Shown here: piece after piece, positions 1 to 64,000 of the stretch | Numbering within the stretch: the first letter of the stretch is position 1 | How the letters are laid out: the number at the start of each line of letters is the position of its first letter | Source: Chloroflexota bacterium | GTDB taxonomy: Bacteria > Chloroflexota > Chloroflexia > Chloroflexales > Herpetosiphonaceae | NCBI GenBank assembly: GCA_020161265.1 | Contig: JAIUOC010000006.1 | Location: 310,001-374,000, forward strand | Direction: 5' to 3' | DNA length: 64,000 nt | Made by a program: the position numbers and the translations under genes | The notes under the pieces: generated by a model | Database searches by the model: none | What the model was told of the DNA's origin: nothing | Seen by the model: the letters and a program-made list of their open reading frames with translations, nothing else

Positions 1-665
1 GGAATGTGTTTTATAATACCCAAGATATTGATGGCTTGGCCGCGACAATTCGCCAGCAACAGCCTGATATCGTGGTGTTGCAGGAATATAATTTTCAGCT
101 CGACCCGCAACTCCCCGAAGCCTTGGAGGATTTGTACCCTTATGCCGTGCTTGATCCCCATTCGGGCGCTGGTGGTTTGGCGACGCTTAGCCGCTGGCCG
201 CTGCGCGAGTTGGCTCCGGTTGCGCGTGGCGTTGATAGTTGTGGCTGCCAGTATTTGGAAATTACCACCCCAAACGGCCCAACCCGCCTGATCAACACCC
301 ACCCGCATATTCCGCTGGCCAGTTTCAAGGGCATTTACACCAAAACCCAGCAAGACCCAACCTTCGATCATTTGCTGAAATTGATTGCCGACCAAAGCCA
401 GCCTTTAATTTTGGCAGGCGATTTGAATACGACTGAACGCCAGCCCAATTATGTGCGTTTACGTCAGCAGCTTGGCGATGCCTACCAACAACGGGGCTGG
501 GGTTTGGGCTATACCTTTCCGAGCAATGATGCTATTCCCAAAGCGGTGCGCCTAGATTATATTATGCCTAACGCCCATTGGCAGCCCTTGCGGGCTTGGA
601 CTGGCACGGCTAATTTGTCGGATCATGGCTTTGTGGTCGCCGATTTGCAGCGATCAGCTGAATAG
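1..665 (+). CDS. Endonuclease/exonuclease/phosphatase family protein, 5' end missing
   Basis: The reading frame is open at the left edge of the window, so only the C-terminal ~220 residues are present. They carry the usual family landmarks: PDIVVLQEYN (metal-binding Glu), LILAGDLNTTE (catalytic Asp/Asn), RLDYIMP, and the closing LSDHGFVVADL with the Asp-His pair. This is the fold of DNase I, AP endonucleases and sphingomyelinases, and the substrate cannot be told from the sequence. The GTG at position 6 is not the real start, because the frame continues upstream of it. Gene 683-1510 follows 17 nt downstream on the same strand. Confidence 0.85.
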   Translation, partial: NVFYNTQDIDGLAATIRQQQPDIVVLQEYNFQLDPQLPEALEDLYPYAVLDPHSGAGGLATLSRWPLRELAPVARGVDSCGCQYLEITTPNGPTRLINTHPHIPLASFKGIYTKTQQDPTFDHLLKLIADQSQPLILAGDLNTTERQPNYVRLRQQLGDAYQQRGWGLGYTFPSNDAIPKAVRLDYIMPNAHWQPLRAWTGTANLSDHGFVVADLQRSAE

Positions 666-682
666 TTTGAGGGGTAAGACGT

Positions 683-1510
683 ATGACGGTTTATAAGTCG
701 CCTGTTGGAAAATATGGAATTCCGTTTACCATTCTTTTACTCGTTGTTACGGTTATAGCTGCTATTGAAAGTACAATTTTTGCAGCAATAGTTTGTCTGT
801 TGCTCGCTGTAATTCCAGTTGGCTTTACGTGGTTAGCTTATAAGTGGAAATTTATCGCTGCTGATGATTATATGCAAGTTGATTCGATTGTGGATGGTAA
901 AAAAATTAACTGGGGTGAGATTATCGCAGTTGAAGATATGACCCATAATAATGGGATGTATCAGATTCGCGCAGTGAGTAAAACCCAAATATTCGCAGTA
1001 TCGGCTTCGATGTTAAACCCGAAAGATTTTCGGTCAATTGTTGCCTATATGATTCAAAAAGCTGAAGAGAACCAGATAGCATTTAATCGCAATATACCCT
1101 ATTTACAATCGATTTATTATCGACATAATCCAAAAATGATATCCAAATTAAGTTCATTTTCACCACCATTAAATCAAAAAGCCTCGATGTGGGCCTATGT
1201 TGTATTTATTGGGGTAATAATTATTTCTAGTTTGTTTATCCAGCAGCTTGAACGTGATAATCCACATATCTATATAAATCAATTATTCTGGATTGCACCA
1301 GTTGGACTAACTTCTTTTCGTTGGGCTTTTTTATTAATGGCCCAATTTCCGCAAAACTTACAGGCGATTGAGCATAATCAGCGTGAGCAGCACGAGCAGA
1401 TGTTTGTGCCAACTGTGGCATCATCACAGCCCTATCGTTTGCCATTTGCACTGGTTTCAGTAGCTTTGGTGATGATGATTGCAGGATTTGCTTGGTATTT
1501 GACCCGTTGA
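683..1510 (+). CDS. Membrane protein of unknown function
   Basis: I do not recognise this 275-residue protein. Two hydrophobic helices lie near residues 12-31 and 32-52. A soluble stretch of about 110 residues follows, beginning with short beta-like segments (YMQVDSIVDGKKINW) that resemble bacterial PH-like membrane proteins. Further helices lie near 168-186, 199-217 and 252-272. The start ATG is preceded by GAGGGGTAAGACGT. Codon use is visibly more A/T-rich than in the neighbouring haem genes, which could mean a recent arrival or weak expression. It is the last plus-strand gene before a bidirectional terminator that separates it from hemL. Confidence 0.75.
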   Translation: MTVYKSPVGKYGIPFTILLLVVTVIAAIESTIFAAIVCLLLAVIPVGFTWLAYKWKFIAADDYMQVDSIVDGKKINWGEIIAVEDMTHNNGMYQIRAVSKTQIFAVSASMLNPKDFRSIVAYMIQKAEENQIAFNRNIPYLQSIYYRHNPKMISKLSSFSPPLNQKASMWAYVVFIGVIIISSLFIQQLERDNPHIYINQLFWIAPVGLTSFRWAFLLMAQFPQNLQAIEHNQREQHEQMFVPTVASSQPYRLPFALVSVALVMMIAGFAWYLTR

Positions 1511-1517
1511 ATCAAAG

Positions 1518-1548
1518 CAGCGCCAGTTTAATCATCAAACTGGCGCTG
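1518..1548. terminator. Bidirectional terminator between convergent genes
   Basis: A perfect 12-bp stem (CAGCGCCAGTTT at 1518-1529 with AAACTGGCGCTG at 1537-1548) and a 7-nt loop lie between the plus-strand membrane protein and the minus-strand hemL. A T-rich stretch follows on the plus side. On the minus side the T content is weaker. Confidence 0.75.
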
Positions 1549-1556
1549 GATTTGTT

Positions 1557-2846
1557 TTAGCTGCGAATACTGGCAAAAGCCGCTTGGGCTGCATTGATCG
1601 TTTGAGCGACGAGTTCATCGGTATGGGCAGTTGAGACAAAGGCGGCCTCAAATTGTGATGGCGCGAGATACACGCCTTGCTCAAGCATCGCATGGAAGAA
1701 TTTGCCAAACATGGTGGTATCTGCCCGCTTGGCCGATGTGAAATCGTAAACTTCATCGCCAGCAAAGAAGAAGCCCCACATACTACCAGCTTTATGCGCT
1801 TGGAAGGGAATGCCATTTTTGAAGGCGGCCTTCCAAAAGCCTTGGCACAGCGTCGAAGTTACGCCAGTTAAGCGCTCGAAAACTTCGGGCTTGGCAATTT
1901 CACGCAAGGTTACAATGCCTGCGACCATCGCCAGTGGGTTGCCCGAAAGCGTGCCAGCTTGATACATTGTGCCTGCTGGCGCGACCATCTGCATAATCTC
2001 GCGTTGCCCACCATAGGCCGCTGCTGGCAAACCGCCGCCTACTACTTTGCCCAAACAGGTCAAATCGGGCATCACATTGAAGTAGGCTTGTGCGCCGCCA
2101 TAGGCCACGCGAAAGCCCGTCATCACTTCGTCGAAAATCAATAGCGCCCCGTGTTGATCGCAAAGTTGGCGCAGACCTGCAAGATAGCCTTCGCGCGGCA
2201 GCACAAAGCCCATATTGCCTGCCACAGGCTCGATCACTAAGGCGGCAACTTGCCCAGCATTGGCTTTGAACAAGGCTTCGACCGCTTCAAGATCGTTAAA
2301 TGGTGCGGTCAGGGTGTTGCTGGTAGCGCTTTTTAACACGCCTGGGCTATCGGGCAAGCCCAAGGTTGCCACACCTGAGCCAGCTTGCACCAAAAATGGA
2401 TCAGCATGGCCGTGATAGCAACCCTCAAATTTGATAATTTTCTCGCGTTGAGTGTAAGCCCGCGCCAACCGAATTGCGCTCATCGTGGCTTCAGTGCCCG
2501 ACGAAACAAAGCGCACCATCTCGACACTTGGCACGGCGGCGATCACCAACTCGGCCAATTCGCTTTCAAGCTCAGTTGGTGCGCCAAAGCTTGTGCCACG
2601 TTGGGCTTGAGCACAAATTGCCTCGACTACTGCTGGATAGGCGTGGCCTAGAATTAACGGCCCCCACGACAAGACATAATCGATATACTGGTTGCCATCA
2701 ATGTCGTAGAGATAGGCTCCTGCACCATGATCGATAAAGCGTGGCACGCCGCCAACGCCCCGAAAAGCCCGCACCGGGCTATTCACTCCGCCTGGTAAAA
2801 GTGCTTGGGCGCGTTCAAACGCCGCGCTAGAAGCATCGTTGATCAC
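1557..2846 (-). CDS. hemL: Glutamate-1-semialdehyde 2,1-aminomutase
   Basis: This PLP enzyme moves the amino group of glutamate-1-semialdehyde to give 5-aminolevulinate, the second step of the C5 pathway. Family motifs present are [12 protein letters not shown] at the N-terminus, [23 protein letters not shown], and [18 protein letters not shown] with the PLP-binding Lys. I chose the GTG at 2846, giving 429 residues. It has GGAG 9 nt upstream and matches the family length, whereas the longer reading at 2915 would translate intergenic repeat sequence. It is the last gene of the minus-strand haem cluster, separated from hemB by ~190 nt of dispersed repeats. Confidence 0.97.
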
Positions 2847-2859
2847 GTTTTTATGTCTC

Positions 2860-3037
2860 CATATGTCTTGAGGATCGGGGATCGGGGGCTGGGGATTTAA
2901 AACCACGAAGAACACGAAGAGCGCGAAGAAACCCTGTATGTTCTATGCTCTATGTTCTATGCTCTATGCTCTGCACTAAATCCAATCCCCAATCCCCAAC
3001 AGCCGATCCCCAGCCCTATGTTCTATGTTCTTCGTCC
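2860..3037. repeat. Composite of short dispersed repeats between hemB and hemL
   Basis: This gap holds three kinds of low-complexity units: GGATCGGGG-like units (2873-2896 and again, inverted, near 2990-3015), a run of CACGAAGA/GCGCGAAGA units (2901-2930), and heptamers of the type TCTATGT/TCTATGC (2937-2975 and 3016-3035). The same unit types recur at 6970-7130, 30631-30872 and 47494-47577 in this window. No coding potential is seen. Confidence 0.7.
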
Positions 3038-4045
3038 CTAGGCTTTCAACCACTGCGCCGCCGCTTTGGCATAGTAGGTGATGATCATACTTGCACCTGC
3101 TCGGCGAATTGCCAGCAAGCTTTCGAGCGCTACCCGTTGCTCATCGATCCAGCCGTTGGCAGCAGCAGCTTTGATCATGGCGTATTCGCCGCTAACTTGA
3201 TAGGCCGCCAGTGGCAGATCAAATTCTTCGTAAACTGCCCGAATAATATCCAAATAAGCTCCAGCTGGCTTGACCATCAGCCAATCTGCTCCTTCGGCAA
3301 CATCGAGCGCGGTTTCGGCAATCGCTTCCCGGGCGTTGGCCGCATCCATTTGGTACGAGCGGCGGTCGCCAAATTGGGGCGTTGATTCGGCAGCTTCGCG
3401 GAAGGGGCCGTAGAAAGCTGAGGCAAATTTGGCTGCATACGACAGAATGATGGTATCGTGATAGCCTGCTTGATCAAGGCCATAGCGAATTGCGGCAATT
3501 TGGCCATCCATCATGGCACTGGGCGCAACCACATCAGCGCCAGCCTCGGCATAAGCTACCGAAGCACGGGCTAAAAGTTCTAAGGTTGGGTCGTTATCAA
3601 CAGTGATCGTTTCTGGCTCACCGCTGGTTAAAATGCCACAATGGCCGTGGTCGGTATATTCGCACATACAAACATCGGCAATTACCACCAAATGTGGTGC
3701 TTGCTGCTTAATTGCCCGAATTGCGCTAGGCACAGGGCCATTCGCATCCCAAGCTGAGCTACCTTGGGCATCTTTGTGCAATGGAATGCCAAAGAGCAGC
3801 ACCGCTGGAATTTGCGCCGCAACCAGTTCATCAATCTCAGTGCCAAGCTGATCGAGCGACAGCTGAAATTGACCAGGCATCGAACTAATTGGCTTGCGAA
3901 TATTCTGGCCTTCAACAATAAATAATGGGGCAATTAAATTATCAACAGTTAATTGAGTTTCGCGTACCATGCGCCGTAATGTGGCGTTGCGCCGTCCGCG
4001 CCGCAAGCGACGATTGGGCGTTGGCACGCCTTCGAGCATACTCAT
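3038..4045 (-). CDS. hemB: Delta-aminolevulinic acid dehydratase (porphobilinogen synthase)
   Basis: The enzyme condenses two 5-aminolevulinate molecules into porphobilinogen. The two active-site lysines are visible in [15 protein letters not shown] and [13 protein letters not shown]. The region [19 protein letters not shown] retains the cysteines of the zinc-type enzymes. The start at 4045 (335 residues) overlaps the hemD stop as ATGA and has AAGGAA just upstream, so translation is probably coupled to hemD. A reading from 4072 is possible but would extend back into hemD without its own ribosome site. Confidence 0.97.
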
Positions 4046-4842
4046 GCCAGTTCCTTCTCGGTTTTGGCCCATTCAAGCAGGGCTTCAACTAAGCCTTGGG
4101 TTGAATGTTCCGCCGCCTCTATATCAACATGCAAGCCCACATCAAACGCGGTTTGGCTGGTGATAGGGCCAATTGTTGCAATAATTGTCTGATTTAAAAA
4201 TTCTTGTGAATTGCGCATGCCCGCTGCATGCAAGGCTTCGATGGTGTAGCGCACGGTTGAGCTTGAGGTAAATGTCACCACATCAACCCGTTGCTGACGT
4301 AGCAACTCAGCCAATGCAACCACCTGTGGATCGGGCACGGTGCGATAAGCCACCACCGCCGTTACGTCTGCGCCACGTTCGATTAATGCTTCGCGCAACA
4401 GTGGGCGTGCAATATCAGCTTGCGGCAGAAAAATGCGTTGGCCAGCAATATCTTGAAATTCGACGAGAAATTGCTCGGCAATATAGGCATGCGGCACAAA
4501 ATCGGGCGCATGGCCAAAATCAGTTAATAATTTAGCGGTAGCCTTGCCAATCGCGGCGATTTTTAGTTGATTTAAGGCGTTGCAGGGTAAGCCCAAAACC
4601 CCATAACGCTCGAAGAATGCCCGCACGGCGTTGGTGCTGGTGGCGATAATCCAATCGAAGCCTTCGATTTGGCTCAGGGCGCGGTCAAAAGCTTGCCAAT
4701 CGTCAGGCGGTAAGGTTTGAATTGCCGAACAATAGAGCGTTTCGGCTCCATGGTCTGCCAAGAGTTGGGCGAACTCGGTCATCTGCTCACGGGCGCGGGT
4801 CAACACAATTCGCTTGCCCGTTAAGGGTGTGTGCATCGTCAT
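4042..4842 (-). CDS. hemD: Uroporphyrinogen-III synthase
   Basis: HemD closes the linear tetrapyrrole hydroxymethylbilane with inversion of ring D. It is a poorly conserved family. What supports the call is the two-lobed pattern (N-terminal [34 protein letters not shown], and C-terminal [36 protein letters not shown]) and the position between hemC and hemB. I take the ATG at 4842 (266 residues); ATG 4836 and TTG 4857 are alternatives with no better ribosome site. A terminator follows hemC, so hemD-hemB may have their own promoter; a TATACT hexamer lies at 4923-4928 on this strand, but no clear -35 is seen. Confidence 0.9.
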
Positions 4843-4976
4843 TGTTGCAATCCACAATCTGTTGCTAGCACGCAGCTATAGGCGAGTAGTCAATATGCAA
4901 TTCATTAATCGTCGGCCTTGGTAGTATACAAGATTATGGCCTGCCCGCTGTTAATTCAAGCACGATCGGCTATGCC

Positions 4977-5010
4977 AAAACTGCTCTAAATCGCAACCGA
5001 GTTAGAGCAG
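4977..5010 (-). terminator. Terminator whose stem includes the hemC stop codon
   Basis: Read on the minus strand, CTGCTCTAA (5010-5002) pairs perfectly with TTAGAGCAG (4989-4981) and is followed by TTTT (4980-4977). The TAA of hemC forms the end of the left arm. This suggests transcription from the upstream haem genes is reduced before hemD. Confidence 0.65.
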
Positions 5011-5904
5011 TTCTCGCCCACCCTGAGCTAATAATTGTTGGGCTAGGCTTGCCCCAAGCGCTTGCGCCGCACTCGCACTGCCAGTTAATGCACCGCGCAC
5101 TAAGCGTCCATCAAGTGCTCCAATCATACCGATTAAGTGCAATTGGCCTGCCTGATAGGTGGCAAATGCGCCAACCGCCACTTGGCAACCGCCGCCAATT
5201 GTGGCCAAAAAGGCTTTTTCGGCTTCAGCAGTCGCCCGTGATTCAGCGTGATCGAGCACCTTGAGCAATTCGGCAACTCGTTGATCGCCCGCGCGGGCTT
5301 CGATGCCCAAAATGCCCTGCGAAACTGCTGGAGTCATTTCGGCTGGCTCGAAAAATTGGGTCACGCGGTTCAATAATCCTAAGCGTTGCAAGCCTGCTGC
5401 CGCCAACACAATTGCATCATATTGGCCCTCGTCAAGTTTACGCAATCGCGTATCAACATTGCCGCGAATATCAATAATCGTCAGATCGGGCCGCAAATGG
5501 CGCAGTTGGGCGGCACGCCGCGGGCTACTCGTGCCAACCTTGGCTCCATGCGCCAAATCGGCTAGCCTGCGCCCTTCGGCTCCAACCAAGACATCGCGTG
5601 GGTCAGCCCGTTCGGGATAGGCCGCGATGGTCATGTCGGGCGCTAAAATTGAAGGCAAATCTTTGGCGCTATGCACCGCCAGATCGACCTTGCCACTGCG
5701 CATGGCATCCTCAATTTCGCTGACGAACAGACCCTTATCGCCAATCGCCGCCAACGGTCGATCCAAAATTGCATCGCCCTTGGTGGTGATATGTTCAAGT
5801 TCAATCGTTAATTGAGGATGCGTCGCCAATAGGGCATCGCGCATGGCGTGGGTTTGCACCAAGGCCAATTGGCTTTTGCGCGTTCCAATGGTTAATGTGT
5901 TCAT
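5002..5904 (-). CDS. hemC: Hydroxymethylbilane synthase (porphobilinogen deaminase)
   Basis: HemC polymerises four porphobilinogens onto a covalently bound dipyrromethane cofactor. The N-terminus TIGTRKSQLALVQT, the substrate-binding stretch VHSAKDLPS, GTSSPRRAAQLRH and the cofactor cysteine in GGGCQVAVGAF are all present. At 300 residues it has normal family length. Two ATG codons (5913 and 5904) are plausible starts and neither has a strong ribosome site; 5904 gives the usual short N-terminus. It is separated from hemH by a MITE-like inverted repeat. Confidence 0.96.
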   Translation of the reverse strand: MNTLTIGTRKSQLALVQTHAMRDALLATHPQLTIELEHITTKGDAILDRPLAAIGDKGLFVSEIEDAMRSGKVDLAVHSAKDLPSILAPDMTIAAYPERADPRDVLVGAEGRRLADLAHGAKVGTSSPRRAAQLRHLRPDLTIIDIRGNVDTRLRKLDEGQYDAIVLAAAGLQRLGLLNRVTQFFEPAEMTPAVSQGILGIEARAGDQRVAELLKVLDHAESRATAEAEKAFLATIGGGCQVAVGAFATYQAGQLHLIGMIGALDGRLVRGALTGSASAAQALGASLAQQLLAQGGRELL

Positions 5905-5935
5905 GCTGATCATTCTTGCTAGGTAATCGACGAAT

Positions 5936-6042
5936 CAATACTCCCCTCACCCCAACCCCTCGCCCACTGCGGCGGGCGAGGGAATTACTTCGAGCACAGT
6001 TCCCCCTCGCCTCGCGGGCAGAAGAGGGGGTGAGGGAACGTA
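5936..6042. repeat. MITE-like inverted repeat between hemC and hemH
   Basis: The gap begins with ACTCCCCTCACCCC and ends with GGGGGTGAGGGAA, so its ends are inverted copies of each other. Inside are further inverted GC-rich blocks (CTCGCCCACTGCGGCGGGCGAG at 5959-5980 and CCCTCGCCTCGCGGGCAGAAGAGGG near 6005-6029). Shorter copies of the CCCTCAC/GTGAGGG arms occur at 22868-22892 and 26293-26310. No ORF is present. Confidence 0.6.
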
Positions 6043-6045
6043 GAC

Positions 6046-6963
6046 TTATTGGCCAGTTACAACGGTTTTGAGCAAATCGACGAAGGCTGGATCATCGTTG
6101 AGCAGCCGAATGCGCTCAAGTTGTAAGCCTAATTCGTTGGCTTTGTGCTTGCCCTCGATATCAATATCGTAAAGAATTTCGAGGTGGTCGCAAACAAAGC
6201 CAAATGGCACTTGCAGCACATATTTTTTGCCTTCAGCCGCCAATTCGGCCAAGGTATCGAGCACATCAGGCCCAAGCCATGGTTCGCCAGTTTCGCCTTG
6301 GCTTTGATAGGTAAAGCGCCAATCTGGCAATTCGAGCATTTCGGCAATGCCTTTGGCGCTACCCAACAACTCATCAGGATAGGGATCGCCCCATGCCAAA
6401 ACCCGTTGCGGCAAACTATGAGCGCTAAACAACACCGTCACTTGATCGCGCACATCGGCAGGAAATTGAGCTAAGGCCTCGCTGATCCGGCTCGCAATTA
6501 AATTGCGAAACTTTGGCTGCTCTTGCCAGCTATTGATCATGGTTAATTCGATGTTGGTGTTAAATTCTTCGTTAGCGCGATCGACTTGTTTTTGATAGCC
6601 GCCGATGCTGATTTTGGAATAATGCGGCGCGAGCGCAAGCCCAATTATCTTGTTAATACCATCAGCATGAATTTGCTTGACCACATCAGGAATTAATGGA
6701 TGCCAATATTTCATGCCAAAATAAACCTGATATTGGCCTGGAAATTCGGCATCAAGTTGGGCTTGCAATTGATCGGTCACCGATTTGGTTAATGTGGTCA
6801 GTGGGGTATGCCCACCAACTGCTCGATAGCGAGCTGAGAGATTTTCGACCTGCTCAGGCGTTGGCATACGGCCACCACGCACATTGATGTAGTATTGTTC
6901 AACTTCATCGATGCGATTGGGTGTGCCATAGGCCATCAGCAAGACTGCTGTTTTGGCTGACAT
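6046..6963 (-). CDS. hemH: Ferrochelatase, probably coproporphyrin III type
   Basis: This 305-residue protein inserts Fe(II) into a porphyrin. It opens with VLLMAYGTP and shows the conserved RGGRMPTPEQVENLSARY and the active-site FSAHSLPQRV followed by GDPYP. Because hemQ lies in the same cluster, the natural substrate is more likely coproporphyrin III than protoporphyrin IX, so cpfC would be the more precise name; that is inference from context. GAGG stands 6 nt before the ATG. The upstream gap carries dispersed repeats. Confidence 0.95.
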   Translation of the reverse strand: MSAKTAVLLMAYGTPNRIDEVEQYYINVRGGRMPTPEQVENLSARYRAVGGHTPLTTLTKSVTDQLQAQLDAEFPGQYQVYFGMKYWHPLIPDVVKQIHADGINKIIGLALAPHYSKISIGGYQKQVDRANEEFNTNIELTMINSWQEQPKFRNLIASRISEALAQFPADVRDQVTVLFSAHSLPQRVLAWGDPYPDELLGSAKGIAEMLELPDWRFTYQSQGETGEPWLGPDVLDTLAELAAEGKKYVLQVPFGFVCDHLEILYDIDIEGKHKANELGLQLERIRLLNDDPAFVDLLKTVVTGQ

Positions 6964-6969
6964 GGATTA

Positions 6970-7118
6970 CCTCTTATCTGTTAATGATCCACGAAGGAAC
7001 ACCAAGGCTTGAAACCGCGAAGAACACGAAGAGCGCGAAGAATTATTTTATGTTCTATGCTCTATGTTCTATGTTCTCCAATTTCCAGTCCTCAATCCTA
7101 TGCTCTATGCTCTATGTT
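6970..7118. repeat. Composite of short dispersed repeats between hemE and hemH
   Basis: This gap contains CACGAAGGAACACCAAGG, CGCGAAGAACACGAAGAGCG, and two blocks of TCTATGT/TCTATGC heptamers (7049-7076 and 7099-7125). It has the same composition as the hemB-hemL gap, so two places inside the haem cluster have been colonised by related sequence. The last heptamers run into the 3' end of hemE. Confidence 0.65.
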
Positions 7119-8141
7119 CTATGCTCTTTCGTGAATAAACGCTACCAATCGTTCGAGATTAGCAACTGGAGTTTGCGGGTGAATGCCATGACCAAGATTG
7201 AAAATATGGCCAGGGCGGCGATTGACGCGGCGCAAAATATCGGCGGCTTGTTCGCGCACATATTCCCATGGCCCCAGCAAAACCGCCGGATCAAGATTGC
7301 CTTGGATCGCTTTGTCATCACCAATTAGTTCCCAAGCCTCGTCGATTGGAATTCGCCAATCGGCTCCCAGCACTGAGCCACCATCGTTGCGCATCAAGGG
7401 CAAAAGGTTGGTGGTGTTGGTGCCAAAGTGAATTAATGGAATATTGGTTTCTTCACGCAGGGTTTTCAAAATGCGGGCGGTATAAGGTTGCACAAAGGTT
7501 GCATAATCGTGGGGGCTTAAACAGCCAACCCAGCTATCAAACAGTTGCAGCGCATCAACCCCAGCCGCAATTTTCACCCGCAAATAACTGATCGTCAGGT
7601 CAGCTAAGCGCTCCATCAGGGTGTTCCACACGTTGGGGCTGCCATACATGAGCGCTTTGGTATTCAGAAAATTCTTCGAGCCTTTGCCTTCGACTAAGTA
7701 GGCTGCCAAGGTAAATGGTGCGCCAGCAAAGCCGATTAAGGGCGTTTGGCCCAACTCAGCTTTGAGCAAATGAATCGATTTGCTGATGTAAGGCACATCA
7801 ACTTCTGGCTCAATTGGTCGAATGCGGCTAACATCGGCCATCGTGCGAATCGGGTTGGCAACCACAGGGCCGATGCTTTCAACCAAATCAACGCCCACCC
7901 CAGTCGCAATCAGCGGGGTCATAATATCGGCAAACATAATTGCTGCATCAACGCCCAAACGGCGCACTGGCTGCAAGGTTACTTCAGCACACAATTCGGG
8001 CTGATAGCAAATATCCATAAAGCCATATTGCTCACGGATGGCACGGTATTCGGGCAGCGCACGGCCAGCCTGACGCATAAACCAAACTGGGGTGGCATCC
8101 ACAGCTTCGCGCCGACAGGCTCGCAAAAATCGATCTTGCAT
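7119..8141 (-). CDS. hemE: Uroporphyrinogen decarboxylase
   Basis: HemE removes four acetate carboxyls from uroporphyrinogen III to give coproporphyrinogen III, the branch point for the HemQ route. Its signature PVWFMRQAGRALPEYR lies near the N-terminus, and GFAGAPFTLAAYLVEG, DSWVGCLSPHDY and the C-terminal NLGHGIHPQTP are all present. At 340 residues it has normal length. AAGGA lies 13 nt before the ATG, which is a long spacing. A strong hairpin lies between the end of hemQ and this start. Confidence 0.97.
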   Translation of the reverse strand: MQDRFLRACRREAVDATPVWFMRQAGRALPEYRAIREQYGFMDICYQPELCAEVTLQPVRRLGVDAAIMFADIMTPLIATGVGVDLVESIGPVVANPIRTMADVSRIRPIEPEVDVPYISKSIHLLKAELGQTPLIGFAGAPFTLAAYLVEGKGSKNFLNTKALMYGSPNVWNTLMERLADLTISYLRVKIAAGVDALQLFDSWVGCLSPHDYATFVQPYTARILKTLREETNIPLIHFGTNTTNLLPLMRNDGGSVLGADWRIPIDEAWELIGDDKAIQGNLDPAVLLGPWEYVREQAADILRRVNRRPGHIFNLGHGIHPQTPVANLERLVAFIHERA

Positions 8142-8186
8142 AATAATTGATATGTCCTTGTATGGTTTGCTGAATCCGTTCGATCA

Positions 8187-8237
8187 GGCAACCGAGCCAG
8201 AATTGCGGTTGGTACAACTATTCTGGCTCGGTTTGCC
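8187..8237. other. Strong hairpin between hemQ and hemE
   Basis: GGCAACCGAGCCAGAAT (8187-8203) pairs with ATTCTGGCTCGGTTTGCC (8220-8237), with one bulged base and a 16-nt loop. It starts 3 nt beyond the hemQ stop. Neither side has a T-tract, so it is more likely an RNA-processing or stability element, or a weak terminator, than a standard intrinsic terminator. Confidence 0.55.
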
Positions 8238-8239
8238 GC

Positions 8240-8938
8240 CTAAATCATGGCTAGGGCTTCGCGAATTGGCCGATTGACCCCAGTGATGATTGGCGTATCG
8301 TTGAGGGTGTAGCGGCGAGCTTCGGTTGAGCGCAGCGCAATTACCAATTCTTCAAAGCGTGGCAAGCTATCGGTTTCATAGGCCACAATAAATTCATGAT
8401 CATCGATGCCAGTGGTGTAGAGCAACACTTGGCGTACATCGGCATACTCGTGGCCGACGCGAATGTGTTCATTCATCATGCCTTGGCGGGCATCGCGGCT
8501 CATCAAATACCATTCTTTGGTTTTGGTAAAGGGATAAACGATCAAATAGGGTTCGCGATCTTCGAGGTCGATCGCTTGTTCTTGGGTCGTGGGGCGTTTG
8601 GTGTAGTTGGAAGGCCGAGTAAAGCCAAAATAGAGGTTGGTTTGCTCAAAATAAGCGCCGATGCCAGTTTGCAGCAAGCGGCTGGTCATTTCTTGCATGG
8701 CGATTGGCGACGTACCCTTGCGCCACAGCAACAAATCGGAGTTGAGCTTAAAGCCAATTGTGCTATAGGCATAGGTCACAATTGAAGGATAGGCCTCTTC
8801 GACCACTTGGGCGAATTGTTCGCGCAAATCTTCGCGGGCTGCGGCGGGCAAGCGTCGCCATTCGGGGGCAGCCTTGAAAGTGGTGTATTGAACAAACAAT
8901 TGGCCTTCGGTGGAATTTGGCAATTTAACGTCTTCCAT
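8240..8938 (-). CDS. hemQ: Coproheme decarboxylase (HemQ/ChdC, chlorite dismutase family)
   Basis: HemQ converts Fe-coproporphyrin III to haem b by two oxidative decarboxylations and defines the coproporphyrin-dependent pathway. The family core is clear: YLIVYPFTKTKEWYLM (residues ~131-146, with the candidate catalytic Tyr135), then MMNEHIRVGHEYADVRQ (candidate axial His158), and DDHEFIVAYETD. The length of 232 residues is typical. It sits directly downstream of hemA and upstream of hemE, which supports a role in haem rather than chlorite metabolism. Confidence 0.92.
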   Translation of the reverse strand: MEDVKLPNSTEGQLFVQYTTFKAAPEWRRLPAAAREDLREQFAQVVEEAYPSIVTYAYSTIGFKLNSDLLLWRKGTSPIAMQEMTSRLLQTGIGAYFEQTNLYFGFTRPSNYTKRPTTQEQAIDLEDREPYLIVYPFTKTKEWYLMSRDARQGMMNEHIRVGHEYADVRQVLLYTTGIDDHEFIVAYETDSLPRFEELVIALRSTEARRYTLNDTPIITGVNRPIREALAMI

Positions 8939-8987
8939 GGAAGCTTAATTCCTTTATAACAGTGATGGATTGCCCATCAACACTGAA

Positions 8988-10232
8988 TTAGATTGCCTCA
9001 AAATCGAGGCGGAATAATTGCTGGGCGGCGTGGGCCAACTGTGGGCTGGCCGCAGTATCTTTAATCGCCCGCATTGGTTGATGTAATAATTTATTGATAA
9101 TCGCGCTGGTCAGGGCGGAAACTGCTTGCTGCTGCTGCTCAGAAAGATCCAAACGGGCGAGCGTGCGTTCAAGCTCGGCTAAACGAATTGCCTCGGCGTG
9201 CGCACGCAAGGCGCGAATCGTTGGCAAAACAGCCTGAGTTAGCCACCATTCCTGCCATTTGATCAGCTCGCGTTCGACAATCGCCTCGGCTCCGGCAACT
9301 TCGGCAGCTTTGCTAGCCCGATTGCGTTCGCAGATTGCCTGCATATCATCGACATCGTAGAGCCAAACCTCGGGTAATGCCCCAACATGGCGATCAATAT
9401 CGCGGGGCACGGCCAAATCGAGCAGTACCCATTGGCGTTGGCGTTGCGCTTGCAAGGCTTGCGCTTGTTCGAAATCCAGCATCAATTCAGGCGATGACGT
9501 ACAGCTAATCACCACATCGCTGGCCTGCAACACTGCCGAAAGTTCGCTGATTGGCTTGGCTGCAACCTTATGATGCTCCGCCAAACGCGCTGCTCGTTCA
9601 AATGTGCGGCTTAGCACAGTGATGTTACTGGTATATTCCAAATAATGTTTGAGCGCCAACTCGCCAGTGCGGCCAGCTCCGATAATCACCACTGAACGAT
9701 CAGTGAGATCGAGGTGTTGACGGGCAAGGCTAAGGCCAACCGAAACGACTGATAATTGAGCATGGGCCAATTGCGTTTCGGTGCGTACCAACTTACCCGT
9801 GGTCAAGGCAGCCTGAATCAATCGATGCATGGTTGTGCCCAGCAACTCGGTTTGTTGGGCCGCGTTATAGGCTGTTTTGATTTGGCTCAAAATTTGAGCT
9901 TCGCCCAGCGCCATCGAATCGAGGCCTGAAGCCACCCGAAACAAATGGCGCACAGCATCCTCATCGAGATAGGTATAGACATGCGGCATGAGTTCATCGA
10001 GATCGATTGAGCGCTGCTGAGCCAAAAATTGGCGCAATGAACGCCCGCCGTCGGCTTCTTCGACCAAGGCATACAACTCCACCCGATTGCAGGTTGAGAG
10101 AATAAAGCCCTCAACGGCGATCTGGCGTAGGCTGCTCAGAGCTTGAGCTAAATCGGCCTCGGCAAAGGCGATTCGCTCGCGAATTGAAATTGGGGCCGTG
10201 CGTTGATGTGCCCCCACAACCACCAGTTGCAC
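8988..10232 (-). CDS. hemA: Glutamyl-tRNA reductase
   Basis: HemA reduces glutamyl-tRNA(Glu) to glutamate-1-semialdehyde with NADPH and is the committed step of the pathway. The N-terminus VVVGAHQRTAPISIRER is followed by FILSTCNRVELYA with the nucleophilic Cys48, then ALGEAQILSQIK, and the Rossmann stretch SVVIIGAGRTGELALKHY. I start at the GTG at 10232 because GGGAG lies 6 nt upstream; this gives 414 residues beginning at the conserved sequence. A start at 10262 would add ten unconserved residues. Confidence 0.96.
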   Translation of the reverse strand: MQLVVVGAHQRTAPISIRERIAFAEADLAQALSSLRQIAVEGFILSTCNRVELYALVEEADGGRSLRQFLAQQRSIDLDELMPHVYTYLDEDAVRHLFRVASGLDSMALGEAQILSQIKTAYNAAQQTELLGTTMHRLIQAALTTGKLVRTETQLAHAQLSVVSVGLSLARQHLDLTDRSVVIIGAGRTGELALKHYLEYTSNITVLSRTFERAARLAEHHKVAAKPISELSAVLQASDVVISCTSSPELMLDFEQAQALQAQRQRQWVLLDLAVPRDIDRHVGALPEVWLYDVDDMQAICERNRASKAAEVAGAEAIVERELIKWQEWWLTQAVLPTIRALRAHAEAIRLAELERTLARLDLSEQQQQAVSALTSAIINKLLHQPMRAIKDTAASPQLAHAAQQLFRLDFEAI

Positions 10233-10325
10233 AGTAAACTCCCAGTAAAAAGCAAATAGCAATCATCATCGAGCGCAACCAACAAGAATCCCCAAAGCAT
10301 GATCGATGCGAATTTGCTTTTGCAC

Positions 10326-10949
10326 TTACGAGCCTGCTTGTTCAAAACCTTCGATTGTTCCGAGCAGCGTTGCATCCATAAACAAATCGAGGCGTGTCCG
10401 CAGTTCTACGACGGTTGCCACATCGATTGGACGGACCGATTGTGGCTTGGCCAACTGGGCAAACGCCCGCCGAAAAAACAAAAAGGCCTCGACTGTATCG
10501 TGCATCGAGACTCCCATTTCGCGAGCTTCGCGCCCATAGGTAGCCCCAACAGCTTTGGCCTCGGCCAAGATGCGCTCATCAAGATCGTTGCTATTGACAT
10601 ATTGCATCAACATGCCAAACAAACGTTGGCCTAAGCCACGCATGCGCTCGGTGGTTGGGTTGGTGTCAAAACGAGCGTGCCAACCTTGGCCCATCAACTC
10701 GCGAGTATCGAGATGCCAATGGCGGGTTTGGCCTAATTCAGGCACTGGCGTATGATCGGGCTGTTGCTGATTGACCATGCGCTCAACCGCTGCCCGCTGA
10801 AAACGGCGATGGCCGCCAAGCGTGCGTTTGGTTGGTACCAAACCAGCGTCGCCCCAACGCCGCACCGTCGAAGGTGCTGCGCCGAGTAAATCGCTGGCCT
10901 CGCTCAATGAAAGCCATTCTGGGTCGATGTCGATGCTTAATTCTGTCAT
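10326..10949 (-). CDS. BldC/MerR-like HTH regulator with C-terminal helical sensor-like domain
   Basis: Residues ~12-60 form an excisionase/BldC-type winged helix-turn-helix (LSLSEASDLLGAAPSTVRRWGD, then the LGGHRRF wing). Residues ~85-200 are all-helical, and the phrase YGREAREMGVSMHDTVEAFLFFRRAF recalls the RsbRD-type N-terminal sensor fold; that match is my impression only. It is the first gene before hemA, on the same strand, so control of the haem cluster is the obvious guess. Its start lacks a Shine-Dalgarno site and is preceded by spaced TCTA direct repeats. Confidence 0.8.
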   Translation of the reverse strand: MTELSIDIDPEWLSLSEASDLLGAAPSTVRRWGDAGLVPTKRTLGGHRRFQRAAVERMVNQQQPDHTPVPELGQTRHWHLDTRELMGQGWHARFDTNPTTERMRGLGQRLFGMLMQYVNSNDLDERILAEAKAVGATYGREAREMGVSMHDTVEAFLFFRRAFAQLAKPQSVRPIDVATVVELRTRLDLFMDATLLGTIEGFEQAGS

Positions 10950-10950
10950 G

Positions 10951-10988
10951 AATCTATAAATTCTACCAAATCTACCACTAGAAATCTA
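10951..10988 (-). promoter_or_regulatory. Direct-repeat operator candidate upstream of the HTH regulator
   Basis: On the plus strand, TCTA preceded by A-rich sequence occurs at 10953-10956, 10962-10965, 10971-10974 and 10985-10988, giving steps of 9, 9 and 14 bp. The array lies between the candidate promoter and the start codon. BldC-family proteins are known to bind tandem direct repeats head to tail, so self-regulation is plausible but unproven. Confidence 0.45.
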
Positions 10989-10996
10989 TCATTGGT

Positions 10997-11025
10997 ATTG
11001 TATCTAAAAGCTGCCAGAGTGTCTA
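10997..11025 (-). promoter_or_regulatory. Candidate promoter of the HTH regulator (and perhaps hemA)
   Basis: Read on the minus strand, TAGACA (11025-11020) and TACAAT (11002-10997) are separated by 17 bp. Each hexamer matches consensus at five of six positions. Transcription would begin near 10990, about 40 nt before the regulator start. Confidence 0.5.
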
Positions 11026-11138
11026 GTTGACAAAACACGCAATTAACGACACATCACAATTGCTAACAATTGTTGTAACGTTTGCAATGGCATAACGTAT
11101 CGCTCTAAAGTACTAGGGGCGAGCATAAATTTGGCATA

Positions 11139-11197
11139 TTGTCGATTTGGCGTGGCTGCTGGTATAATGCAAGCTTGTAGAGGAGAGCTACCTCTCC
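11139..11197 (+). promoter_or_regulatory. Candidate promoter and leader hairpin of the subtilase gene
   Basis: TTGTCG (11139-11144) and a perfect TATAAT (11163-11168) are separated by 18 bp. Just after the expected start point, GGAGAG (11182-11187) pairs with CTCTCC (11192-11197), which would put a small hairpin at the 5' end of the mRNA. Confidence 0.55.
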
Positions 11198-11229
11198 CCA
11201 GATATTTAACTGAATGAGTGAGGCAACGT

Positions 11230-13146
11230 ATGCAACGAACCGTTCGCATGGGCTTGCTACTGTTGTTGGCTTTTGGATTAATGCCCTTGATTCAACGCCC
11301 AGCGCAGGCAGCGACCCTCGATGATCAGATTATTGCCGATGAAATTCTGGTAACGTTTAATGATGGCTATCGTGTCAGTGCGAATGGGGCATTCTTCGAA
11401 GGTTCTAAGGCATTGAAAAATGGGCTAGGCATTGGGCCGTTGGTCTCGACCCAAGCACTTGATGGCGCTGGTCAAGTGGCAATGCTGAAACTTCCGGCAG
11501 GCACGAATGGCGATGCCAAAATTGCCCAATTGCTCAAAAATCCCGCAGTACGCTATGCCGAATACAATGCTGTGCGTGAGATTTTGGTCGATCCCAATGA
11601 TGAATATTACACCGAACAATGGGGCTTGCCCAAGATTGGCGCTAATGCTGCTTGGGATATGACCCAAGGCAACAGTTTGGTGATTGCCATTATTGATACT
11701 GGTGTTTCACCAACCCACCCCGATTTGGCTGGCCATGTGTTGCCTGGCTACAATGCCTTGCAAAATAATAACAATAGCCAAGATGATCAAGGCCACGGTA
11801 CCGCCATGGCTGGGATTGCCGCTGCCCTAACCAATAATGGTCAAGGTGTAGCTGGAGTTTGTTGGAACTGCCAAATCTTGCCAGTCAAAGTGCTGAACAG
11901 TCGTGGTCAAGGCACTTCGGCAGATATTGTCGAAGGCATGTATTGGGCTGTTGATAATGGTGCACGGATCATTAGTATGAGTTTGGGTGGCCCACGGGGC
12001 ACGCAAGCCGAACAAGATGCAGTCAATTACATTTATAGCAAAAATATTCCACTGTTTGCCTCATCCGGCAATTCGGGCGATGAAGGCAATCCTCGGATGT
12101 ATCCAGCCGCCTTTGATCATGTGATTGCGGTTGGAGCCACGTCAATCGATGATCGGGTTGCAAACTTCTCGTCATATGGCGATTATGTTGATATTGCTGC
12201 TCCAGGCGTAGATATTGTGACGACTGGTTGGGATCGTGGTGATGGCTATGAAATTGGTAGCGGTACATCGCCAGCCTGTCCGTTTGTGGCTGCCACGGCG
12301 GCTTTGGCGTTGAGTGTTTGGCCTGAACTTTCAGTCGATCAAATTGAAAAGTTGATTACTGGTAGTGCCGTTGATATTATGACTCCTGGCAAGGATGTTT
12401 ATAGTGGTTTTGGCCGACTGGATACCTATAAGACCGTGCAAAATGCTGTTTTGCGCACGATTCCAGGCGAACCACAACCGCAACCACCAGCTCCGCCAGC
12501 GCCGCAGCCACCAACTCCACAACCACAACCAGGTAATCCGGCGTTTGTGCCTGTGGGAGCGCCCCCGTTGCCTGCACCTGTCGGCGAAGTCTATTTCCCC
12601 GAAACTGGCCATAACTTGCGTGGCGAGTTCAAAAACTACTGGGATCGTAATGGTGGCTTGGCGGTCTTTGGTTTCCCAATTAGCGAAGAATTTACCGAAC
12701 AAACCCCTGAAGGTTCGTTTACGGTGCAATACTTCGAACGCCAACGCTTTGAATTTCACCCTGAAAAAGCTGCACCTTACAACGTATTGCTGGGTCGCTT
12801 AGGCGATGCTGTGCTGCGGGATCGCGGCGACGATTGGTCTAACTTCCCCAAAACTGGGCCAGAAAATGGCTGTATCTATTTCGATCAAACCCAGCATAAG
12901 ATTTGTGGCGAGTTCCGCAAATATTGGGAAAACAATGGGCTGAATGATCCTGCTTTGAGCAAATATGATCGCAGCTTGCAATTGTTTGGTTTGCCATTAT
13001 CGGAGCCAACTACTGAAACCAATCGCGATGGAGCAACCGTCACGACCCAATGGTTTGAACGCGGGCGCTTTGAGTATCACGAAGGTCAAGGTGTGCTGTT
13101 AGGTTTGTTGGCCAAAGAATATGCCAACAATCGCAGTTGGCGCTAA
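11230..13146 (+). CDS. Secreted subtilisin-like (S8) serine protease with two C-terminal repeat modules
   Basis: The 638-residue precursor has a signal peptide (to about ARPAQA-like cleavage near residue 27), a propeptide, and an S8 catalytic domain. The triad is Asp156 (IIDTGVS), His189 (GHGTAMAG) and Ser347 (SGTSPAC), with oxyanion Asn281. A Pro/Gln-rich linker near 405-445 leads to two copies of a ~75-residue module (about 455-530 and 545-632) of the form TGHNLRGEFKNYWDRNGGL, then FGFPISEEF, then YFERQRFEFHPE. The start at 11230 is supported by GTGAGG 7 nt upstream. The next two genes carry the same module, which suggests a shared cell-surface or matrix role. Confidence 0.95.
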   Translation: MQRTVRMGLLLLLAFGLMPLIQRPAQAATLDDQIIADEILVTFNDGYRVSANGAFFEGSKALKNGLGIGPLVSTQALDGAGQVAMLKLPAGTNGDAKIAQLLKNPAVRYAEYNAVREILVDPNDEYYTEQWGLPKIGANAAWDMTQGNSLVIAIIDTGVSPTHPDLAGHVLPGYNALQNNNNSQDDQGHGTAMAGIAAALTNNGQGVAGVCWNCQILPVKVLNSRGQGTSADIVEGMYWAVDNGARIISMSLGGPRGTQAEQDAVNYIYSKNIPLFASSGNSGDEGNPRMYPAAFDHVIAVGATSIDDRVANFSSYGDYVDIAAPGVDIVTTGWDRGDGYEIGSGTSPACPFVAATAALALSVWPELSVDQIEKLITGSAVDIMTPGKDVYSGFGRLDTYKTVQNAVLRTIPGEPQPQPPAPPAPQPPTPQPQPGNPAFVPVGAPPLPAPVGEVYFPETGHNLRGEFKNYWDRNGGLAVFGFPISEEFTEQTPEGSFTVQYFERQRFEFHPEKAAPYNVLLGRLGDAVLRDRGDDWSNFPKTGPENGCIYFDQTQHKICGEFRKYWENNGLNDPALSKYDRSLQLFGLPLSEPTTETNRDGATVTTQWFERGRFEYHEGQGVLLGLLAKEYANNRSWR

Positions 13147-13161
13147 TCTCGTTTAGAATGG

Positions 13162-13194
13162 CTGAAGCCAGCTTGTCTCTTGGGCTGGCTTCAG
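13162..13194 (+). terminator. Hairpin after the subtilase gene
   Basis: CTGAAGCCAGC (13162-13172) pairs perfectly with GCTGGCTTCAG (13184-13194). No T-tract follows, so termination may be weak or Rho-assisted. Confidence 0.5.
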
Positions 13195-13290
13195 TATCAC
13201 ATAAGATGGGGAAACGACGCTCGATTCGGTTGCGAGAGAACAACCAGCGTGGTACACAACTTGATGAAGAGGCGCGTTGATAGGTTTTAG

Positions 13291-13305
13291 GCTGCTGAGA
13301 GCAGC
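13291..13305 (+). other. Leader hairpin upstream of the first repeat-module paralogue
   Basis: GCTGCT pairs with AGCAGC around a GAG loop, ending 8 nt before the GGAGG ribosome site at 13314-13318. A hairpin in the same position precedes the second paralogue (14498-14513), so the leader seems to have been duplicated with the gene or kept by selection. Confidence 0.45.
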
Positions 13306-13323
13306 ATTTATTTGGAGGACTTT

Positions 13324-14400
13324 GTGGTTTTACGTCGGATTTTAGGCATCGTGACTGCAGCCCTTGCGGTAGTTACCCTCTCTGTTCAACCTCGATCAAC
13401 CGTCGCCGCTGAACCAATCAAGCTTGATACCCAATGCTTTGATGTTCCTGGGATTACCAATTGTTTAGATGACAAGTTTTTGACCTATTGGCGCTCGAAT
13501 GGTGGATTGCCAGTTTTTGGCTACCCCATCACTGCGGCTGCCAATGAAGTTAACGCCGACACTCAGCAAAGCTACTTGACCCAATGGCTCGAACGTAATC
13601 GTTTTGAGTTGCACCCCGAAAATGCCGGCACACCCTACGAAGTCTTGTTGGGCTTATTGGGCAAAGAACGGCTTGCGCAATTGAATCGCCAAATCGAACC
13701 ACGCGAAGCAGGCCCAGTTGAAGGCTGTTTGTGGTTTGAGCAAACTGGTCATAACGTGTGTAACCAAGCAGGCAATTTGGGTTTCAAGAGCTATTGGCAA
13801 TCGCATGGCTTGAAAATTGATGGCTTGGATACCTATGCTCGTTCATTGCAATTGTTTGGCTTGCCCTTAACCAGCGCCCAAACTGAAACTAACGCTAATG
13901 GTGATACGGTTGTCACCCAATGGTTTGAACGTGCTCGCCTCGAATGGCACCCAAGCAACCCTGATGAATTTAAGGTACTCTTAGGCTTGCTTGGCAAAGA
14001 AATCCTTGATGGTCGCAGCCAACCGATCCCAAGCCCAACTCCAGCGCCCATCCCAAGCCCAACTCCAGCGCCCATCCCAAGCCCAACTCCAACTGACCCT
14101 TGTGCCAGCACACCTGAGCCAATTTCAGCACGGATCAAACCTGCCAAATGTGGCCCTGCTGGAACCGTCTTTACTTTTGATGTCTATGGGTTCCAAGCAA
14201 ACGAAGATGTTGGTTTCTGGATCACTGATCCCAGCGGAAACAATGTTGGCACAGCCGACACCTTGAATATTGGTCCACAAGGTGGAATCAATGGGCTTCA
14301 ATTTAACACCCGAGGTTTCTACTCAGGTACATGGCAATTTACTATGCAAGGTGTATCGAGTGGCCATACTTCAATCATCTATTTTACGATCACCCAATAA
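13324..14400 (+). CDS. Secreted repeat-module protein with C-terminal beta-sandwich-like domain (paralogue 1)
   Basis: This 358-residue exported protein of unknown function has a signal peptide ending near VAAEP. It has two copies of the ~75-residue module seen in the upstream protease: CFDVPGITNCLDDKF followed by YWRSNGGLPVFGYPI and WLERNRFELHPE, then CLWFEQTGHNVCNQ followed by LQLFGLPLTS and WFERARLEWHP. A three-unit PIPSPTPA linker follows, and then a ~90-residue domain that looks like an Ig-like or carbohydrate-binding sandwich. Start GTG 13324 is set by GGAGG 5 nt upstream. The second module contains paired cysteines. Confidence 0.85.
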   Translation: MVLRRILGIVTAALAVVTLSVQPRSTVAAEPIKLDTQCFDVPGITNCLDDKFLTYWRSNGGLPVFGYPITAAANEVNADTQQSYLTQWLERNRFELHPENAGTPYEVLLGLLGKERLAQLNRQIEPREAGPVEGCLWFEQTGHNVCNQAGNLGFKSYWQSHGLKIDGLDTYARSLQLFGLPLTSAQTETNANGDTVVTQWFERARLEWHPSNPDEFKVLLGLLGKEILDGRSQPIPSPTPAPIPSPTPAPIPSPTPTDPCASTPEPISARIKPAKCGPAGTVFTFDVYGFQANEDVGFWITDPSGNNVGTADTLNIGPQGGINGLQFNTRGFYSGTWQFTMQGVSSGHTSIIYFTITQ

Positions 14401-14430
14401 GTTGATTGCTCGAATTGATTGAGTGATTTC

Positions 14431-14469
14431 AAACCCAGTTTGTTGCTTGTGGCAATAAACTGGGTTTTT
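14431..14469 (+). terminator. Intrinsic terminator
   Basis: AAACCCAGTTT (14431-14441) pairs perfectly with AAACTGGGTTT (14457-14467) and runs into TTTTT (14465-14469). It separates the two paralogues, so each may be transcribed on its own. Confidence 0.75.
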
Positions 14470-14497
14470 GTTATGATTAGGCTATTCCATTATTTTG

Positions 14498-14513
14498 ATG
14501 CTGTTTGCAGCAT
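14498..14513 (+). other. Leader hairpin upstream of the second repeat-module paralogue
   Basis: ATGCTG pairs with CAGCAT around TTTG, 4 nt before the GGAGGA ribosome site at 14518-14523. It is positioned like the hairpin at 13291-13305, although its sequence has drifted. Confidence 0.4.
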
Positions 14514-14527
14514 GTTTGGAGGAAATA

Positions 14528-15550
14528 GTGAGTGTGATCCGTCGAATGCTTGGTTTGGCGACTGCAACCTTGGCAGTGGCTGCCTTAGCAATCCAGCCAC
14601 GCCCAACCGCCGCCGCTGAGCCAATTATCCTTGAAACCCAATGTTTTGATGTGCCTGGAATTGTCGAATGTTTGGACGACGATTTCTTGAGCTATTGGCG
14701 CAATAACGGTGGCTTGCCAGTGTTTGGTTACCCGATCACTGAAGCGGCTGATCAATATAATGTTGATAGCGATGATTTCTATTGGACGCAATGGCTCGAA
14801 CGCAATCGTTTTGAGTTGCACCCCGAAAATGCCGGCACGCCTTACGAGGTGTTATTGGGCTTGTTGGGCAAAGAACGCTTGAGCCAACTTGGCCGTGAGA
14901 TCGAGCCACGCGAAGCTGGCCCAGTTGAAGGCTGTTTGTGGTTTGAACAAACGGGCCATAATGTTTGTAACCAAGCAGGCAATTTAGGTTTCAAGAGTTA
15001 TTGGCAATCGCATGGCTTGAAAATTGAAGGCTTAGATACCTATGCTCGTTCATTGCAATTATTTGGTTTGCCCTTAACTAGTGCCCAAACTGAAACCAAC
15101 GCCAGCGGCGATACCGTGATCACCCAATGGTTTGAACGTGCCCGTCTCGAATGGCATCCAAACAATCCTGATGAATTTAAGGTACTTTTGGGCTTGCTCG
15201 GCAAAGAAATTCTCGATGATGTCAGCGAACCACTGCCACCAGCCGAACAATGTGCCCAAACTCCCGATCCCGTGTCGGCGAATATTCGGCCCACCAAATG
15301 CCCTCAAGTTGGCACGGTTGTCTTCTTCGATTTCTTTGGTTTCCAACCAAATGAAGAAGTCGTTTTGTGGGTTGTCGATCCTGCTGGCGAAGTCTATGAA
15401 TTTGATGAAGGAACTACGATTGGGCCAAGTGGCTCAATTGAGAACGCTGAATGGCCAACGGCTGGTTCAGAAACGGGTTTGTGGCTGATTTCGTTGGAAG
15501 GCAAGACCAGCGGGCATATTGCTGATATTTATTTTACCGTCATGCCCTAA
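14528..15550 (+). CDS. Secreted repeat-module protein with C-terminal beta-sandwich-like domain (paralogue 2)
   Basis: This is the close paralogue of the gene at 13324-14400: same signal peptide type (VIRRMLGLATATLAVAALAI), same two modules, and nearly identical central sequence (EPREAGPVEGCLWFEQTGHN). It lacks the PSPTPA linker; a short PLPPAEQC stretch joins the modules to the C-terminal domain. That domain has diverged more than the modules. The start GTG 14528 follows GGAGGA by 4 nt, and GTG 14534 is also possible. The tandem pair arose by local duplication, and the function is unknown. Confidence 0.85.
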   Translation: MSVIRRMLGLATATLAVAALAIQPRPTAAAEPIILETQCFDVPGIVECLDDDFLSYWRNNGGLPVFGYPITEAADQYNVDSDDFYWTQWLERNRFELHPENAGTPYEVLLGLLGKERLSQLGREIEPREAGPVEGCLWFEQTGHNVCNQAGNLGFKSYWQSHGLKIEGLDTYARSLQLFGLPLTSAQTETNASGDTVITQWFERARLEWHPNNPDEFKVLLGLLGKEILDDVSEPLPPAEQCAQTPDPVSANIRPTKCPQVGTVVFFDFFGFQPNEEVVLWVVDPAGEVYEFDEGTTIGPSGSIENAEWPTAGSETGLWLISLEGKTSGHIADIYFTVMP

Positions 15551-15569
15551 GCTGATCGTTTGACCATGG

Positions 15570-15603
15570 CCCCGCAGCTTCCTAAATGCTGTGGGGTTTT
15601 TTT
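15570..15603 (+). terminator. Intrinsic terminator
   Basis: CCCCGCAGC (15570-15578) pairs with GCTGTGGGG (15588-15596, one G-T pair), followed by seven T residues (15597-15603). Confidence 0.85.
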
Positions 15604-15922
15604 GTGCTCGAGGGTAGTACCAAGGTAGTCTAGCGCTAGAGATATATTCCTGTTAGGCTATCGGCCATTGGTGTATGGCAATTGTTGGTTGCTCAAGCAT
15701 TGCTCTCCACATCGCTCCTACTTGAGTACTATTAATGGCTTGTTAATCGGTTAACCATCCTACGGCCTGAGATCTGCGTAGAAACTGGCAGCGGTAGCTA
15801 AATCGACAGCGGAATGAGAGGTTTTGGCAGCTTTTTCGCTAGGTTTGGCATGCGTCACATGCTACACTTCAGCCGTCTACAACATGCCGATCCATTTTTG
15901 GCGACAGAGGAGCTTCGTTCTT
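15604..15922 (+). other. Intergenic leader region of the HMG-CoA reductase gene
   Basis: I see no gene here. The stretch contains a perfect 12-bp palindrome TCTAGCGCTAGA (15629-15640), followed at once by TATATT (15642-15647), which could be a -10 element under an operator. A reading of the reductase frame back to 15824 exists but lacks a ribosome site and family similarity. Confidence 0.4.
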
Positions 15923-17248
15923 ATGAAAGCAAAAAATAGCCGTTTACAAGGATTCTACCAACTTTCGCCGCTCGATCGTTTGCAAGCCGTGGGGGCTTTC
16001 GATGGCTTGAATAACGATGATTTGCGAGCGTTACATGGCGCTGGCAGTTTAACCATCGAACGCGCCGATAAAATGATTGAAAATGTGGTTGGAACCTATA
16101 GCTTGCCCTTAGGCATTGCTACCAACTTCCAAATTAATCGCAAAGATACCTTGATTCCGATGGTTGTTGAAGAACCATCAATCGTGGCTGGGGCTTCGTT
16201 TGCGGCTAAATTGGCTCGCGAAGGCGGCGGGTTTACCACCAGCAGCACCGAATCATTGATGATTGGTCAAATTCAACTTGTGCATATCGCCGATCACGCG
16301 GCAGCCAGCGAAATTATTTTGCGCAATAAAGCTGATTTGCTGGCAATCGCCAACCGTCAAAGTACCTCGTTGGTGGCCTTGGGTGGTGGTGCCAAAGATG
16401 TTGAAGTGCATTCATTCCCTGCTAGCCCAATGGGGCCGATGTTGGTGGTGCACTTAATCGTCGATTGTTTGGATGCAATGGGTGCAAATGCGATCAACGC
16501 AATGGCTGAGGCAGTTGCCCCACGGCTCGAAGCATTAACTGGCGGTCGTGCCTACTTGCGCATTCTCTCGAACTTGAGCGATCGGCGTTTGGCAACTGCC
16601 CGTTGTGTTATTCCGGCTCGCGCCTTGGATCGTTCGGACTTGCGCGGTGAAGATGTGATCGAGGGGATTTTGTGGGCCTATGCCTTCGCTGCTGTTGATC
16701 CCTATCGCGCTACTACCCATAACAAAGGCATTTTGAACGGCATCGATCCGGTGTTGTTGGCAACAGGCCAAGATTGGCGGGCAATCGAATCGGGTGCGCA
16801 TGCTTACGCTGCTCGTGATGGTCGCTATACCTCATTGACCACTTGGGAACAAGATGCTGAAGGCAATTTGGTTGGCACATTGACCATGCCGTTGGCAGTT
16901 GGAATTGTGGGTGGGGCAGTTAAGGTGCATCCAACGGCGGCGGCGGCCTTGAAGTTGTTGAATGTTAGTTCAGCTCGCGAATTGGCTGAAGTGTGTGTCT
17001 GTGCTGGTTTGGCCTCAAACTTGGCAGCAATGCGGGCTTTGGCAACCGAAGGCATTCAGCGTGGCCATATGAGCTTGCATGCTCGTCAAATTGCCATGAG
17101 TGCTGGGGCACCACCAGCCTTGGTCGAAGAAGTGGCCGAGCGTTTGATTGCTGAACGTTGCATCAAGCCAGCCCGCGCCGCCGAAATTGTGCGCGAAATG
17201 CACGAGCTGTTCGCCTTGCAACGGATTGAGGTTGGAGTTCCCTGCTAA
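15923..17248 (+). CDS. mvaA: Hydroxymethylglutaryl-CoA reductase, class II
   Basis: HMG-CoA reductase interconverts HMG-CoA and mevalonate. The sequence is class II: VEEPSIVAGAS with Glu83, DAMGANAINAMAE, HNKGILNGID with Lys268, TGQDWRA with Asp284, and RGHMSLHAR with His382. These positions are within one residue of the catalytic Glu83/Lys267/Asp283/His381 of the Pseudomonas mevalonii enzyme. Start ATG 15923 has GAGGAG upstream and gives 441 residues. Class II enzymes were first known as degradative, but in Chloroflexota relatives a mevalonate route to isoprenoids is established, so a biosynthetic role is likely. No other mevalonate gene lies nearby. Confidence 0.95.
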   Translation: MKAKNSRLQGFYQLSPLDRLQAVGAFDGLNNDDLRALHGAGSLTIERADKMIENVVGTYSLPLGIATNFQINRKDTLIPMVVEEPSIVAGASFAAKLAREGGGFTTSSTESLMIGQIQLVHIADHAAASEIILRNKADLLAIANRQSTSLVALGGGAKDVEVHSFPASPMGPMLVVHLIVDCLDAMGANAINAMAEAVAPRLEALTGGRAYLRILSNLSDRRLATARCVIPARALDRSDLRGEDVIEGILWAYAFAAVDPYRATTHNKGILNGIDPVLLATGQDWRAIESGAHAYAARDGRYTSLTTWEQDAEGNLVGTLTMPLAVGIVGGAVKVHPTAAAALKLLNVSSARELAEVCVCAGLASNLAAMRALATEGIQRGHMSLHARQIAMSAGAPPALVEEVAERLIAERCIKPARAAEIVREMHELFALQRIEVGVPC

Positions 17249-17268
17249 TCAAACTTGCTCCTTAAGCC

Positions 17269-17303
17269 AAAAAGGCCAGCACCTCGTAGACAAGGTGCTG
17301 GCC
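17269..17303. terminator. Bidirectional terminator between mvaA and accA
   Basis: GGCCAGCACCT (17274-17284) pairs perfectly with AGGTGCTGGCC (17293-17303). On the minus strand it is followed by TTTTT (17273-17269), a standard terminator for accA. On the plus strand the following AAATTATTT is weaker. Confidence 0.8.
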
Positions 17304-17327
17304 AAATTATTTAACCTTACGAGCGTT

Positions 17328-18164
17328 CTAGCCTTCGACAAGCGTGGTTTGAGCTTGGCGAAAGCGCCCAATCGCCCGATATTTAGCATAGCGCTGTTCA
17401 AGCAATTGATCGATTGTTAGGGCACTCAGGGTCGTAATTTGCTCACGGAGTGCGCTCGCAACTGCTTGTAAAATTACTGGCACATCCATATGCGCCCCAC
17501 CCTCTGGCTCGGGAATAATGGTATCAGCAATGCCAAAGCTGTGGAGATCTTGGGCTGTGATTTTCATGGCTTTGGCAGCTTCCGAGGCTTTACTCGAATC
17601 GCGCCAGAGAATTGCGGCACTGGCTTCAGGCGAAGCCACCGAATAGACAGCATGCTCAAGCATCAACAAACGGTCGGCAACCCCGATCGCCAAAGCGCCC
17701 CCAGAGCCGCCTTCGCCGATCACGGTCGCAATAATTGGCACTGGCAAATCGGCCATAACCAATAAATTACGGGCGATGGCTTCGGCTTGGCCGCGTTCTT
17801 CGGCGGCCATGCTTGGGTGTGCGCCAGCAGTATCAATTAACGTCAAAATCGGCATGTTGAATTTTTTGGCATGCTCCATTACCCGCAAGGCCTTGCGATA
17901 GCCTTCAGGGTGCGGTGAGCCGAAGTTGCGCCGAACGTTCTCTTTGGTGTCGCTGCCCTTTTGATGGCCGATGATCGCCACGCTGCGGCCATCGATTTTG
18001 CTTATACCACAGACCAGCGCCTGATCATCACCATGATGGCGATCACCACGGAGTTCAAAAAAATCTTCACACAGCACCCGAATATAATCAAGGGTACGTG
18101 GGCGTTGGGGATTACGGGCGATTTGCACCTTATCCCAAGGCAATAACTCAGTTAACGTTGTCAC
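17328..18164 (-). CDS. accA: Acetyl-CoA carboxylase carboxyltransferase subunit alpha
   Basis: AccA is half of the carboxyltransferase that moves CO2 from biotin-carboxyl carrier protein to acetyl-CoA, giving malonyl-CoA for fatty acid synthesis. Family motifs are visible: [67 protein letters not shown] and [15 protein letters not shown]. At 278 residues it is a short version lacking the N-terminal helical extension of enterobacterial AccA. It lies 21 nt downstream of accD in the same operon. The biotin carboxylase and BCCP genes are not here. Confidence 0.95.
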
Positions 18165-18185
18165 GTTTTGACCTCTGCGTGGGGC

Positions 18186-19082
18186 TTATTGGTGGCCCGC
18201 TACGACATGTTCGCGATGATCAGCCGATGATACGGGGCGTTGATACAGGCGCAACAAACGCCCGATGGTTGCCCGCATGTCCGAGCGTGGCACAACTGCA
18301 TCGATCATGCCATGTTCAAGGAAAAATTCTGCGGTTTGGAAGTTTGGTGGCAATTTTTGGCGAATCGTTTGCTCGATCACCCGTCGCCCAGCAAAGCCAA
18401 TATTCGCACCTGGCTCGGCCAAAATAATATCGGCAACTGAGGCATACGAGGCTGAAACCCCACCATAGCAAGGGTCAACCAAGAGCGAGATATGGGGCTG
18501 ACGCATGCGAGCCAAGCGCGTGAGCGCGACCGAAACTTTGGCCATTTGCATCAGGGCAAAAATCCCTTCGTGCATGCGAGCGCCACCCGAAGCATTGATC
18601 GTCAGCACAGGCACGCCGCGATCGGCAGCGCGTTCAACTGCTCGCGCCACTTTTTCGCCAAAGACGCTGCCCATCGAGCCGCCCATAAATTCAAAATTAC
18701 AGGCTGCGATTTCAAATGGCAAGCCTTCGATGCTGGCGCTACCGCTCATCACAACATCGTTAGTGCCAGTGCGTTCGCTGGTGGCAGCCAATTTCGCTTC
18801 GTAATTATCTTTGGGGCTAACAAAGCCCAAAATGTCGATCCCTTGTAGATCAGCATCATATTCGACGAATGAATCAGCATCAGCCAAAACTTCAATCCAT
18901 TCGCGTGAGCTAATCCGCGAGTGATAGCTGCATTTTGGACAGACTTTTAAGGCATCATTGAATTGTTTTTGATAGGTCAATTCGCCACAATTGGCGCATT
19001 TGGCCCACACATTATCTGGTATTTGTTGCTCACGCCGCGAAGACGTGAAGGGTAACGGCGCACGCCGAAAAAAATCTTTCAA
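18186..19082 (-). CDS. accD: Acetyl-CoA carboxylase carboxyltransferase subunit beta
   Basis: AccD partners AccA in the carboxyltransferase. The N-terminal zinc ribbon is intact (CANCG ... CPKCS, residues ~31-56) and the crotonase-type core shows EFMGGSMGSVFGEKVARA, INASGGARMHEG and FAGRRVIEQTI. The length of 298 residues is typical. GGAGG lies 8 nt before the start. An extended -10 element stands about 40 nt further upstream, so accD-accA look like a two-gene operon. Confidence 0.96.
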   Translation of the reverse strand: MKDFFRRAPLPFTSSRREQQIPDNVWAKCANCGELTYQKQFNDALKVCPKCSYHSRISSREWIEVLADADSFVEYDADLQGIDILGFVSPKDNYEAKLAATSERTGTNDVVMSGSASIEGLPFEIAACNFEFMGGSMGSVFGEKVARAVERAADRGVPVLTINASGGARMHEGIFALMQMAKVSVALTRLARMRQPHISLLVDPCYGGVSASYASVADIILAEPGANIGFAGRRVIEQTIRQKLPPNFQTAEFFLEHGMIDAVVPRSDMRATIGRLLRLYQRPVSSADHREHVVAGHQ

Positions 19083-19119
19083 ATCGGAACCTCCACGGTC
19101 ATTTTTGAGCCGTATTGGG

Positions 19120-19128
19120 ATTATAGCA
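19120..19128 (-). promoter_or_regulatory. Extended -10 promoter of accD-accA
   Basis: On the minus strand the sequence reads TGCTATAAT, a perfect extended -10 element. No good -35 hexamer is seen 17 bp upstream, which fits an extended -10 promoter. Confidence 0.5.
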
Positions 19129-19142
19129 TAGCACGCAGTGCG

Positions 19143-19508
19143 TCATGGACGGCTATTTTTGAACCATTTCAGTTTTTCCCATGGCGCTAAAAAAATCCCA
19201 AAGGTTAGTCCAAATGCGCCAAATGGCTGATATAAGAGCCATACTACTAAAATAACTCGATGTTTCCAGCCCACAATCTGCTTAACTAGCACGGGGCGTT
19301 GCCCTTCAAAAAAGCATTGCTCAGGGCTATTTTTGCTGCTTGGGCTATAGCGACTGCCCTCAAAATTATGAGCTTGAGCATACGCTTGGCAAATTCGCTC
19401 GAAATAGTAAAACTTCATCAATAATGCTGGCCCAATCAGCAAACTTGCTAATAGGATGATAAACAGGCTTAGCCGCAAAACACATGTTCGTTGATGAGGG
19501 TATCGCAT
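19143..19508 (-). CDS. Small membrane protein of unknown function
   Basis: I do not recognise this ~121-residue protein. Residues ~10-31 (VLRLSLFIILLASLLIGPALL) form a membrane helix and a second hydrophobic stretch lies near 82-108 (VILVVWLLYQPFGAFGLTFGIFLA). Two cysteines and a Ser/Asn-rich loop lie between them. I start at ATG 19508 because AAGGAA sits 7 nt upstream; a longer reading from 19574 has no such site. It stands alone, upstream of accD on the same strand. Confidence 0.6.
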   Translation of the reverse strand: MRYPHQRTCVLRLSLFIILLASLLIGPALLMKFYYFERICQAYAQAHNFEGSRYSPSSKNSPEQCFFEGQRPVLVKQIVGWKHRVILVVWLLYQPFGAFGLTFGIFLAPWEKLKWFKNSRP

Positions 19509-19679
19509 AACTTGCTTCCTTATAATAGTTAATCTAACAGACGGAGCATGGTTGGGCGAGCTTACTTGGGCCAAAACTTTACTTAATTTAACATAACTGT
19601 TAACAATTCAATCGCAATTGATTAAACCAAGCAGCCTAGGCTAGCCCTGTGACCCATCATCACCAGAGGAGCCAACGCT

Positions 19680-20456
19680 ATGACGCTTGCAACGATCAGC
19701 AGCACGACCCCACGTTTAACGGTTAAGTGTGCCACGACGAGCGCCGAAATTGAGCAAGCCCTGCGCTTGCGCTATCGCGTTTTTGTTGAAGAAGCCAATA
19801 ACTCGCGACTTTGGAACGACCATGGGCTTGAATATGATGTGTTTGATCAATGGTGCGACCATCTCTTAGTTATCGACCAAAATTGTGACCAAGTAGTGGG
19901 CACTTATCGTTTGTTGCCTGGCGAGCGTGCTTTAGCCAATCAAGGCTTTTATTCGCAAACCGAATTTGATCTTGCCAAATTTAGCCATTTAGCCAATGCC
20001 TTGGAGCTTGGCCGCAGTTGTATCGCCGCCGATTATCGTGGTACACGCGCCATTCAAATGCTCTGGGGCGGGATTGCCAACTACCTCGCTGAGCGCCCAC
20101 ATAGCCATTTGATTGGCTGCGCCAGCATGAACCACGATGAATTGCCTGATGTAAGTGCCTTATATAGTATGCTGCGCCAGCATAATGTGATTACTGATCG
20201 GTATAACGTGCAGCCTTTAGCCAGCCATCGTATGGCCGATTTGCGCTGTTTGCCCATGACTTGTAGCGAGCGTGAAATGGTACGGCGCTTGCCACCATTA
20301 ATTAAAGGCTATCGTTGGATGGGCGCTGAATTGGCGGGCGAGCCAGCCTATGATCCTTTATTCCATACCACCGATTTTTTTGTAGTATTTGAAACCAGCC
20401 AAATGACCAAGCGCTATCAACGCCATTTTGCCAGCTCGTATCAAGCGACAGCATGA
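19680..20456 (+). CDS. OlsB-like GNAT family N-acyltransferase
   Basis: This 258-residue protein has the pattern of acyl-ACP-dependent N-acyltransferases such as ornithine N-acyltransferase OlsB and N-acyl amino acid synthases: LRLRYRVFVEE, EYDVFDQWCDHLLVID, VVGTYRLL, GFYSQTEFDL, ALELGRSCI and LIGCASM. Such enzymes link a 3-hydroxy or other acyl chain to the amino group of an amino acid, giving a lyso-aminolipid. The next gene, 7 nt downstream, is a second acyltransferase. The pair could make a membrane aminolipid (ornithine- or glycine-lipid type), but the amino acid is unknown. Confidence 0.85.
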   Translation: MTLATISSTTPRLTVKCATTSAEIEQALRLRYRVFVEEANNSRLWNDHGLEYDVFDQWCDHLLVIDQNCDQVVGTYRLLPGERALANQGFYSQTEFDLAKFSHLANALELGRSCIAADYRGTRAIQMLWGGIANYLAERPHSHLIGCASMNHDELPDVSALYSMLRQHNVITDRYNVQPLASHRMADLRCLPMTCSEREMVRRLPPLIKGYRWMGAELAGEPAYDPLFHTTDFFVVFETSQMTKRYQRHFASSYQATA

Positions 20457-20463
20457 GGTGGCT

Positions 20464-21390
20464 ATGTATCAATTGCTGGCTCATTTGACCGCCCACCCTC
20501 AACGCTTGGCGCGAGTACGGCGTTTTGGTGGTTGGCTGCCGCAACAACTGATTATTGCGTTGACATGGCCATTAGCCTTGGGTTTGTATTGGGGCGTGCC
20601 GCGCTTACGCCGCCATTTGCAACGCAACTTGGTGTATGTGCTGATCGATGGTTCGTGGCTGTGGCGCACCGGCATTTGTGTGCGCTATCTGCAACATCTG
20701 CTGTTATTGCTCTATGAAGTGATGATCGGGATTGATCGCTTGGCGGCGGAGCAGGTGGTGCTTGAAGGCGTTGAACATATTGAAACGGCACTGGCCCAAG
20801 GGCGTGGCGTGATTCTCTACACGCCGCATCAAGGCAATTTCTTCTATAGCTACTGGCGTTTGGCTCAACACTACAATTGTTTGACGGTTGGTACAGCGGG
20901 CAGCCCTGAGTTGCGCCCACTCTACGAGCATTTCAATCGCTTGGGCTGTGCAGGCTTTGATTACGATGCAACGTCGCCGCGTGAGTTGATTCGGGGTTTG
21001 CGCCAGCATCTCAAAGCCAATGGCGTGGTCTTTTTGCTGGGCGATTTTTGGCGACCGAATTTTCCTGAGGCCAGCTTTTTTGGCTTGCAATCACGCACAC
21101 CCCAAGGCGCGGCAACCTTTGCGCTAGAAGATAATGTGCCAATTGTGCCATGCTACAGCGTGCGTGAAGGCCACCGCCATCGCCTCATTTGCGAAGAAGC
21201 TGTGCATCTGGGGCGAAGTTTTAGCCGCCAACAACGCCGCGAGGCCACCGATGAACTCAATGAGTGGATGGCCTCGGTAATTAGTGATAATCCCAGTCAA
21301 TGGTTGTATTGGTTCAATTGCCAAGAGCGTTGGGAAGGCCATGACCTGCGTTTGCAAGAGCAAAGTGTCGGCCAGGTGCTGCACGCCTAG
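20464..21390 (+). CDS. LpxL/HtrB-like lysophospholipid acyltransferase
   Basis: This 308-residue protein resembles the lipid A acyltransferase / PatA superfamily: an N-terminal hydrophobic segment (LIIALTWPLALGLYWGV), EGVEHIETALAQGRGVILYTPHQGNFF, FLLGDFWRPNFPEASFFG, TPQGAATFALEDNVPIVPCY, and NPSQWLYWFNCQERW. The catalytic motif of the family is His-X4-Asp/Glu; here it reads H-QGNF-F, so the acidic partner is missing at its usual place. The start at 20464 is set by GAGG 5 nt upstream. It is co-transcribed with the OlsB-like gene and may add the second acyl chain. Confidence 0.82.
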   Translation: MYQLLAHLTAHPQRLARVRRFGGWLPQQLIIALTWPLALGLYWGVPRLRRHLQRNLVYVLIDGSWLWRTGICVRYLQHLLLLLYEVMIGIDRLAAEQVVLEGVEHIETALAQGRGVILYTPHQGNFFYSYWRLAQHYNCLTVGTAGSPELRPLYEHFNRLGCAGFDYDATSPRELIRGLRQHLKANGVVFLLGDFWRPNFPEASFFGLQSRTPQGAATFALEDNVPIVPCYSVREGHRHRLICEEAVHLGRSFSRQQRREATDELNEWMASVISDNPSQWLYWFNCQERWEGHDLRLQEQSVGQVLHA

Positions 21391-22766
21391 CGCAAAATAT
21401 AGTAGGTTGCGCGTTTTTGGCCGATCTTCAAAATCAAGCCCCGATCGACCAAATCCGAGAGATCGCGGCGAATGGTTTCGGGCGAAACATCGGGGCTAAG
21501 GTCTTGCAAATCGCGGTTGGTGATGCGGCGATTTTCAGTTAAAAAGACCAAGGCTCCGATTTGGCGTTCGTTCAAGCCCAAAGCTTCCCATTTTGCCGTA
21601 TCGATGATGGAATTATTGGCGACGTTCATGCCTTTGTTGCGCAGGGTTACCAAAAATCCCGCAGCGGTTTCGCGAAATTCGGGCGGTGGCAAGCCAGCAT
21701 CGGCCATTTGGCGCTGCATCCGATCGATGCCATAGCCGAGCCGTTCGATCAAGCCCAAATCGGCCAGCACTTGCACCAATGTTTCGTTACGGCTAAACCG
21801 CTCAGCAGCGATATTATCGATCGTTACGTGGCCTGGCAAGCGACCTGGACTATAGACTTCTAGGCGATCAACAAACATGGCAATGCGAATACCCTCGCCG
21901 CGCACGGTGTAATCGCGGTGGGCCACGGCATTAACCAAGGCTTCACGCACCGCGGCTGGCGGATATTCCGTCCAATCTTCGCGTTCGAGGCCAACCATGC
22001 GCGAACCGCGCCGCATATGTTCACCCAGCCAAAGCTCGGCGCGACGCACTTGGTCGGGTAAGGTTGTGCGAATATCGACCCGCTCGAATTCATCGCTCAT
22101 CTCGTTGCCCGTGTAGCGTACCAAGGTCAGTTCGCATTGGGGATAATCGCGCTCGGTGGTGATGCTGAACAGCAACATGCCAGCATTGGTTGGTTGATAG
22201 TTGGCTTGGGTATCGCGAACGAGGCAGCCACGCCGATAGAGCCAACCCATGGGGTCAACATCGGCGGGCGGACCAATGCGGGCCACATACGATTGAATTT
22301 TCATCTCGCTCAGATCGCCCATTGTGACGTTTTCGGGCCGCACGCGCTCCCAACCAACCTCGCCACGCTCGATCAGCAATTGGCGCAAAGCATTGGGCGG
22401 AATTGGCGCATTGCTCGGGCCTTCGCGGCGTAAATATTTGCCATGTAAACTGTAGACATTGGGCAAACCAGGCGGAACCTCGATCAACAAGACGGTTTGT
22501 TGATTGCTGGTAATTTGTTGGGGCAGAGGCAAAACCAGCGGCGGCGTGCAAGCCAGCGCTGCCTCTAAAGCTGCTTCTTCTGCTGCTTGAATATCTTGAA
22601 CACCCTCGACTTTAGGCCTGACCCGCCCACTGATGCCAATGACTGCGCTGCCACCACCGCCATTAGCAAAAGCCACTAAAGTTTCAGCCAAATCTTCAGG
22701 CCGAAACCGTTCACGGAAGCAGGCCAGCATTTCGCTTTCGCCGTTTTCAAGTAACTGTTCAAGCAT
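21387..22766 (-). CDS. AlbA_2/GHKL-type ATP-binding protein with C-terminal winged helix
   Basis: Three parts are visible in 459 residues. The first is an N-terminal AlbA_2 (Schlafen-type) domain with the ESEMLACF-like opening, FANGGGGSAVIGISG, and GKYLRREGPSNAPIP. The second is a GHKL-like ATPase (PAAVREALVNAVAHRDY, VYSPGRLPGHV, ERLGYGIDRMQRQM). The third is a C-terminal winged helix (RITNRDLQDLSPDVSPETIRRDLSDLV). Such proteins are often labelled RecG-like or transcriptional regulators, and their role is unclear. The stop codon shares the palindrome CTAG with the stop of the convergent acyltransferase, so the genes overlap by 4 nt with no terminator between them. Confidence 0.85.
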   Translation of the reverse strand: MLEQLLENGESEMLACFRERFRPEDLAETLVAFANGGGGSAVIGISGRVRPKVEGVQDIQAAEEAALEAALACTPPLVLPLPQQITSNQQTVLLIEVPPGLPNVYSLHGKYLRREGPSNAPIPPNALRQLLIERGEVGWERVRPENVTMGDLSEMKIQSYVARIGPPADVDPMGWLYRRGCLVRDTQANYQPTNAGMLLFSITTERDYPQCELTLVRYTGNEMSDEFERVDIRTTLPDQVRRAELWLGEHMRRGSRMVGLEREDWTEYPPAAVREALVNAVAHRDYTVRGEGIRIAMFVDRLEVYSPGRLPGHVTIDNIAAERFSRNETLVQVLADLGLIERLGYGIDRMQRQMADAGLPPPEFRETAAGFLVTLRNKGMNVANNSIIDTAKWEALGLNERQIGALVFLTENRRITNRDLQDLSPDVSPETIRRDLSDLVDRGLILKIGQKRATYYILR

Positions 22767-22905
22767 ACACAACCCCAAACATTCAATAGGGCTGCAATTA
22801 TAGCAGATCGAGGCTAGCGCTTGGTTTTGCGTCCGATCAATGAACGGATTGCTTCTTTACTCTCGAACCCTCACCCACAGCAACAGGTGAGAAGGTCAGA
22901 ACCCC

Positions 22906-23490
22906 TTACTCAACCAACTTGCCAAGTTCGCGCAGATGCTGCTTGACCGCCTCGGCAATGGCCGGATCATCTGCTAAAAACTGCGATTGTGATGGATACA
23001 TCACCGCTGAACGAGGATGAAACGAATAGACTAACTTGCCTTGCAGGTCTGGATTTTCCATCAGAATAAAATCTGTAGGGAGAGCCATTGCCGGATAGTC
23101 GAAGCGCCGTGGACTAATTGCCGAAACCACCTTGCCTCCAAATAAGCGCTGGCCTTGATAGACTACAACAAATGCCCCATCACCACCCCACATATAACCA
23201 GGCGCATCCATACTGGTTTGGCCCCATGGATTGGTGAAGGTGATGGTTTGAGTTTGCCAATGATAGCTGAGCAATAAATCTTCGGTTACGGTAAAGGCAC
23301 TTTGCGCTAAGGGCACAGCCTGTAAAATCTGCCACGCGGTTTCGGCAGTGGGGCCAAGCCCTGGCACGGCCTCTTGATCGAAAATGTATACTGCAAACTG
23401 ATTGGCTGTGGGTGGAGGTTGATCGGTTTGGATGCAGCCAATCAGCACTATGAGTAACCAGCAATAGCGCAAGCACATCATGGTCCTCAT
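22906..23490 (-). CDS. Putative lipoprotein of unknown function
   Basis: A signal peptide with a lipobox (LIVLIGC) predicts a lipid-anchored exported protein of about 194 residues. The mature part has no domain I recognise; it is rich in beta-type sequence (TFTNPWGQTSMDAPGYMWGG, FVVVYQGQRLFGGK) and ends in a helix, AVKQHLRELGKLVE. The start is uncertain among ATG 23490, 23481 and 23478. Immediately upstream is a decayed copy of its own 3' end, showing that this gene once had a tandem paralogue. Confidence 0.7.
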   Translation of the reverse strand: MRTMMCLRYCWLLIVLIGCIQTDQPPPTANQFAVYIFDQEAVPGLGPTAETAWQILQAVPLAQSAFTVTEDLLLSYHWQTQTITFTNPWGQTSMDAPGYMWGGDGAFVVVYQGQRLFGGKVVSAISPRRFDYPAMALPTDFILMENPDLQGKLVYSFHPRSAVMYPSQSQFLADDPAIAEAVKQHLRELGKLVE

Positions 23491-23493
23491 CCT

Positions 23494-23565
23494 TTACTCA
23501 ACTAACTTGCCAAGCTGGCGCAAATGCTGCTTGACGGCTTTGGCTGCTGGAAAAATGGGAGCTGA
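23494..23565 (-). pseudogene. Remnant of a duplicated lipoprotein gene (3' end only)
   Basis: On the minus strand this stretch translates as PAAKAVKQHLRQLGKLVE followed by TAA, nearly identical to the last 18 residues of the intact lipoprotein (AIAEAVKQHLRELGKLVE). The DNA is ~80 % identical over about 50 nt. The rest of the duplicate is gone, because the frame closes with TGA just upstream. Confidence 0.7.
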
Positions 23566-23811
23566 TAGCCCTCAGTTCTACTCAATGCTGTTGATTATAA
23601 CGGCATAGCTAGCTAGTACAAGGGTGGTTTTTTGATAATGGATTTGTTGTTCACCACCCTTCCGTCCCGCCTCAAGGCGGGAGACGCAGGGGTTTTCATC
23701 CCCTGCACCCCTAAAGGGCAATGGACGCTGGACAAACATCCAATGATGAACCAAACATTCTACAATTTGGCTAGAAACAGAAACTTAAGAGCCATCGGGC
23801 AATTGTTAGGC
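23566..23811. other. Intergenic stretch downstream of dnaB
   Basis: I see no gene. It contains a compact hairpin (CCCGCC at 23666-23671 with GGCGGG at 23676-23681, TCAA loop) inside a GC-rich block with CAGGGG and CCCCTG arms. This may be a degraded repeat element or part of the dnaB 3' end. Confidence 0.4.
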
Positions 23812-25593
23812 TTAGTAGCCTTCAGGTTGGCGATAGGTCTCTAAATTGGAAAATTTAGTTGTTGAGCGAAAAAAGCGCAAGGGCACGATTCCGGTTGGGC
23901 CGTTACGGTGCTTGGCGAGGTGAATTTCGGCGATGCCCTTCTTATCTGTTTCGGGATCATACAGTTCTTCACGATAAATAAACATTACAATATCCGCATC
24001 TTGCTCGATACTGTTATGCACAATGATGTTATTTGCCACAAAATTATGGAGCATATCCACAGTCAAATCATAAACTGGCTCAACGCCATCAGGCTCGATG
24101 CTGATGATTGTTTCCCATTCAATTGCTGTTGGCTGGCTGGTGCTACCCAATTCATGGGCAATTTCCTGTGAGATGGCAATTTGACTGGTTTGATGCAATT
24201 GATCAAGCCGTTGCCAACCATCAATGGTTAAAAATTTATGGTTAGCTGTGGCGCGAATACTGCGCCCTAGCTTAGTACGGAGTTTAAAAACAGGCTTTGT
24301 GCCAGTTGTAAAGGCATTGGTAACAGGCCGTGATTCTAGCTTCCAAGTTGCTTGATTCAGCGCTAGAACGTTAAAGCCTTGTTGCCCAACTAATTGATCG
24401 ATTCGGACATAATGACCTTGATCAGGCAAATAGATTTGGGTATCGCCTGTGAGACACCCCGATTCGCGCAAATCGGAGAGCATGGGAACGTGGGTGGTGC
24501 GGCTTTCGACGGCCCGCGAAAGCTGCGAGAGCGCAATCACTGGCACATTGATTTCGCGGGCCAAGGCCTTGAGGCCACGGCTAATTTCGCTAATTTCTTG
24601 AACACGGTTGCCATCGCGTTTGCCGCCGCCCTGCATCAACTGCAAATAATCGATGATAATCAGATCGATGCCCGCCTCGGCTTGCAAGCGCCGACATTTG
24701 GAGCGCACATCCATAATGCTGGCCCCAGGTGAATCATCGATATAAATTGACATGGTGGAGAGCTTACCAAGCGCCTCAGTCAGCAACTGCAAATCACTAT
24801 CGCGAATTTGGCCGGTACGCAGTTTTTGCATATCCACGCCAGTTTCGGTGGCCAAAATCCGCTGCATCAGCTGATCACGACTCATTTCAAGGCTAAAAAT
24901 CGCTACGCAGGCCTCCGATTCCTTGGCGGCGTTGTAGGCAATATTCAAGGCCAAACTGGTTTTGCCAGTGGCTGGCCGCGCCGCCAAAATCAACAAGTCG
25001 GAGCGTTGCAAGCCACCAGTTAATTTATCAAAATCGCTAAAGCCTGTTTTGAGGCCCACAACTTCGCCGCCGCGCTCCTGCATTTGGCTAATTTGGTCGA
25101 AGAAACTATCGACGACTGCGCCAATATGAATAAAGCCATCGGTGGTGCGGCGCTGCGAAACCGCAAATAACTCTGATTCGGCCTGATCGAGCGCGGCCTC
25201 AAGCTCTTGAGTTTCGTCATAACCGAGGGCCGCAATCTTGCCGCCAGCGATGATCAAACGACGCAATAGTGCGGTGCGTTCAACGATGCGGGCATAATAT
25301 TCAACGTGCACCGAGGTTGGCACACTATTTGAAAGCTCAAGCAAATACTGAACCCCGCCGACGACCTCTAATTGATCTTTGCGGCGTAGCTCATCGGTAA
25401 CATTGACCAAATCGGGTGGCACACGGCGGTTGTAACAGGCCACTTGGGCATTAAAAACTAAGCCATGCTTTTCAAGATAAAAATAGTCGCTAGCAAGCCA
25501 AGGTGCAACTGGAATAATTGCATCACGATCAAGCAAAATCGAACCAAGGGTGGCACGTTCGGCGTTAATATCGGCGGGTAACGACTTATCCAT
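23812..25593 (-). CDS. dnaB: Replicative DNA helicase DnaB, interrupted by a mini-intein
   Basis: DnaB is the hexameric fork helicase. The 593-residue precursor has the N-terminal domain (MDKSLPADINAERATLGSIL), a RecA-type motor with Walker A AARPATGKTS (~204-213) and Walker B LIIIDYLQLM, then RESG at ~376-379. Residues 380-527 are an intein. The mature sequence resumes with SIEQDADIVMFIYREE and ends 66 residues later. Without the intein the protein is ~445 residues, normal for DnaB. Start ATG 25593 has GAGG 5 nt upstream; a reading from 25638 adds 15 unconserved residues. It lies downstream of rplI, a common pairing. Confidence 0.97.
   Translation of the reverse strand: MDKSLPADINAERATLGSILLDRDAIIPVAPWLASDYFYLEKHGLVFNAQVACYNRRVPPDLVNVTDELRRKDQLEVVGGVQYLLELSNSVPTSVHVEYYARIVERTALLRRLIIAGGKIAALGYDETQELEAALDQAESELFAVSQRRTTDGFIHIGAVVDSFFDQISQMQERGGEVVGLKTGFSDFDKLTGGLQRSDLLILAARPATGKTSLALNIAYNAAKESEACVAIFSLEMSRDQLMQRILATETGVDMQKLRTGQIRDSDLQLLTEALGKLSTMSIYIDDSPGASIMDVRSKCRRLQAEAGIDLIIIDYLQLMQGGGKRDGNRVQEISEISRGLKALAREINVPVIALSQLSRAVESRTTHVPMLSDLRESGCLTGDTQIYLPDQGHYVRIDQLVGQQGFNVLALNQATWKLESRPVTNAFTTGTKPVFKLRTKLGRSIRATANHKFLTIDGWQRLDQLHQTSQIAISQEIAHELGSTSQPTAIEWETIISIEPDGVEPVYDLTVDMLHNFVANNIIVHNSIEQDADIVMFIYREELYDPETDKKGIAEIHLAKHRNGPTGIVPLRFFRSTTKFSNLETYRQPEGY
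24013..24456 (-). other. Mini-intein in DnaB (148 residues, no homing endonuclease)
   Basis: The intein begins with Cys (CLTGDTQIYL, codon at 24454-24456) and ends with VHN (Asn at 24013-24015), followed by extein Ser. Block B TANHKFLTIDGW contains the TxxH motif, and block F/G VYDLTVDMLHNFVANNIIVHN keeps the penultimate His and terminal Asn. All residues for self-splicing are present. There are no DOD or HNH endonuclease motifs and no room for them. The insertion site (after RESG, before SIEQDAD) is the site of the Synechocystis DnaB intein, which it resembles strongly. Confidence 0.95.
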
Positions 25594-25672
25594 AGCGACC
25601 TCGGATGTGGAAAATGTTGGGATAACGGGTGGATACACAGTCGAAAAGCTGTGGAAACCAACGACTAAAGCA

Positions 25673-25702
25673 CTGATGCCGCGCTCATTGGCGCGGCATC
25701 AG
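25673..25702 (-). other. 12-bp hairpin between rplI and dnaB
   Basis: CTGATGCCGCGC (25673-25684) pairs perfectly with GCGCGGCATCAG (25691-25702) around a 6-nt loop. On the minus strand only a weak TGCTTTAGT follows, so partial termination or mRNA processing between rplI and dnaB is more likely than a full stop. Confidence 0.5.
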
Positions 25703-25723
25703 CGGTTGGACCAAACGAATGAA

Positions 25724-26230
25724 CTAGGCTTCGGTGCTCGCAACTTCGGCAGCTTCGGCTGCGGGCTGAACACTACCTTCACCATTTTCACCTTCGACCA
25801 CCACATTGATGTGTGGTTCGAGACCAGCGAGCAACCGCACGCCGATTGAATACACACCAGTGCGCTTGATTGGCTCGTCGAGTTGGATTTTGCGGCGATC
25901 AACTTCTTGACCGATGGCTGCTTGCAATTTTTCAGCAATGTCTGAGCTGGTTACTGAACCATACAAGCGATCTTGTTCGCCCACTTTGGTGACGAACTTC
26001 AAGGTTACGCCATTGATGCTGTCGGCCAAACCGCGTAATTCTTCACGTTGTTTAGCTTCGAGTTTGCGTTGTTTGGCCAAGCGTTCTTCAGCTTGCTTGA
26101 TCAAACCAGGTGTTGCAAACACAGCCAGCTTCTTTGGCAATAAATAATTGCGACCGTAGCCACCAGATACTTCTTTGATGTCGCCCGCAGTACCAAGGTG
26201 TTCGACATCTTGAATCAACAGAACCTTCAC
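25724..26230 (-). CDS. rplI: 50S ribosomal protein L9
   Basis: L9 binds domain V of 23S rRNA and bridges out from the L1 stalk side of the large subunit. The N-terminal domain is textbook (MKVLLIQDVEHLGTAGDI, VSGGYGRNYLLPKKLA), followed by the long helix and the C-terminal domain (EQDRLYGSVTSSDIA, LDEPIKRTGVYSIGVRL). The start is GTG with AAAGGAG 7 nt upstream. A ~20-residue Ala/Glu-rich tail extends it to 168 residues, beyond the usual ~150. Confidence 0.97.
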   Translation of the reverse strand: MKVLLIQDVEHLGTAGDIKEVSGGYGRNYLLPKKLAVFATPGLIKQAEERLAKQRKLEAKQREELRGLADSINGVTLKFVTKVGEQDRLYGSVTSSDIAEKLQAAIGQEVDRRKIQLDEPIKRTGVYSIGVRLLAGLEPHINVVVEGENGEGSVQPAAEAAEVASTEA

Positions 26231-26639
26231 GGAATAGCTCCTTTAGTTTAGCGGTGCTGGTGCCCGCCACATCTGCGGGCTTGTATTTACAACCCTCATC
26301 AGGTGAGGGAGCATACCATGAGAATAGCCCCAAATTTGGGGCTGCGCGTTATCTTACCATAGATCATAATTTCTCGTCAAAGTCTTTTAGAAGGATGAAT
26401 TATGAATTATGAGGGATGAAATCCTTTGAACTTTGATCATTCATCCTGCATAATTTATAAATTGACCACATCGTTGATAGTTTTCTTCATCCCTCATCCT
26501 TTCGACGTTGATAGTTTTCTTCATCCTTCATCCCTCATCCTTCATCCTTCTGGCTATTCCCTCGCCTAAACGTCTATGGTAAAATTAAGTTGCTTCCGCA
26601 TTTGCGCCCATCGCCAAAGGATTGTTTAGGAGTGCAGCT
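26231..26639. other. Intergenic region with hairpins and ATCC-rich repeats
   Basis: I see no gene. The rplI side holds stacked inverted repeats: GCCCGC/GCGGGC (26262-26280), CCCTCATC/GGTGAGGG (26293-26310) and a perfect 18-bp palindrome AGCCCCAAATTTGGGGCT (26326-26343). These would lie in the rplI leader. The other half is low-complexity CATCCTTCATCCCT sequence, including a 34-nt unit beginning GTTGATAGTTTTCTTCATCC repeated at 26473 and 26507. TAAAAT at 26580-26585 is a possible -10 for the PAS-STAS gene. Confidence 0.5.
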
Positions 26640-28643
26640 ATGGCCCAAGACCCGCCTTCATCTGTCGATTTAGCTGCTCGGCTGGCTCAGCTTGAACGTG
26701 AAAATCGCATTTTACAGGCCATGCTCGACACGGTGCCTGATGCGATTGTGTTTAAAAATGCTGATCTCACGATTGAGTATGCCAATCGCGCTTTTCGCGA
26801 ATGGTTTGGCTTGCCGCTTGAGCAGTTTCATGTAGCCGATGATCGTTCGGGCGATGATGCCTATGCCTCAGAATATCAAAGCCACGATCGCCAAGTTTTG
26901 CGCAGTGGCCTTGGCAGCGAGTTTGAAGAGCGCTCGAATGCGCCCGATGGCTCGTTGATTACCACCCGTAGCATCAAACAACCAGTGCGTGAGGCCAACC
27001 AAGTCATTGGTTTGGTGGCAGTGTTGCGCGATGTCACCAGCGCGGCCCAAGCTTCGCGCTCACTGACCGAAACCCAAGCCCGACTTTCACGGATTATCTC
27101 GAATGTGCCTGGCATGGTTTTTCAGTTTGTGCTGCATCCCGATGGCACAAGCGAGTTTCCCTACGTGAGCGAGGGCATTCGCCAAGCCTTTGGGATTGAT
27201 CCAGAACGCCTGACTTCGGAGCGCGATGCCCTTTATAACTGGATTCACCCCGAAGATCAGCCAGAATTTATTCGTTCATTTGTCGAATCGGGGCAACTGC
27301 TCGAGCCATGGCAATGGGAAGGTCGAGTGGTCTATGATGGCGTTGTGCGCTGGGTACGCGGTGCTTCGCGGCCAACTCGCACCGAGGCTGGCGATATTTT
27401 GTGGGATGGCGTGTTGATGGATATTACCTTGCAACGCGAAAATGAAGCTGCGTTGCGCCGCCTGCAAAATCGTTTGCAACAATTTCTCGATGCCACGCCT
27501 GTTGGGTTGTATGTGGTCGAGCCTGATGGTAAGCCCTATTATGCCAATGCCAAAGCCCAAGAGTTGCTCGGCCAACAAGTGATGCTGCCAGTCAGCCAGC
27601 AAACCGAGACCTATCGCACCTACAAAATTGGCAGCGAAACGCTTTATCCGCGCGAAGAGTTGCCAACCCAACGCGCCCTCAAGGGCGAAATGGTGCACCT
27701 TGATGATCTCGAATTTCGTTATGCTGATAGACCTGCAACCGCGATTGAGGTTTATGCTCGCCCGATTTACGACCCCAATGATCAAATTGAATATGCCATC
27801 GCGACCTTTTTCGATATTACCGAGCGCCGCCAAATTGCCCAAGAGCTGTTCGATTGGCGGCAACGCTTCGATTTGATCATGTCAACTGTCGAGTTGGTGA
27901 TGTACGATTACGATGTTACCAACAATAAAATTGAATGGAGCGATTCGGTCACCAAGATTTTGGGCTATCCCAAGGCCGAATTTAGCCTGAGCCTTGATGC
28001 ATGGGCTGCTGGTTTACACCCCGACGATGCGCCAGAAGCCTTACGCATGCTCGAAATTGCCCAAGAAAATTGTAGTACCTACGCGGTTGAATATCGCTTT
28101 TTACACCATTCTGGTCATTGGCTCTGGCTCTTAGATCGTGGTTTCTTTATTCCAAACAACGATGGTGTGGCAATCCGTATGTTGGGCTTGGTGCAAGATA
28201 TTACTGAACGCAAACAAGCTGAAGTGATGCGCGAACAAATGCAGGGTCAAATTATTGAAGCTCAAGCTGCCGCGCTACGCGAACTTTCCACGCCATTAAT
28301 CCCAATCAACGATCGCACGGTAATTATGCCGTTGATTGGCTCGATTGATTCGGCACGGGCGACCCAAATTGTCGAATCGTTGCTGCAAGGTGTGAGCCAA
28401 ATGAATGCTGGCGTGGTGATTCTCGACTTAACTGGGGTTCCAGTCGTCGATACCCAAGTGGCTAGTGCTTTGTTGCAAGCGGCGCGGGCGGTGCGTTTGC
28501 TGGGCGCTGAGGTGGTATTAACCGGAATTCGCCCAGAAATTGCTCAAACTTTGGTTAGCTTGGGCATTAGTTTGGGTGATGTTGTGACCTTGAGCAATTT
28601 GCAAAGTGGGATCGAACGCGCCTTGAATCGACGTTTATCCTAA
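26640..28643 (+). CDS. PAS-repeat protein with RsbR-type STAS domain
   Basis: The 667-residue soluble protein has an N-terminal helix and about four PAS folds, each ending in motifs such as VLRDVTSAAQ, VLMDITLQRENE, TFFDITERRQ and LVQDITERKQ. A C-terminal STAS domain (~550-660) follows. The STAS part matches RsbR of the Bacillus stressosome, including both threonines phosphorylated there (VVDTQVA and PEIAQTLVSLGI). It should sense a ligand or redox signal through PAS and relay it to an RsbT-like kinase, but no rsbS or rsbT is adjacent. Start ATG 26640 has AGGAG 7 nt upstream. Confidence 0.88.
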   Translation: MAQDPPSSVDLAARLAQLERENRILQAMLDTVPDAIVFKNADLTIEYANRAFREWFGLPLEQFHVADDRSGDDAYASEYQSHDRQVLRSGLGSEFEERSNAPDGSLITTRSIKQPVREANQVIGLVAVLRDVTSAAQASRSLTETQARLSRIISNVPGMVFQFVLHPDGTSEFPYVSEGIRQAFGIDPERLTSERDALYNWIHPEDQPEFIRSFVESGQLLEPWQWEGRVVYDGVVRWVRGASRPTRTEAGDILWDGVLMDITLQRENEAALRRLQNRLQQFLDATPVGLYVVEPDGKPYYANAKAQELLGQQVMLPVSQQTETYRTYKIGSETLYPREELPTQRALKGEMVHLDDLEFRYADRPATAIEVYARPIYDPNDQIEYAIATFFDITERRQIAQELFDWRQRFDLIMSTVELVMYDYDVTNNKIEWSDSVTKILGYPKAEFSLSLDAWAAGLHPDDAPEALRMLEIAQENCSTYAVEYRFLHHSGHWLWLLDRGFFIPNNDGVAIRMLGLVQDITERKQAEVMREQMQGQIIEAQAAALRELSTPLIPINDRTVIMPLIGSIDSARATQIVESLLQGVSQMNAGVVILDLTGVPVVDTQVASALLQAARAVRLLGAEVVLTGIRPEIAQTLVSLGISLGDVVTLSNLQSGIERALNRRLS

Positions 28644-28657
28644 GCGAGGGGGTTTGT

Positions 28658-29209
28658 ATCAACCCTGAAACTGAAATTTGGGCAACTGAATTAGCGGCGG
28701 CGATCGCCCACACCATTCAAGCACATACTTTTCAAGCGCGAACACCGCAAAATCAAGTGCGTTTATGGGATGGTCGCACGCCGTATGCCATGCACCCAAT
28801 TTGGTGTGCCATGAGCATCTTGGCCGAACCCTTGTTGCCTGAAACGACCCGTCGCGTAGGCTCGATTGTGCTGCTCTGGCACGATTTGCTTGAAGATACC
28901 AGCGCTGATTTGTTGGAAAACACTCCTGAACAAGTGCGTCAACTGGTACAAGAAATGACTTTCGATGATTTTGATCATGAAATGCGTGATCTGTGGCAGC
29001 GCAGCGATTTGACCAAATTGTTTAAGCTTTACGACAAAACCTCGCAATTTTTTGATGCAATTTGGCTACGCGATGCCCGTTATGCCCAATTACTCCAGCA
29101 TACCCAGCAATTAACTAGCTTTGTGCGCGAAACCTATGGCGAATTGAATATCGTCAAAGTAGCCCAAGCCTTGGCTGTGCCACGCGTTACAGCTGCACAA
29201 TCAGGTTAG
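28658..29209 (+). CDS. HD-domain phosphohydrolase-like protein, probable non-canonical ATC start
   Basis: The protein shows an HD-type metal site: RTPYAMHPIWCAM (first His), LLWHDLLEDTS (His-Asp and Glu-Asp) and KLYDKTSQF (last Asp), as in RelA/SpoT-type hydrolases. The first standard start, GTG 28757, would cut off a clearly coding N-terminal helix (TELAAAIAHTIQAHTFQA). The frame is open back to 28580, yet no ATG, GTG or TTG occurs before 28757. GAGGGGG (28646-28652) lies 5 nt before an in-frame ATC at 28658, the likeliest start (183 residues). The kinase-like gene follows 2 nt after the stop. Confidence 0.75.
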   Translation: MNPETEIWATELAAAIAHTIQAHTFQARTPQNQVRLWDGRTPYAMHPIWCAMSILAEPLLPETTRRVGSIVLLWHDLLEDTSADLLENTPEQVRQLVQEMTFDDFDHEMRDLWQRSDLTKLFKLYDKTSQFFDAIWLRDARYAQLLQHTQQLTSFVRETYGELNIVKVAQALAVPRVTAAQSG

Positions 29210-29211
29210 TT

Positions 29212-30186
29212 ATGGATCAACGCTTGCGCGAAGTGCTCGAATATTTGGCCAAGCAATCGTTGGTCGAGCCAACTCGTTGGCAGCATTGGCAGTTAACCCC
29301 GATTGCTGGTGGCGCGAACAATCGGGTCTATCGAGCGCAATCTACCCATGCCGATTATGCGATTAAGTGGACGATTCGTGATGAGCGTCGCCGCGCATGG
29401 CGTGAGTATCAAGCGCTCCAGATAGTGGCTGAGTTTGATCGTTCGCTGGCTCCGCAGGCAGTTTGGCTTGATGAAGCCAATTTTGCCCAGCCAGTTGTGG
29501 TGCAAACCTGGATCGATTTTCCATCGTTGACGAGCATTCCCCAGGATTCGGCTCAATGGCAAGGCTTAATTGCCCACTACTGGGCGCTTCGCCAAATAAC
29601 CCAAACATCAACCACGCTTGAACTACCCAAAGCAACCCTCAATATGACCAGTGTGGCTGATGGCAAGGCTTTGATCGAGCAACATTGCGCCAAAATTCCG
29701 ACTGATCAATTGCCGATTGCGGTCGAAAATCTATTAATCTGGCTAGAAACTTGGGCTGCACCTGAGTTGCCTTGCCCGCCAATGAGTTTATGTCGGGTTG
29801 ACAGCAATTGGCGCAATTTTTTGGCAACACCCACAGGCTTTGTCGCGGTCGATTGGGAAAACGCAGGCTGGGGCGATCCAAACTTTGATATTGTTGATCT
29901 GATGACCCATCCGGCCTATGCTGAGGTGCCGACTGAGCATTGGCCTTGGTTTGTGCAGGCCTATTGTGGCTTTGGCAACGACCCACAGGCTGCCCAGCGA
30001 ATTGAGATTTATCGCACGTTGATGCTGATTTGGTGGGTTGTGCGTTGGCAACGGTATCTCTATGAAGTGCCACGCGGCTTGGATGAGCGACTGGTACAAC
30101 GCCCGCCAGCTTGGTTGATTACGGCTCAAGCCAATTATCAACGCTATTTAAATCTAGCCCAACAGGCTATCAATCAATGGAGGTAA
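29212..30186 (+). CDS. Aminoglycoside/choline-kinase-fold phosphotransferase
   Basis: This 324-residue protein has the eukaryotic-kinase-like fold of the APH/choline kinase group: ITPIAGGANNRVYRA-type nucleotide loop (residues ~24-38), YAIKWTIRDERRRAWREY with the Lys, a catalytic loop reading CRVDSNWRNFL, and VAVDWENAGWGDPNFDIVDL replacing the DFG segment. The Brenner motif is divergent (no HGD), but Asp and Asn are kept, so it may still be active. The substrate is unknown. It starts 2 nt after the HD gene and is followed at once by a DUF1801 gene, making a three-gene unit. Confidence 0.82.
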   Translation: MDQRLREVLEYLAKQSLVEPTRWQHWQLTPIAGGANNRVYRAQSTHADYAIKWTIRDERRRAWREYQALQIVAEFDRSLAPQAVWLDEANFAQPVVVQTWIDFPSLTSIPQDSAQWQGLIAHYWALRQITQTSTTLELPKATLNMTSVADGKALIEQHCAKIPTDQLPIAVENLLIWLETWAAPELPCPPMSLCRVDSNWRNFLATPTGFVAVDWENAGWGDPNFDIVDLMTHPAYAEVPTEHWPWFVQAYCGFGNDPQAAQRIEIYRTLMLIWWVVRWQRYLYEVPRGLDERLVQRPPAWLITAQANYQRYLNLAQQAINQWR

Positions 30187-30189
30187 TCG

Positions 30190-30630
30190 ATGCAAAGCAA
30201 AGCTACGACTGTCGAGCAATATCTGGCAGAGTTGGCTCCTGAGCGCTACAGCGTGATCGAGCCAGTGCGCCAATTGATCTTGCAGCATTTGCCCGAGGGC
30301 TATGTTGAAACCTGCAATTGGGGCATGTTGAGCTATGAAATACCCTTGGAGCGCTTTCCCAATACCTACAATCGCCAACCGTTGAGCTATGTCGCTTTGG
30401 CCGCCCAGAAAAATTATAATTCGTTATATCTAATGCCTGTCGCCTACGATGAACCCTATGCGGCGTGGTTGCAGCAGCAATTTAGCCAAGCAGGCAAAAA
30501 ATTCGATATGGGCAAATCGTGTTTGCGCTTTCGCAAATTCGAAGATTTGCTGCCCGATGTGCTAGCCCAAGTCATTCAGCGCTATTCGGTTGACGACTAT
30601 ATTGGCTATTATCGGGCGATGCGAGGATAA
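30190..30630 (+). CDS. DUF1801 (YdhG-like) protein
   Basis: This 146-residue soluble protein has the DUF1801 pattern: TVEQYLAELAPERYSVIEPVRQLI, CNWGMLSYEIPLERFP, PLSYVALAAQKNYNSLYLMP, and FDMGKSCLRFRKFEDL near the end. Members include YdhG and Fra-like proteins and the molecular role is poorly known. It begins 3 nt after the upstream phosphotransferase with GGAGG just before ATG, and is the last gene of the small operon. Confidence 0.85.
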   Translation: MQSKATTVEQYLAELAPERYSVIEPVRQLILQHLPEGYVETCNWGMLSYEIPLERFPNTYNRQPLSYVALAAQKNYNSLYLMPVAYDEPYAAWLQQQFSQAGKKFDMGKSCLRFRKFEDLLPDVLAQVIQRYSVDDYIGYYRAMRG

Positions 30631-30872
30631 GTTGATGGATTAGGGATCAGGGGTCAGGGGCCAGGGATCAGGAGCTAGAAAGAAATTATGAATTTAACGC
30701 AGAGGCGCAGAGCAACCATGGCTATTGGCTGAAGGCTATAGGCATATTTTGGGGTATTTCAAACAATCGCCACCAGCCCATAGCCTTACTTTCCTTCGTG
30801 CTTTTCGTGTCCTTCGTGGTTCCAGATCTCCGACCCCTGACCCCTCGTTCCTTCGTGGAGCAATTCCATATA
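30631..30872. repeat. Composite of short dispersed repeats
   Basis: Between two convergent genes lie GGGATCAGGGGTCAGGGG-type units (30643-30670), CGCAGAGGCGCAGAG (30701-30715), and TTCGTGCTTTTCGTG/TTCGTGTCCTTCGTGG units (30793-30821), followed by inverted CGACCCCTGACCCC (30830-30845). The outer GGGGTCAGGGG and CCCCTGACCCC blocks are inverted copies. The same families occur in three other gaps of this window. Confidence 0.65.
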
Positions 30873-30875
30873 AAA

Positions 30876-31742
30876 TTAGCGTGGCGGAGCTTGCATTTGC
30901 TCAAACCGATCAGCTTGGCCTGTTTCAGCGTCGCTCAAATCGAGCGCGATTGGAAAGCCAGCGGTGTAGCCATCGTTAGTTTTACTTAAGCTAAGTAGCA
31001 TTTGCTCGCCACCATTGGCGTAGTGCATATCGTTTTCGTTGGTGGTATCACGTTGGCTGCCAGCTTTGTAGGGTGCATTTGCCAAAATTTCATTGGTCAA
31101 GGTAGTATCGAAATAAAATTGCGAAGTAAATTCATAGGCTTCGTTGGTGCTGCTGGTAGTGCGAATTTTGACGTGAATATGCACGGTGCGCCCTTGATAC
31201 CAGCCTGGAAAGATTGTGGTAAAGCTGGCATCGCCATTGGCATCGGTTATTTGGTAGCCGCGCAAAAACTTTAAGCCCTCAGTTTGAAAGCCTGCATCAG
31301 TCACCCCCGAATAAATTCCTTCTGCATCGCATTGCCAAATATCGACCATCGCCCCCGCCAAGGCCGTACAAGCGTTGCTGCTAATTTGCGAAACGTTGAT
31401 ATTGAGGGTCAGCGGCACGCCTGCTCGTAGCGAATTATCCGATGGCTCGCTGCGAATATCCGAGCGATTGAGTTGTTCATCGACAAAATATGGCCCAACT
31501 GTCATCTCGGGTTTGACCACACACGATGGCAAACTGGCAATGCTGGTTGCGGCAGTGGTGGCAGTTGGTACAGCGGTTGCGGCGCTTGTGCCAGTTGTGG
31601 CGGTGGCTGCTGGTGCGGTGGTTGCGGTTGAGCTTTGGCTCCCACAGGCGGCCAACATCATGCCTGCGCCAACCGCTGAAAAAAGCTTGAGCGCCTCGCG
31701 GCGGCTTAAAATTCGGCCTACTGGAATATCATCATTGTCCAT
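30876..31742 (-). CDS. Intradiol ring-cleavage dioxygenase-like lipoprotein
   Basis: The 288-residue precursor starts with SRREALKLFSAVGAGMMLAAC, an export signal with a lipobox and a weak twin-Arg look, then a ~45-residue Ala/Thr-rich linker. The catalytic domain matches extracytoplasmic intradiol dioxygenase-like proteins: TVGPYFVDEQLNRSDIR (first Tyr ligand), VDIWQCDAEGIYSG, FLRGYQITDANGDASF (second Tyr), and GRTVHIHVKI (His ligands). Iron ligands thus appear intact. The substrate is unknown. GGAGCAGC precedes the ATG. Confidence 0.85.
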   Translation of the reverse strand: MDNDDIPVGRILSRREALKLFSAVGAGMMLAACGSQSSTATTAPAATATTGTSAATAVPTATTAATSIASLPSCVVKPEMTVGPYFVDEQLNRSDIRSEPSDNSLRAGVPLTLNINVSQISSNACTALAGAMVDIWQCDAEGIYSGVTDAGFQTEGLKFLRGYQITDANGDASFTTIFPGWYQGRTVHIHVKIRTTSSTNEAYEFTSQFYFDTTLTNEILANAPYKAGSQRDTTNENDMHYANGGEQMLLSLSKTNDGYTAGFPIALDLSDAETGQADRFEQMQAPPR

Positions 31743-31839
31743 CGTTGCTGCTCCTTCGTCGCTAAGAACTTTCCGCTTTGCAAGAGCTATTCTCAGGCGC
31801 GGCGATGAAGGATCGATGAAGATTCAACGCTGAAATTGT

Positions 31840-32220
31840 TTAGATTCGCTCACTCAATTGGCCGCCCAGCCAGCCTGCTAGCACGATTAGCCCAATGCCA
31901 AGCAGATGGCGGCGCTTTTGGGCGGCGGCGGGCAGTGGCTTGCCTAAGACTAAACGCCAATAAACCGCCACCAAGCTAAGGCTAACCACGGCGTGGCTAT
32001 TGATCCAAGTCAATTGCTGGCGAATCTGATCGAAGGCTAGGGCGGCGGCCAAAATCCCCGTCATCACTGCCAGCAAGCTGCTCCACCAACCGATTTTCAA
32101 GCACCAACGAGCGGTAATCGCCAGTTCGTGATGCGGGCGGCGCTCGTTCCAGAGGGTCAAAATTGAGCTAACCAGCAAGAGTGCAATTGGAAAATGAACT
32201 GCTTGGGGATGCAAACTCAT
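31840..32220 (-). CDS. DUF2231-type membrane protein
   Basis: The 126-residue protein starts SLHPQAVHFPIALLLVSSIL, the hallmark of DUF2231, and has about four membrane helices (~8-24, 43-63, 76-91, 106-120). Homologues are membrane proteins of unknown role with a conserved histidine pair near the N-terminus. Its ATG lies 2 nt beyond the stop of the histidine kinase gene, so the two are probably co-transcribed. Confidence 0.8.
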   Translation of the reverse strand: MSLHPQAVHFPIALLLVSSILTLWNERRPHHELAITARWCLKIGWWSSLLAVMTGILAAALAFDQIRQQLTWINSHAVVSLSLVAVYWRLVLGKPLPAAAQKRRHLLGIGLIVLAGWLGGQLSERI

Positions 32221-32222
32221 GC

Positions 32223-35200
32223 TTAGTTCTCCATATTATTGGCCAATTTGGCGCGGTTGTTCAGCAAAAAGCCGATGGTTTCGCCCAACACCTGCGATTC
32301 AAATGGCTTGGGCAGCACTGCATCAAACACATGGCGGCGCGTATCAAGATCGGGCGCATTCCAAACCGTCAGCAACATTGCTACCAACAGAGGGTCGCGG
32401 GTTTTCAGTAGTTCAGTCAAATCCCAAGCATTGATGTCGGTCAGGCCACTATCGGCGATCAAGGCATCAAAATCGCGGGCATAAGCCAAATCGAGCGCCA
32501 AGGTGCCGCTATCGGCGCAAACCACCGTATGCCCTAAACTTTCGAGCAAGCCCGCCAATGCCGATTGGACCCGCGTATCGCTTTCGACCACCAGAATTGT
32601 GCCACGTTGCAAGGCTTGTGCTCCGCCAACTTGCAGCGGATCGTTGGAAGTTTCGGGGCGCGGAATTGGGAACACCAGCGAGATTGTGCTGCCAGTGCCC
32701 ACTTCGCTTTGCACTGCGACCCGCCCACCATGATGCTGTACCACAATTGCATGGGTCATCGAAAGCCCTAGGCCGGTGCCATGCTCGCCTTTGGTGCTGA
32801 AAAATGGCTCCCACATGCGAATTTGGGTTTCTTCATCCATGCCAATGCCTGTGTCGCTGACTTCCATAATCACATCCTCGGCAACTTGCTCGGTGCGGAT
32901 CGTCAAAATTCCGCCTTTGGGCATGGCATCGGTCGCATTCAGCACAACATTGGTTAGCACTTCGCGCAAGGCAAACGGTGAACCATAAATTAATGGAATT
33001 TGGCCTTTTTCAATGCGGGTTTGAATCATGGTGCTGGCAGGGCGGCTGCGCCAACGTGGGCGAATCAGCTTAATCACATCATTAATAATTGTATTCAAAT
33101 CGACCATTTCATGATCTTCGGGCTGCTGAGCACGGGTAAATTGCTGAATCCGCTCAACCATGTGCCGACCATCACGCGCTGCTTGTTCGATCACCGCCAA
33201 GCCTTCGCGTTGCTCTTCGGGCGCTTCGATTAGCAATAATTGGGTGTGGCCCAAAATGCCCGCAATCAAATTATTGAAATCATGGGCGATGCCGCTGGAT
33301 AATTCACCTAAAGCCCGTAAGCGCTCGGTTTGTAGCAACACATCTTGGGCTTCTTGTTTGGCGCGGTAGGCTTGCTCAAGCTCCTGATACAGTTGCGCAT
33401 TGGAAATTGCCAAGGCCATGTGTCGCGCCAAAATTTGCAATAAATGCTGATGGGCTGGTGGAAAGGCATCAGGATCAAAGCTGGAAAGCACCAACACGCC
33501 CAGCCAGCGATCATCACGGCGCAAGGGAACCAACAAGGCGACCGCCAAGCCAATTTGGCGCAACTCGGCAGCGCGACTAACTGGCGATGAGTTCATAATC
33601 ATGCGATACGGCGGTGCATCGATCGGCCCAAAATCCTGCCAAATTTCCTGTGAAAGCACCAAGGTTTTATCGAGCAGGTCAACTTCGGCACGGCCAGTTT
33701 TCATCAACACGCTGAAAAAGCGGGTTTGCTCGGTTGCCAAGGCCACACAGGCCCAATCGTAGGGCACGACCCGCTCGATTTGCTGAGCGATGCGATGGCA
33801 AACCACCTCAAGGTTGAGGGTTGCGTTGAGCGTGGCGGTAATATTCGAAACTGCATTCAGTTGCTCAGTTTGTTGCTGGAGCGTGGTAATCAAATCGCGT
33901 TGTTCGAGGGCGATCGCTGCTTGCGAACAAATTGCTTCGGCAAAATTGATATTGCTCCGGCCAAAATAGCGCTCAGGTCGTTGATCAAACAGCGCCATCA
34001 AGCCCAAGGTGCCGTTGCGTCCAACCAGTGGGATGAGCAAGGCCGACACTAAGCCAGTTTCGAGCCAAAATGCGCTGGTGTTGGTGGCAGCATGACGGTC
34101 GTTATGATGATAGGCGCTGGCCGAGGTTTGGGTCAGCTGCTTCAAATCGGGAAAATACGTTAATAGCGCGGTTGCAATCACGTCAATTGAGCAATCTTTG
34201 GGCATTTGCCAGGCCAGCGGCTTAAGGCTTTGGCTGTGGGCATCATATTGAAACATAATTCCAACATTAGTTTGGAGCGCTTCACAGACCGTTTGCACCA
34301 ATTGATCAAGCAAATCTTCTTTTTGCGCTTGGTTGAAAATCCGATTGACATGACTCAGCATGGCGAGGCGTTGCTTTTCAGCGCGTTGAATATCAATTAA
34401 TAAACCACCGATCATGCTAATTAAGTAGTAAACACCTAATTCAAACACAATGCTGGCAAAGGCTACGCGGTCGTTGCCCATCGTACCAACGCGGCGCATG
34501 CGGCTGGTTTCATCGAGGAAAAATGAGAGTGCGATTAACATACTGCCGGTGGCTGAGAGCAACGCACCATCAAACCCATGGCGGGCAGTAAAGGCCACGA
34601 TTGGCAAGAGGAATAACACATTTAAAAATTGCACAGGAATATAGGCAACCCGATCAATACCCCAGCCGATCAGGCCGACGATCGTGAGCATAAAGATCAA
34701 TTGCAATACGTCGCTACGGGTGATGGTGCTGCGATGAATGCTGCGTTGCAAAGCGGCGGGCGTGCCAAACCAGCCACGGGTTGAAAGCCATGGCGTGCCT
34801 AAACGCAGCATTGGCAAGGTGATGATCAACGAACCCAAACTATTGGTGAGCCACATCAATGCTGTGGTTACCACCAATGAATGTTCCTCGATCCAGCCGA
34901 CTTGCCAGCCGACAATGCTCATACAAAATGCGCTAATCGCCGTGTTGAACAACACCCCACTGGCCAAAAAACCATTCAGGGCCGATTCGCGCGACATATC
35001 GTAGGGATACCGATACAGAATAAAAATGAGGGCTGGCAAGCCGCCTTGAGCCAACCAACCACCAACCAACAGTGCTAGCCACCCAACCTGATTAATGCCC
35101 GCAAACCATGCGATTAGCGCCATGCTGATGGCACTGCCAACAGCCCATGGTGTGCGCCACCACATAATGCCTGCTTGCACAACCCCTAAGGCTAAAATCC

Positions 35201-35291
35201 AAGGCATCGGCAGATTGGCTAGCCAACCCAATCCAAACAAGAGCGCGGTTATGGTCGCACTGCAAAAACTCAGCAAGAGCGGCCTTGTCAT
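32223..35291 (-). CDS. Membrane-bound hybrid sensor histidine kinase (MASE-like, two GAF-like, kinase, receiver)
   Basis: The 1022-residue protein has about eight N-terminal membrane helices (to ~300), MASE1-like in pattern. Two GAF-like regions follow (~325-480 and 490-640). The HisKA segment has SGIAHDFNNLIAG (phosphoacceptor His670), the ATPase has LTNVVLNATDAMPKGG, SDTGIGM and GTGLGL, and a C-terminal receiver has the probable acceptor Asp947 (ALIADSG) and Lys995 (LPKPF). The start at 35291 has GAGG 7 nt upstream; the longer reading from 35324 lacks one. No response regulator gene is adjacent, so the output path is unknown. Confidence 0.92.
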   Translation of the reverse strand: MTRPLLLSFCSATITALLFGLGWLANLPMPWILALGVVQAGIMWWRTPWAVGSAISMALIAWFAGINQVGWLALLVGGWLAQGGLPALIFILYRYPYDMSRESALNGFLASGVLFNTAISAFCMSIVGWQVGWIEEHSLVVTTALMWLTNSLGSLIITLPMLRLGTPWLSTRGWFGTPAALQRSIHRSTITRSDVLQLIFMLTIVGLIGWGIDRVAYIPVQFLNVLFLLPIVAFTARHGFDGALLSATGSMLIALSFFLDETSRMRRVGTMGNDRVAFASIVFELGVYYLISMIGGLLIDIQRAEKQRLAMLSHVNRIFNQAQKEDLLDQLVQTVCEALQTNVGIMFQYDAHSQSLKPLAWQMPKDCSIDVIATALLTYFPDLKQLTQTSASAYHHNDRHAATNTSAFWLETGLVSALLIPLVGRNGTLGLMALFDQRPERYFGRSNINFAEAICSQAAIALEQRDLITTLQQQTEQLNAVSNITATLNATLNLEVVCHRIAQQIERVVPYDWACVALATEQTRFFSVLMKTGRAEVDLLDKTLVLSQEIWQDFGPIDAPPYRMIMNSSPVSRAAELRQIGLAVALLVPLRRDDRWLGVLVLSSFDPDAFPPAHQHLLQILARHMALAISNAQLYQELEQAYRAKQEAQDVLLQTERLRALGELSSGIAHDFNNLIAGILGHTQLLLIEAPEEQREGLAVIEQAARDGRHMVERIQQFTRAQQPEDHEMVDLNTIINDVIKLIRPRWRSRPASTMIQTRIEKGQIPLIYGSPFALREVLTNVVLNATDAMPKGGILTIRTEQVAEDVIMEVSDTGIGMDEETQIRMWEPFFSTKGEHGTGLGLSMTHAIVVQHHGGRVAVQSEVGTGSTISLVFPIPRPETSNDPLQVGGAQALQRGTILVVESDTRVQSALAGLLESLGHTVVCADSGTLALDLAYARDFDALIADSGLTDINAWDLTELLKTRDPLLVAMLLTVWNAPDLDTRRHVFDAVLPKPFESQVLGETIGFLLNNRAKLANNMEN

Positions 35292-35474
35292 GGTGAGCCT
35301 CGTCTCAGGAAGATGCTCTCTCATTCTATAGCGATGAGCATGCTAGCGTCAAGCGCAAAATTGGCATTTAACTTGATGCTTTGGGCCTATTTTAGCGCAG
35401 ATTTGAACAGCCTTCGTCAAGCCTTTTGAGCTGAATTCTGTTAGCGATTTGTCATGTTGGGCCATGGCCTGCGG

Positions 35475-35503
35475 TTGAAAAAACATAATCCATGGCCTAT
35501 AAT
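35475..35503 (+). promoter_or_regulatory. Main promoter of the dcw cluster (PmraZ)
   Basis: TTGAAA (35475-35480) and TATAAT (35498-35503) are separated by 17 bp. The predicted start is near 35510, at the edge of the GTGGG boxes. Confidence 0.75.
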
Positions 35504-35513
35504 GGCGATGGAA

Positions 35514-35538
35514 GTGGGGCAAAGTGGGGGAATGTGGG
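35514..35538 (+). promoter_or_regulatory. MraZ-binding boxes (three GTGGG direct repeats)
   Basis: GTGGG occurs at 35514, 35524 and 35534, exactly 10 bp apart, just downstream of the -10 element. Evenly spaced GTGG-type repeats upstream of mraZ are the known operator of MraZ, which represses its own operon in the bacteria where this was tested. Confidence 0.8.
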
Positions 35539-35591
35539 GAATTCTGTAGGCGAACATCTGAGCGGAAAAGCCTTGACAGTGGGAGCATGCC

Positions 35592-36023
35592 ATGTTTTTG
35601 GGCGAATATGAACATACGGTTGATGAAAAAGGCCGCTTGGCGATTCCAGCAAAATTTCGAGCTGGTTTGGCCGAAGGTCTGGTGTTGACCCGTGGTTTCG
35701 ACCAAAATTTGCTGCTTTACCCCATGCCAGTTTGGCGTGAATTGGCTGCCCGGATTAACGCGCTGCCAATTACCCAACCATCGGCCCGCAATTTGCGCCG
35801 TTTGATGTTTGCTGGCGCTAGCGATTTGGGCCTCGATAAACAGGGCCGAATTGTGCTGCCACCCAACCTGCGTCAGTATGCCACAATTACCAACCAAGCG
35901 GTGGTTACGGGCATGGATAGTTTTATTGAAATTTGGTCGGCTGAGCGCTGGCAAACGGTGCTCGATAGTTTTGCTGATGAAGCGCCTGCCTTGGCTGAGC
36001 ATGTCTCCGCCTTTGGGATTTAG
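35592..36023 (+). CDS. mraZ: Transcriptional regulator MraZ
   Basis: MraZ is a ring-forming AbrB-fold DNA-binding protein that controls the dcw cluster. The 143-residue sequence has both halves of the duplicated fold: FLGEYEHTVDEKGRLAIPAKFR and GASDLGLDKQGRIVLPPNLRQYA, each with the conserved DxxGR. It is the first gene of the cluster, followed 8 nt later by rsmH, with its operator boxes directly upstream. Confidence 0.97.
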   Translation: MFLGEYEHTVDEKGRLAIPAKFRAGLAEGLVLTRGFDQNLLLYPMPVWRELAARINALPITQPSARNLRRLMFAGASDLGLDKQGRIVLPPNLRQYATITNQAVVTGMDSFIEIWSAERWQTVLDSFADEAPALAEHVSAFGI

Positions 36024-36031
36024 GGTGTTTG

Positions 36032-37045
36032 ATGGTGAGTATGCATATTCCAGTTTTGTATGATGCCGCGCTGGCAGCCTTGAATTTACGCCCAACTGGG
36101 CGCTATATCGATGGCACGCTTGGTTGGGCGGGCCATAGCAGCGGTATTCTGGAGGGCAGCGGCCCCACAGGCCAGTTACTCGCGATCGATCAAGACCCGA
36201 TGGCTTTGGCGGCAGCGCGTGAACGACTGGCTCCCTATGGCGAGCGTGCGACGATTGTCCATGGCAATTATCGCCAAATGGCTAGCCTCGCCGCCCAACA
36301 CGGCTGGCACCAAGTCGATGGTATTCTACTCGATATTGGAGTTTCCTCGCCGCAACTCGATTTGCCTGAACGGGGCTTTTCGTTTCAATATGATGCGCCG
36401 TTGGATATGCGCATGAATCCGACGCGCGGCGAAAGTGCTGCTGATTTGATTGCCCAGCTCGCTGAAACCGATTTAGCTAATTTGATTTATGAATATGGCG
36501 AGGAACGCCTTTCGCGGCGGATTGCCCGACGAATTGTTGAGCAACGCAGCAAAAGCCCAATTACCAGCACTGCTCAATTGGCTAGTTTGGTCAAAAGTGC
36601 CGTGGGTGGCCAAGCTGGCAAAACCCATCCCGCCACCCGAACGTTTCAAGCCTTGCGGATTGCAGTCAACGATGAATTAGGGGCGTTGCGCGAAGGTTTG
36701 GCAGCGGCCACCAATTTATTAGCCCCAGGCGGACGTTTGGCCGTGATCACCTTCCATTCCTTAGAGGATCGGATTGTCAAAGAATGGATGCGCGATCAAG
36801 CTAGTGAATGTTTGATTCCAGCCAAACTTGAAATTTTGGCCTGCCCGCATAATTGCGCTGCCAAAACCGGCCCACGCTCGTGTATCTACCCAGTTGGCCG
36901 TGATTGCGATTATGTGCCAACGCTTGAGGTGTTGAGCCGCAAGCCAATTGAGGCCACACCCGAAGAATTGAAAGCCAATCAGCGGGCGCGTTCAGCCAAA
37001 TTGCGGGTTGCCGAACGACGATTAACCAAGGCGCTTGCGTCTTAA
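36032..37045 (+). CDS. rsmH: 16S rRNA (cytosine1402-N4)-methyltransferase
   Basis: RsmH methylates N4 of C1402 in the ribosomal P-site. The 337-residue protein starts with HIPVLYDAALAAL and has the SAM-binding DGTLGWAGHSSGIL, the insertion-domain start VDGILLDIGVSSPQLD, RGFSFQYDAPLDMRMNP, and the late motif VITFHSLEDRIVKEW. The start at ATG 36032 uses AGGG at 36022-36025; ATG 36041 is an alternative. It is the usual second gene of dcw clusters. Confidence 0.97.
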   Translation: MVSMHIPVLYDAALAALNLRPTGRYIDGTLGWAGHSSGILEGSGPTGQLLAIDQDPMALAAARERLAPYGERATIVHGNYRQMASLAAQHGWHQVDGILLDIGVSSPQLDLPERGFSFQYDAPLDMRMNPTRGESAADLIAQLAETDLANLIYEYGEERLSRRIARRIVEQRSKSPITSTAQLASLVKSAVGGQAGKTHPATRTFQALRIAVNDELGALREGLAAATNLLAPGGRLAVITFHSLEDRIVKEWMRDQASECLIPAKLEILACPHNCAAKTGPRSCIYPVGRDCDYVPTLEVLSRKPIEATPEELKANQRARSAKLRVAERRLTKALAS

Positions 37046-37073
37046 CTATAGCTCAACTGTCGGAGGATGCTTG

Positions 37074-37445
37074 ATGGCGGTTCAATCTCAATCAATTGGT
37101 GGCCTGAGTGCCATCCGTAATCGCAGCACCAGCCAATCAACCCGTCAACGCCGCGCTAGTGTACTGATCGCTTTGGCGGTAGTGGTGGCCTTGATGTGTA
37201 TGCTCTATTTGGCGCAAACTGGGCGAATTGCCGCGCTGGGCTTTCGGCTCGAACAACTCGAAGTGCAGCAAATTAAGTTGGAGCGCGAGAATAACCAGTT
37301 GCTCTATGAGATTGAACAATCGCAATCGCTTGAGGTTGTGCGTCAGCGGGCAACTGCCTTGGGCTTCAAGCCAATTGAAGCAAGCCAAGCCGAATATCTG
37401 ATTATCGAACTACCACACCATCGTTGGACGGCTCAGGCTCGTTAG
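37074..37445 (+). CDS. ftsL: FtsL-like cell division protein
   Basis: This 123-residue bitopic membrane protein has a basic N-terminus, one helix (~29-47, VLIALAVVVALMCMLYL) and an extracytoplasmic coiled coil (~52-88, GFRLEQLEVQQIKLERENNQ). It fits FtsL/DivIC in size, topology and position between rsmH and ftsI. Sequence similarity in this family is low, so the name rests mainly on these features. GGAGG lies 7 nt before ATG 37074. Confidence 0.85.
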   Translation: MAVQSQSIGGLSAIRNRSTSQSTRQRRASVLIALAVVVALMCMLYLAQTGRIAALGFRLEQLEVQQIKLERENNQLLYEIEQSQSLEVVRQRATALGFKPIEASQAEYLIIELPHHRWTAQAR

Positions 37446-37481
37446 CGCCCGTTCCAGCCTTTGCTGCTTGGAGGAACTTGC

Positions 37482-39308
37482 ATGGCCTCACGTACCGCTC
37501 CAACTCCTCAAAACCCACCATTGCTCTCACGCTGGCGGATCAACGCAATTTTGTTGATCTGTGTGGTGTTTGCTTTAGCCAATGCCCATAAATTATTTGA
37601 AGTGCAAATCCAACGCCATGATCAGCTTTCAGGTTTGGCGCAGAGTGAGTTTCGCCAAAATCGCACAATTCAGCCTGCCCGTGGCATCATTCGCGATAGC
37701 ACTGGCAGTGTTTTGGCGATGAATGTGGATCGCGATACACTCGGCGTGGCTCCACCCTATATCGATGATGACCCAACCGACCCGAATGAATCGGATCGCC
37801 TAGCTTTGTTGCTTTCGCCGTTGATTGGCAAAGCGCCTAGCGAGATCAAGCAATTGTTGCTGACCAAAGATCGCGAATATGTGGTTTTGGCGCGGCGCTT
37901 AACGCCTGAGGTCAGCGAGCAAATTCGGGCGCTCAAAAATACCGCGCTAACGCTTAATCCAGAACCAGTGCGGGTCTACCCCAAAGGCACGTTTGCCGCG
38001 AATGTGGTTGGCGTTGCCAATTACGAAAATGTGGGGATTAGCGGGGTTGAGGGCTATAATAATTCGCTGTTGGCTGGGGTCGCTGGCTCGTTAGAAGCCG
38101 AAATCGATTCGGCCTCGAACTCGATTTGGATCGAGCCGCCAACTGTGCAAGAGCCACGCGATGGCGCTGACATCACCTTGACGATTGATCCAACTGCCCA
38201 ACATATTGCCGAAGAAGAATTGCAAAATGCCTTAGTCAACCATGGCGCAAGTGGCGGCTCGATCACCGTGATGGATGCCAAAACTGGTGCGATTTTGGCT
38301 ATGGCAACTTCCACCAAGTTTGATCCCAATCGCTATACCGAATATCAACCAGAAATTTACAATAAAAACTCGGTGATTACCGATCAATACGAACCTGGCT
38401 CGACGTTCAAACCAATTAATTTGGCAATTGGGCTACAAGCCAAGGCCTTTACCGTCAATAGTGTGGTTGATGACCCGGGGTTTATTGCCCGTGCGCCTGG
38501 CTGCTGCGCCAACTTTGATTCCAATGGTCACTCGCCAATGACTCCCGAAAATGTGATTTTGTATTCATCGAATGTGGGAGCCTTGCAATATGCCGAAATG
38601 GCGGGCGACCAAGCCTTCTATCAAGGCTTGCACGATTTTGGTTATGGCGATCCAACTGGAATTGAGTTGGGCGGCGAAGAGGCTGGGATTGTGCAATGGC
38701 CTGAATCAACCCTTGACTGGCGGCCAATTGTGCTTTCAACCAATGGCTACGGCCAGGGGATTGCCGTAACGCCGCTGCAACATGTGCGGGCGATGTCGGC
38801 GCTTGCCAATGGTGGCAACTTGATGCAGCCTTACATCATTCAAGAATGGTGTGAGCGAGGTGAGTGTCACAAGGTTGAGCCAAAAGTGTTGCGCAAAGTC
38901 ATCGATGCTGATGTTGCGATGGATGTGGCCAAAATGATGGTACGGGCCGCCAACAACAACTATGCGTTTCAAGAAAAGATGTGGTGGACGGCATGTAGCG
39001 GCTATTATGATCGCCAAGGCAACGGCGGTGTGCCCTTGGTGCCTGGCTACAACATTGCGGCCAAAACTGGTACAAGCTCAATTCCCGATGGCCGTGGCGG
39101 CTACGAAAATGCCACGATTGGCTCGGTTATGGGCTTTGGTCCAATTGAAGATGCGCGGTTTACGGTCTTGGTCAAGCTTGATCGTACCCAAGATATTTGG
39201 GGCACATCAGCGATTCCAGTCTATGCTGCCGTGTTCAAGCGCTTACTGACCCATTATCAAATTCCGCCCAACCCTGAGTTGGTGCATGAATGCCAAAAAG
39301 CCCAATAA
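37482..39308 (+). CDS. ftsI: Penicillin-binding protein, FtsI type (septal transpeptidase)
   Basis: This class B PBP cross-links septal peptidoglycan. In 608 residues there is one N-terminal helix (~21-37), a dimerisation domain with RTIQPARGIIRDSTGSVLAM, and the transpeptidase with EPGSTFKP (nucleophile Ser307, Lys310), YSSNVGA (SxN at 362-364) and AAKTGTSS (KTG at 528-530). GGAGGA precedes ATG 37482. Downstream one would expect murE, but murF follows directly. Confidence 0.96.
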   Translation: MASRTAPTPQNPPLLSRWRINAILLICVVFALANAHKLFEVQIQRHDQLSGLAQSEFRQNRTIQPARGIIRDSTGSVLAMNVDRDTLGVAPPYIDDDPTDPNESDRLALLLSPLIGKAPSEIKQLLLTKDREYVVLARRLTPEVSEQIRALKNTALTLNPEPVRVYPKGTFAANVVGVANYENVGISGVEGYNNSLLAGVAGSLEAEIDSASNSIWIEPPTVQEPRDGADITLTIDPTAQHIAEEELQNALVNHGASGGSITVMDAKTGAILAMATSTKFDPNRYTEYQPEIYNKNSVITDQYEPGSTFKPINLAIGLQAKAFTVNSVVDDPGFIARAPGCCANFDSNGHSPMTPENVILYSSNVGALQYAEMAGDQAFYQGLHDFGYGDPTGIELGGEEAGIVQWPESTLDWRPIVLSTNGYGQGIAVTPLQHVRAMSALANGGNLMQPYIIQEWCERGECHKVEPKVLRKVIDADVAMDVAKMMVRAANNNYAFQEKMWWTACSGYYDRQGNGGVPLVPGYNIAAKTGTSSIPDGRGGYENATIGSVMGFGPIEDARFTVLVKLDRTQDIWGTSAIPVYAAVFKRLLTHYQIPPNPELVHECQKAQ

Positions 39309-39352
39309 GCAATGAATTAGCGCCATGCAACCCATGGCTTTGAGATAGGCCT

Positions 39353-40822
39353 ATGCTAACCTTACAAACAGTCGTTGATGGGGTGAAAATTGCCAGCGAA
39401 CCACGTTTGCAATTGCCCGCAGCCCTCGCCAATTTGCCAATTCGTAGTGCCTGCATCGATTCGCGTGAAGCCAGCGCTGATGGTTTGTTTGTGGCCTTAC
39501 ATGGCGAACGGGTCGATGGCCACGATTTTATTGCGGCAGCGGCGGCACGCGGCGTTCGAGCAGCCCTCGTGCAACGCGGGCGTTTGGCTGATCCCAGCCA
39601 GCTTGGTTTGGATCGACCGTTTGTCTTGCTCGACCCTGATCAAGGCCAGATTGCTAATGAAGCGCCAGCCAATGCCTTTTTTCTGATCAGCGTGGATCAG
39701 CCCTTGACTGCGATGCATCGCTTGGCAACGCGCTATCGCCAACAGAACGATTTGGTGGTGGTGGGGATTACGGGCAGCGTTGGCAAAACCTCGACCAAAG
39801 AGGTGCTAGCGGCCATGCTTGCGCCAACTATGCGCACCCACAAAAGCCCACGCTCATACAACAGCGAAAATACTTTGCCCTTGGTGGTGCTGGGGATTGA
39901 ACCAGAACATCAGATTGCAGTGCTCGAAATGGGCATCTATAACAAAGGCGATCTAGCTTTGTTGACGACGATTGCCCAGCCCCAAATTGGCATCGTGACC
40001 AATGTTGGCGCATCGCATTTGGAGCGTATGCACACGATCGAAAATGTGGCCGAGGCCAAAAGCGAATTGGTGCAAGCCTTGCCCGCCGATGGTTGGGCGA
40101 TTCTGAATTACGATGATCAGCGGGTGCGGGCGATGCAGCAGGTGACCAAAGCCCAAGTTTTTACCTATGGGCTTGACCCTGAAGCCGATTTGTGGGCTGA
40201 TAACATCGAAAGCCGTGGCCTCGATGGTATTGGCTTTGATGCCCATTATCGTGGCGAGCAATGGCATATTAAATTGCCCTTGATTGGCTTGCACAGCGTG
40301 CACACGGCTTTGGCGGCGGCAGCAGTCGGGATTGTGTTGGGGCTTTCATGGGATTCGCTGATTCAAGGATTACGCAGCAGCGCCCAATTACGTTTGCTCT
40401 CATATCCGGCGGTTGGCGGCGCAACCCTGATTGACGATACCTACAATGCCTCGCCCGTTTCCTGCATTGCGGCACTAAATTTATTGGCTGAACTACAAGG
40501 CCGCCGCATTGCCGTATTTGGCGATATGGCCGAGCTTGGCCCGCACGACGAATCGGGTCATCGTTTGGTTGGGGTGCGAGCCGCCGATGTAGTTGATCAA
40601 CTATATGTAGTAGGCGAAAAAGCGCGTTGGATTGGCGAAGAAGCCATTGAAGTAGGCCTGCCTGCTGAACAAGTACATGTGCTGCCTGATAAAGCTGCGG
40701 TGATTGCGGCGTTGCAATCGACGCTCCAAGCGAATGATTACGTCCTTGTCAAAGGATCGCGTGCTGCTGCCATGGAAGATGTTGCAAATGCCTTGCAAGT
40801 TAGGCCGGAGGCTACGGCGTGA
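39353..40822 (+). CDS. murF: UDP-N-acetylmuramoyl-tripeptide--D-alanyl-D-alanine ligase
   Basis: MurF adds D-Ala-D-Ala to the UDP-MurNAc-tripeptide. The 489-residue protein has an N-terminal substrate domain (SACIDSREASADGLFVALHGE), the ATP loop GITGSVGKTSTKE, the Lys region SPRSYNSENTLPL, LEMGIYNKGDLA, NVGASHLERM, and the C-terminal LIDDTYNASPVSC and FGDMAELG. It is distinguished from MurE by the SYNSENTLPL pattern. Its stop overlaps the mraY start as GTGA. Confidence 0.95.
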   Translation: MLTLQTVVDGVKIASEPRLQLPAALANLPIRSACIDSREASADGLFVALHGERVDGHDFIAAAAARGVRAALVQRGRLADPSQLGLDRPFVLLDPDQGQIANEAPANAFFLISVDQPLTAMHRLATRYRQQNDLVVVGITGSVGKTSTKEVLAAMLAPTMRTHKSPRSYNSENTLPLVVLGIEPEHQIAVLEMGIYNKGDLALLTTIAQPQIGIVTNVGASHLERMHTIENVAEAKSELVQALPADGWAILNYDDQRVRAMQQVTKAQVFTYGLDPEADLWADNIESRGLDGIGFDAHYRGEQWHIKLPLIGLHSVHTALAAAAVGIVLGLSWDSLIQGLRSSAQLRLLSYPAVGGATLIDDTYNASPVSCIAALNLLAELQGRRIAVFGDMAELGPHDESGHRLVGVRAADVVDQLYVVGEKARWIGEEAIEVGLPAEQVHVLPDKAAVIAALQSTLQANDYVLVKGSRAAAMEDVANALQVRPEATA

Positions 40823-41970
40823 ATAACCAACAGGTCGTGATCGAGATTCAGCGAGCGTTGGTGCTCAAACTGGCTGAAGCGTTGTTATTGGCAGGAGCGG
40901 CCTTTATTTTAACCCTAGTGCTTGGCCGCTGGTGGATTCGCTGGCTCAAAGCCCATAACATTGGCAAAGCAATTCGGGTTGATGGTCCGCAGAGCCACAT
41001 GATCAAAATTGGCACGCCAACCATGGGCGGCGTGATGATCATCGCCTCGGTTGTGATCATCACGGTGATTTTCAACTTGGTTGGGCGTTGGTCGATGCTG
41101 TTGCCCTTGGCGGCACTAGTTGGCTATGGCATTCTTGGAGCGTTCGATGATTATCTTTCGTTGACCAAAGTGCGCTCGAAAACCTTTGGCCTGACCGAAC
41201 GCTTCAAAATGGTTTGGCTGGTGATGATCGCCTTTTTTGCCTCGCTGGCCTTATATTTACCTGCACCATTTGGCTTGGATAATGGCGGCGAGGTGGTTGT
41301 GCCATTTGTTGGCGTGATTGATATTGGCTATTGGTACATTCCGATCGCAACATTTTTGATTGTGGCGATGGCCAACGCGGTGAATTTTTCCGATGGCATG
41401 GATGGCTTGGCTGGCTGGACTTCAGCGATTGCCTTTGCCGCTTTTGGTGTGATTGCCTTTGTCTATCGCTTCGATTATTTGGTGACCTACTCGTTTACGG
41501 TTTCGGGCGCGTGTGTGGCCTTTTTGTGGTTCAACGCCCATCCGGCTCAAGTATTTATGGGCGATACTGGCTCGTTGGCCTTGGGCGCGACCTTGGCGAT
41601 TGTGGCGCTGATCTCCAAAGCCTGGTTGTTGCTGCCAATCGTCGGGATTATTTATGTGCTCGAAGCCGCCTCAGTGGTGATTCAGCGCTACTACTTCAAA
41701 TATACCCGCATCACTACTGGCACTGGCAAACGGGTCTTCAAAATGACCCCAATTCACCATCACTTCGAGCTAGCAGGCTGGTCGGAAATGCAAGTGGTGC
41801 AGCGTTTTGTGATGATTGGGATTATTGCTGCAATGATTGGCATTTCGCTGGCACTAAATCCAGCCTTGCCCCAACAATCTAGTTCCAGCCAGCCGACGAC
41901 CCCAAATAATCCTTTTACCACGACCGATGATCCGCTGCCAACGGCCTATCCAACGCCGTTGGGCAATTAA
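40819..41970 (+). CDS. mraY: Phospho-N-acetylmuramoyl-pentapeptide transferase
   Basis: MraY moves phospho-MurNAc-pentapeptide onto undecaprenyl phosphate, giving lipid I. About ten membrane helices span 383 residues. Catalytic signatures are IGTPTMGG, LGAFDDYLSL (DDxxK type), NAVNFSDGMDGLAGW, FMGDTGSLALGA and MTPIHHHFELAGW. The C-terminal ~30 residues are a Ser/Thr/Pro-rich tail not seen in most MraY proteins. The GTG start overlaps the murF stop by 4 nt, suggesting coupled translation. Confidence 0.96.
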   Translation: MNNQQVVIEIQRALVLKLAEALLLAGAAFILTLVLGRWWIRWLKAHNIGKAIRVDGPQSHMIKIGTPTMGGVMIIASVVIITVIFNLVGRWSMLLPLAALVGYGILGAFDDYLSLTKVRSKTFGLTERFKMVWLVMIAFFASLALYLPAPFGLDNGGEVVVPFVGVIDIGYWYIPIATFLIVAMANAVNFSDGMDGLAGWTSAIAFAAFGVIAFVYRFDYLVTYSFTVSGACVAFLWFNAHPAQVFMGDTGSLALGATLAIVALISKAWLLLPIVGIIYVLEAASVVIQRYYFKYTRITTGTGKRVFKMTPIHHHFELAGWSEMQVVQRFVMIGIIAAMIGISLALNPALPQQSSSSQPTTPNNPFTTTDDPLPTAYPTPLGN

Positions 41971-42041
41971 CGATTGTTCGTAAGGTTGCTGGTAGAGTTG
42001 GCTTGATTCAATAGCAAGGCGCTTAGCAAGTAAGGCAATGC

Positions 42042-43340
42042 ATGCTCGATTTACGCAATAAACGCATAACGGTGATGGGCTTGGGGGTTCATGGTGGCGG
42101 TTTAGGGGTCACGCGCTTTTTGCTTGAGCAAGGAGCTCATGTGATTGTGACTGATCTGCGCAGCGCCGAGATTTTGCAGCCATCGCTTGAGGCTTTGGCG
42201 GGCTTGCCAGTTGAATTTGTGCTGGGCGAGCATCGTGATCAAGATTTTGAGCGGGTCGATATGGTGATTCGCAACCCAGGTGTGCCGCGTGAATCGCGCT
42301 ATTTGCAATTGGCTCGCGCTGCTGGCGTGGCGATTGAAATGGAGATGACGCTATTCTTCCGGCTTTGCCCTGCGCCAATTATTGGCATCACCGGAACCAA
42401 GGGCAAAACCACCACCACCACCCTGACTGGGGCGATGTTGCGCGAGGTTTATCCTGATACGGTGGTTGCGGGCAATTTGCGGGTTTCGGCCTTGGAACAA
42501 TTGCCACGGATTACTGCCAAAACGCCAGTGGTGCTTGAGCTATCGTCGTGGCAATTGGAAGGCTTGGGCGAGGCCGGATTAAGCCCTGAGTATGCGTGTG
42601 TCACCAATTTGTCACCTGACCATCTCGACCGTTATGGCTCGATGGCTGATTATGGATTAGCCAAGCAACAAATTTTTCTGTATCAAAGCCCTGATGATGT
42701 GGTGGTGCTACCGAAACACGATCTGATTGTCAATACCTGGGCCAACGATGCTCCAGGCCGAGTGATTTGGTTTGATGGCAACGAAGGCTGGCCGATGGGC
42801 CAGTTGCAAGGCCAGCATAACGCCTTGAATATTGCGGCGGCGGCGGCTTTGGCTCAGGCCTATGGCGTGCCCGATGCAGCAATTCGCAATGCAATTGAGC
42901 ATTTTGCTGGAGTTGAGCATCGTATGGAGTTAGTGCGCGAGATCAACGGCGTGCGTTTGATCAACGATACGGCTGCTACGACCCCAACCGCTGCGGCGGC
43001 GGCGCTCAATTCGATGACCAGCCCAGTAATTTTGATCGCTGGTGGGGCTGATAAAAAACTGGCGTGGACACCGTTAGTTGAAGCAATTCAACAATCGGCC
43101 CAATTGAAGCGGCTGATTATCTTGGATGGCACGGGTTCGCCAGCCCTGAGTGCGGCGCTTGGTACTCAGCAAGAGCGCTATCAATCGTTTGAACAAGCGA
43201 TTCGCGCGGCTTTTGCCGAGGCTGAAGCTGGCGATACCGTGTTACTCTCGCCAGGTGCCGCTAGTTTTGGCATGTTTCGCAATGAATTTCATCGCGGCGA
43301 AGAATTTCGCCGAATTGTTGGCCTATTGACGGAAGCTTAA
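42042..43340 (+). CDS. murD: UDP-N-acetylmuramoylalanine--D-glutamate ligase
   Basis: MurD adds D-Glu to UDP-MurNAc-L-Ala. The N-terminal Rossmann domain ([20 protein letters not shown]) is followed by the ATP loop [42 protein letters not shown], the hinge [20 protein letters not shown], and the C-terminal [20 protein letters not shown]. At 432 residues its length is usual. A rhomboid gene intervenes before ftsW, which normally follows. Confidence 0.96.
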
Positions 43341-43493
43341 AAATTATTTAGGAATATTGGGCTATAGCGCAATTGCTTGAAACCAGCCACGATAGTGAAG
43401 GTTCTGCGATTGAAGGTTATTGCCAACAGCCTAAGTTCTGGTTTCGTCGCTATTGAGCTTGATTGCTGCAATTGGCTCAGAAATTGGCAACCC

Positions 43494-44354
43494 ATGCAAG
43501 ATCCCTATTCAGGCTATCAACCTGAGCGTGTTGAATATTCGCCCAACCAACCTGTGATGGTGCAACTGCCCAGTGCGCCAGTACGGGCTACTTGGGTGTT
43601 TATGGCGATCAACGTTGTTATGTTTGTGATTTGTATTCTCAAGGGCATGAGCGTGATGGGCAATGCTCGCGGCGATGCCTTTGTCTTGATCGAGCTTGGA
43701 GCCAAGTGGTCGCCTTTGATGGATATGGGCGGCGAATGGTGGCGCTTATTGACTGCGACTGTGCTGCACGGCGGGATTGTGCATATTGGCTTTAATATGT
43801 ATGCCCTGTATGCGCTTGGCCCAACCGTTGAGCGCTTCTATGGTAGCCTGCGGTTTAGCGTGATCTATCTGATTGCGGGGATTGGCGGGGCTTGGGCTTC
43901 GTATAGTTTTGGCAATTTGACTGGCCCTTCAATTGGCGCATCGGGGGCAATCTTCGGCCTAATTGGCTGTTTGATTGGCTTTTTCCTGTCGGCTCGCAGC
44001 GTCTTGGGTGATTTTGCTCGCCAAAACTTGCGCCAAATGGTCGGCACAGCAGCAATTAACTTGATTATCGGCTTATCGTTTTCGTCGGTGATCGACAATT
44101 ATGCGCACATTGGCGGGATGCTGATGGGCTTGGCGGTGGGCTATGGTTTGGCTCCACGGCTTGTCTATATTGCCGATTGGTTTAAACCGCGGATTGAGGC
44201 CAACGCGCCATCAGCATTGCGCTGGCTGAGCGTGGTTGGTGCGGTTGGCTTTATTCTGGTTGCAACGTGGTTTGTGCATAATCAACGCATGAACGATGCT
44301 ACAAGCGTTGCGCTCTTAGAAGAACTTTATCAAGCTTGGTTAAATGCCCGTTAG
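43494..44354 (+). CDS. Rhomboid family intramembrane serine protease
   Basis: The ~286-residue protein has a soluble Pro/Tyr-rich N-terminus and about seven helices. Rhomboid landmarks are VLHGGIVHIGFNMYALYALG (His and Asn of the oxyanion site), PSIGASGAIFGLIG (nucleophile Ser in GASG) and SVIDNYAHIGGMLMG (catalytic His). The start at ATG 43494 gives the usual length, but its ribosome site is poor. It interrupts the cluster between murD and ftsW; whether it cuts a division or cell wall protein is unknown. Confidence 0.9.
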   Translation: MQDPYSGYQPERVEYSPNQPVMVQLPSAPVRATWVFMAINVVMFVICILKGMSVMGNARGDAFVLIELGAKWSPLMDMGGEWWRLLTATVLHGGIVHIGFNMYALYALGPTVERFYGSLRFSVIYLIAGIGGAWASYSFGNLTGPSIGASGAIFGLIGCLIGFFLSARSVLGDFARQNLRQMVGTAAINLIIGLSFSSVIDNYAHIGGMLMGLAVGYGLAPRLVYIADWFKPRIEANAPSALRWLSVVGAVGFILVATWFVHNQRMNDATSVALLEELYQAWLNAR

Positions 44355-44369
44355 ACGGTTGGAGGTCGC

Positions 44370-45812
44370 ATGAACGATCGAGTTCCGCGAAAACCTGATG
44401 GAATGTTGCTAGCCCTGGTGGGCGGCTTGGTTGCGTTTGGGCTAGTGATGGTCTATAGCTCATCGTTCTATGTGGCCTATGCCGAATATGGCTCATCGGT
44501 CTATTGGGTGTTGCGCCAAACCATGTGGGCAATTGCCGGCGTTGGCGCAATGATTGCGACCATGCGCTTTGATTATCGTAAATTGCGGCGTTTTTCGTTG
44601 CCCTTAATGCTTGTTACGCTCTTTTTGCTGCTCCTAGTATTGCTATTGCCCGAACATATTACCAAGGTCAATGGTGCTAGTCGCTGGATTAACATTGGCC
44701 CAGTTGGGATGCAGCCCAGCGAAATTGCCAAATTTGCAGCGATTATCTATTTTGCCGACTGGCTTTCGCGGCGTGGCTCGAAAATTCGTCAATTTGTCAC
44801 AGGGCTATTGCCGTTTGGGATTATGCTCGGGCTATTGGCGGGCTTGGTGCTGTTGCAACCAAATATGAGTACCACGATTGTGATTGTGGTGATCAGTGCA
44901 GCAATTTTGTTTACCTCAGGTGCAAGTTTGACCCACTTGGGCATCGCCGCCAGTATGACCACGGTGGTTGGTTGGCTGGCGATTCAATCGGCGGGCTATC
45001 GGGCTTTGCGGGTGTTGGTCTGGCAAGATCCCTTCAGCTATCCGCGTGATGGTGGCTATCAACCAATCCATGCCTTGTATGCACTTGGCTCAGGCAGCTG
45101 GACAGGCGTTGGTTTAGGCCAAAGCCGCCAGAAATTTTTCTGGTTGCCGTTTGCCCATACCGATGCAATTTACGCCGTGATTGGTGAAGAATTAGGCATC
45201 ATTGGTGCTGGCTTGGTGCTGGCAGCATTTGTCGTGCTGGCAGTGCGCGGTTTCCGCATCGCCTCGCGCTCGCTCGACCCGTTTGGAGCCTTGATTGCCG
45301 TAGGCGTGACCACGTGGTTGGTGGTGCAAGCACTGATTAATATCGCCGTTGTGACCACCGTGATTCCATTTACTGGAATTACCCTGCCATTTATTTCGTA
45401 TGGTGGTTCATCGTTGATGATGACCATGATTGCGGCGGGCTTGCTGCTGAGTGTAACCCGTTATGCGCCGTTGAAACGGGCTGAGGAACGAACCAATGAA
45501 CTCTCCATCCCCACAATTGGCCAACTCCGACCGCGAGTGGTCGCCGCTGCTGATGCTGTGCGGCGGTGGCACGGGCGGCCACGTGTATCCGGCTTTGGCG
45601 GTGGCCAGCGCCCTGAAGAACATCACCGATCCGGCAGCTTTGCCGTCGGCAACTCCCTCGGCGGAACGTGGCGCAAACCAGCCGACGAATCCAAGCGACT
45701 TATCGCTTGGCGCAAGCCCAAACAGCGCAAAAACTTGGTCAGCCAGCCAATCAACGGCAGCACCGCCCGCGAACGGATCGAGCAGCGTCGGCGCAATAAA
45801 CGCCAACGTTAA
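44370..45812 (+). CDS. ftsW: Septal peptidoglycan glycosyltransferase FtsW with an unusual C-terminal tail
   Basis: FtsW is the SEDS-family polymerase paired with FtsI. The membrane core fills residues ~10-370: YSSSFYVAYAEYGSSVYW, INIGPVGMQPSEIAKFA, GGYQPIHALYALGSGSWTG, and ITLPFISYGGSSLMM. Beyond it lies a ~105-residue, strongly basic tail ending in RERIEQRRRNKRQR. That whole tail is encoded within the first 317 nt of murG, in another frame. GGAGG precedes the ATG. Confidence 0.95.
   Translation: MNDRVPRKPDGMLLALVGGLVAFGLVMVYSSSFYVAYAEYGSSVYWVLRQTMWAIAGVGAMIATMRFDYRKLRRFSLPLMLVTLFLLLLVLLLPEHITKVNGASRWINIGPVGMQPSEIAKFAAIIYFADWLSRRGSKIRQFVTGLLPFGIMLGLLAGLVLLQPNMSTTIVIVVISAAILFTSGASLTHLGIAASMTTVVGWLAIQSAGYRALRVLVWQDPFSYPRDGGYQPIHALYALGSGSWTGVGLGQSRQKFFWLPFAHTDAIYAVIGEELGIIGAGLVLAAFVVLAVRGFRIASRSLDPFGALIAVGVTTWLVVQALINIAVVTTVIPFTGITLPFISYGGSSLMMTMIAAGLLLSVTRYAPLKRAEERTNELSIPTIGQLRPRVVAAADAVRRWHGRPRVSGFGGGQRPEEHHRSGSFAVGNSLGGTWRKPADESKRLIAWRKPKQRKNLVSQPINGSTARERIEQRRRNKRQR
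45496..45812 (+). other. Out-of-frame overlap of ftsW and murG (317 nt)
   Basis: Both frames are open through this stretch. The ftsW frame encodes its basic tail. The murG frame, shifted by +1, encodes the start, the conserved glycine loop CGGGTGGHVYPALAVASAL, and then ~65 residues of Pro/Ser/Ala/Asn-rich sequence that other MurG proteins lack. MurG similarity resumes at LRYIGS (from 45820), only 8 nt after the ftsW stop. Confidence 0.85.
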
Positions 45813-46854
45813 GCCGCAACTGCGCTATATTGGCTCGGTTGATGGCATGGAAGGCGATTTGGTTGAGCGCGAAAGCACAATTCCGTTTATTGGCCTGCCT
45901 GCTGCGGCCATGCGTGGGCGCAATCCACTGCAAATGCTGAAAAATGCTGGGGTTTTGATCAAAGGAGTGCTTGCTGCTCGCAGCTTGTTGCGACGCGAAC
46001 GGCCTGCGGCAATTTTGGGCACTGGCGGCTATGTGTGTGTGCCGTTGTTTGTGGCAGCGGCGCTTGAGCGTGTGCCGACCTTGCTTTATTTGCCAGATAT
46101 TGTGCCAGGCTGGGCTGGGCGGGTGTTGGCCCGTTTAGCCACGCGCATTGCTGTAACCTTTGATGATTCCAAGCGCTATTTGCCTGCGCATAAAGTGGTT
46201 GAAACGGGCTATCCGGTGCGTGGCGAGCTGTTTAATCAAAATAAAGCCCAGTGTCGAGCCATATTTGGCCTGAATGATCAATTGCCAGTGCTGTTGGTGT
46301 ATGGTGGCAGTCGCGGGGCACGATCGATCAATCAGGCGGTTGCCGCGCTCTTAAGCGATCTGTTAGAATTAGCACAGGTCGTGCATGTTTGCGGACGGAA
46401 TGGTGATGAAGCATGGTTGCGTGAGGCCCAAGCCAAACTCAGCCCTGAGCTAGCCAGCCGTTATCATCTTTACCCCTATCTGCATGCGGATGCTGAACGC
46501 TCGATGAGCACAGCGTTTGGCGCAGCAGATTTTGCGTTAAGTCGGGCTGGCGCATCGACGATGGCCGAACTTCCTGCCGCAGGCATTGGATCGATTTTGG
46601 TGCCTTTGACCATGGTGAAGCAAGAATATAACGCTGCTGCCCTAGCCGACCGCGGCGCAGCAATTAGCATTCCTGATGAAGCAATGCTAGGCTCTGGAGA
46701 GCCAATCCAAGGCCGTTTGTGGCGCGAACTCTCAGCAGTGCTGAGCAGCCCTTTGCGCTTACAAACGATGGCGCAACGCAGTGCCAGCCTTGCCCAACCA
46801 GATGCAGGGGCGCGGCTTGCCAGCGAATGGCTGGCGCTTGCCCGAGGAGGCTAA
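45496..46854 (+). CDS. murG: UDP-GlcNAc:lipid I N-acetylglucosaminyltransferase with N-terminal insertion
   Basis: MurG turns lipid I into lipid II at the inner face of the membrane. It is 452 residues, about 90 longer than usual. The glycine loop GGGTGGHVYPALAV (~23-36) is followed by an inserted ~65-residue low-complexity segment (~43-108), then GSVDGMEGDLVERE, GTGGYVCVPLFVAA, VYGGSRGARSINQA, and the acceptor region FALSRAGASTMAELPAAG. GAGG lies 8 nt before ATG 45496, and the frame contains the conserved loop, so this start is firm. Confidence 0.95.
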   Translation: MNSPSPQLANSDREWSPLLMLCGGGTGGHVYPALAVASALKNITDPAALPSATPSAERGANQPTNPSDLSLGASPNSAKTWSASQSTAAPPANGSSSVGAINANVKPQLRYIGSVDGMEGDLVERESTIPFIGLPAAAMRGRNPLQMLKNAGVLIKGVLAARSLLRRERPAAILGTGGYVCVPLFVAAALERVPTLLYLPDIVPGWAGRVLARLATRIAVTFDDSKRYLPAHKVVETGYPVRGELFNQNKAQCRAIFGLNDQLPVLLVYGGSRGARSINQAVAALLSDLLELAQVVHVCGRNGDEAWLREAQAKLSPELASRYHLYPYLHADAERSMSTAFGAADFALSRAGASTMAELPAAGIGSILVPLTMVKQEYNAAALADRGAAISIPDEAMLGSGEPIQGRLWRELSAVLSSPLRLQTMAQRSASLAQPDAGARLASEWLALARGG

Positions 46855-46859
46855 AGCGT

Positions 46860-47492
46860 ATGTCGTTTCGACTGATCCTCTTGCAACAAGCGATCCAGTT
46901 TAGCTTTTTGCAGCTTTTGATGCTTGTGATTTTTCCAATCGCAGGCTTCTTTGGCTGGCGACGCGGCTGGAAGGAAGAGGCGATCACCACGGTCGGGCTG
47001 ATTTTCTCGTTGGTTCTGTTCGCAAACCCTACAGTTGCTGAAAACATGGCTGGGCTGTTGAATCGAATTGTCAATGCTTTTGCGGTGTTTATTAATGCGC
47101 TTTTTGGCAGTGATAGCGGTGAACGTTCGCCCTTTATCGATAGCGAGAATTTCGAGAATTTTCGAGCAATTTCGTTTATTATCGGGGTGATTCTTTCGTA
47201 TGTGATTGGCTCGGCAATCGGCAGCCGCGAGGAGACCAGTCGCGGTGGGCAGGTGATTGGGGTTGGCGTGGGCGTGCTCAATTCGTATATTGTGCTTTCG
47301 CGCTTGCTCGATTTTTGGATTGCCTTCGACAAAGATGGCGCGAATTTGCCCTTTGATGAGGGCGTGGGCATTACCGTCTCGTCAATTTCGCAAGACAATG
47401 CTTTGAAAGACAATTTGCCGACGATCTTTGCCTTGCTCTTTTTGGTCGTCTTGGTTGTGACTTTCTTCCGCTTGCCCAAAATGCGGGAGTAA
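46860..47492 (+). CDS. CvpA-like membrane protein
   Basis: The 210-residue membrane protein has about five helices. An early WRRGWKEEAITTVGLIFSLVLF and a glycine-rich VIGVGVGVLNSYIVLSRLL resemble the CvpA/colicin V production family; the match is tentative. GAGGAGG stands upstream of ATG 46860, only 5 nt after murG, so it belongs to the same transcript. Its role between murG and murC is unknown. A long opposite-strand reading frame here is only a shadow. Confidence 0.65.
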   Translation: MSFRLILLQQAIQFSFLQLLMLVIFPIAGFFGWRRGWKEEAITTVGLIFSLVLFANPTVAENMAGLLNRIVNAFAVFINALFGSDSGERSPFIDSENFENFRAISFIIGVILSYVIGSAIGSREETSRGGQVIGVGVGVLNSYIVLSRLLDFWIAFDKDGANLPFDEGVGITVSSISQDNALKDNLPTIFALLFLVVLVVTFFRLPKMRE

Positions 47493-47493
47493 G

Positions 47494-47577
47494 CTGAAGA
47501 GCATAGAGCAAAGAACATAGAACATAGCAAATGTGATTAATCAATTATGCTCGATGCTCGATGTTCGATGTTCTGAA
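47494..47577. repeat. Heptamer repeats forming an imperfect inverted repeat
   Basis: AGCATAGAGCAAAGAACATAGAACATAGCA on one side and TGCTCGATGCTCGATG plus TTCGATGTTCT on the other are degenerate inverted copies. They are made of the same TCTATGC/TCTATGT heptamers seen elsewhere in the window, here with some A-to-G changes. Confidence 0.55.
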
Positions 47578-47588
47578 AATCCTTGGGG

Positions 47589-47627
47589 ACGCTGGGAATC
47601 GTCGATCTCAGCGTTTCTGCTGTTTTT
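47589..47627 (+). terminator. Possible terminator or attenuator upstream of murC
   Basis: ACGCTGGGA (47589-47597) pairs with TCTCAGCGT (47606-47614, one G-T pair). A T-rich stretch TTTCTGCTGTTTTT follows, then another T-run just before the murC ribosome site. It could reduce read-through from the upstream cluster genes. Confidence 0.45.
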
Positions 47628-47652
47628 ATCTGGCTTTTTTAAGGAGTCACTG

Positions 47653-48984
47653 GTGCATACGCACATTGTTGGAATTGGTGGTTCAGGCATGAGTTCGATT
47701 GCGACGCTGCTGCTGGAGCGTGGCGATCAGGTTTCTGGCTGCGATCGGGCGGCTAATGCGGCCACAACCCGCTTGGCTGACCATGGCGTTTCAGTCGAAA
47801 TTGGCCATAGCGCGAGCCATGTGCAGGGGATTGATCGGCTGTTGGTGACTTCGGCCTTGCCACTTGACCACATTGAGATTGTGGCAGCTCACCAAGTGGC
47901 GATTCCGGTGCTGACCCGTCATGATTTATGGCGTGAATGGAGTGCTGAACGCCCAACCCTTGCGGTTACTGGAACCCATGGCAAAACCACCACTACCGCA
48001 ATGTTGGCGGTTATTTTTAAGTATTGTGGCTATACACCTGGCTTTTTGATCGGAGCCGATGTGCCTGCCTTAGGCGCAAGTGCCGCTTGGGGCCATGGGC
48101 CGTTAGTGCTCGAAGCCGATGAGTATGCCCGCACGTTTTTGGCGCTGAGTCCAGCGATTGGCATCATCACCAATCTCGATTGGGATCATGTGGATATTTA
48201 TCCCAGCCAAGCTGAGTATGATGCAGCCTTTCGTGAATTTGCCACCAAGCCGAGCCTGCAACAGTTGGTGTTGTGCGGCGATGATGTAGGCACGCAACGG
48301 GTGCTTGCTGATGTGCCAGCGATTCGTTGTGGTTTGGCTGAGCATAATACTTGGCGAGCAACTGCGGTTCAGGCTACGCCCGATGGCATGCTGTTTGAAA
48401 TCATCAGCCCGGTTGCCGAGCCAATTACGGTGCAATTAGCGGTTGCTGGTGAGCATAATGTACAAAATGCTTTATTAGCCTTAGCTGCCGCCCATGCCTA
48501 TGGGGTTGATTTGGCGGCAGCGGTGGCAGCGATTGCCCACTATCAAGGGGCGGCGCGGCGCTTCGAGCCAAAAGGCCAGGTTGGCGCTGTGCGGGTGTTT
48601 GACGATTATGCCCATCATCCGGTGGAAATTCGCGCGACCTTGGCGGCAGCCCGCAAGCGCTTTCCGACGCAACGGATTGTGGCCTATTTTCAGCCACACA
48701 CCTTTAGCCGCTTGGAAGCGTTTCTTGCCGATTTTCAAACTGCTTTTGAGCAGGCGGATCTGGTGCGAATTGGCGCGGTGTATGGGGCACGCGAAACCAG
48801 CAAGGGTGACCCAACCGCTCAAATCGTGGCTGGCATGCAGCATCCGAATGCCTTGGCAGTCGGCGATTTAGACCAAGCGTTTGAGCAATTGCTGCGCGAT
48901 GTGCAGGCTGGCGATGTGGTGCTGACCTTGGGGGCTGGCGATGGGGTTGCGGTTGGCGAGCGGTTGGTGGCGGCGCTGAGGTGA
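47653..48984 (+). CDS. murC: UDP-N-acetylmuramate--L-alanine ligase
   Basis: MurC adds the first L-Ala to UDP-MurNAc. The protein starts VHTHIVGIGGSGMSSIA and has the ATP loop VTGTHGKTTTTAML, LEADEYARTFLALSP, ITNLDWDHVDIYPS, and the C-terminal VFDDYAHHPVEI and YFQPHTFSR. I start at GTG 47653 because AAGGAG lies 6 nt upstream and the family's conserved N-terminus follows; this gives 443 residues. The longer reading from 47533 translates repeat sequence. Confidence 0.96.
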   Translation: MHTHIVGIGGSGMSSIATLLLERGDQVSGCDRAANAATTRLADHGVSVEIGHSASHVQGIDRLLVTSALPLDHIEIVAAHQVAIPVLTRHDLWREWSAERPTLAVTGTHGKTTTTAMLAVIFKYCGYTPGFLIGADVPALGASAAWGHGPLVLEADEYARTFLALSPAIGIITNLDWDHVDIYPSQAEYDAAFREFATKPSLQQLVLCGDDVGTQRVLADVPAIRCGLAEHNTWRATAVQATPDGMLFEIISPVAEPITVQLAVAGEHNVQNALLALAAAHAYGVDLAAAVAAIAHYQGAARRFEPKGQVGAVRVFDDYAHHPVEIRATLAAARKRFPTQRIVAYFQPHTFSRLEAFLADFQTAFEQADLVRIGAVYGARETSKGDPTAQIVAGMQHPNALAVGDLDQAFEQLLRDVQAGDVVLTLGAGDGVAVGERLVAALR

Positions 48985-48988
48985 TTTG

Positions 48989-50269
48989 ATGATTGCTGAT
49001 GCTGCCTATCGCCAATTTCATCGTGATGCGGCAGAGCGCTTGCGTCAACTTTACGCTGAACAAACAGGGCGGCCTGAGGGTTTGGATGGAATTATGGCAT
49101 GGCATTTAGCATTAGCCTGTGAGTGGCCCGCTGCAATTACTGCCGCACTTGATCAAGCAGAAACTGTGATTGCTCAACATAATATCGCCGATGCGCGAGT
49201 TTGGTGCGAACGGGCTTTGGAATATTTGAACCGTTTGGCCGAGGATCAACGCGCCAATTTCGCAATTCGGGCCTACAGCTTGGCTTGGACGGTACTGGAT
49301 TGGGCGGGCAATCACGATGATGCCTTGTTTTACGCCCAGCAATTGTTGACCTTAGCCCGCGCTGCGCAATCGGTGCAAATTGAGGGTGGTTCATTAGTGG
49401 CCTTGGGGCGTTCGCAACGAGCAATGCGCGATTATAGCAGTGCCGAGCAAACGCTCAAACGGGCGCTCGATTTGGCTCGAACGACCAACAATGTGCCGCT
49501 TGAGGCCGAAGCTTTGTTGCATCTTGGCAAAACTGAGCAACTCCAAGGCCACCATACCGCAGCAATTCACCTCTATAACGCCGCACAAGCACGCGGAGCG
49601 GTGATTGACGATCGGCTAACAATCGCTAAAATTATCACAAGCATTGGCGATGTGTATCGTTTGATTGGTTCCGGCCAACAAGCAGCCGATTACTACTCAC
49701 GCGCCTTGGAAATCGAGGAACATCTGCCTGGCACGTTGGGCGTGGCGATTGTCCATGAAAAATTGGCGCTTTCGTATCTCGAATTAAACGATTTGGATCA
49801 AGCGCTGCGTTGCCAAGCCGAAAGCTTGATGCTGCGCGAAAAATTAAACGATGCGGTTGGCACCGCCCGCGCCTACACCGTGCTTGGGGTGATTCACCAT
49901 GCACGCGGCGATTATCAAACGGCGATTGAATCGTTTCTCAAAGCCTTGCAATATGAGGATCGGCGCACGCCTGGAGTTGGCCAGATTATGCTGCACAATC
50001 GCTTGGGCGATGCCTATCGAGCGCAAGCCGATTATGGCTCGGCCAGCACCAACTACAATATTGCCCTGACTAATGCCCAGCAATTGGGCGATACAGTCGG
50101 GATTGCCTTGGCTAGCGAGCGTTTGGGCGATTTGGCCTATGAATGGAATGATCGCCACGATGCGGCCAAGCATTGGCATACAGCCTTTTTATTGCGCCAA
50201 GGTCTTGGCCATTACGATGAACAAAAACGCTTGCGTGAACGCTTGCGAACTATAGGAATGCAGGTTTAA
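48989..50269 (+). CDS. TPR-repeat protein embedded in the dcw cluster
   Basis: The 426-residue protein is almost wholly helical tetratricopeptide repeats. Typical units are AIHLYNAAQARGAVIDDRL, IGSGQQAADYYSRALEIEE, LNDLDQALRCQAESLMLRE and RGDYQTAIESFLKALQYED. There is no signal peptide or membrane helix, so it is cytoplasmic. The start ATG 48989 has GAGG 7 nt upstream, 4 nt after murC. It resembles the TPR part of AfsR/SARP and MalT-like proteins but has no enzymatic or DNA-binding part. A scaffolding role near the wall-synthesis enzymes is only a guess. Confidence 0.8.
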   Translation: MIADAAYRQFHRDAAERLRQLYAEQTGRPEGLDGIMAWHLALACEWPAAITAALDQAETVIAQHNIADARVWCERALEYLNRLAEDQRANFAIRAYSLAWTVLDWAGNHDDALFYAQQLLTLARAAQSVQIEGGSLVALGRSQRAMRDYSSAEQTLKRALDLARTTNNVPLEAEALLHLGKTEQLQGHHTAAIHLYNAAQARGAVIDDRLTIAKIITSIGDVYRLIGSGQQAADYYSRALEIEEHLPGTLGVAIVHEKLALSYLELNDLDQALRCQAESLMLREKLNDAVGTARAYTVLGVIHHARGDYQTAIESFLKALQYEDRRTPGVGQIMLHNRLGDAYRAQADYGSASTNYNIALTNAQQLGDTVGIALASERLGDLAYEWNDRHDAAKHWHTAFLLRQGLGHYDEQKRLRERLRTIGMQV

Positions 50270-50271
50270 GC

Positions 50272-51180
50272 ATGATCGATCTTCGCGAACATGAGCTACT
50301 CGCGCCCTACACAGCTTGGCGCATTGGTGGCCCTGCGCGGTATTTTGTAAACGTTACCAGTCCTGAGCAACAGGTTGAGGCGGTGCAATGGGCCGAGCTT
50401 CAGCAATTGCCAATTTTTATGCTGGGCGGCGGCTCGAATTTGCTGATGAGCGATGTAGGCTGGAATGGCTTAGTGATTCGCAATCGTGCGACTGGCTTTG
50501 AATTGTATGAACATGGCGATCAACTGACGATTCATGTGCAGGCTGGTGCGCCGACCGCTGGCACAGTGCGTCGCTTGGCGGCTCAGGGTATTGCTGGCCT
50601 CGAATGGGCCGAAGGTTTGCCTGGCACAATCGGCGGGGCAATTTATGGTAACGCTGGTTGTTATGGTGGCGAAACCGCCAAACACTTGCAATCAGCCCGT
50701 TTATTAATGCCCGATAACCAGATTATCGAGTGGACGGCGGCTGATTTTCAATTCGACTATCGCACCAGCCAACTCAAACGACTGGCAGGCAATCGCCCAA
50801 CCACGCGCATTCCCTATGTGCTCGATGCAGTCTTGACTGCTTGGCGCGATGATCCTGTGCGGATCGCCAGCAAAATGGCCGAGATTGCTGATGGTCGTAA
50901 GCAACGCACGCCAGCTGGCTCGTCGTGTGGCTCGGTGTTTAAAAACCCTGCCAATACCACGGCTGGCCGTTTGATCGATGCTGCTGGTTTGAAAGGTTTT
51001 CGCATGGGTGCGGCTCAAATTGCCGAAAAACATGCCAACTATATCTTGAATTTGGGTGGGGCGACGGCTAGCGATATTTTGCGGGTAGCCGAATATGCCC
51101 AAACCGAAGTGCTCAAACAATTTGGGATCGAACTCGAATTAGAAGTTCGCGTGATCACCAGTGAGGATCAATCGTTATGA
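50272..51180 (+). CDS. murB: UDP-N-acetylenolpyruvoylglucosamine reductase
   Basis: MurB reduces UDP-GlcNAc-enolpyruvate to UDP-MurNAc using FAD and NADPH. FAD-binding stretches are visible ([45 protein letters not shown]), with the proton-donor Ser in [10 protein letters not shown] and the late [21 protein letters not shown]. At 302 residues it is the short (type II-like) version. It starts 2 nt after the TPR gene and its stop overlaps the ddl start as ATGA. Confidence 0.96.
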
Positions 51181-52262
51181 CAAAACGGCGGGTTGGAATT
51201 GTTTTTGGCGGGAAATCGGGCGAGCACGAAGTATCGTTAAAATCGGCGCGGGCCGTGATGAATGCGCTTGATCCTGAAAAATACACCGTGATTCCGATTG
51301 GTATCACCCGTAATGGCCAATGGCTCAGCGGCGGTGATCCGTTGTTGGCCTTGGAGCAACAGGCCGACCAAAAGATGCTTGGCCGTGCACCGCAAGCTGG
51401 GGTCGTCAGCGAAACAGCAATTGTGCAAAGTGCTGGCAGTTTGCCCGAACAAACCAATGTTGCGGCCTTAGATGTGATTATTCCAGTCTTGCATGGCCCA
51501 TTTGGCGAGGATGGCACGATTCAAGGGGTGTTTGAGTTCGCCAATCTGCCCTATGTTGGCTGTGGGGTTTTGGCGGCTTCAGTTGGGATGGATAAAGGCT
51601 TGATGAAATCGGCGTTTGCCGCCGCTGGCTTGCCCCAAGTACCATGGCAGTTGGTTTTGCGCCGCGATTGGCAAACCCAGCCCGAAGCTCTCTACGAGCG
51701 ACTTGAAGCTCATTTGCACTATCCAATGTTTGTCAAACCAGCCAACTTAGGCAGCAGCGTCGGTATTAGCAAAGTCAGCAATCGCGCTGAATTGGCGGTT
51801 GGCATGGCCGAGGCCGCTGGCTACGATCGGCGAATTGTGGTCGAGCAAGGCATCAATGCCCGCGAAATTGAAGTCGCAATTTTGGGCAACGATGATCCCA
51901 AGCCCTCAGTGCCAGGCGAAGTGCTGCCTGCCAACGATTTTTACGATTATGCCGATAAATATCTTGAAGGCCAAACCCAATTTGCAATTCCGGCGGAGCT
52001 TGATGCTGCGACCAGCCAACAACTGCGCGAAATGGCAGTTACCGCCTTCAAAGCGATTGACGGGGCTGGCTTGGCGCGGGTCGATTTCTTTGTCGAGCGC
52101 GAAACTGGCGCGATCTATATCAACGAAATTAATACCTTCCCTGGTTTTACGGCGATGAGCCAATATCCCAAATTGTGGGAAGCCACGGGCCTTGGCTATA
52201 GCGAATTACTTGATCGGCTGATCGATTTGGCGATTGAGCGTTATCACGAGCGAGGCCGATGA
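51177..52262 (+). CDS. ddl: D-alanine--D-alanine ligase
   Basis: Ddl makes the dipeptide used by MurF. The 361-residue ATP-grasp protein has [53 protein letters not shown], and [20 protein letters not shown] at the metal site. The [14 protein letters not shown] region carries the Tyr typical of D-Ala rather than D-Lac ligases. The start overlaps murB and the stop overlaps ftsQ, both as ATGA. Confidence 0.96.
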
Positions 52263-53107
52263 GTAATCCACGCCGCTCAAGCCGCTTGATTAGCCGCAAA
52301 CCGCGCGGGCGTGCACCGCTGGGCGTGCGTACCACCACGCCGATGGTGCGCCCAACTGCGCGAACCATTCTGCGCAGCATGCTCTTAAATGGCAAATTAG
52401 TGGCTTTGGGATTGTTGTTGCTTGGTATCGGTTGTTTGATTGTGGTCTTTCGTTCGCCAGCCTTTGTGGTTGGCGAATTGGAGATCGAGGGCAATCGCTC
52501 GGTTGATGCCGCCACGATCAGCCAACTAGCTGACCTGCAAGGCATCTCGATTTGGGATATTGATCCGGCAGAAGTGGCCGCGCGAATTAGCCAAAATCCC
52601 TATGTGGCCACGGCCAGCGTGCAATTGCGGATTCCCGCCCGCGTGTTGGTGCGGGTGCAAGAGCGTCAGGCAGCAGTGGTTTGGAATATGGGTGGTACAA
52701 ATTACGAAGTGACGGCAGGTGGCGAAGTGTTAGGCTTGGCTACTTCGATTACCACGGCAACCTTAGTGATTTACGATACCCGCACGATTCCCATTTCGGC
52801 GGGGAGCTACATCGACACTGATGCGCTGAATTTGGCCCAAACGCTGTATTTGCGCATTCCCAAAGAGCTTGGTTGGCAACCGACGCGCTACGAATGGGAC
52901 CCATACTATGGGCTTTCGGTTTACAATGATACCAATCAAGCGGTATTTGGGCGGTTGGCTGAACAGCAGGTGAGCCTTGATTTGAAACTTGCAACGTTGC
53001 AACAAGTTCAAGCAAGCAACACTGCATGGACATTTATCGATTTACGACCAGAAAAACCCTACTATCGACCGCAGGCGACTCCAACGCCAACGGCAGGATC
53101 GCAATAA
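52259..53107 (+). CDS. ftsQ: Cell division protein FtsQ/DivIB (POTRA domain)
   Basis: FtsQ is the membrane scaffold joining early and late divisome proteins. The 282-residue protein has a long basic cytoplasmic N-terminus (~45 residues), one helix (~46-64, [18 protein letters not shown]), a POTRA domain starting [20 protein letters not shown], and the following [17 protein letters not shown]. Similarity is low in this family, but domain order and position settle the call. It overlaps the ddl stop by 4 nt. Confidence 0.92.
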
Positions 53108-53118
53108 GGAGCACATGC

Positions 53119-53463
53119 GTGGAGCAGCGACAAGCTATGTGGATTCCGCTGGCGGGGCTTGGAGTCGGGGTGGCGATTGGACTTGTTTCCGGCCTGACAA
53201 TCCCCTCGCAATTTGCCCGTTACACAGCGGTGGCAGTTTTATCGGCGCTTGATTCGATTGTTGGGGCAACCCGGGCAACAATCGAAAAACGCTATCGGAA
53301 TCGGATTTTTATTTCGGGATTAATTGGCAACACTGTATTGGCGGTCGTGCTGGCGTTTCTTGGTGAGCGGTTAGGCATTGACCTCTATTTGGCGGCAGTG
53401 GTGGCCTTTGGTGTCCGTTTGTTTGAAAATGCCAGTCGCATTCGACAACACCTGGTTGGCTAG
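53119..53463 (+). CDS. sbp: Small basic protein (Sbp/DUF1290 family)
   Basis: This 114-residue membrane protein has about three helices (WIPLAGLGVGVAIGLVSGL; FISGLIGNTVLAVVLAFLG; LYLAAVVAFGVRLFENA) and the DUF1290 signature IPSQFARYTAVAVLSALDSI. The family is found next to ftsA in Firmicutes and Chloroflexota division clusters, and its function is not settled. The start is GTG 53119, with AAGGAG 7 nt upstream at the end of ftsQ. Confidence 0.88.
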   Translation: MEQRQAMWIPLAGLGVGVAIGLVSGLTIPSQFARYTAVAVLSALDSIVGATRATIEKRYRNRIFISGLIGNTVLAVVLAFLGERLGIDLYLAAVVAFGVRLFENASRIRQHLVG

Positions 53464-53633
53464 GCGCAGGTTGTCAAAACAAGGCTGTGGTACGCTTGAT
53501 AGATGCACTTTTTCGCAATGTCGCGCTCTCATCATTCATTATTTCGAGCAACCCGACATTGAGCATTGTTCCAGCCTTGAAGATGCAGCTTCTTCTGCGA
53601 CCTAGTGTAGGTTGTTGACGCAATGCAGCGTGG

Positions 53634-53662
53634 TTGCAAAGCGATCTGCTATCTCGTATAAT
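53634..53662 (+). promoter_or_regulatory. Candidate promoter of ftsA-ftsZ
   Basis: TTGCAA (53634-53639) and a perfect TATAAT (53657-53662) are spaced by 17 bp, about 50 nt upstream of ftsA. The 250-nt gap before ftsA fits separate control of ftsA-ftsZ. Confidence 0.65.
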
Positions 53663-53716
53663 CGCCAGCAACCCTGCTTGACAGGCAACATTTTAGCCTA
53701 ACACAAGGGGTTTTCC

Positions 53717-54964
53717 ATGAATCGCACCATTGTCGGTATTGATGTCGGTACAACCAAAATATGTACTTTGGTTGCTGAAGTTCACGATACAGGCAAAGTG
53801 AATATTTTAGGGGTTGGCCTCACGCCTTCCAAAGGTCTTGATCGCGGTGTTGTGGTCAATATCGACGAGGCAGTTAGCGCGATTGCAACTTCGGTTGAAA
53901 AGGCCGAACGGCTTTCGGGCTATCGCATTGGCACTGCCTTTGTCGGGATTGCGGGCCGCCATATTTCCTCAGTGAATAGTCGTGGGGTGGTTGCCATCTC
54001 ACGGCCTGATCATGAAATTTCGCGCACAGACGTTGCCCGCGCTGTCGAAGCCGCCCAAGCGATTGCCATCCCAACCCAACGTGAAGTGATCCATGTGATT
54101 CCACGGGCCTATATCGTTGATGGCCATGAGGGCATTCGCGACCCAGTGGGTATGGCAGGCTATCGGCTTGAAGTTGAAACGCATATCGTTACTGGCGAAG
54201 TAATGGCGATTCAAAACTTAATCAAGAGTGTTGAACGGGCTGGGGTCGGCATCGACGACCTGGTGCTGCAACCCTTAGCCTCAGGCGAGGCGGTGCTAAG
54301 CGAAGAAGATAAAAGCCGTGGGGTTGTGCTCGTTGATATTGGTGGTGGCACAACCGACATTGCGATTTTTATTGGTGGTGGCATTTGGCACACCGTGGTG
54401 TTGCCAATTGGCGGAGCACATTTCACCAATGATTTGGTCTATGTGCTGCATACACCGCATAACACCGCCGAATATCTCAAATTGCGCTATGGCAAAGTAA
54501 CCGATATCGACAGCCATGACCCTGATGATGATCTGATCGATACCGATGGCTTTTCGCCAGGCGAACATCAACAAGTCTCGCGGATTGAATTGAATGAAAT
54601 TCTGCAAGCGCGAGCCGAACAACTGATCGACATGATTGGCAATGAAATCCGTCGTTCTGGCTATGAAGGCCTACTGCCTGCGGGGATTGTCCTGACAGGT
54701 GGCTCGGCTCAATTGCCTGGCTTAGATGAGATGGCACGCCAACTTTTAGGGATGCCAGTGCGCATTGGCATTCCAACGAATTTGACTGGATTAGCTGAAG
54801 CAATAGATGCACCACCCTATGCCACGGCTGTGGGGCTTGTCCGTTGGGGCTTGCGTCATGGAATGGGCAGCGTTGGCGGCCATGCTGCGAGCCAACCAGC
54901 AACGACCAACTGGAAACAAACCTACGACCGCTTCAAAATGTGGTTACGGGAATTTTTACCCTAA
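53717..54964 (+). CDS. ftsA: Cell division protein FtsA
   Basis: FtsA is the actin-like membrane tether of FtsZ. The 415-residue protein has TIVGIDVGTTKICTLVAEV, the 1C domain (GIAGRHISSVNSRGVVAISR), GVVLVDIGGGTTDIAIF, and GIVLTGGSAQLPGLDEMA. It ends in YDRFKMWLREFLP, an amphipathic helix for membrane binding. GGGG precedes the ATG. Confidence 0.97.
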   Translation: MNRTIVGIDVGTTKICTLVAEVHDTGKVNILGVGLTPSKGLDRGVVVNIDEAVSAIATSVEKAERLSGYRIGTAFVGIAGRHISSVNSRGVVAISRPDHEISRTDVARAVEAAQAIAIPTQREVIHVIPRAYIVDGHEGIRDPVGMAGYRLEVETHIVTGEVMAIQNLIKSVERAGVGIDDLVLQPLASGEAVLSEEDKSRGVVLVDIGGGTTDIAIFIGGGIWHTVVLPIGGAHFTNDLVYVLHTPHNTAEYLKLRYGKVTDIDSHDPDDDLIDTDGFSPGEHQQVSRIELNEILQARAEQLIDMIGNEIRRSGYEGLLPAGIVLTGGSAQLPGLDEMARQLLGMPVRIGIPTNLTGLAEAIDAPPYATAVGLVRWGLRHGMGSVGGHAASQPATTNWKQTYDRFKMWLREFLP

Positions 54965-55034
54965 ACGAGCATCGTGGCTACAGTCGATCCACGCCATTGC
55001 TGGGCTTTGGTGCTGATCTGGAGGCAAACTTAAC

Positions 55035-56201
55035 ATGGATTTCAATAGCAACTTAATTGAAAATTTCGCCCAAATCAAGGTGATTGGGGTTGGTGGTGGC
55101 GGCTCGAATGCGGTTGATCGCATGGTCGAATCGGGCCTGCAAGGGGTCGAATTTATCACCGTCAACACCGATGCTCAAGCCCTGATTCACTCGCCTGCCA
55201 CAATTCGCGTGCGGATTGGCGATAAACTGACGCGCGGGCTTGGCTCAGGCGGTAATCCCGTGATTGGCCAAAAAGCCGCCGAAGAAACCCATGATGAGCT
55301 GCACGATGTGTTGCGTGGCTCGGATATGGTTTTCATCACTGCTGGCATGGGTGGTGGTACTGGCACAGGTGCTTCGCCCGTGATTGCTTCAATTGCCCAA
55401 GAAATTGGCGCTTTGACGGTTGGTGTGGTGACGCGCCCCTTCTTGTTTGAGGGCAACCATCGCCGCAAAGTTGCCGAATCGGGGATTGACCAACTCAAGC
55501 CAAGCGTTGATGCCTTGATTGTGGTGCCAAACGATCGCTTGCTGCAAATTGCTTCGAAAAACACCAAAATGAATGAAGCTTTTCGCATGGCCGACGATGT
55601 GCTGCGCCAAGGTATTCAAGGGATCTCCGATTTGATTACCAGTCGTGGTTTGATTAACCTCGACTTTGCCGACGTAAAAACCATTATGTCGCAACAAGGC
55701 ACGGCCTTGATGGCAATTGGCCATGGTATCGGCGATAATCGCATGGTCGATGCTGCCAATATGGCGATTTCATCACCCTTGCTTGAAATCTCGATTGATG
55801 GTGCTAAGGGCGTGCTGTTCAACGTGACTGGTGGCGAAGATTTGGGCTTGTTGGAAGTCAACGAAGCTGCCGAGATTATTTCCAAGGCAGCTGATCCTGA
55901 TGCCAACATTATTTTCGGCGCACGGATTGACCCTAACCTGCCAGCTGATGAAGTTAAAATCACGATTATTGCTACCGGCTTTGATCAAGCGCGACCACAA
56001 GGCAACAATCGCTCACGTTCATATCCATCGGCGCAAAGCCAACCTAGCCAACCAACCAGCTACCAACAACCAGTGCAGCAACCAGTGCGGCCAGCACCTC
56101 AACCGCAACAACCACAACGGCCCACTCCACCAACCTCGTTTGGTAGCAACGACGATTTAGATATTCCGCCATTCTTGCGCAACCGCGAACGCCGCAAGTA
56201 A
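55035..56201 (+). CDS. ftsZ: Cell division protein FtsZ
   Basis: FtsZ is the tubulin-like GTPase that forms the division ring. The sequence shows [17 protein letters not shown], the tubulin loop [21 protein letters not shown], and [12 protein letters not shown] Gln/Pro-rich linker (~320-375) leads to the C-terminal peptide [16 protein letters not shown], which binds FtsA. At 388 residues its length is normal. GGAGG stands upstream of the ATG. Confidence 0.98.
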
Positions 56202-56209
56202 AGCTTTTA

Positions 56210-56249
56210 GCTCGCTCCAAGGGAGTGGTACTACCCCCTTGGGGCGAGC
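56210..56249 (+). terminator. Hairpin terminator after ftsZ
   Basis: GCTCGCTCCAAGGG (56210-56223) pairs with CCCTTGGGGCGAGC (56236-56249, one T-G pair). Only AAATT follows, so the T-tract is poor. It marks the end of the dcw cluster. Confidence 0.65.
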
Positions 56250-56340
56250 AAATTGCCCAAATTGAGCGTGAATATTTTTAGATAGTTAGCTAGGTCGTTG
56301 GGCAAACTGCCCAAAGATTAGGCAAAAAGTACTACAAATT

Positions 56341-56368
56341 TTGACATCAGCTTTTTAATGGTTATAAT
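56341..56368 (+). promoter_or_regulatory. Consensus promoter of the peptide-binding protein gene
   Basis: TTGACA (56341-56346) and TATAAT (56363-56368), both perfect, are spaced by 16 bp. This is the strongest-looking promoter in the window. Confidence 0.8.
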
Positions 56369-56538
56369 GATGCTCTGAATACAGATTGCATCTGTGCTAC
56401 TTATACTATCCCCAAAAACCACATTGGAAGGAGGTGGTCACGTCACCAACGAGACACCCTGTTGGCCCTATATCCCTCTGATATAGGAATGTTCGATTTA
56501 GAAATCGTCCTTTCAACTGTTTGATTTAGGAGGCAAGA
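56369..56538 (+). promoter_or_regulatory. Structured ~165-nt leader with an orphan Shine-Dalgarno-like site
   Basis: AAGGAGGTG (56428-56436) is a near-perfect complement of the 16S 3' end, but no ATG, GTG or TTG follows at translating distance. It could be masked by a short GGTG/CACC pairing. Further on, CCTATATC (56467-56474) pairs perfectly with GATATAGG (56480-56487). The true ribosome site, AGGAGG, lies just before ATG 56539. I do not recognise a riboswitch class. Confidence 0.5.
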
Positions 56539-58458
56539 ATGCTTCGATCAAAGCGCCAATTGATGAGCTTTGCGCTCATGTTGGTCCTTGTTGTTCCGAT
56601 CCTGGCCGCTTGTGGTGGCGAAACAACTCCAACCACAGCTCCAGCAACGACTGCCCCAGCAACCGCAACTACAGATACTTCATCAGCAGCAACTGCTGAA
56701 CCAACAACTGCTGAAGCAACCGTCGAACCAACCGTTGCTGAAGCAACTGCCGAACCACAAACCGGTGGTGCACCTGATATGGATAAAACCATCATCATCG
56801 GTATGACCCAATCGCCAGACACCTTGTTCGGCATTGAATCACAATCAAGCGCCACCACCCAAGTGTTGTCAGCGATTCAACCAGCTTGTTTCACCACTTT
56901 GAGCTACGAATATCAACCAGTTTGTTTCACCAAATTGCCAAGCTTCGAAGATGGCGATGCAGTGACCCAAACCGTCTCAGTTGATAGCGCCTATGCTGGC
57001 AACATCGTGATCGACGATGAGTTGATCACCGATACCGCTAGCTTGACCGAAGCTGTTGAATTGGAACAAGTTGTTGTAACTTGGACCTTGATTGATGGCA
57101 TGACTTGGGAAGATGGCACCGCCATCACCGCAGCCGACTTCGTGTTTGCTGCTGAATTGTACCAAGATCCAGGCATCAAGAACGCTAGCCGCTTCGTGCT
57201 TGATCGCACCGAAAAATACGAAGCCAAAGACGACAAAACCTTGGTATGGTACGCTGCACCAGGCTACACCGATGCAACCTACTTCTTGAACACCTTTGGT
57301 CCTGAACCAAAGCACGTTTTGGAAAGCGTCGATCCAGCAACCATTGGTGGTAGCGACTACGCTAGCAAGCCATTGGCTTATGGCCCATACAAAATCCTCG
57401 AAAACACCCCACAAGAAAGCACCAAGTTGGTTGCAAACGAAACCTACTGGAAAGCTGGTTTCCCTCTCGTTGGTAATGTTACCTTCAAGTATCTGACCAG
57501 CGAAGATCAAGTGTTGCAACAATTGGAAAGCGGCGAAATCGACGTAGTTGGTTCAATTGGTTTGACCTTGGCTAACGCTCCTAAGCTCGACGAACTCGAA
57601 GCTGCTGGCGTGCTCAAGGGCCAATATGTTCCAGCAACCGTGTGGGAACACATGGACTTCGGTGTCGAGCGCAACGACGGCCAACCATCAGTATTCGCTG
57701 ATGTCAAGTTGCGCCAAGCTGTAGCTTACGCTGTCAACCGCAAGCAAATCATCGATAACGTCTTGTTCGGCAAGACCGTTGTGATGAACACCTTCTTGCC
57801 AGCCGACCACTGGGCTTATCCACCAAACGGCGAAGGCTTGGAAGCTTACGAATACGATGTTGAAAAAGCTAAGGCTCTCTTGGCCGAAGCTGGTTGGACT
57901 GCTGGCGCTGATGGTATTCTTGAAAAAGATGGTACCAAGCTCACGGTTCAATTCTTCACCACCGAAAACAACCAAACCCGCGCCTCAGTGGCTCAGTTGA
58001 TCCAAGAAGACTTGAAAGCTGTTGGGATCGATGTTCAATTGAACTTCGTGCCAGCAACCGATGTCTTGTTCAAGAACGGCGAAGAAGGTATCTTGTCAGG
58101 CCGCCGCTTCGACTTAGGCTTGTACGCTTGGGTCAGTGGCCCAGAGCCTTCGACCGCTCTGTACCTCTGTGAGCAAGTGCCAACCGCTGAAAACAGCTAC
58201 GGTGGCCAAAACAACACCGGCTGGTGTAACGAAGCTTACGACAAGCCAGCGTTGGCCTCACAATCAGAAACCGACCGCGCCAAGCGGATTCCTTTGGTCA
58301 TCGAAGCTCAAAAGGTCTTCAATGCCGAATTGCCAACCTTCCCATTGTACCAACGCGTCAATGTTGGTGCTTACAACGTCAAGGTTAGCGGCTTGGACTT
58401 GAACCCAACCAGCCAAGTTGACTTCTGGAACATCGAAACCTGGGATGTTACCAAGTAA
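56539..58458 (+). CDS. Oligopeptide ABC transporter substrate-binding lipoprotein
   Basis: The 639-residue precursor has a lipobox (VPILAACGG), a long Thr/Ala/Pro-rich linker (~25-80), and a family 5 extracellular binding domain: TWTLIDGMTWEDGTAITAADFVF, YGPYKILENTPQES, LRQAVAYAVNRKQIIDNVLFG and FLPADHWAYPP. It should capture peptides outside the membrane for the permeases encoded downstream. Codon use is biased to C-ending and favoured codons more than in neighbouring genes, which fits the consensus promoter and high expression. Confidence 0.94.
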   Translation: MLRSKRQLMSFALMLVLVVPILAACGGETTPTTAPATTAPATATTDTSSAATAEPTTAEATVEPTVAEATAEPQTGGAPDMDKTIIIGMTQSPDTLFGIESQSSATTQVLSAIQPACFTTLSYEYQPVCFTKLPSFEDGDAVTQTVSVDSAYAGNIVIDDELITDTASLTEAVELEQVVVTWTLIDGMTWEDGTAITAADFVFAAELYQDPGIKNASRFVLDRTEKYEAKDDKTLVWYAAPGYTDATYFLNTFGPEPKHVLESVDPATIGGSDYASKPLAYGPYKILENTPQESTKLVANETYWKAGFPLVGNVTFKYLTSEDQVLQQLESGEIDVVGSIGLTLANAPKLDELEAAGVLKGQYVPATVWEHMDFGVERNDGQPSVFADVKLRQAVAYAVNRKQIIDNVLFGKTVVMNTFLPADHWAYPPNGEGLEAYEYDVEKAKALLAEAGWTAGADGILEKDGTKLTVQFFTTENNQTRASVAQLIQEDLKAVGIDVQLNFVPATDVLFKNGEEGILSGRRFDLGLYAWVSGPEPSTALYLCEQVPTAENSYGGQNNTGWCNEAYDKPALASQSETDRAKRIPLVIEAQKVFNAELPTFPLYQRVNVGAYNVKVSGLDLNPTSQVDFWNIETWDVTK

Positions 58459-58472
58459 TTGGTAAGCTCCCC

Positions 58473-58508
58473 ACTACGGAGCTGCGTGCTTGCACGTGGC
58501 TCCGTAGT
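58473..58508 (+). terminator. Hairpin after the binding-protein gene
   Basis: ACTACGGAG (58473-58481) pairs with CTCCGTAGT (58500-58508), with an inner GCGTGC/GCACGT pairing. TTGTTCCCTCTCGTTTCC follows. It probably gives a shorter, abundant transcript for the binding protein relative to the permeases. Confidence 0.6.
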
Positions 58509-58586
58509 TGTTCCCTCTCGTTTCCTACAACCTTTCGCGAGCACCATGCAGTTAAATCAAGACAATGTTGTCACTCAGGATGTCGT

Positions 58587-58627
58587 AACCACCAGACAGT
58601 GATTGTCGTGCTTGTGTGGTTTTTTTT
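58587..58627 (+). terminator. Second terminator before the permease genes
   Basis: AACCAC (58587-58592) pairs with GTGGTT (58616-58621) and runs into eight T residues (58620-58627). The rest of the 318-nt gap (58459-58776) has no gene; weak promoter-like hexamers (TTGAAC at 58691, TGTAAT at 58716) precede the permease start. Confidence 0.6.
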
Positions 58628-58776
58628 GTAATGCGAGATAAATGGTACAATAGGCCAGTTTTTCCAGCTTTAAAATTGATTGCTCTTTTTTTGAACGTAA
58701 TTGACTAAAGTAGAGTGTAATAGTTAACAACCGTTTATCTTGGTATTAACCATTCAAGCATGTGTAGAGGTACCGC

Positions 58777-59844
58777 ATGACCGTATATCTCATTCGGCGC
58801 TTGTTTCAAGCGATGCTCGTTCTCCTGTTCTCATCAGCAGTGATCTACTCGCTGTTTGCGTTGGCTCCTGGTGGTCCACTTGATGAGTTGCGCCAAAACA
58901 CAGATCCCAAAAGCCGTCCGAGTGAAGAGGATATCAAACGCCAAGCGAAATTGCTTGGGGCTGATAAGCCTTGGTACTTGTGGTATCCAACTTGGTTAGC
59001 TGGCGATACTTGGATGGATAAAATTGGCCTTGAGGAATACAAGGGTGATCGCAAAGGAATTTTGCGCTGGGATTGGGGCACATCGTGGAAGTTCCAACGC
59101 AATACGCCAGTCTTAGAAATTATTGGCGATAAACTCCCCGATACGCTTTGGTTAATGATTTCCTCAACCTTGATTTCGTTGGTGTTGGGGATTCCGTTGG
59201 GGGTCTTCTCGGCAGTACGCCAATATTCATTCTTTGATTATGTGCTGACCACATTTAGCTTTATTGGCTTATCACTGCCAGCCTTCTGGTTTGGTTTGTT
59301 GATTATTGCGGTATCGCTATGGTTCAAACGTAATGGCTGGTTCTACTTTCCGGCTGGTGATATTTTGGCCTTGCGCAACTACGAGGTGCCAATCCTCGGT
59401 ACCGTTGTGGCTGGCTCGTTCCTCGATCGCGTGATGCACCTCGTTATGCCAGTTACCGTGCTTTCAATGCTCAACTTGGCTAACTGGAGCCGCTTTATGC
59501 GGGCTAGTATGCTCGAAGTGTTGAGCCAAGATTATGTGCGAACTGCCCGCGCTAAAGGGGTTAAAGAACGGGTCGTGATCTACAAGCATGCCTTCCGCAA
59601 TGCCTTGATTCCCTTGATCACGATTATCGTTTTTGCAATTCCTGGGGTTTTCGGTGGCGCATTGTTTACCGAAACAGTCTTTAATTATAAAGCACTCGGT
59701 TTTACCTTTATTAGCGCTTTGAACCTCAAAGATTACCCATTGGCAATGGCCTTCTTGCTGATCTCATCGATTTTGTTGGTCTTTGCCACCTTGCTTGCTG
59801 ATATTCTGTATACGATTGTTGACCCACGAATCCGACTTGAGTAG
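58777..59844 (+). CDS. Oligopeptide ABC transporter permease, DppB type
   Basis: The 355-residue inner-membrane protein starts MTVYLIRRLFQAMLVLLFSS, as DppB/OppB proteins do. It has about six helices and the ATPase-coupling loop QDYVRTARAKGVKERVVIYKHAFRNALIPLITI (EAA motif). A ~90-residue extracytoplasmic insertion follows helix 1. It should pair with the DppC-type protein encoded downstream. Confidence 0.94.
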   Translation: MTVYLIRRLFQAMLVLLFSSAVIYSLFALAPGGPLDELRQNTDPKSRPSEEDIKRQAKLLGADKPWYLWYPTWLAGDTWMDKIGLEEYKGDRKGILRWDWGTSWKFQRNTPVLEIIGDKLPDTLWLMISSTLISLVLGIPLGVFSAVRQYSFFDYVLTTFSFIGLSLPAFWFGLLIIAVSLWFKRNGWFYFPAGDILALRNYEVPILGTVVAGSFLDRVMHLVMPVTVLSMLNLANWSRFMRASMLEVLSQDYVRTARAKGVKERVVIYKHAFRNALIPLITIIVFAIPGVFGGALFTETVFNYKALGFTFISALNLKDYPLAMAFLLISSILLVFATLLADILYTIVDPRIRLE

Positions 59845-59896
59845 CTACGGCTGACGGTTTGCGATTGGTCTTATCAACACTGTGAAAGGAAAATCC

Positions 59897-60868
59897 ATGG
59901 CTGTTTCAACAACTCAAGTCGAAGCTCGCGAGGCAAAAAAAGAAGAATATGAGCGCCCATGGCTTGAGATTCTTAAACGCTTTACCCGTCACCGTTTTGC
60001 GGTTGGTAGTGTAATCGTTTTGTTCTTGGTGGTTTTGGCGGTGATCGTTGGGCCGTTCTTGATGCCTTTCGGGGAGACCGATAGTGCGATTGTCAAGAAG
60101 AACCAACCACCTGGCACGGCTTATACGTTGCCCAAAGACCTTTTCTATAATGGGATTGGCGGCGAAGTTCGCACGCCCAAGGGTGCTGAGCTAACTTTTT
60201 GGTTGGGTACTGATTATAATGGCCGCGATTTGCTGACCCGCTTGCTGTATGCTGGGCGTGTTTCGCTCTATATCGCCGTTGCTGTAACCCTGCTCAGTGA
60301 ATTGATTGGGATTATCGTTGGCGTGATGAGCGGTTATTTCGGTGGGGTGGTCGATGCCTTTGCAATGCGCTTTGTTGACTTCCTCAACACCTTGCCATTG
60401 CTGCCAATTCTCTTAATTATCTCGACTATTTTGAAGCCCACAATCAATGTATTGATTATGATTCTGGTCTTCTTTAGTTGGACTGGCGGCGCACGCTTGA
60501 TGCGCGGCCAAATTTTGAGCTTACGTGAACAAGAATATGTTTCGGCTTCACGGGCTTTAGGTGCTTCCAACTTGCGGATTATGTTCCGCCACCTGGTGCC
60601 AAATGCCTTAGCGCCCAACATTGTTAATGCATCATTGGCCTTGAGTGGTGTGATGATCACCGAAGCCGCCCTAAGCTTTTTGGGCTTCGGGGTGCAATTA
60701 CCCGCAGCATCTTGGGGTAATATGCTCAAAGATGTTAATACAACCGTTTTGGAAAAATATACGTGGCAAGCCTTCTTCCCGGGGCTGGCAATCTTTATTT
60801 GTTCATTGTGCTTCAATTTCATTGGCGATGGCTTGCGCGACGCTCTTGACCCACGCGCCAAACGCTAA
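59897..60868 (+). CDS. Oligopeptide ABC transporter permease, DppC type
   Basis: The ~323-residue permease has the DppC N-terminus (RFTRHRFAVGSVIVLFLVVLAVIVGPFL), LGTDYNGRDLLTRLLYAGRVSL, and the coupling loop EYVSASRALGASNLRIMFRHLVPNALAP. It has about six helices. The start at ATG 59897 has AAAGGA upstream; a GTG at 59882 is also in frame. It lies 52 nt after the DppB gene. Confidence 0.93.
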   Translation: MAVSTTQVEAREAKKEEYERPWLEILKRFTRHRFAVGSVIVLFLVVLAVIVGPFLMPFGETDSAIVKKNQPPGTAYTLPKDLFYNGIGGEVRTPKGAELTFWLGTDYNGRDLLTRLLYAGRVSLYIAVAVTLLSELIGIIVGVMSGYFGGVVDAFAMRFVDFLNTLPLLPILLIISTILKPTINVLIMILVFFSWTGGARLMRGQILSLREQEYVSASRALGASNLRIMFRHLVPNALAPNIVNASLALSGVMITEAALSFLGFGVQLPAASWGNMLKDVNTTVLEKYTWQAFFPGLAIFICSLCFNFIGDGLRDALDPRAKR

Positions 60869-60893
60869 CCTGTAATTCTTGCTAGATAGGGGC

Positions 60894-61868
60894 ATGCTTG
60901 TGGCTCAATCCGATGTTTTGTTGAAACTCAAGGGTGTCAAAACCTACTTTTTCACCGATGAAGGCACTGTCCATGCCGTCGATGGCCTCGATTTTCAGGT
61001 GCGTCGTGGCGAAACCTTGGGCATCGTCGGTGAATCGGGGTGTGGCAAAAGCGTAACGTCCATGTCGATCTTACGTTTGTTGGGCAAAACTGGTAAAGTC
61101 ATCGAAGGTGAGATCATGTTCGATGGCGAGAATTTGCTCGACCTGAGTGAAGAAGAAATGCGCAAAATCCGTGGCAATCGGATTTCAATGATTTTCCAAC
61201 AGCCAACGACCTGTCTGAATCCTGTTTTCCGCATCGGTGAACAGATTATCGAGGCCTTGCAAATTCACCAAGGGCTTTCGGGCGAGGAAGGCAATAAACG
61301 CACGATTGAGCTACTTACTTTAGTTGGTTTGCCCGACCCCGTGCGTCGGATGCGTTCGTTCCCCCACGAAATTTCTGGCGGTCAGGCCCAACGGGTGATG
61401 ATCGCCATGGCCTTGGCATGTAACCCCGAATTGTTGATTGCCGATGAGCCAACCACTGCACTTGACGTAACGATTCAAGCCCAAATCTTGGATCTCATGC
61501 GCGAGTTGCGCGAAAAGGTTAATACTGCAATTATTTTGATTACCCACGATTTAGGGGTGGTGGCCGAAATGGCCGAAAATGTGATGGTGATGTATGCAGG
61601 TAAGGCGGTTGAATATGCGCCTGTCCATGCCTTGTTTGAAGCACCCAAACACCCCTATACCCAAGGCTTGATCGCTTCAACGCCAGTGTTGGGCAATGTG
61701 CGCGATGAATTAGAAACAATCCCTGGCCAGGTTCCGAGCTTGTTGAACCCGCCAGCAGGTTGTCGTTTTGCTTCACGCTGTGCCCATCGCATGGATCAAT
61801 GTACGCAAGAAGAACCCCCGTTGATCAAGCTCGAAGGTGATCGACTGGTACGTTGCTGGTTGTACTAG
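60894..61868 (+). CDS. Oligopeptide ABC transporter ATP-binding protein, DppD type
   Basis: The 324-residue ATPase has Walker [12 protein letters not shown], the Q-loop [19 protein letters not shown], signature SGGQAQRV, Walker [13 protein letters not shown] and the switch His in ITHDLGVV. The C-terminal [14 protein letters not shown] cysteines are typical of the DppD/OppD C-terminal extension, which in some family members binds an Fe-S cluster. AGGGG lies before ATG 60894. Confidence 0.95.
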
Positions 61869-61880
61869 AAGAGGTTTGAC

Positions 61881-62870
61881 ATGACTGTTTCCAACAGTAC
61901 CAGTGAGAATTTGCTTGAGGTACGCAATCTCAAGAAATATTTTCCAATTAAGGGTGGTTTGTTACGCCGCACAGTCGCCCAAGTTAAGGCACTCGATGGC
62001 GTAAGTTTCAGCATCAAAAAGGGTGAAACGCTCGGCTTGGTCGGCGAATCAGGCTGTGGCAAAACCACCACTGGCCGCACGGTCTTGCGCTTGATTCCGC
62101 CATCGGCAGGCGAGGTGGTATTTGATGGCCAAGATGTGCTCAAGGCAAGTTCTGGCCGCATGCGAACCTTGCGCCGCGATATGCAGATTGTGTTTCAAGA
62201 CCCCTATGCCTCACTCAACCCACGGATTCCAGTGGGCCAAAGTATTGCCGAAGGCTTGAAGATTCACAATATTGGCACGCCCAAAGAGCGGCTTGACCAA
62301 GTTGCCCAAGTGTTGGAGCGGGTTGGTCTGAATTCAGGCCACATGCGCCGCTTCCCGCACGAGTTTTCAGGTGGTCAACGCCAACGGATCGGGATCGCCC
62401 GGGCTTTGGTGATGCAACCTAAATTGATCGTTTGTGATGAGCCTGTTTCAGCGTTGGACGTGTCGATCCAAGCGCAGGTGCTCAACTTGTTGAACGATTT
62501 GCAAAAAGATTTGGGCCTAACCTATCTGTTTATTGCCCACAACTTGAGCGTCGTTGAACACATCAGCGATCGGGTGGGTGTGATGTATTTGGGGCGGATG
62601 GTCGAGCTTTCAACCCGCGATCAACTCTTCCGCAAACCAATGCACCCCTATACCAAAGCCTTGATGTCGGCGATTCCCTTGCCCGACCCAACCATCAAGC
62701 GCGACCGGATTATCTTGGAAGGCGATGTGCCTAGCCCAGTTAATCCACCAAGTGGCTGCCGCTTCCACCCACGCTGCTGGCTGGCTCAAGATATTTGTAA
62801 ACACGATGACCCAGCCTTTGAGGAAAAAGAGCCAGGCCACTTTGTCGCTTGTCACTTTGCTCAAGGTTAA
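61881..62870 (+). CDS. Oligopeptide ABC transporter ATP-binding protein, DppF type
   Basis: This is the second ATPase of the transporter (329 residues): Walker [14 protein letters not shown]-loop [19 protein letters not shown], signature [14 protein letters not shown], Walker [13 protein letters not shown], and the C-terminal [19 protein letters not shown]. The N-terminus ([21 protein letters not shown]) is typical of DppF/OppF. It starts 12 nt after the DppD gene and ends the operon. Confidence 0.95.
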
Positions 62871-62886
62871 GCGCATTGTTGGGCAA

Positions 62887-62929
62887 CAACACCAGAACCG
62901 AGGCGGCTTTGCTACCTCGGTTCGTTGTT
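62887..62929 (+). terminator. Hairpin terminator after the transporter operon
   Basis: GAACCGAGG (62895-62903) pairs perfectly with CCTCGGTTC (62915-62923), with outer ACAAC/GTTGT pairing and GTTGTTT after it. Confidence 0.65.
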
Positions 62930-62989
62930 TAACTAGCTAAAGATCTGATGAGAAACCTCCATAATCCCTGAAATATGGCCTACAAATAT

Positions 62990-63018
62990 TCGACAAAAGT
63001 GGCGGGCTGCGCTACACT
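62990..63018 (+). promoter_or_regulatory. Weak candidate promoter of the second binding-protein gene
   Basis: TCGACA (62990-62995) and TACACT (63013-63018) are spaced by 17 bp. Each deviates from consensus, and the call is tentative. Confidence 0.35.
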
Positions 63019-63125
63019 GCCTGTTGCTTAAAAGTGATCGAACGTTGCGGTTTGAATAAATTAGAGCGTCAACCATCAGCAAGTTGTTCATTGCTTGCTC
63101 GATGCTTGGCCTTGGATTGATGCTC

Positions 63126-64000
63126 ATGAAATTGCGTTTTAGCCTTGCGCTGTTGCTCTGTTTTAGCTTGATTAGTTGTAGTATTGAGGGTGGTGCCCCA
63201 GTTGGTCAGCCAACTGTCCAAGTGCAAACTCCCTTGCCAACTACCAACCCTGCCACTTCCAATCTTTGGACGTTGGGCTTAACTGAGGAGCCGATTGATC
63301 TGTATCCTTACAGTTATGCCTTTCGTGGCGCGGCTCCCTTGATTGAATTGCTTTACCCTGCGCCTTTGACGGTGGTTGCTGAAGCTTATACCACAACTGG
63401 CGTTTTGGAGCGCGTGCCATCATTCGAAAATGGTGATGTGCAATATATTACAACCACGGTTAATCTTGATGCGAATGGCGTAATTACCACTACGCAAACT
63501 GAAACTATTACCAGTGTGCGGCAGTTAACTGTTACCTATCGCTGGAATAAAAATCTGCAATGGGAAGATGGACAGCCATTAACCGCAGCCGATTCAGTTT
63601 TTGCCTATAATTTGTTGCGTGGCAGCGCCTCAACTGCCCAATTGGCAACTCAAAGCGACTTAACCGCCGATTATGTGGCGCTTGATCAATATACGACCCG
63701 CGCCTATTTGCCGCCCGAACGTGACGACCCAAATTATTTGATCACGGTTTGGACTCCACTGCCAGCACATTTGTTTGAAGGCCAGCCAAGTGCCAAAGAA
63801 GTTAGCGATCGTTTGGCCCAGTCGCCAGTTGGCTATGGCCCGTATACGCTCAAAGCCTGGACGGCAGGCACGCAGTTGGAATTTGTGCGGCGCGAAGGTC
63901 AAGCGCAACAATTGCCTAGCACGATTATTGCCCGTTTGTATCCTGATATTGCCATGATGCGCGACGATGTGCTGAGCGGGCGGGTCGATGTGGCTTGGAC
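63126..64000 (+). CDS. Second peptide-binding lipoprotein, 3' end outside the window
   Basis: The frame is open from about 63102 to the window edge, so only the first ~290 residues are seen. A signal peptide with lipobox LISC is followed by a Pro/Thr-rich linker and a family 5 binding domain: WTLGLTEEPIDLYPYSYAF, FENGDVQYITTTVNLDANG, WNKNLQWEDGQPLTAADSVF and VGYGPYTLKAWTAGTQLEF. It is a diverged paralogue of the protein encoded at 56539-58458, with the same GDVxxxTxTV-type insertion. Starts 63102, 63120 and 63126 are all possible and no ribosome site decides among them. Confidence 0.88.
   Translation, partial: MKLRFSLALLLCFSLISCSIEGGAPVGQPTVQVQTPLPTTNPATSNLWTLGLTEEPIDLYPYSYAFRGAAPLIELLYPAPLTVVAEAYTTTGVLERVPSFENGDVQYITTTVNLDANGVITTTQTETITSVRQLTVTYRWNKNLQWEDGQPLTAADSVFAYNLLRGSASTAQLATQSDLTADYVALDQYTTRAYLPPERDDPNYLITVWTPLPAHLFEGQPSAKEVSDRLAQSPVGYGPYTLKAWTAGTQLEFVRREGQAQQLPSTIIARLYPDIAMMRDDVLSGRVDVAW

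Follow-up and report, generated by a model that had tools for sequence, protein, structure and literature searches.

What is the paired repeat module that three adjacent secreted proteins share in this member of the Herpetosiphonaceae, and what does it do for them? The window, a stretch of 64,000 nucleotides from contig JAIUOC010000006.1, carries the genes of a subtilase and of two further proteins, here termed A and B. Chloroflexota reportedly have no LPS outer membrane, and the surface retention of their secreted proteins is poorly described. Sequence comparison and structure prediction suggest that the module is, most probably, a divergent relative of the LGFP repeat and a putative non-covalent cell-wall-binding domain of Chloroflexota.

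As a first-pass annotation of the DNA had described, the subtilase and its two duplicated neighbours each hold two copies of the module (Table 1). N-terminal hydrophobic signals, with no further predicted membrane segment, agree with its view that all three are secreted. The position at which it began the locus, 11230, is an in-frame ATG inside the subtilase ORF. The subtilase belongs to peptidase family S8 by its PF00082 match and its D/H/S motifs (DTG 160, GHGT 192 and GTS 349), which are consistent with an intact triad; among the 16 S8 matches of the genome it alone lies on an ORF with the module. Proteins A and B are duplicates that share 88% identity across the module pair and just 41% across the C-terminal 92 residues, while the subtilase pair is 46-47% identical to both of theirs. 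A Pfam scan assigned neither A nor B to any family at E ≤ 1.

Table 1. Features of the subtilase-A-B locus (positions in the window)
Feature	Position	Strand	Residues	Description or basis
Subtilase	11218-13146	+	642 aa	ORF; secreted S8 protein: N-terminal signal, prodomain, S8 catalytic domain, Pro-rich linker, C-terminal module pair
S8 catalytic domain, subtilase	11668-12411	+	151-398	PF00082, E 1.1e-54
Module copy 1, subtilase	12580-12825	+	455-536	Profile/alignment; without Cys pair
Module copy 2, subtilase	12865-13134	+	550-639	Profile/alignment; with insert
Protein A	13312-14400	+	362 aa	ORF; secreted: module pair, Pro/Ser/Thr linker, C-terminal domain
Module copy 1, A	13429-13680	+	40-123	Profile/alignment
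Module copy 2, A	13720-14016	+	137-235	Profile/alignment
C-terminal domain, A	14122-14397	+		Putative MG2-like β-sandwich by homology to B (41% identity, 92 aa)
Terminator-like hairpin	14431-14467	+		17-pair stem, 3' of A, between A and B
Protein B	14495-15550	+	351 aa	ORF; secreted: module pair and MG2-like C-terminal domain
Module copy 1, B	14636-14887	+	48-131	Profile/alignment; model range 2-83 aligns to MytA C-terminal domain
Module copy 2, B	14927-15220	+	145-242	Profile/alignment
MG2-like C-terminal domain, B	15275-15547	+		Predicted structure against solved structures

The six window copies align with 19 invariant columns. The repeat noted by the first-pass annotation is confirmed, but its length of about 75 residues is not, the copies spanning 82-99 residues, with a 10-13 residue insert following YWxxxG in the second copy. 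Four residues of the polar signature QxFERxRxE (the Q, the first E, the first R and the last E) do not vary in any of the 81 rows, in either copy. The Cys pairs are all-or-none: both residues are present in 49 first copies and absent from 29, with one mixed case and two gapped rows, while 63 second copies have both, 18 neither and none is mixed. A profile search detected each window copy at E 1e-36 to 1e-42; since these values include the training sequences, the non-circular evidence comes from matches elsewhere in the same genome, which reach E 8e-39; among 698 reversed ORFs that profile matched nothing better than E 0.79. The module is a real conserved domain, and no Pfam model matched the window copies at its cut-off, in keeping with the earlier remark that similar modules of other Chloroflexota secreted proteins have no described function.

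Absence outside the locus would have weakened the surface interpretation, and a module private to the locus was considered; both are ruled out by the 51 copies that the profile found in 28 ORFs of the same genome. All 41 genomes searched (the window's own and 40 of its order) carry the module, and exactly two copies are present in 102 of 106 module ORFs of relatives. Across the phylum it is largely missed by Pfam: our profile matched 153 of 400 genomes, the LGFP Pfam model 30. Of 586 genome stretches with the module, the 80 best come from Chloroflexota, from Thermomicrobia or from records whose title says only 'bacterium', and tblastn found it in 2 of 72,556 plasmid records, both from Chloroflexota in the broad sense.

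The LGFP repeat is a cell-wall-binding repeat of corynebacteria, and four lines point to its fold for the module: weak in-register Pfam matches, an AlphaFold model, profile-profile similarity and chimeric proteins. LGFP was the top Pfam family over 81 module pairs (20 of 81 at E ≤ 1, best E 2.2e-5), ahead of a runner-up with 10 of 81 and a best E of 0.02, and in several matches the profile start LG.P falls on LGYP or GYP of the module. The window subtilase matched LGFP at residues 541-574 with 18.1 bits, below the curated PF08310 cut-off of 22 bits, while A and B gave no LGFP match; one divergent member reached 21.8 bits. The module pair of B was modelled alone, because in a first AlphaFold model the MG2 domain filled the match list, and gave a mean pLDDT of 96.3 and a pTM of 0.91. 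Among 499 PDB chains aligned with VIA-align, where Z under 8 can reflect a common arrangement, the best was 6sx4, C. glutamicum mycoloyltransferase A (MytA; Z 7.2, rmsd of 2.8 Å over 70 residues), followed by 6swz, the C-terminal domain of the same enzyme alone (Z 6.8), and by a third chain at Z 3.1. The predicted helix-strand order likewise resembles MytA, in which an N-terminal helix precedes a three- to four-stranded antiparallel sheet. Foldseek alone returned nothing significant for the pair model (best E 0.49), a search of solved-structure sequences with the module gave chance matches or none, and at the top of the BFVD matches stood an unnamed protein (E 6e-4), followed by two lysins of Gordonia phages (E 6e-3 and 0.06). 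Comparison by hhalign with the LGFP-type pairs of kinases and chimeras gave a score of 31.1 (P 3.6e-4, probability 37%), 199 of 200 column-shuffled controls scoring at most 23.1 and the remaining one being a 4-column artefact. Seven chimeras (L230-L234, L236 and L237) carry a module pair and then an LGFP-type pair in one protein.

Module and LGFP repeat are alike in predicted fold, in a helix with W/GG that leads to FG.P (LG.P in LGFP) and then QxFE, and in their placement on secreted envelope enzymes and phage lysins. They differ in the longer module copy and in its FERxRFE, which stands where the LGFP-type pairs of this analysis have FxxGxM. Copy number differs as well, since PF08310 repeats typically occur several in tandem, whereas nearly all host proteins hold exactly two module copies and the lysins one. 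LGFP repeats are about 54 residues long and form a run of five in MytA (PMC11299179). A match to an LGFP-like domain, which the first-pass annotation had named as making the module known, was largely obtained, in the form of a probable divergent LGFP-fold relative, although below the Pfam cut-off.

Viral sequences provide independent support for wall binding through the position of the module. Of 26 viral-contig loci with the module, fifteen code for amidase endolysins in which a single copy lies at the C-terminal end or close to it, where an endolysin usually has its wall-binding domain. An amidase profile matches the module ORF in 14 of these loci (13 distinct proteins), and the fifteenth, L261, matches XlyA at 6.9e-23; in all of them the module is C-terminal to a peptidoglycan-cutting domain. 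Six of the amidases belong to Pfam Amidase_2. Flanking genes gave phage-family matches at E<1e-10 in L249, L251 and L252, and weak matches or none in L248, L250 and L253. As in other amidase endolysins, a single presumed binding domain follows Amidase_2 or glucosaminidase plus Amidase_2; this one falls outside the wall-binding families known to Pfam, no LysM, SH3 or PG_binding match being found in the seven proteins scanned. A search of viral contigs with A6, the profile of the LGFP-type pairs, yielded no relative. The catalytic half of one lysin has matches to known amidases in 10 phage records out of 50,697, the match stopping before the module in the eight of ten listed, and tblastn found the module itself in none of the 50,697.

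The module probably holds proteins on the cell wall, since it occurs dozens of times per genome across Chloroflexota and ends the wall-cutting enzymes of some viruses. On host proteins two tandem copies would work together inseparably, in many cases each with a disulfide, either directly behind the signal peptide or at the C-terminal end. They would keep secreted enzymes and binding proteins attached to the wall, with peptidoglycan or a polysaccharide linked to it as the most plausible ligand. Unlike Corynebacterium, Chloroflexota are not known to have a mycolic outer layer. Phages may have taken a single copy to direct endolysins to the same wall, presumably that of Chloroflexota hosts. At the window locus, the module would hold the subtilase and the two MG2-domain proteins at the cell surface.

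The cargo of the host proteins also speaks for a wall role, in that it includes YkuD (L,D-transpeptidase), VanW, CAP, sortase, polysaccharide deacetylase and M23 domains, but a large share has no obvious link to the wall, such as NHL and GSDH propellers, 5'-nucleotidase and ice-binding domains. The module might instead bind other modules and so build a surface layer, to which phage lysins would attach rather than to the wall. Its presence on enzymes and on adjoining enzyme-less proteins would suit such docking, as would four loci (L108, L143, L152 and L156) in which a sortase with an N-terminal module adjoins a gene with a C-terminal one. Docking nevertheless appears improbable: the 12 module sortases found among 30 sortase loci have no second module ORF within short flanking stretches, so that pairing of sortase and substrate through the module does not hold as a general rule; among solved structures, the module comes nearest to the C-terminal domain of a protein associated with the wall; and a wall ligand explains the single lysin copies more simply. 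In a module tree, moreover, A and B lie nearest each other and then group with proteins elsewhere in the genome, not with the subtilase. With these relatives and 28 module ORFs of unrelated cargo, the first-pass proposal of a protease docked to its neighbours is not borne out, and of its small matrix or surface system a likely surface role survives but not a system peculiar to the locus. The hairpin that separates A from B, one of 11 terminator-like sites found against 6.6 expected, makes an operon or three-gene system less likely still, although the subtilase-A-B triple is kept in five of five other Herpetosiphon genomes fetched.

Some cargo is glycoside hydrolase-like (GH5, GH39 and GH99), as would be expected if the module bound external carbohydrate in prey walls, sheath or exopolysaccharide and not the cell's own wall. 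There is little probability in this, given that the module also accompanies cargo expected at the own envelope (sortase, VanW and YkuD), phage endolysins, and proteins of the phototrophic genera Chloroflexus, Roseiflexus and Oscillochloris, which are among the matches listed. Because phototrophs carry it too, the module is not a predator trait, which speaks against the earlier suggestion of a role on prey or sheath in a gliding predator. A ligand-free spacer or stabiliser of secreted proteins would fit the extreme diversity of cargo and a pair predicted as one rigid unit, but is very improbable beside the invariant polar signature, proteins with little besides the module (L065, 235 aa) and its terminal or near-terminal position in endolysins.

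Wall attachment would give the module a role like that of SLH, LysM and CWB2, the wall-targeting modules of Bacillota, which it resembles in that a single generic domain serves a wide range of unrelated secreted proteins. It shows no similarity to them in Pfam scans and comes in two copies, not the three of SLH and CWB2. A more tentative extension is a phylum-specific code for surface display, in which the paired LGFP-fold domain would recognise a wall polymer peculiar to Chloroflexota, position hydrolases, transpeptidases and sortase, and be exploited by phage endolysins. In parallel, a membrane Ser/Thr kinase might sense the polymer through an extracellular LGFP pair, in the place that PASTA domains occupy elsewhere.

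The module, found in every genome of the order searched, is a concrete candidate for surface retention in Chloroflexota, and dozens of hypothetical proteins per genome would become readable as wall-associated. It also singles out a group of phage endolysins whose target is probably the wall of Chloroflexota, for the labelling of which a GFP-module probe is a possible handle.

Beyond the module, the predicted C-terminal domain of B resembles MG2 domains of complement and α2-macroglobulin (VIA-align Z up to 9.5; Foldseek match 2p9r, E 1.8e-4), a search run with B only, from which A was assigned by homology. The likelier start codons, each with GGAGG upstream, are GTG 13327 rather than TTG 13312 for A, and GTG at about 14528 or 14534 for B.

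ORF calls and a profile search bore out the three ORFs, and the six module copies in them, reported by the first-pass annotation. The subtilase and proteins A and B each display an N-terminal hydrophobic signal, with no other membrane segments predicted, and the S8 domain of the subtilase is complete, motifs included. There are 16 S8 matches in the 6.0 Mb genome holding the window (G000), and only the subtilase carries the module on its ORF; this fusion recurs in five further Herpetosiphon genomes as well as in the relatives' genomes G006, G007, G008 and G015. The module pairs of A and B are 88% identical, while their MG2-like tails share 41% identity. The earlier proposal of a local docking system is disfavoured by the 46-47% identity of the A/B pair to that of the subtilase and by the nearest kin of A and B in the tree after each other, loci L064, L062, L063 and L066, which lie elsewhere in the genome. 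The subtilase-A-B gene triple is kept in 5/5 other Herpetosiphon genomes fetched, and thus some degree of co-selection of the three genes is possible.

Coordinates of the module proteins and associated features
Feature	Sequence	Coordinates	Observation
Subtilase	window	11218-13146	S8 domain with module pair
Protein A	window	13312-14400	module pair, MG2-like tail
Protein B	window	14495-15550	module pair, MG2-like tail
C-terminal domain of B	window	15275-15547	MG2-like (macroglobulin) beta-sandwich (complement C5, Z 9.5), with much faster A/B divergence than in the module
Second module ORF of a viral contig	L249 (same ORF in L260)	1315-2142	~2.3 kb upstream of an amidase lysin; weak TAT-like signal, no Pfam catalytic domain found
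LGFP-pair kinase	L235 (G000:C12)	788-2659	one predicted transmembrane helix

A profile built from the six window copies revealed 51 matches within 28 ORFs of G000, 26 of which contain two copies (E<1). All 41 genomes searched contain the module (that of the window plus 40 relatives, covering 16 genera of the order), as do 153 of 400 genomes sampled across the phylum. Exactly two copies were found in 102 of 106 module ORFs from named genomes, one ORF having four and three having one, two of the latter being truncated where the available sequence stops. Across a 63-pair tree, labelling the copies as first or second requires 7 changes, versus 42 with shuffled labels. These copy counts and label changes indicate that the module pair is an old unit with a few exceptions. 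In the motif QxFERxRxE the Q, first E, first R and final E are identical in 81/81 rows in both copies. The cysteines preceding the helix occur all-or-none as a pair (first copy, 49 both, 29 neither and 1 mixed, with two rows gapped; second copy, 63 both, 18 neither and 0 mixed), a pattern expected of a disulfide. A more divergent subfamily in G000 (L078-L082) has an altered first copy (...SR.W.WG ... VQYFDK.RMEI ... WFVTNGLL..E), barely detected by the profile, and a second copy closer to normal (VQAFERR.LTYTP).

AlphaFold modelled the module pair (81 rows) confidently as a single unit, and in VIA-align both entries of C. glutamicum mycoloyltransferase A (MytA; PDB codes 6sx4 and 6swz) rank first, well clear of the remainder. 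According to PMC11299179, MytA alone among proteins with LGFP domains has a reported experimental structure; each repeat is described there as one helix with a sheet of 3-4 strands, and its reference 59 is cited for an interaction of LGFP domains with peptidoglycan-arabinogalactan. Weak LGFP matches, several beginning at an FG.P or LG.P motif, were obtained for 20/81 members, with the second family not close. When ten LGFP-type pairs were scanned alone, LGFP was the top family in all ten and six passed the cut-off. Profile-profile comparison of the module with LGFP-type pairs from kinases and chimeras gave a P of 3.6e-4, the real score beating 199/200 shuffles, of which the remaining one is a 4-column artefact. 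The LGFP-type pair of Chloroflexales chimeras reads QRFERGAMYW, a form midway from the module's QYFERARFEY to the kinase's QYFEGGIMYY. Common ancestry of the module and LGFP is thus likely, and the module itself falls outside PF08310. Natural intermediates exist within the order as four-repeat secreted proteins (L230-L234, L236 and L237), in which a module pair precedes an LGFP-type pair.

The sole Pfam match in the subtilase module region is LGFP, at 18.1 bits, below the 22-bit cut-off; no Pfam family was found for A and B at E<=1, nor any NCBIfam name over the window modules. Among the openly licensed PMC papers listed for LGFP, Chloroflexota and cell wall binding domains, no description of the module was found; LGFP and Chloroflexi co-occur in one of them, in a table of a virome study, and none of those listed for LGFP alongside Chloroflexota genera contains LGFP.

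A domain scan of all 28 module ORFs of G000 identified as cargo S8, GH5 and GH39-like, GH99-like, CAP, 5'-nucleotidase, sortase, VanW, YkuD and polysaccharide deacetylase, together with PPC, lamin-tail, DUF5107 and PD40 propeller domains; for many of the ORFs no cargo could be named. Among 85 proteins drawn from named genomes, including Herpetosiphon, the commonest cargo comprises GSDH and NHL propellers, sortase, cellulase and CAP, and M23 and ice-binding domains likewise occur. At L108, L143, L152 and L156, a sortase with an N-terminal module pair directly adjoins a secreted protein with a C-terminal pair, the partner being an ice-binding protein at two of these loci, a beta-propeller at another and of an unnamed type at the fourth.

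The strongest independent clue to module function is provided by viral lysins. IMG/VR scans returned 14 loci with the pair profile and 26 with single-copy rows, the sets overlapping. An amidase profile matches the module ORF in 14 of the 26 viral-contig loci, including by construction the six proteins, all Pfam Amidase_2, from which it was built; as L266 and L267 are identical in sequence, the distinct proteins number 13. L261 adds one more amidase, assigned from its similarity to XlyA, and L257 is lysin-like by eye, with no solved relative found. All 15 viral amidases have one module only, placed at the C terminus or close to it, and the remaining ten of the 26 loci encode host-like secreted proteins carrying either one copy or two. 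Neighbouring genes match tail proteins (L249 and L251) and phage exonuclease and methyltransferase families (L252), and the flanks of L248, L250 and L253 display weak phage-family matches or none. On the host side, cargo with wall-cutting, wall-linking or wall-modifying activity fits the same wall role as the lysins. Chloroflexi are reported to be without an LPS outer membrane and to have peptidoglycan that usually contains L-ornithine; PMC3368417 cites a paper that, by its title, concerns a peptidoglycan-polysaccharide complex of H. aurantiacus, and we infer this complex to be a candidate ligand of the module.

LGFP repeats also form the C-terminal extracellular pair of a membrane Ser/Thr kinase (L235 and L218-L229), which seems to be a wall-sensing equivalent of the PASTA kinases. 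Its ectodomain matches 29/41 genomes, some matches being non-kinase chimeras. The 5/5 kinases scanned belong to PF00069, and the kinase motif was present in 12/12 loci examined, in L228 within a separate ORF.

Follow-up and report, generated by a model that had tools for sequence, protein, structure and literature searches.

A large survey of co-directional gene overlaps longer than 60 bp in prokaryotes rated all 715 of them as misannotations and none as real, and proposed that such overlaps be flagged as annotation errors (Palleja et al. 2008, PMC2478687). In the 64,000-nucleotide stretch of a Herpetosiphonaceae genome analyzed here (the window), ftsW and murG share 317 nt in two different reading frames. 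Is this overlap an annotation error, a tolerated read-through, or DNA that is selected for two proteins at once? Our analysis suggests that it is very probably a real, selected overlap, formed as the 3' end of ftsW was extended over murG.

The gene pair and the geometry of the overlap

The 317-nt overlap in different frames had been proposed in a sequence-only reading of the window, and both open reading frames are present on the + strand as it described. The features are as follows.

44370..45812, + strand: ftsW, 480 aa, with a core of ~370 residues and a tail (residues 376-480) inside murG; stop codon at 45810-45812
45496..46854, + strand: murG, 452 aa, with its start codon (45496-45498) within ftsW
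45496..45812, + strand: ftsW/murG overlap, 317 nt, two reading frames
45483..45486, + strand: GAGG, Shine-Dalgarno-like in sequence, 9 nt 5' of the murG ATG
45496..45561, + strand: first overlap segment, FtsW helix LRPRVVAAADAVRRW over MurG strand 1
45562..45627, + strand: loop segment, MurG GGGTGGH loop and helix 1; FtsW reading RWHGRPRVSG
45580..45582, + strand: MurG loop His codon, CAC, overlying the FtsW Arg405 codon (45582-45584)
45628..45809, + strand: insertion segment, on the MurG side a Ser/Ala/Pro/Asn-rich, disordered linker
45765..45806, + strand: predicted basic C-terminal helix of FtsW, residues 466-479, pLDDT ~62-80

The murG frame is one base out of phase relative to ftsW (codons at 44370 + 3n versus 45496 + 3n), and FtsW codon positions 1, 2 and 3 correspond to MurG positions 3, 1 and 2. 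A change that is silent in one frame will therefore nearly always alter the protein read in the other, and the overlap can be tested with unusual ease. Similarity to other MurG proteins, thought earlier to resume 8 nt past the ftsW stop, does resume close behind it, at a measured distance of 1-10 nt (MurG residues 107-110). A 132-aa antisense ORF (45408-45806, - strand) covers most of the overlap. Between murD and ftsW in the wall-synthesis cluster, an ORF at 43377-44354 appears by eye to encode a rhomboid-like membrane protein.

FtsW was matched by TIGR02614 with 371.3 bits, above the curated cut-off of 337.5, in a match that ends at residue 365, and also by Pfam PF01098. For the murG product, the Pfam GT28 N- and C-terminal domains scored 77.1 and 77.8 bits (gathering scores 26.2 and 22), the best PDB match is MurG 3s2u, and the invariant MurG motifs are present. 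Its score against TIGR01133, 220.7 bits, falls below the cut-off of 250.25, with a match to the model only from residue 109, past the insertion. The gene is the sole full-length MurG match in the genome, which has three SEDS-family genes. We call its predicted product MurG on the basis of domains, gene context and this sole full-length match, rather than TIGR01133.

Conservation in the order and the phylum

Both genes were readable together with the loop in 71 loci, 70 from the order and one from the near family f6 outside it. In every one of them, ftsW crosses into murG in the same phase and continues to a point 59-254 nt past the first base of the MurG GGGTGGH loop. The long form occurs in all nine Herpetosiphonaceae found (six Herpetosiphon and three others) and in all six genomes of family f2; elsewhere in the order the form is shorter, with ftsW ending 59-185 nt beyond the loop start. 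Overlap lengths were 80-320 nt with predicted starts, some of which are uncertain (L020, L025 and the f2 loci), and roughly 110-320 nt with the best-supported starts. Conservation of both frames in the same phase across relatives, one mark of a genuine overlapping pair, was thus found throughout these loci. The faults that produce misannotated long overlaps, namely a misplaced start, a frameshift or loss of the stop (categories of PMC2478687), do not describe this one, as orthologs in the order share the extension. The sequence-only reading had named an early ftsW stop in relatives, or a sequencing error, as outcomes that would count against the tail, and neither was seen in the order. A sequencing error as the source of the open frame was ruled out by the many independent genomes with the same frame, and a later MurG start was ruled out because it would lose the invariant GGGTGGH loop or strand 1.

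The insertion was once thought to be unique to this MurG; instead, it is common to all Herpetosiphonaceae found and their probable sister family, with shorter insertions elsewhere in the order. In a tree of FtsW and MurG, Herpetosiphonaceae and f2 joined weakly (0.50) and f3 and f4 joined at 0.998; f2 is the probable sister family of Herpetosiphonaceae by this sequence comparison. Long tails also occur as single cases in f3 and f4 (G016, G048, G066 and G076), suggesting that the tail was probably lengthened more than once. The length of the FtsW tail followed the length of the MurG loop (Spearman 0.77, uncorrected for kinship), with exceptions: G006, in which FtsW reads past the loop, and G059, with an insertion but no FtsW extension. 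In the latter (L016), the MurG insertion consists of tandem repeats (GNRGTEEQ-like) 3' of the ftsW stop, so that the loop has grown while FtsW has not been extended. Most other families of the class showed no ftsW immediately upstream of murG.

Outside the class, our comparison was kept within Chloroflexota and covered 50 loci with adjacent ftsW and murG. In 36 of these, ftsW reads at least 40 nt past the loop start, always in the same phase; in 12 it ends before the loop, and two were not measurable. The overlap therefore extends through the order and is frequent in the phylum rather than being a local peculiarity; the 12 loci in which ftsW ends before the loop imply that it is dispensable in some lineages. 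It may be old in Chloroflexota with subsequent losses, or it may have originated repeatedly; support at the deep nodes of the tree is too weak to decide between these. Several loci are unusual in other ways. In families f17, f50 and f59, the His of GGGTGGH is replaced by Gly in a CAGGTGGGVYPA-like loop (L148, L150, L151, L153, L154, L155, L157, L158, L189-L196 and L198). The open frame around murG spans 731-890 aa in G166, G214, G270 and G277, and in G277 (L185) an upstream murG-frame stretch over murD and ftsW, Arg/Pro/Ala-rich by eye, accounts for the extra length. In L197 (G300; 1114-3387), a single 757-aa frame covers FtsW and MurG, while MurG strand 1 is still encoded in the other frame as far as a run of G. 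We considered a true FtsW-MurG fusion here and set it aside, since the frame of strand 1 and the G run make a one-base deletion or a sequencing error likelier.

Selection on the two reading frames

Substitutions within the genus were counted in six gapless Herpetosiphon genomes as variable sites at FtsW codon positions 1/2/3. The counts were 25/8/159 in ftsW-only DNA and 115/20/6 in murG-only DNA. The insertion gave 5/1/20, favoring the FtsW pattern by a log-likelihood ratio of 46 nats, and the loop and helix gave 7/1/1; in the first overlap segment, 2 of 66 sites vary. An overlap-aware estimate of dNN/dSN in the insertion was 0.068 for FtsW (bootstrap 0-0.178); the corresponding ratio for MurG, 0.31 (0-2.15), is indistinguishable from 1. 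In f2, the preference for FtsW in the extension is weaker (26/26/43). These substitutions indicate that the FtsW frame in the insertion is under strong purifying selection in Herpetosiphon and that the tail is a selected product.

Over the loop, the substitution pattern is of the MurG type, yet silent divergence is lowered. Conservation of the FtsW motif was dropped as stand-alone evidence here because MurG dictates most of it, and was replaced by tests at MurG-silent sites. With windows of 19 and 16 codons, the rate at MurG 4-fold (silent) sites in the loop relative to the rest of murG was 0.28-0.75 in all 13 overlapping clades, compared to 0.78-1.63 in eight clades without the overlap (exact rank test, p = 5e-6). 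All 71 loci have CAC as the loop His codon, while 51% of the other MurG His codons in these genes are CAT and the controls have 22 CAC and 16 CAT; the Fisher value of 4e-9 overstates this evidence, as the 71 loci are related, though they span about thirty genera. A CAT codon at this position would turn FtsW Arg405 into Cys. When the synonymous codons of MurG were chosen anew, the FtsW frame stayed open across the whole overlap in 2 of 20,000 trials, and a shifted frame that stays open beyond the loop was seen in all 71 loci of the order and f6, compared to 13 of 38 class members without an upstream ftsW. As judged from these patterns, both frames are constrained over the GGGTGGH loop. Constraint on the MurG frame is visible in the invariant loop, in the MurG-type pattern there and in an insertion that stays open and hydrophilic. 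Amino-acid selection in both frames, a further mark of a genuine overlapping pair, was thus found as well.

The insertion lies between helix 1 (residues 27-44) and strand 2 (108-114) in an AlphaFold2 model of MurG, in which residues 51-101 have pLDDT <50 and the rest is mostly confident. The FtsW tail is modeled as mostly unstructured, with a low-confidence helix at residues 387-401 in addition to the basic C-terminal helix. FtsW-synonymous shuffles left the MurG frame open in ~10% of cases and gave an expectation of ~16 hydrophobic residues of 59, compared to the 2-9 seen in the MurG insertions of six genomes. This effect was significant mainly in Herpetosiphon, and the outcome was the same with codons drawn from ftsW alone or from seven other window genes. 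The FtsW third bases in the insertion are C-rich and T-poor, compared to 30% T in other window genes. The choice of third bases fits selection for an open, hydrophilic MurG linker; alternatively, it may reflect a local base bias of other cause. The MurG insertion is best described as FtsW coding space, a disordered linker, rather than as a feature of MurG.

Origin and expression of the overlap

Read out of frame, the GGN glycine codons of MurG become NGG, encoding Arg, Trp or Gly, and the GGGTGGHVYP run reads in the FtsW frame as an R/W/G-rich stretch followed by Arg, Val/Leu and Ser/Pro. This reading by itself yields a basic FtsW tail. Throughout the order, and in most of the sampled Chloroflexota loci with ftsW ahead of murG, ftsW runs out of frame through the codons of the MurG nucleotide-sugar loop. 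Herpetosiphonaceae and their probable sister family, as well as a few other lineages independently, have an enlarged surface loop joining helix 1 to strand 2 of MurG, and FtsW is read through it. In Herpetosiphon, MurG tolerates the resulting residues as a linker that is probably kept open and hydrophilic by the choice of FtsW third bases. The sequence-only reading had taken the locus for overprinting with both products extended. The conservation and the substitution patterns in both frames agree with this, but the two frames are unequal, with FtsW dominant in the insertion, and the overlap is not local.

MurG would be initiated independently at the GAGG site inside ftsW, so that both proteins could be made from one mRNA. 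A GAGG or AAGG-type site is kept before murG in the Herpetosiphonaceae compared, and many f4 genomes have an AGGAG-type site; independent initiation of murG within ftsW is the simplest reading of these sites. The pair does not have the stop and the next start within a few nucleotides of each other, as termination-reinitiation pairs do, and classical stop-start coupling is unlikely because ftsW stops 314 nt past the start codon of murG.

Four other explanations were weighed. The tail could be tolerated junk, added when ftsW lost its stop and was read to the next chance stop in a frame kept open by base composition. Openness alone is indeed not rare, given the 13 of 38 loci without an upstream ftsW, and the loop-derived FtsW residues are largely set by MurG. 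Purifying selection on the FtsW frame in the insertion nevertheless makes neutral read-through very improbable, as do the lowered silent divergence in every overlapping clade, the unvarying loop His codon and a tail sequence that is near constant within the genus while MurG residues change. Conversely, the insertion could be a functional element of MurG, for example a membrane- or partner-binding loop, that carries the FtsW frame as a passenger. An open, hydrophilic MurG frame would suit such a loop, but 20 of the 26 variable sites in the insertion fall at MurG position 2, where they alter MurG and leave the FtsW residues as they are; the insertion is also modeled with low confidence as unstructured and differs in length and sequence between genera, and we regard this explanation as highly implausible.

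Alternatively, the main use of the overlap might be to couple the expression of the two genes or to have MurG made at the membrane next to nascent FtsW, with the sequence of the tail secondary. FtsW and MurG both act in septal wall synthesis, MurG is not seen at mid-cell in an E. coli FtsW(Ts) strain (PMC2170320), and interacting proteins are often encoded by overlapping pairs (PMC10666635). However, termination-reinitiation is favored by short distances (PMC10666635) rather than by one of this size, and coupling alone leaves the amino-acid-level constraint up to the end of the tail unexplained, so we consider this account unlikely. The two frames run side by side, offset by one base, for more than 300 nt, so a frameshift inside the overlap could yield some FtsW-MurG fusion protein, and the single frame of G300 might be taken as a precedent. 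We give this the least credence, and very little: by eye, no single-base run stands out in the Herpetosiphon loop sequence, the pattern in L197 points to a deletion or sequencing error, and the FtsW tail is selected up to its own stop.

Relation to known overlapping genes

The ftsW/murG pair resembles a tail-to-head co-directional overlap conserved in relatives that was described in PMC2478687 and is shorter than 60 bp. Unlike the long overlaps of that survey, it is conserved over roughly 110-320 nt and selected in both frames, which makes it a clear exception: two core wall-synthesis genes with measurable selection on each. A known long exception is rnpA/rpmH of Thermus (Feltens et al. 2003, as outlined in PMC9841429), which likewise has two core bacterial genes sharing DNA on the same strand in two frames. 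As outlined there, rpmH lies wholly within rnpA and the two genes have their start codons at one shared initiation site, whereas here the 3' end of ftsW lies over the 5' end of murG, the starts are separate and an enzyme loop is enlarged as coding space. The segregated overlaps of HIV-1 (PMC9119678) share two properties with ftsW/murG, namely per-nucleotide selection that is dominated by one gene and alternates along the overlap, and the placement of a structured part of one protein over a disordered part of the other. Unlike HIV-1, the present case is a cellular operon with two conserved enzymes, and no compact viral genome is involved. Our searches of open-access literature turned up no report of such an ftsW-murG overlap. 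Here the disordered tail of one protein is encoded within a tolerant loop of the other, which suggests a route by which overlaps grow and makes the pair a tractable case for studying the expression and evolution of overlapping essential genes.

Candidate role of the FtsW tail

The FtsW tail is cytoplasmic according to the established topology of FtsW. Its net charge is +12 to +22 in the long forms (f1 and f2) and +4 to +18 elsewhere. A candidate partner is encoded in the same window:

55035..56201, + strand: ftsZ, about 10 kb away

The encoded FtsZ has an acidic C terminus, the usual FtsZ C-terminal peptide. From charge and analogy, we tentatively suggest that the tail may be a divisome contact, most simply with this acidic peptide and/or with the membrane; MurG is a further candidate partner. 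Mycobacterial FtsW, which is reported to contact FtsZ (Datta 2006 and Rajagopalan 2005, as cited in PMC9939409), offers a model of how such a tail might work. FtsA is absent in mycobacteria (PMC9939409), and an FtsA-like ORF is found in the present window at 53717-54964. A broader and more doubtful proposal is that the overprint is as old as the phylum, in that the out-of-frame reading of the loop became a working divisome tail that was lengthened several times, as a MurG surface loop was enlarged into coding space, and that contacts MurG or FtsZ. If true, such a contact would hold lipid II synthesis and septal polymerization together. Predicted tryptic peptides of the window strain include SGSFAVGNSLGGTWR and NLVSQPINGSTAR from the FtsW tail and GANQPTNPSDLSLGASPNSAK from the MurG insertion.
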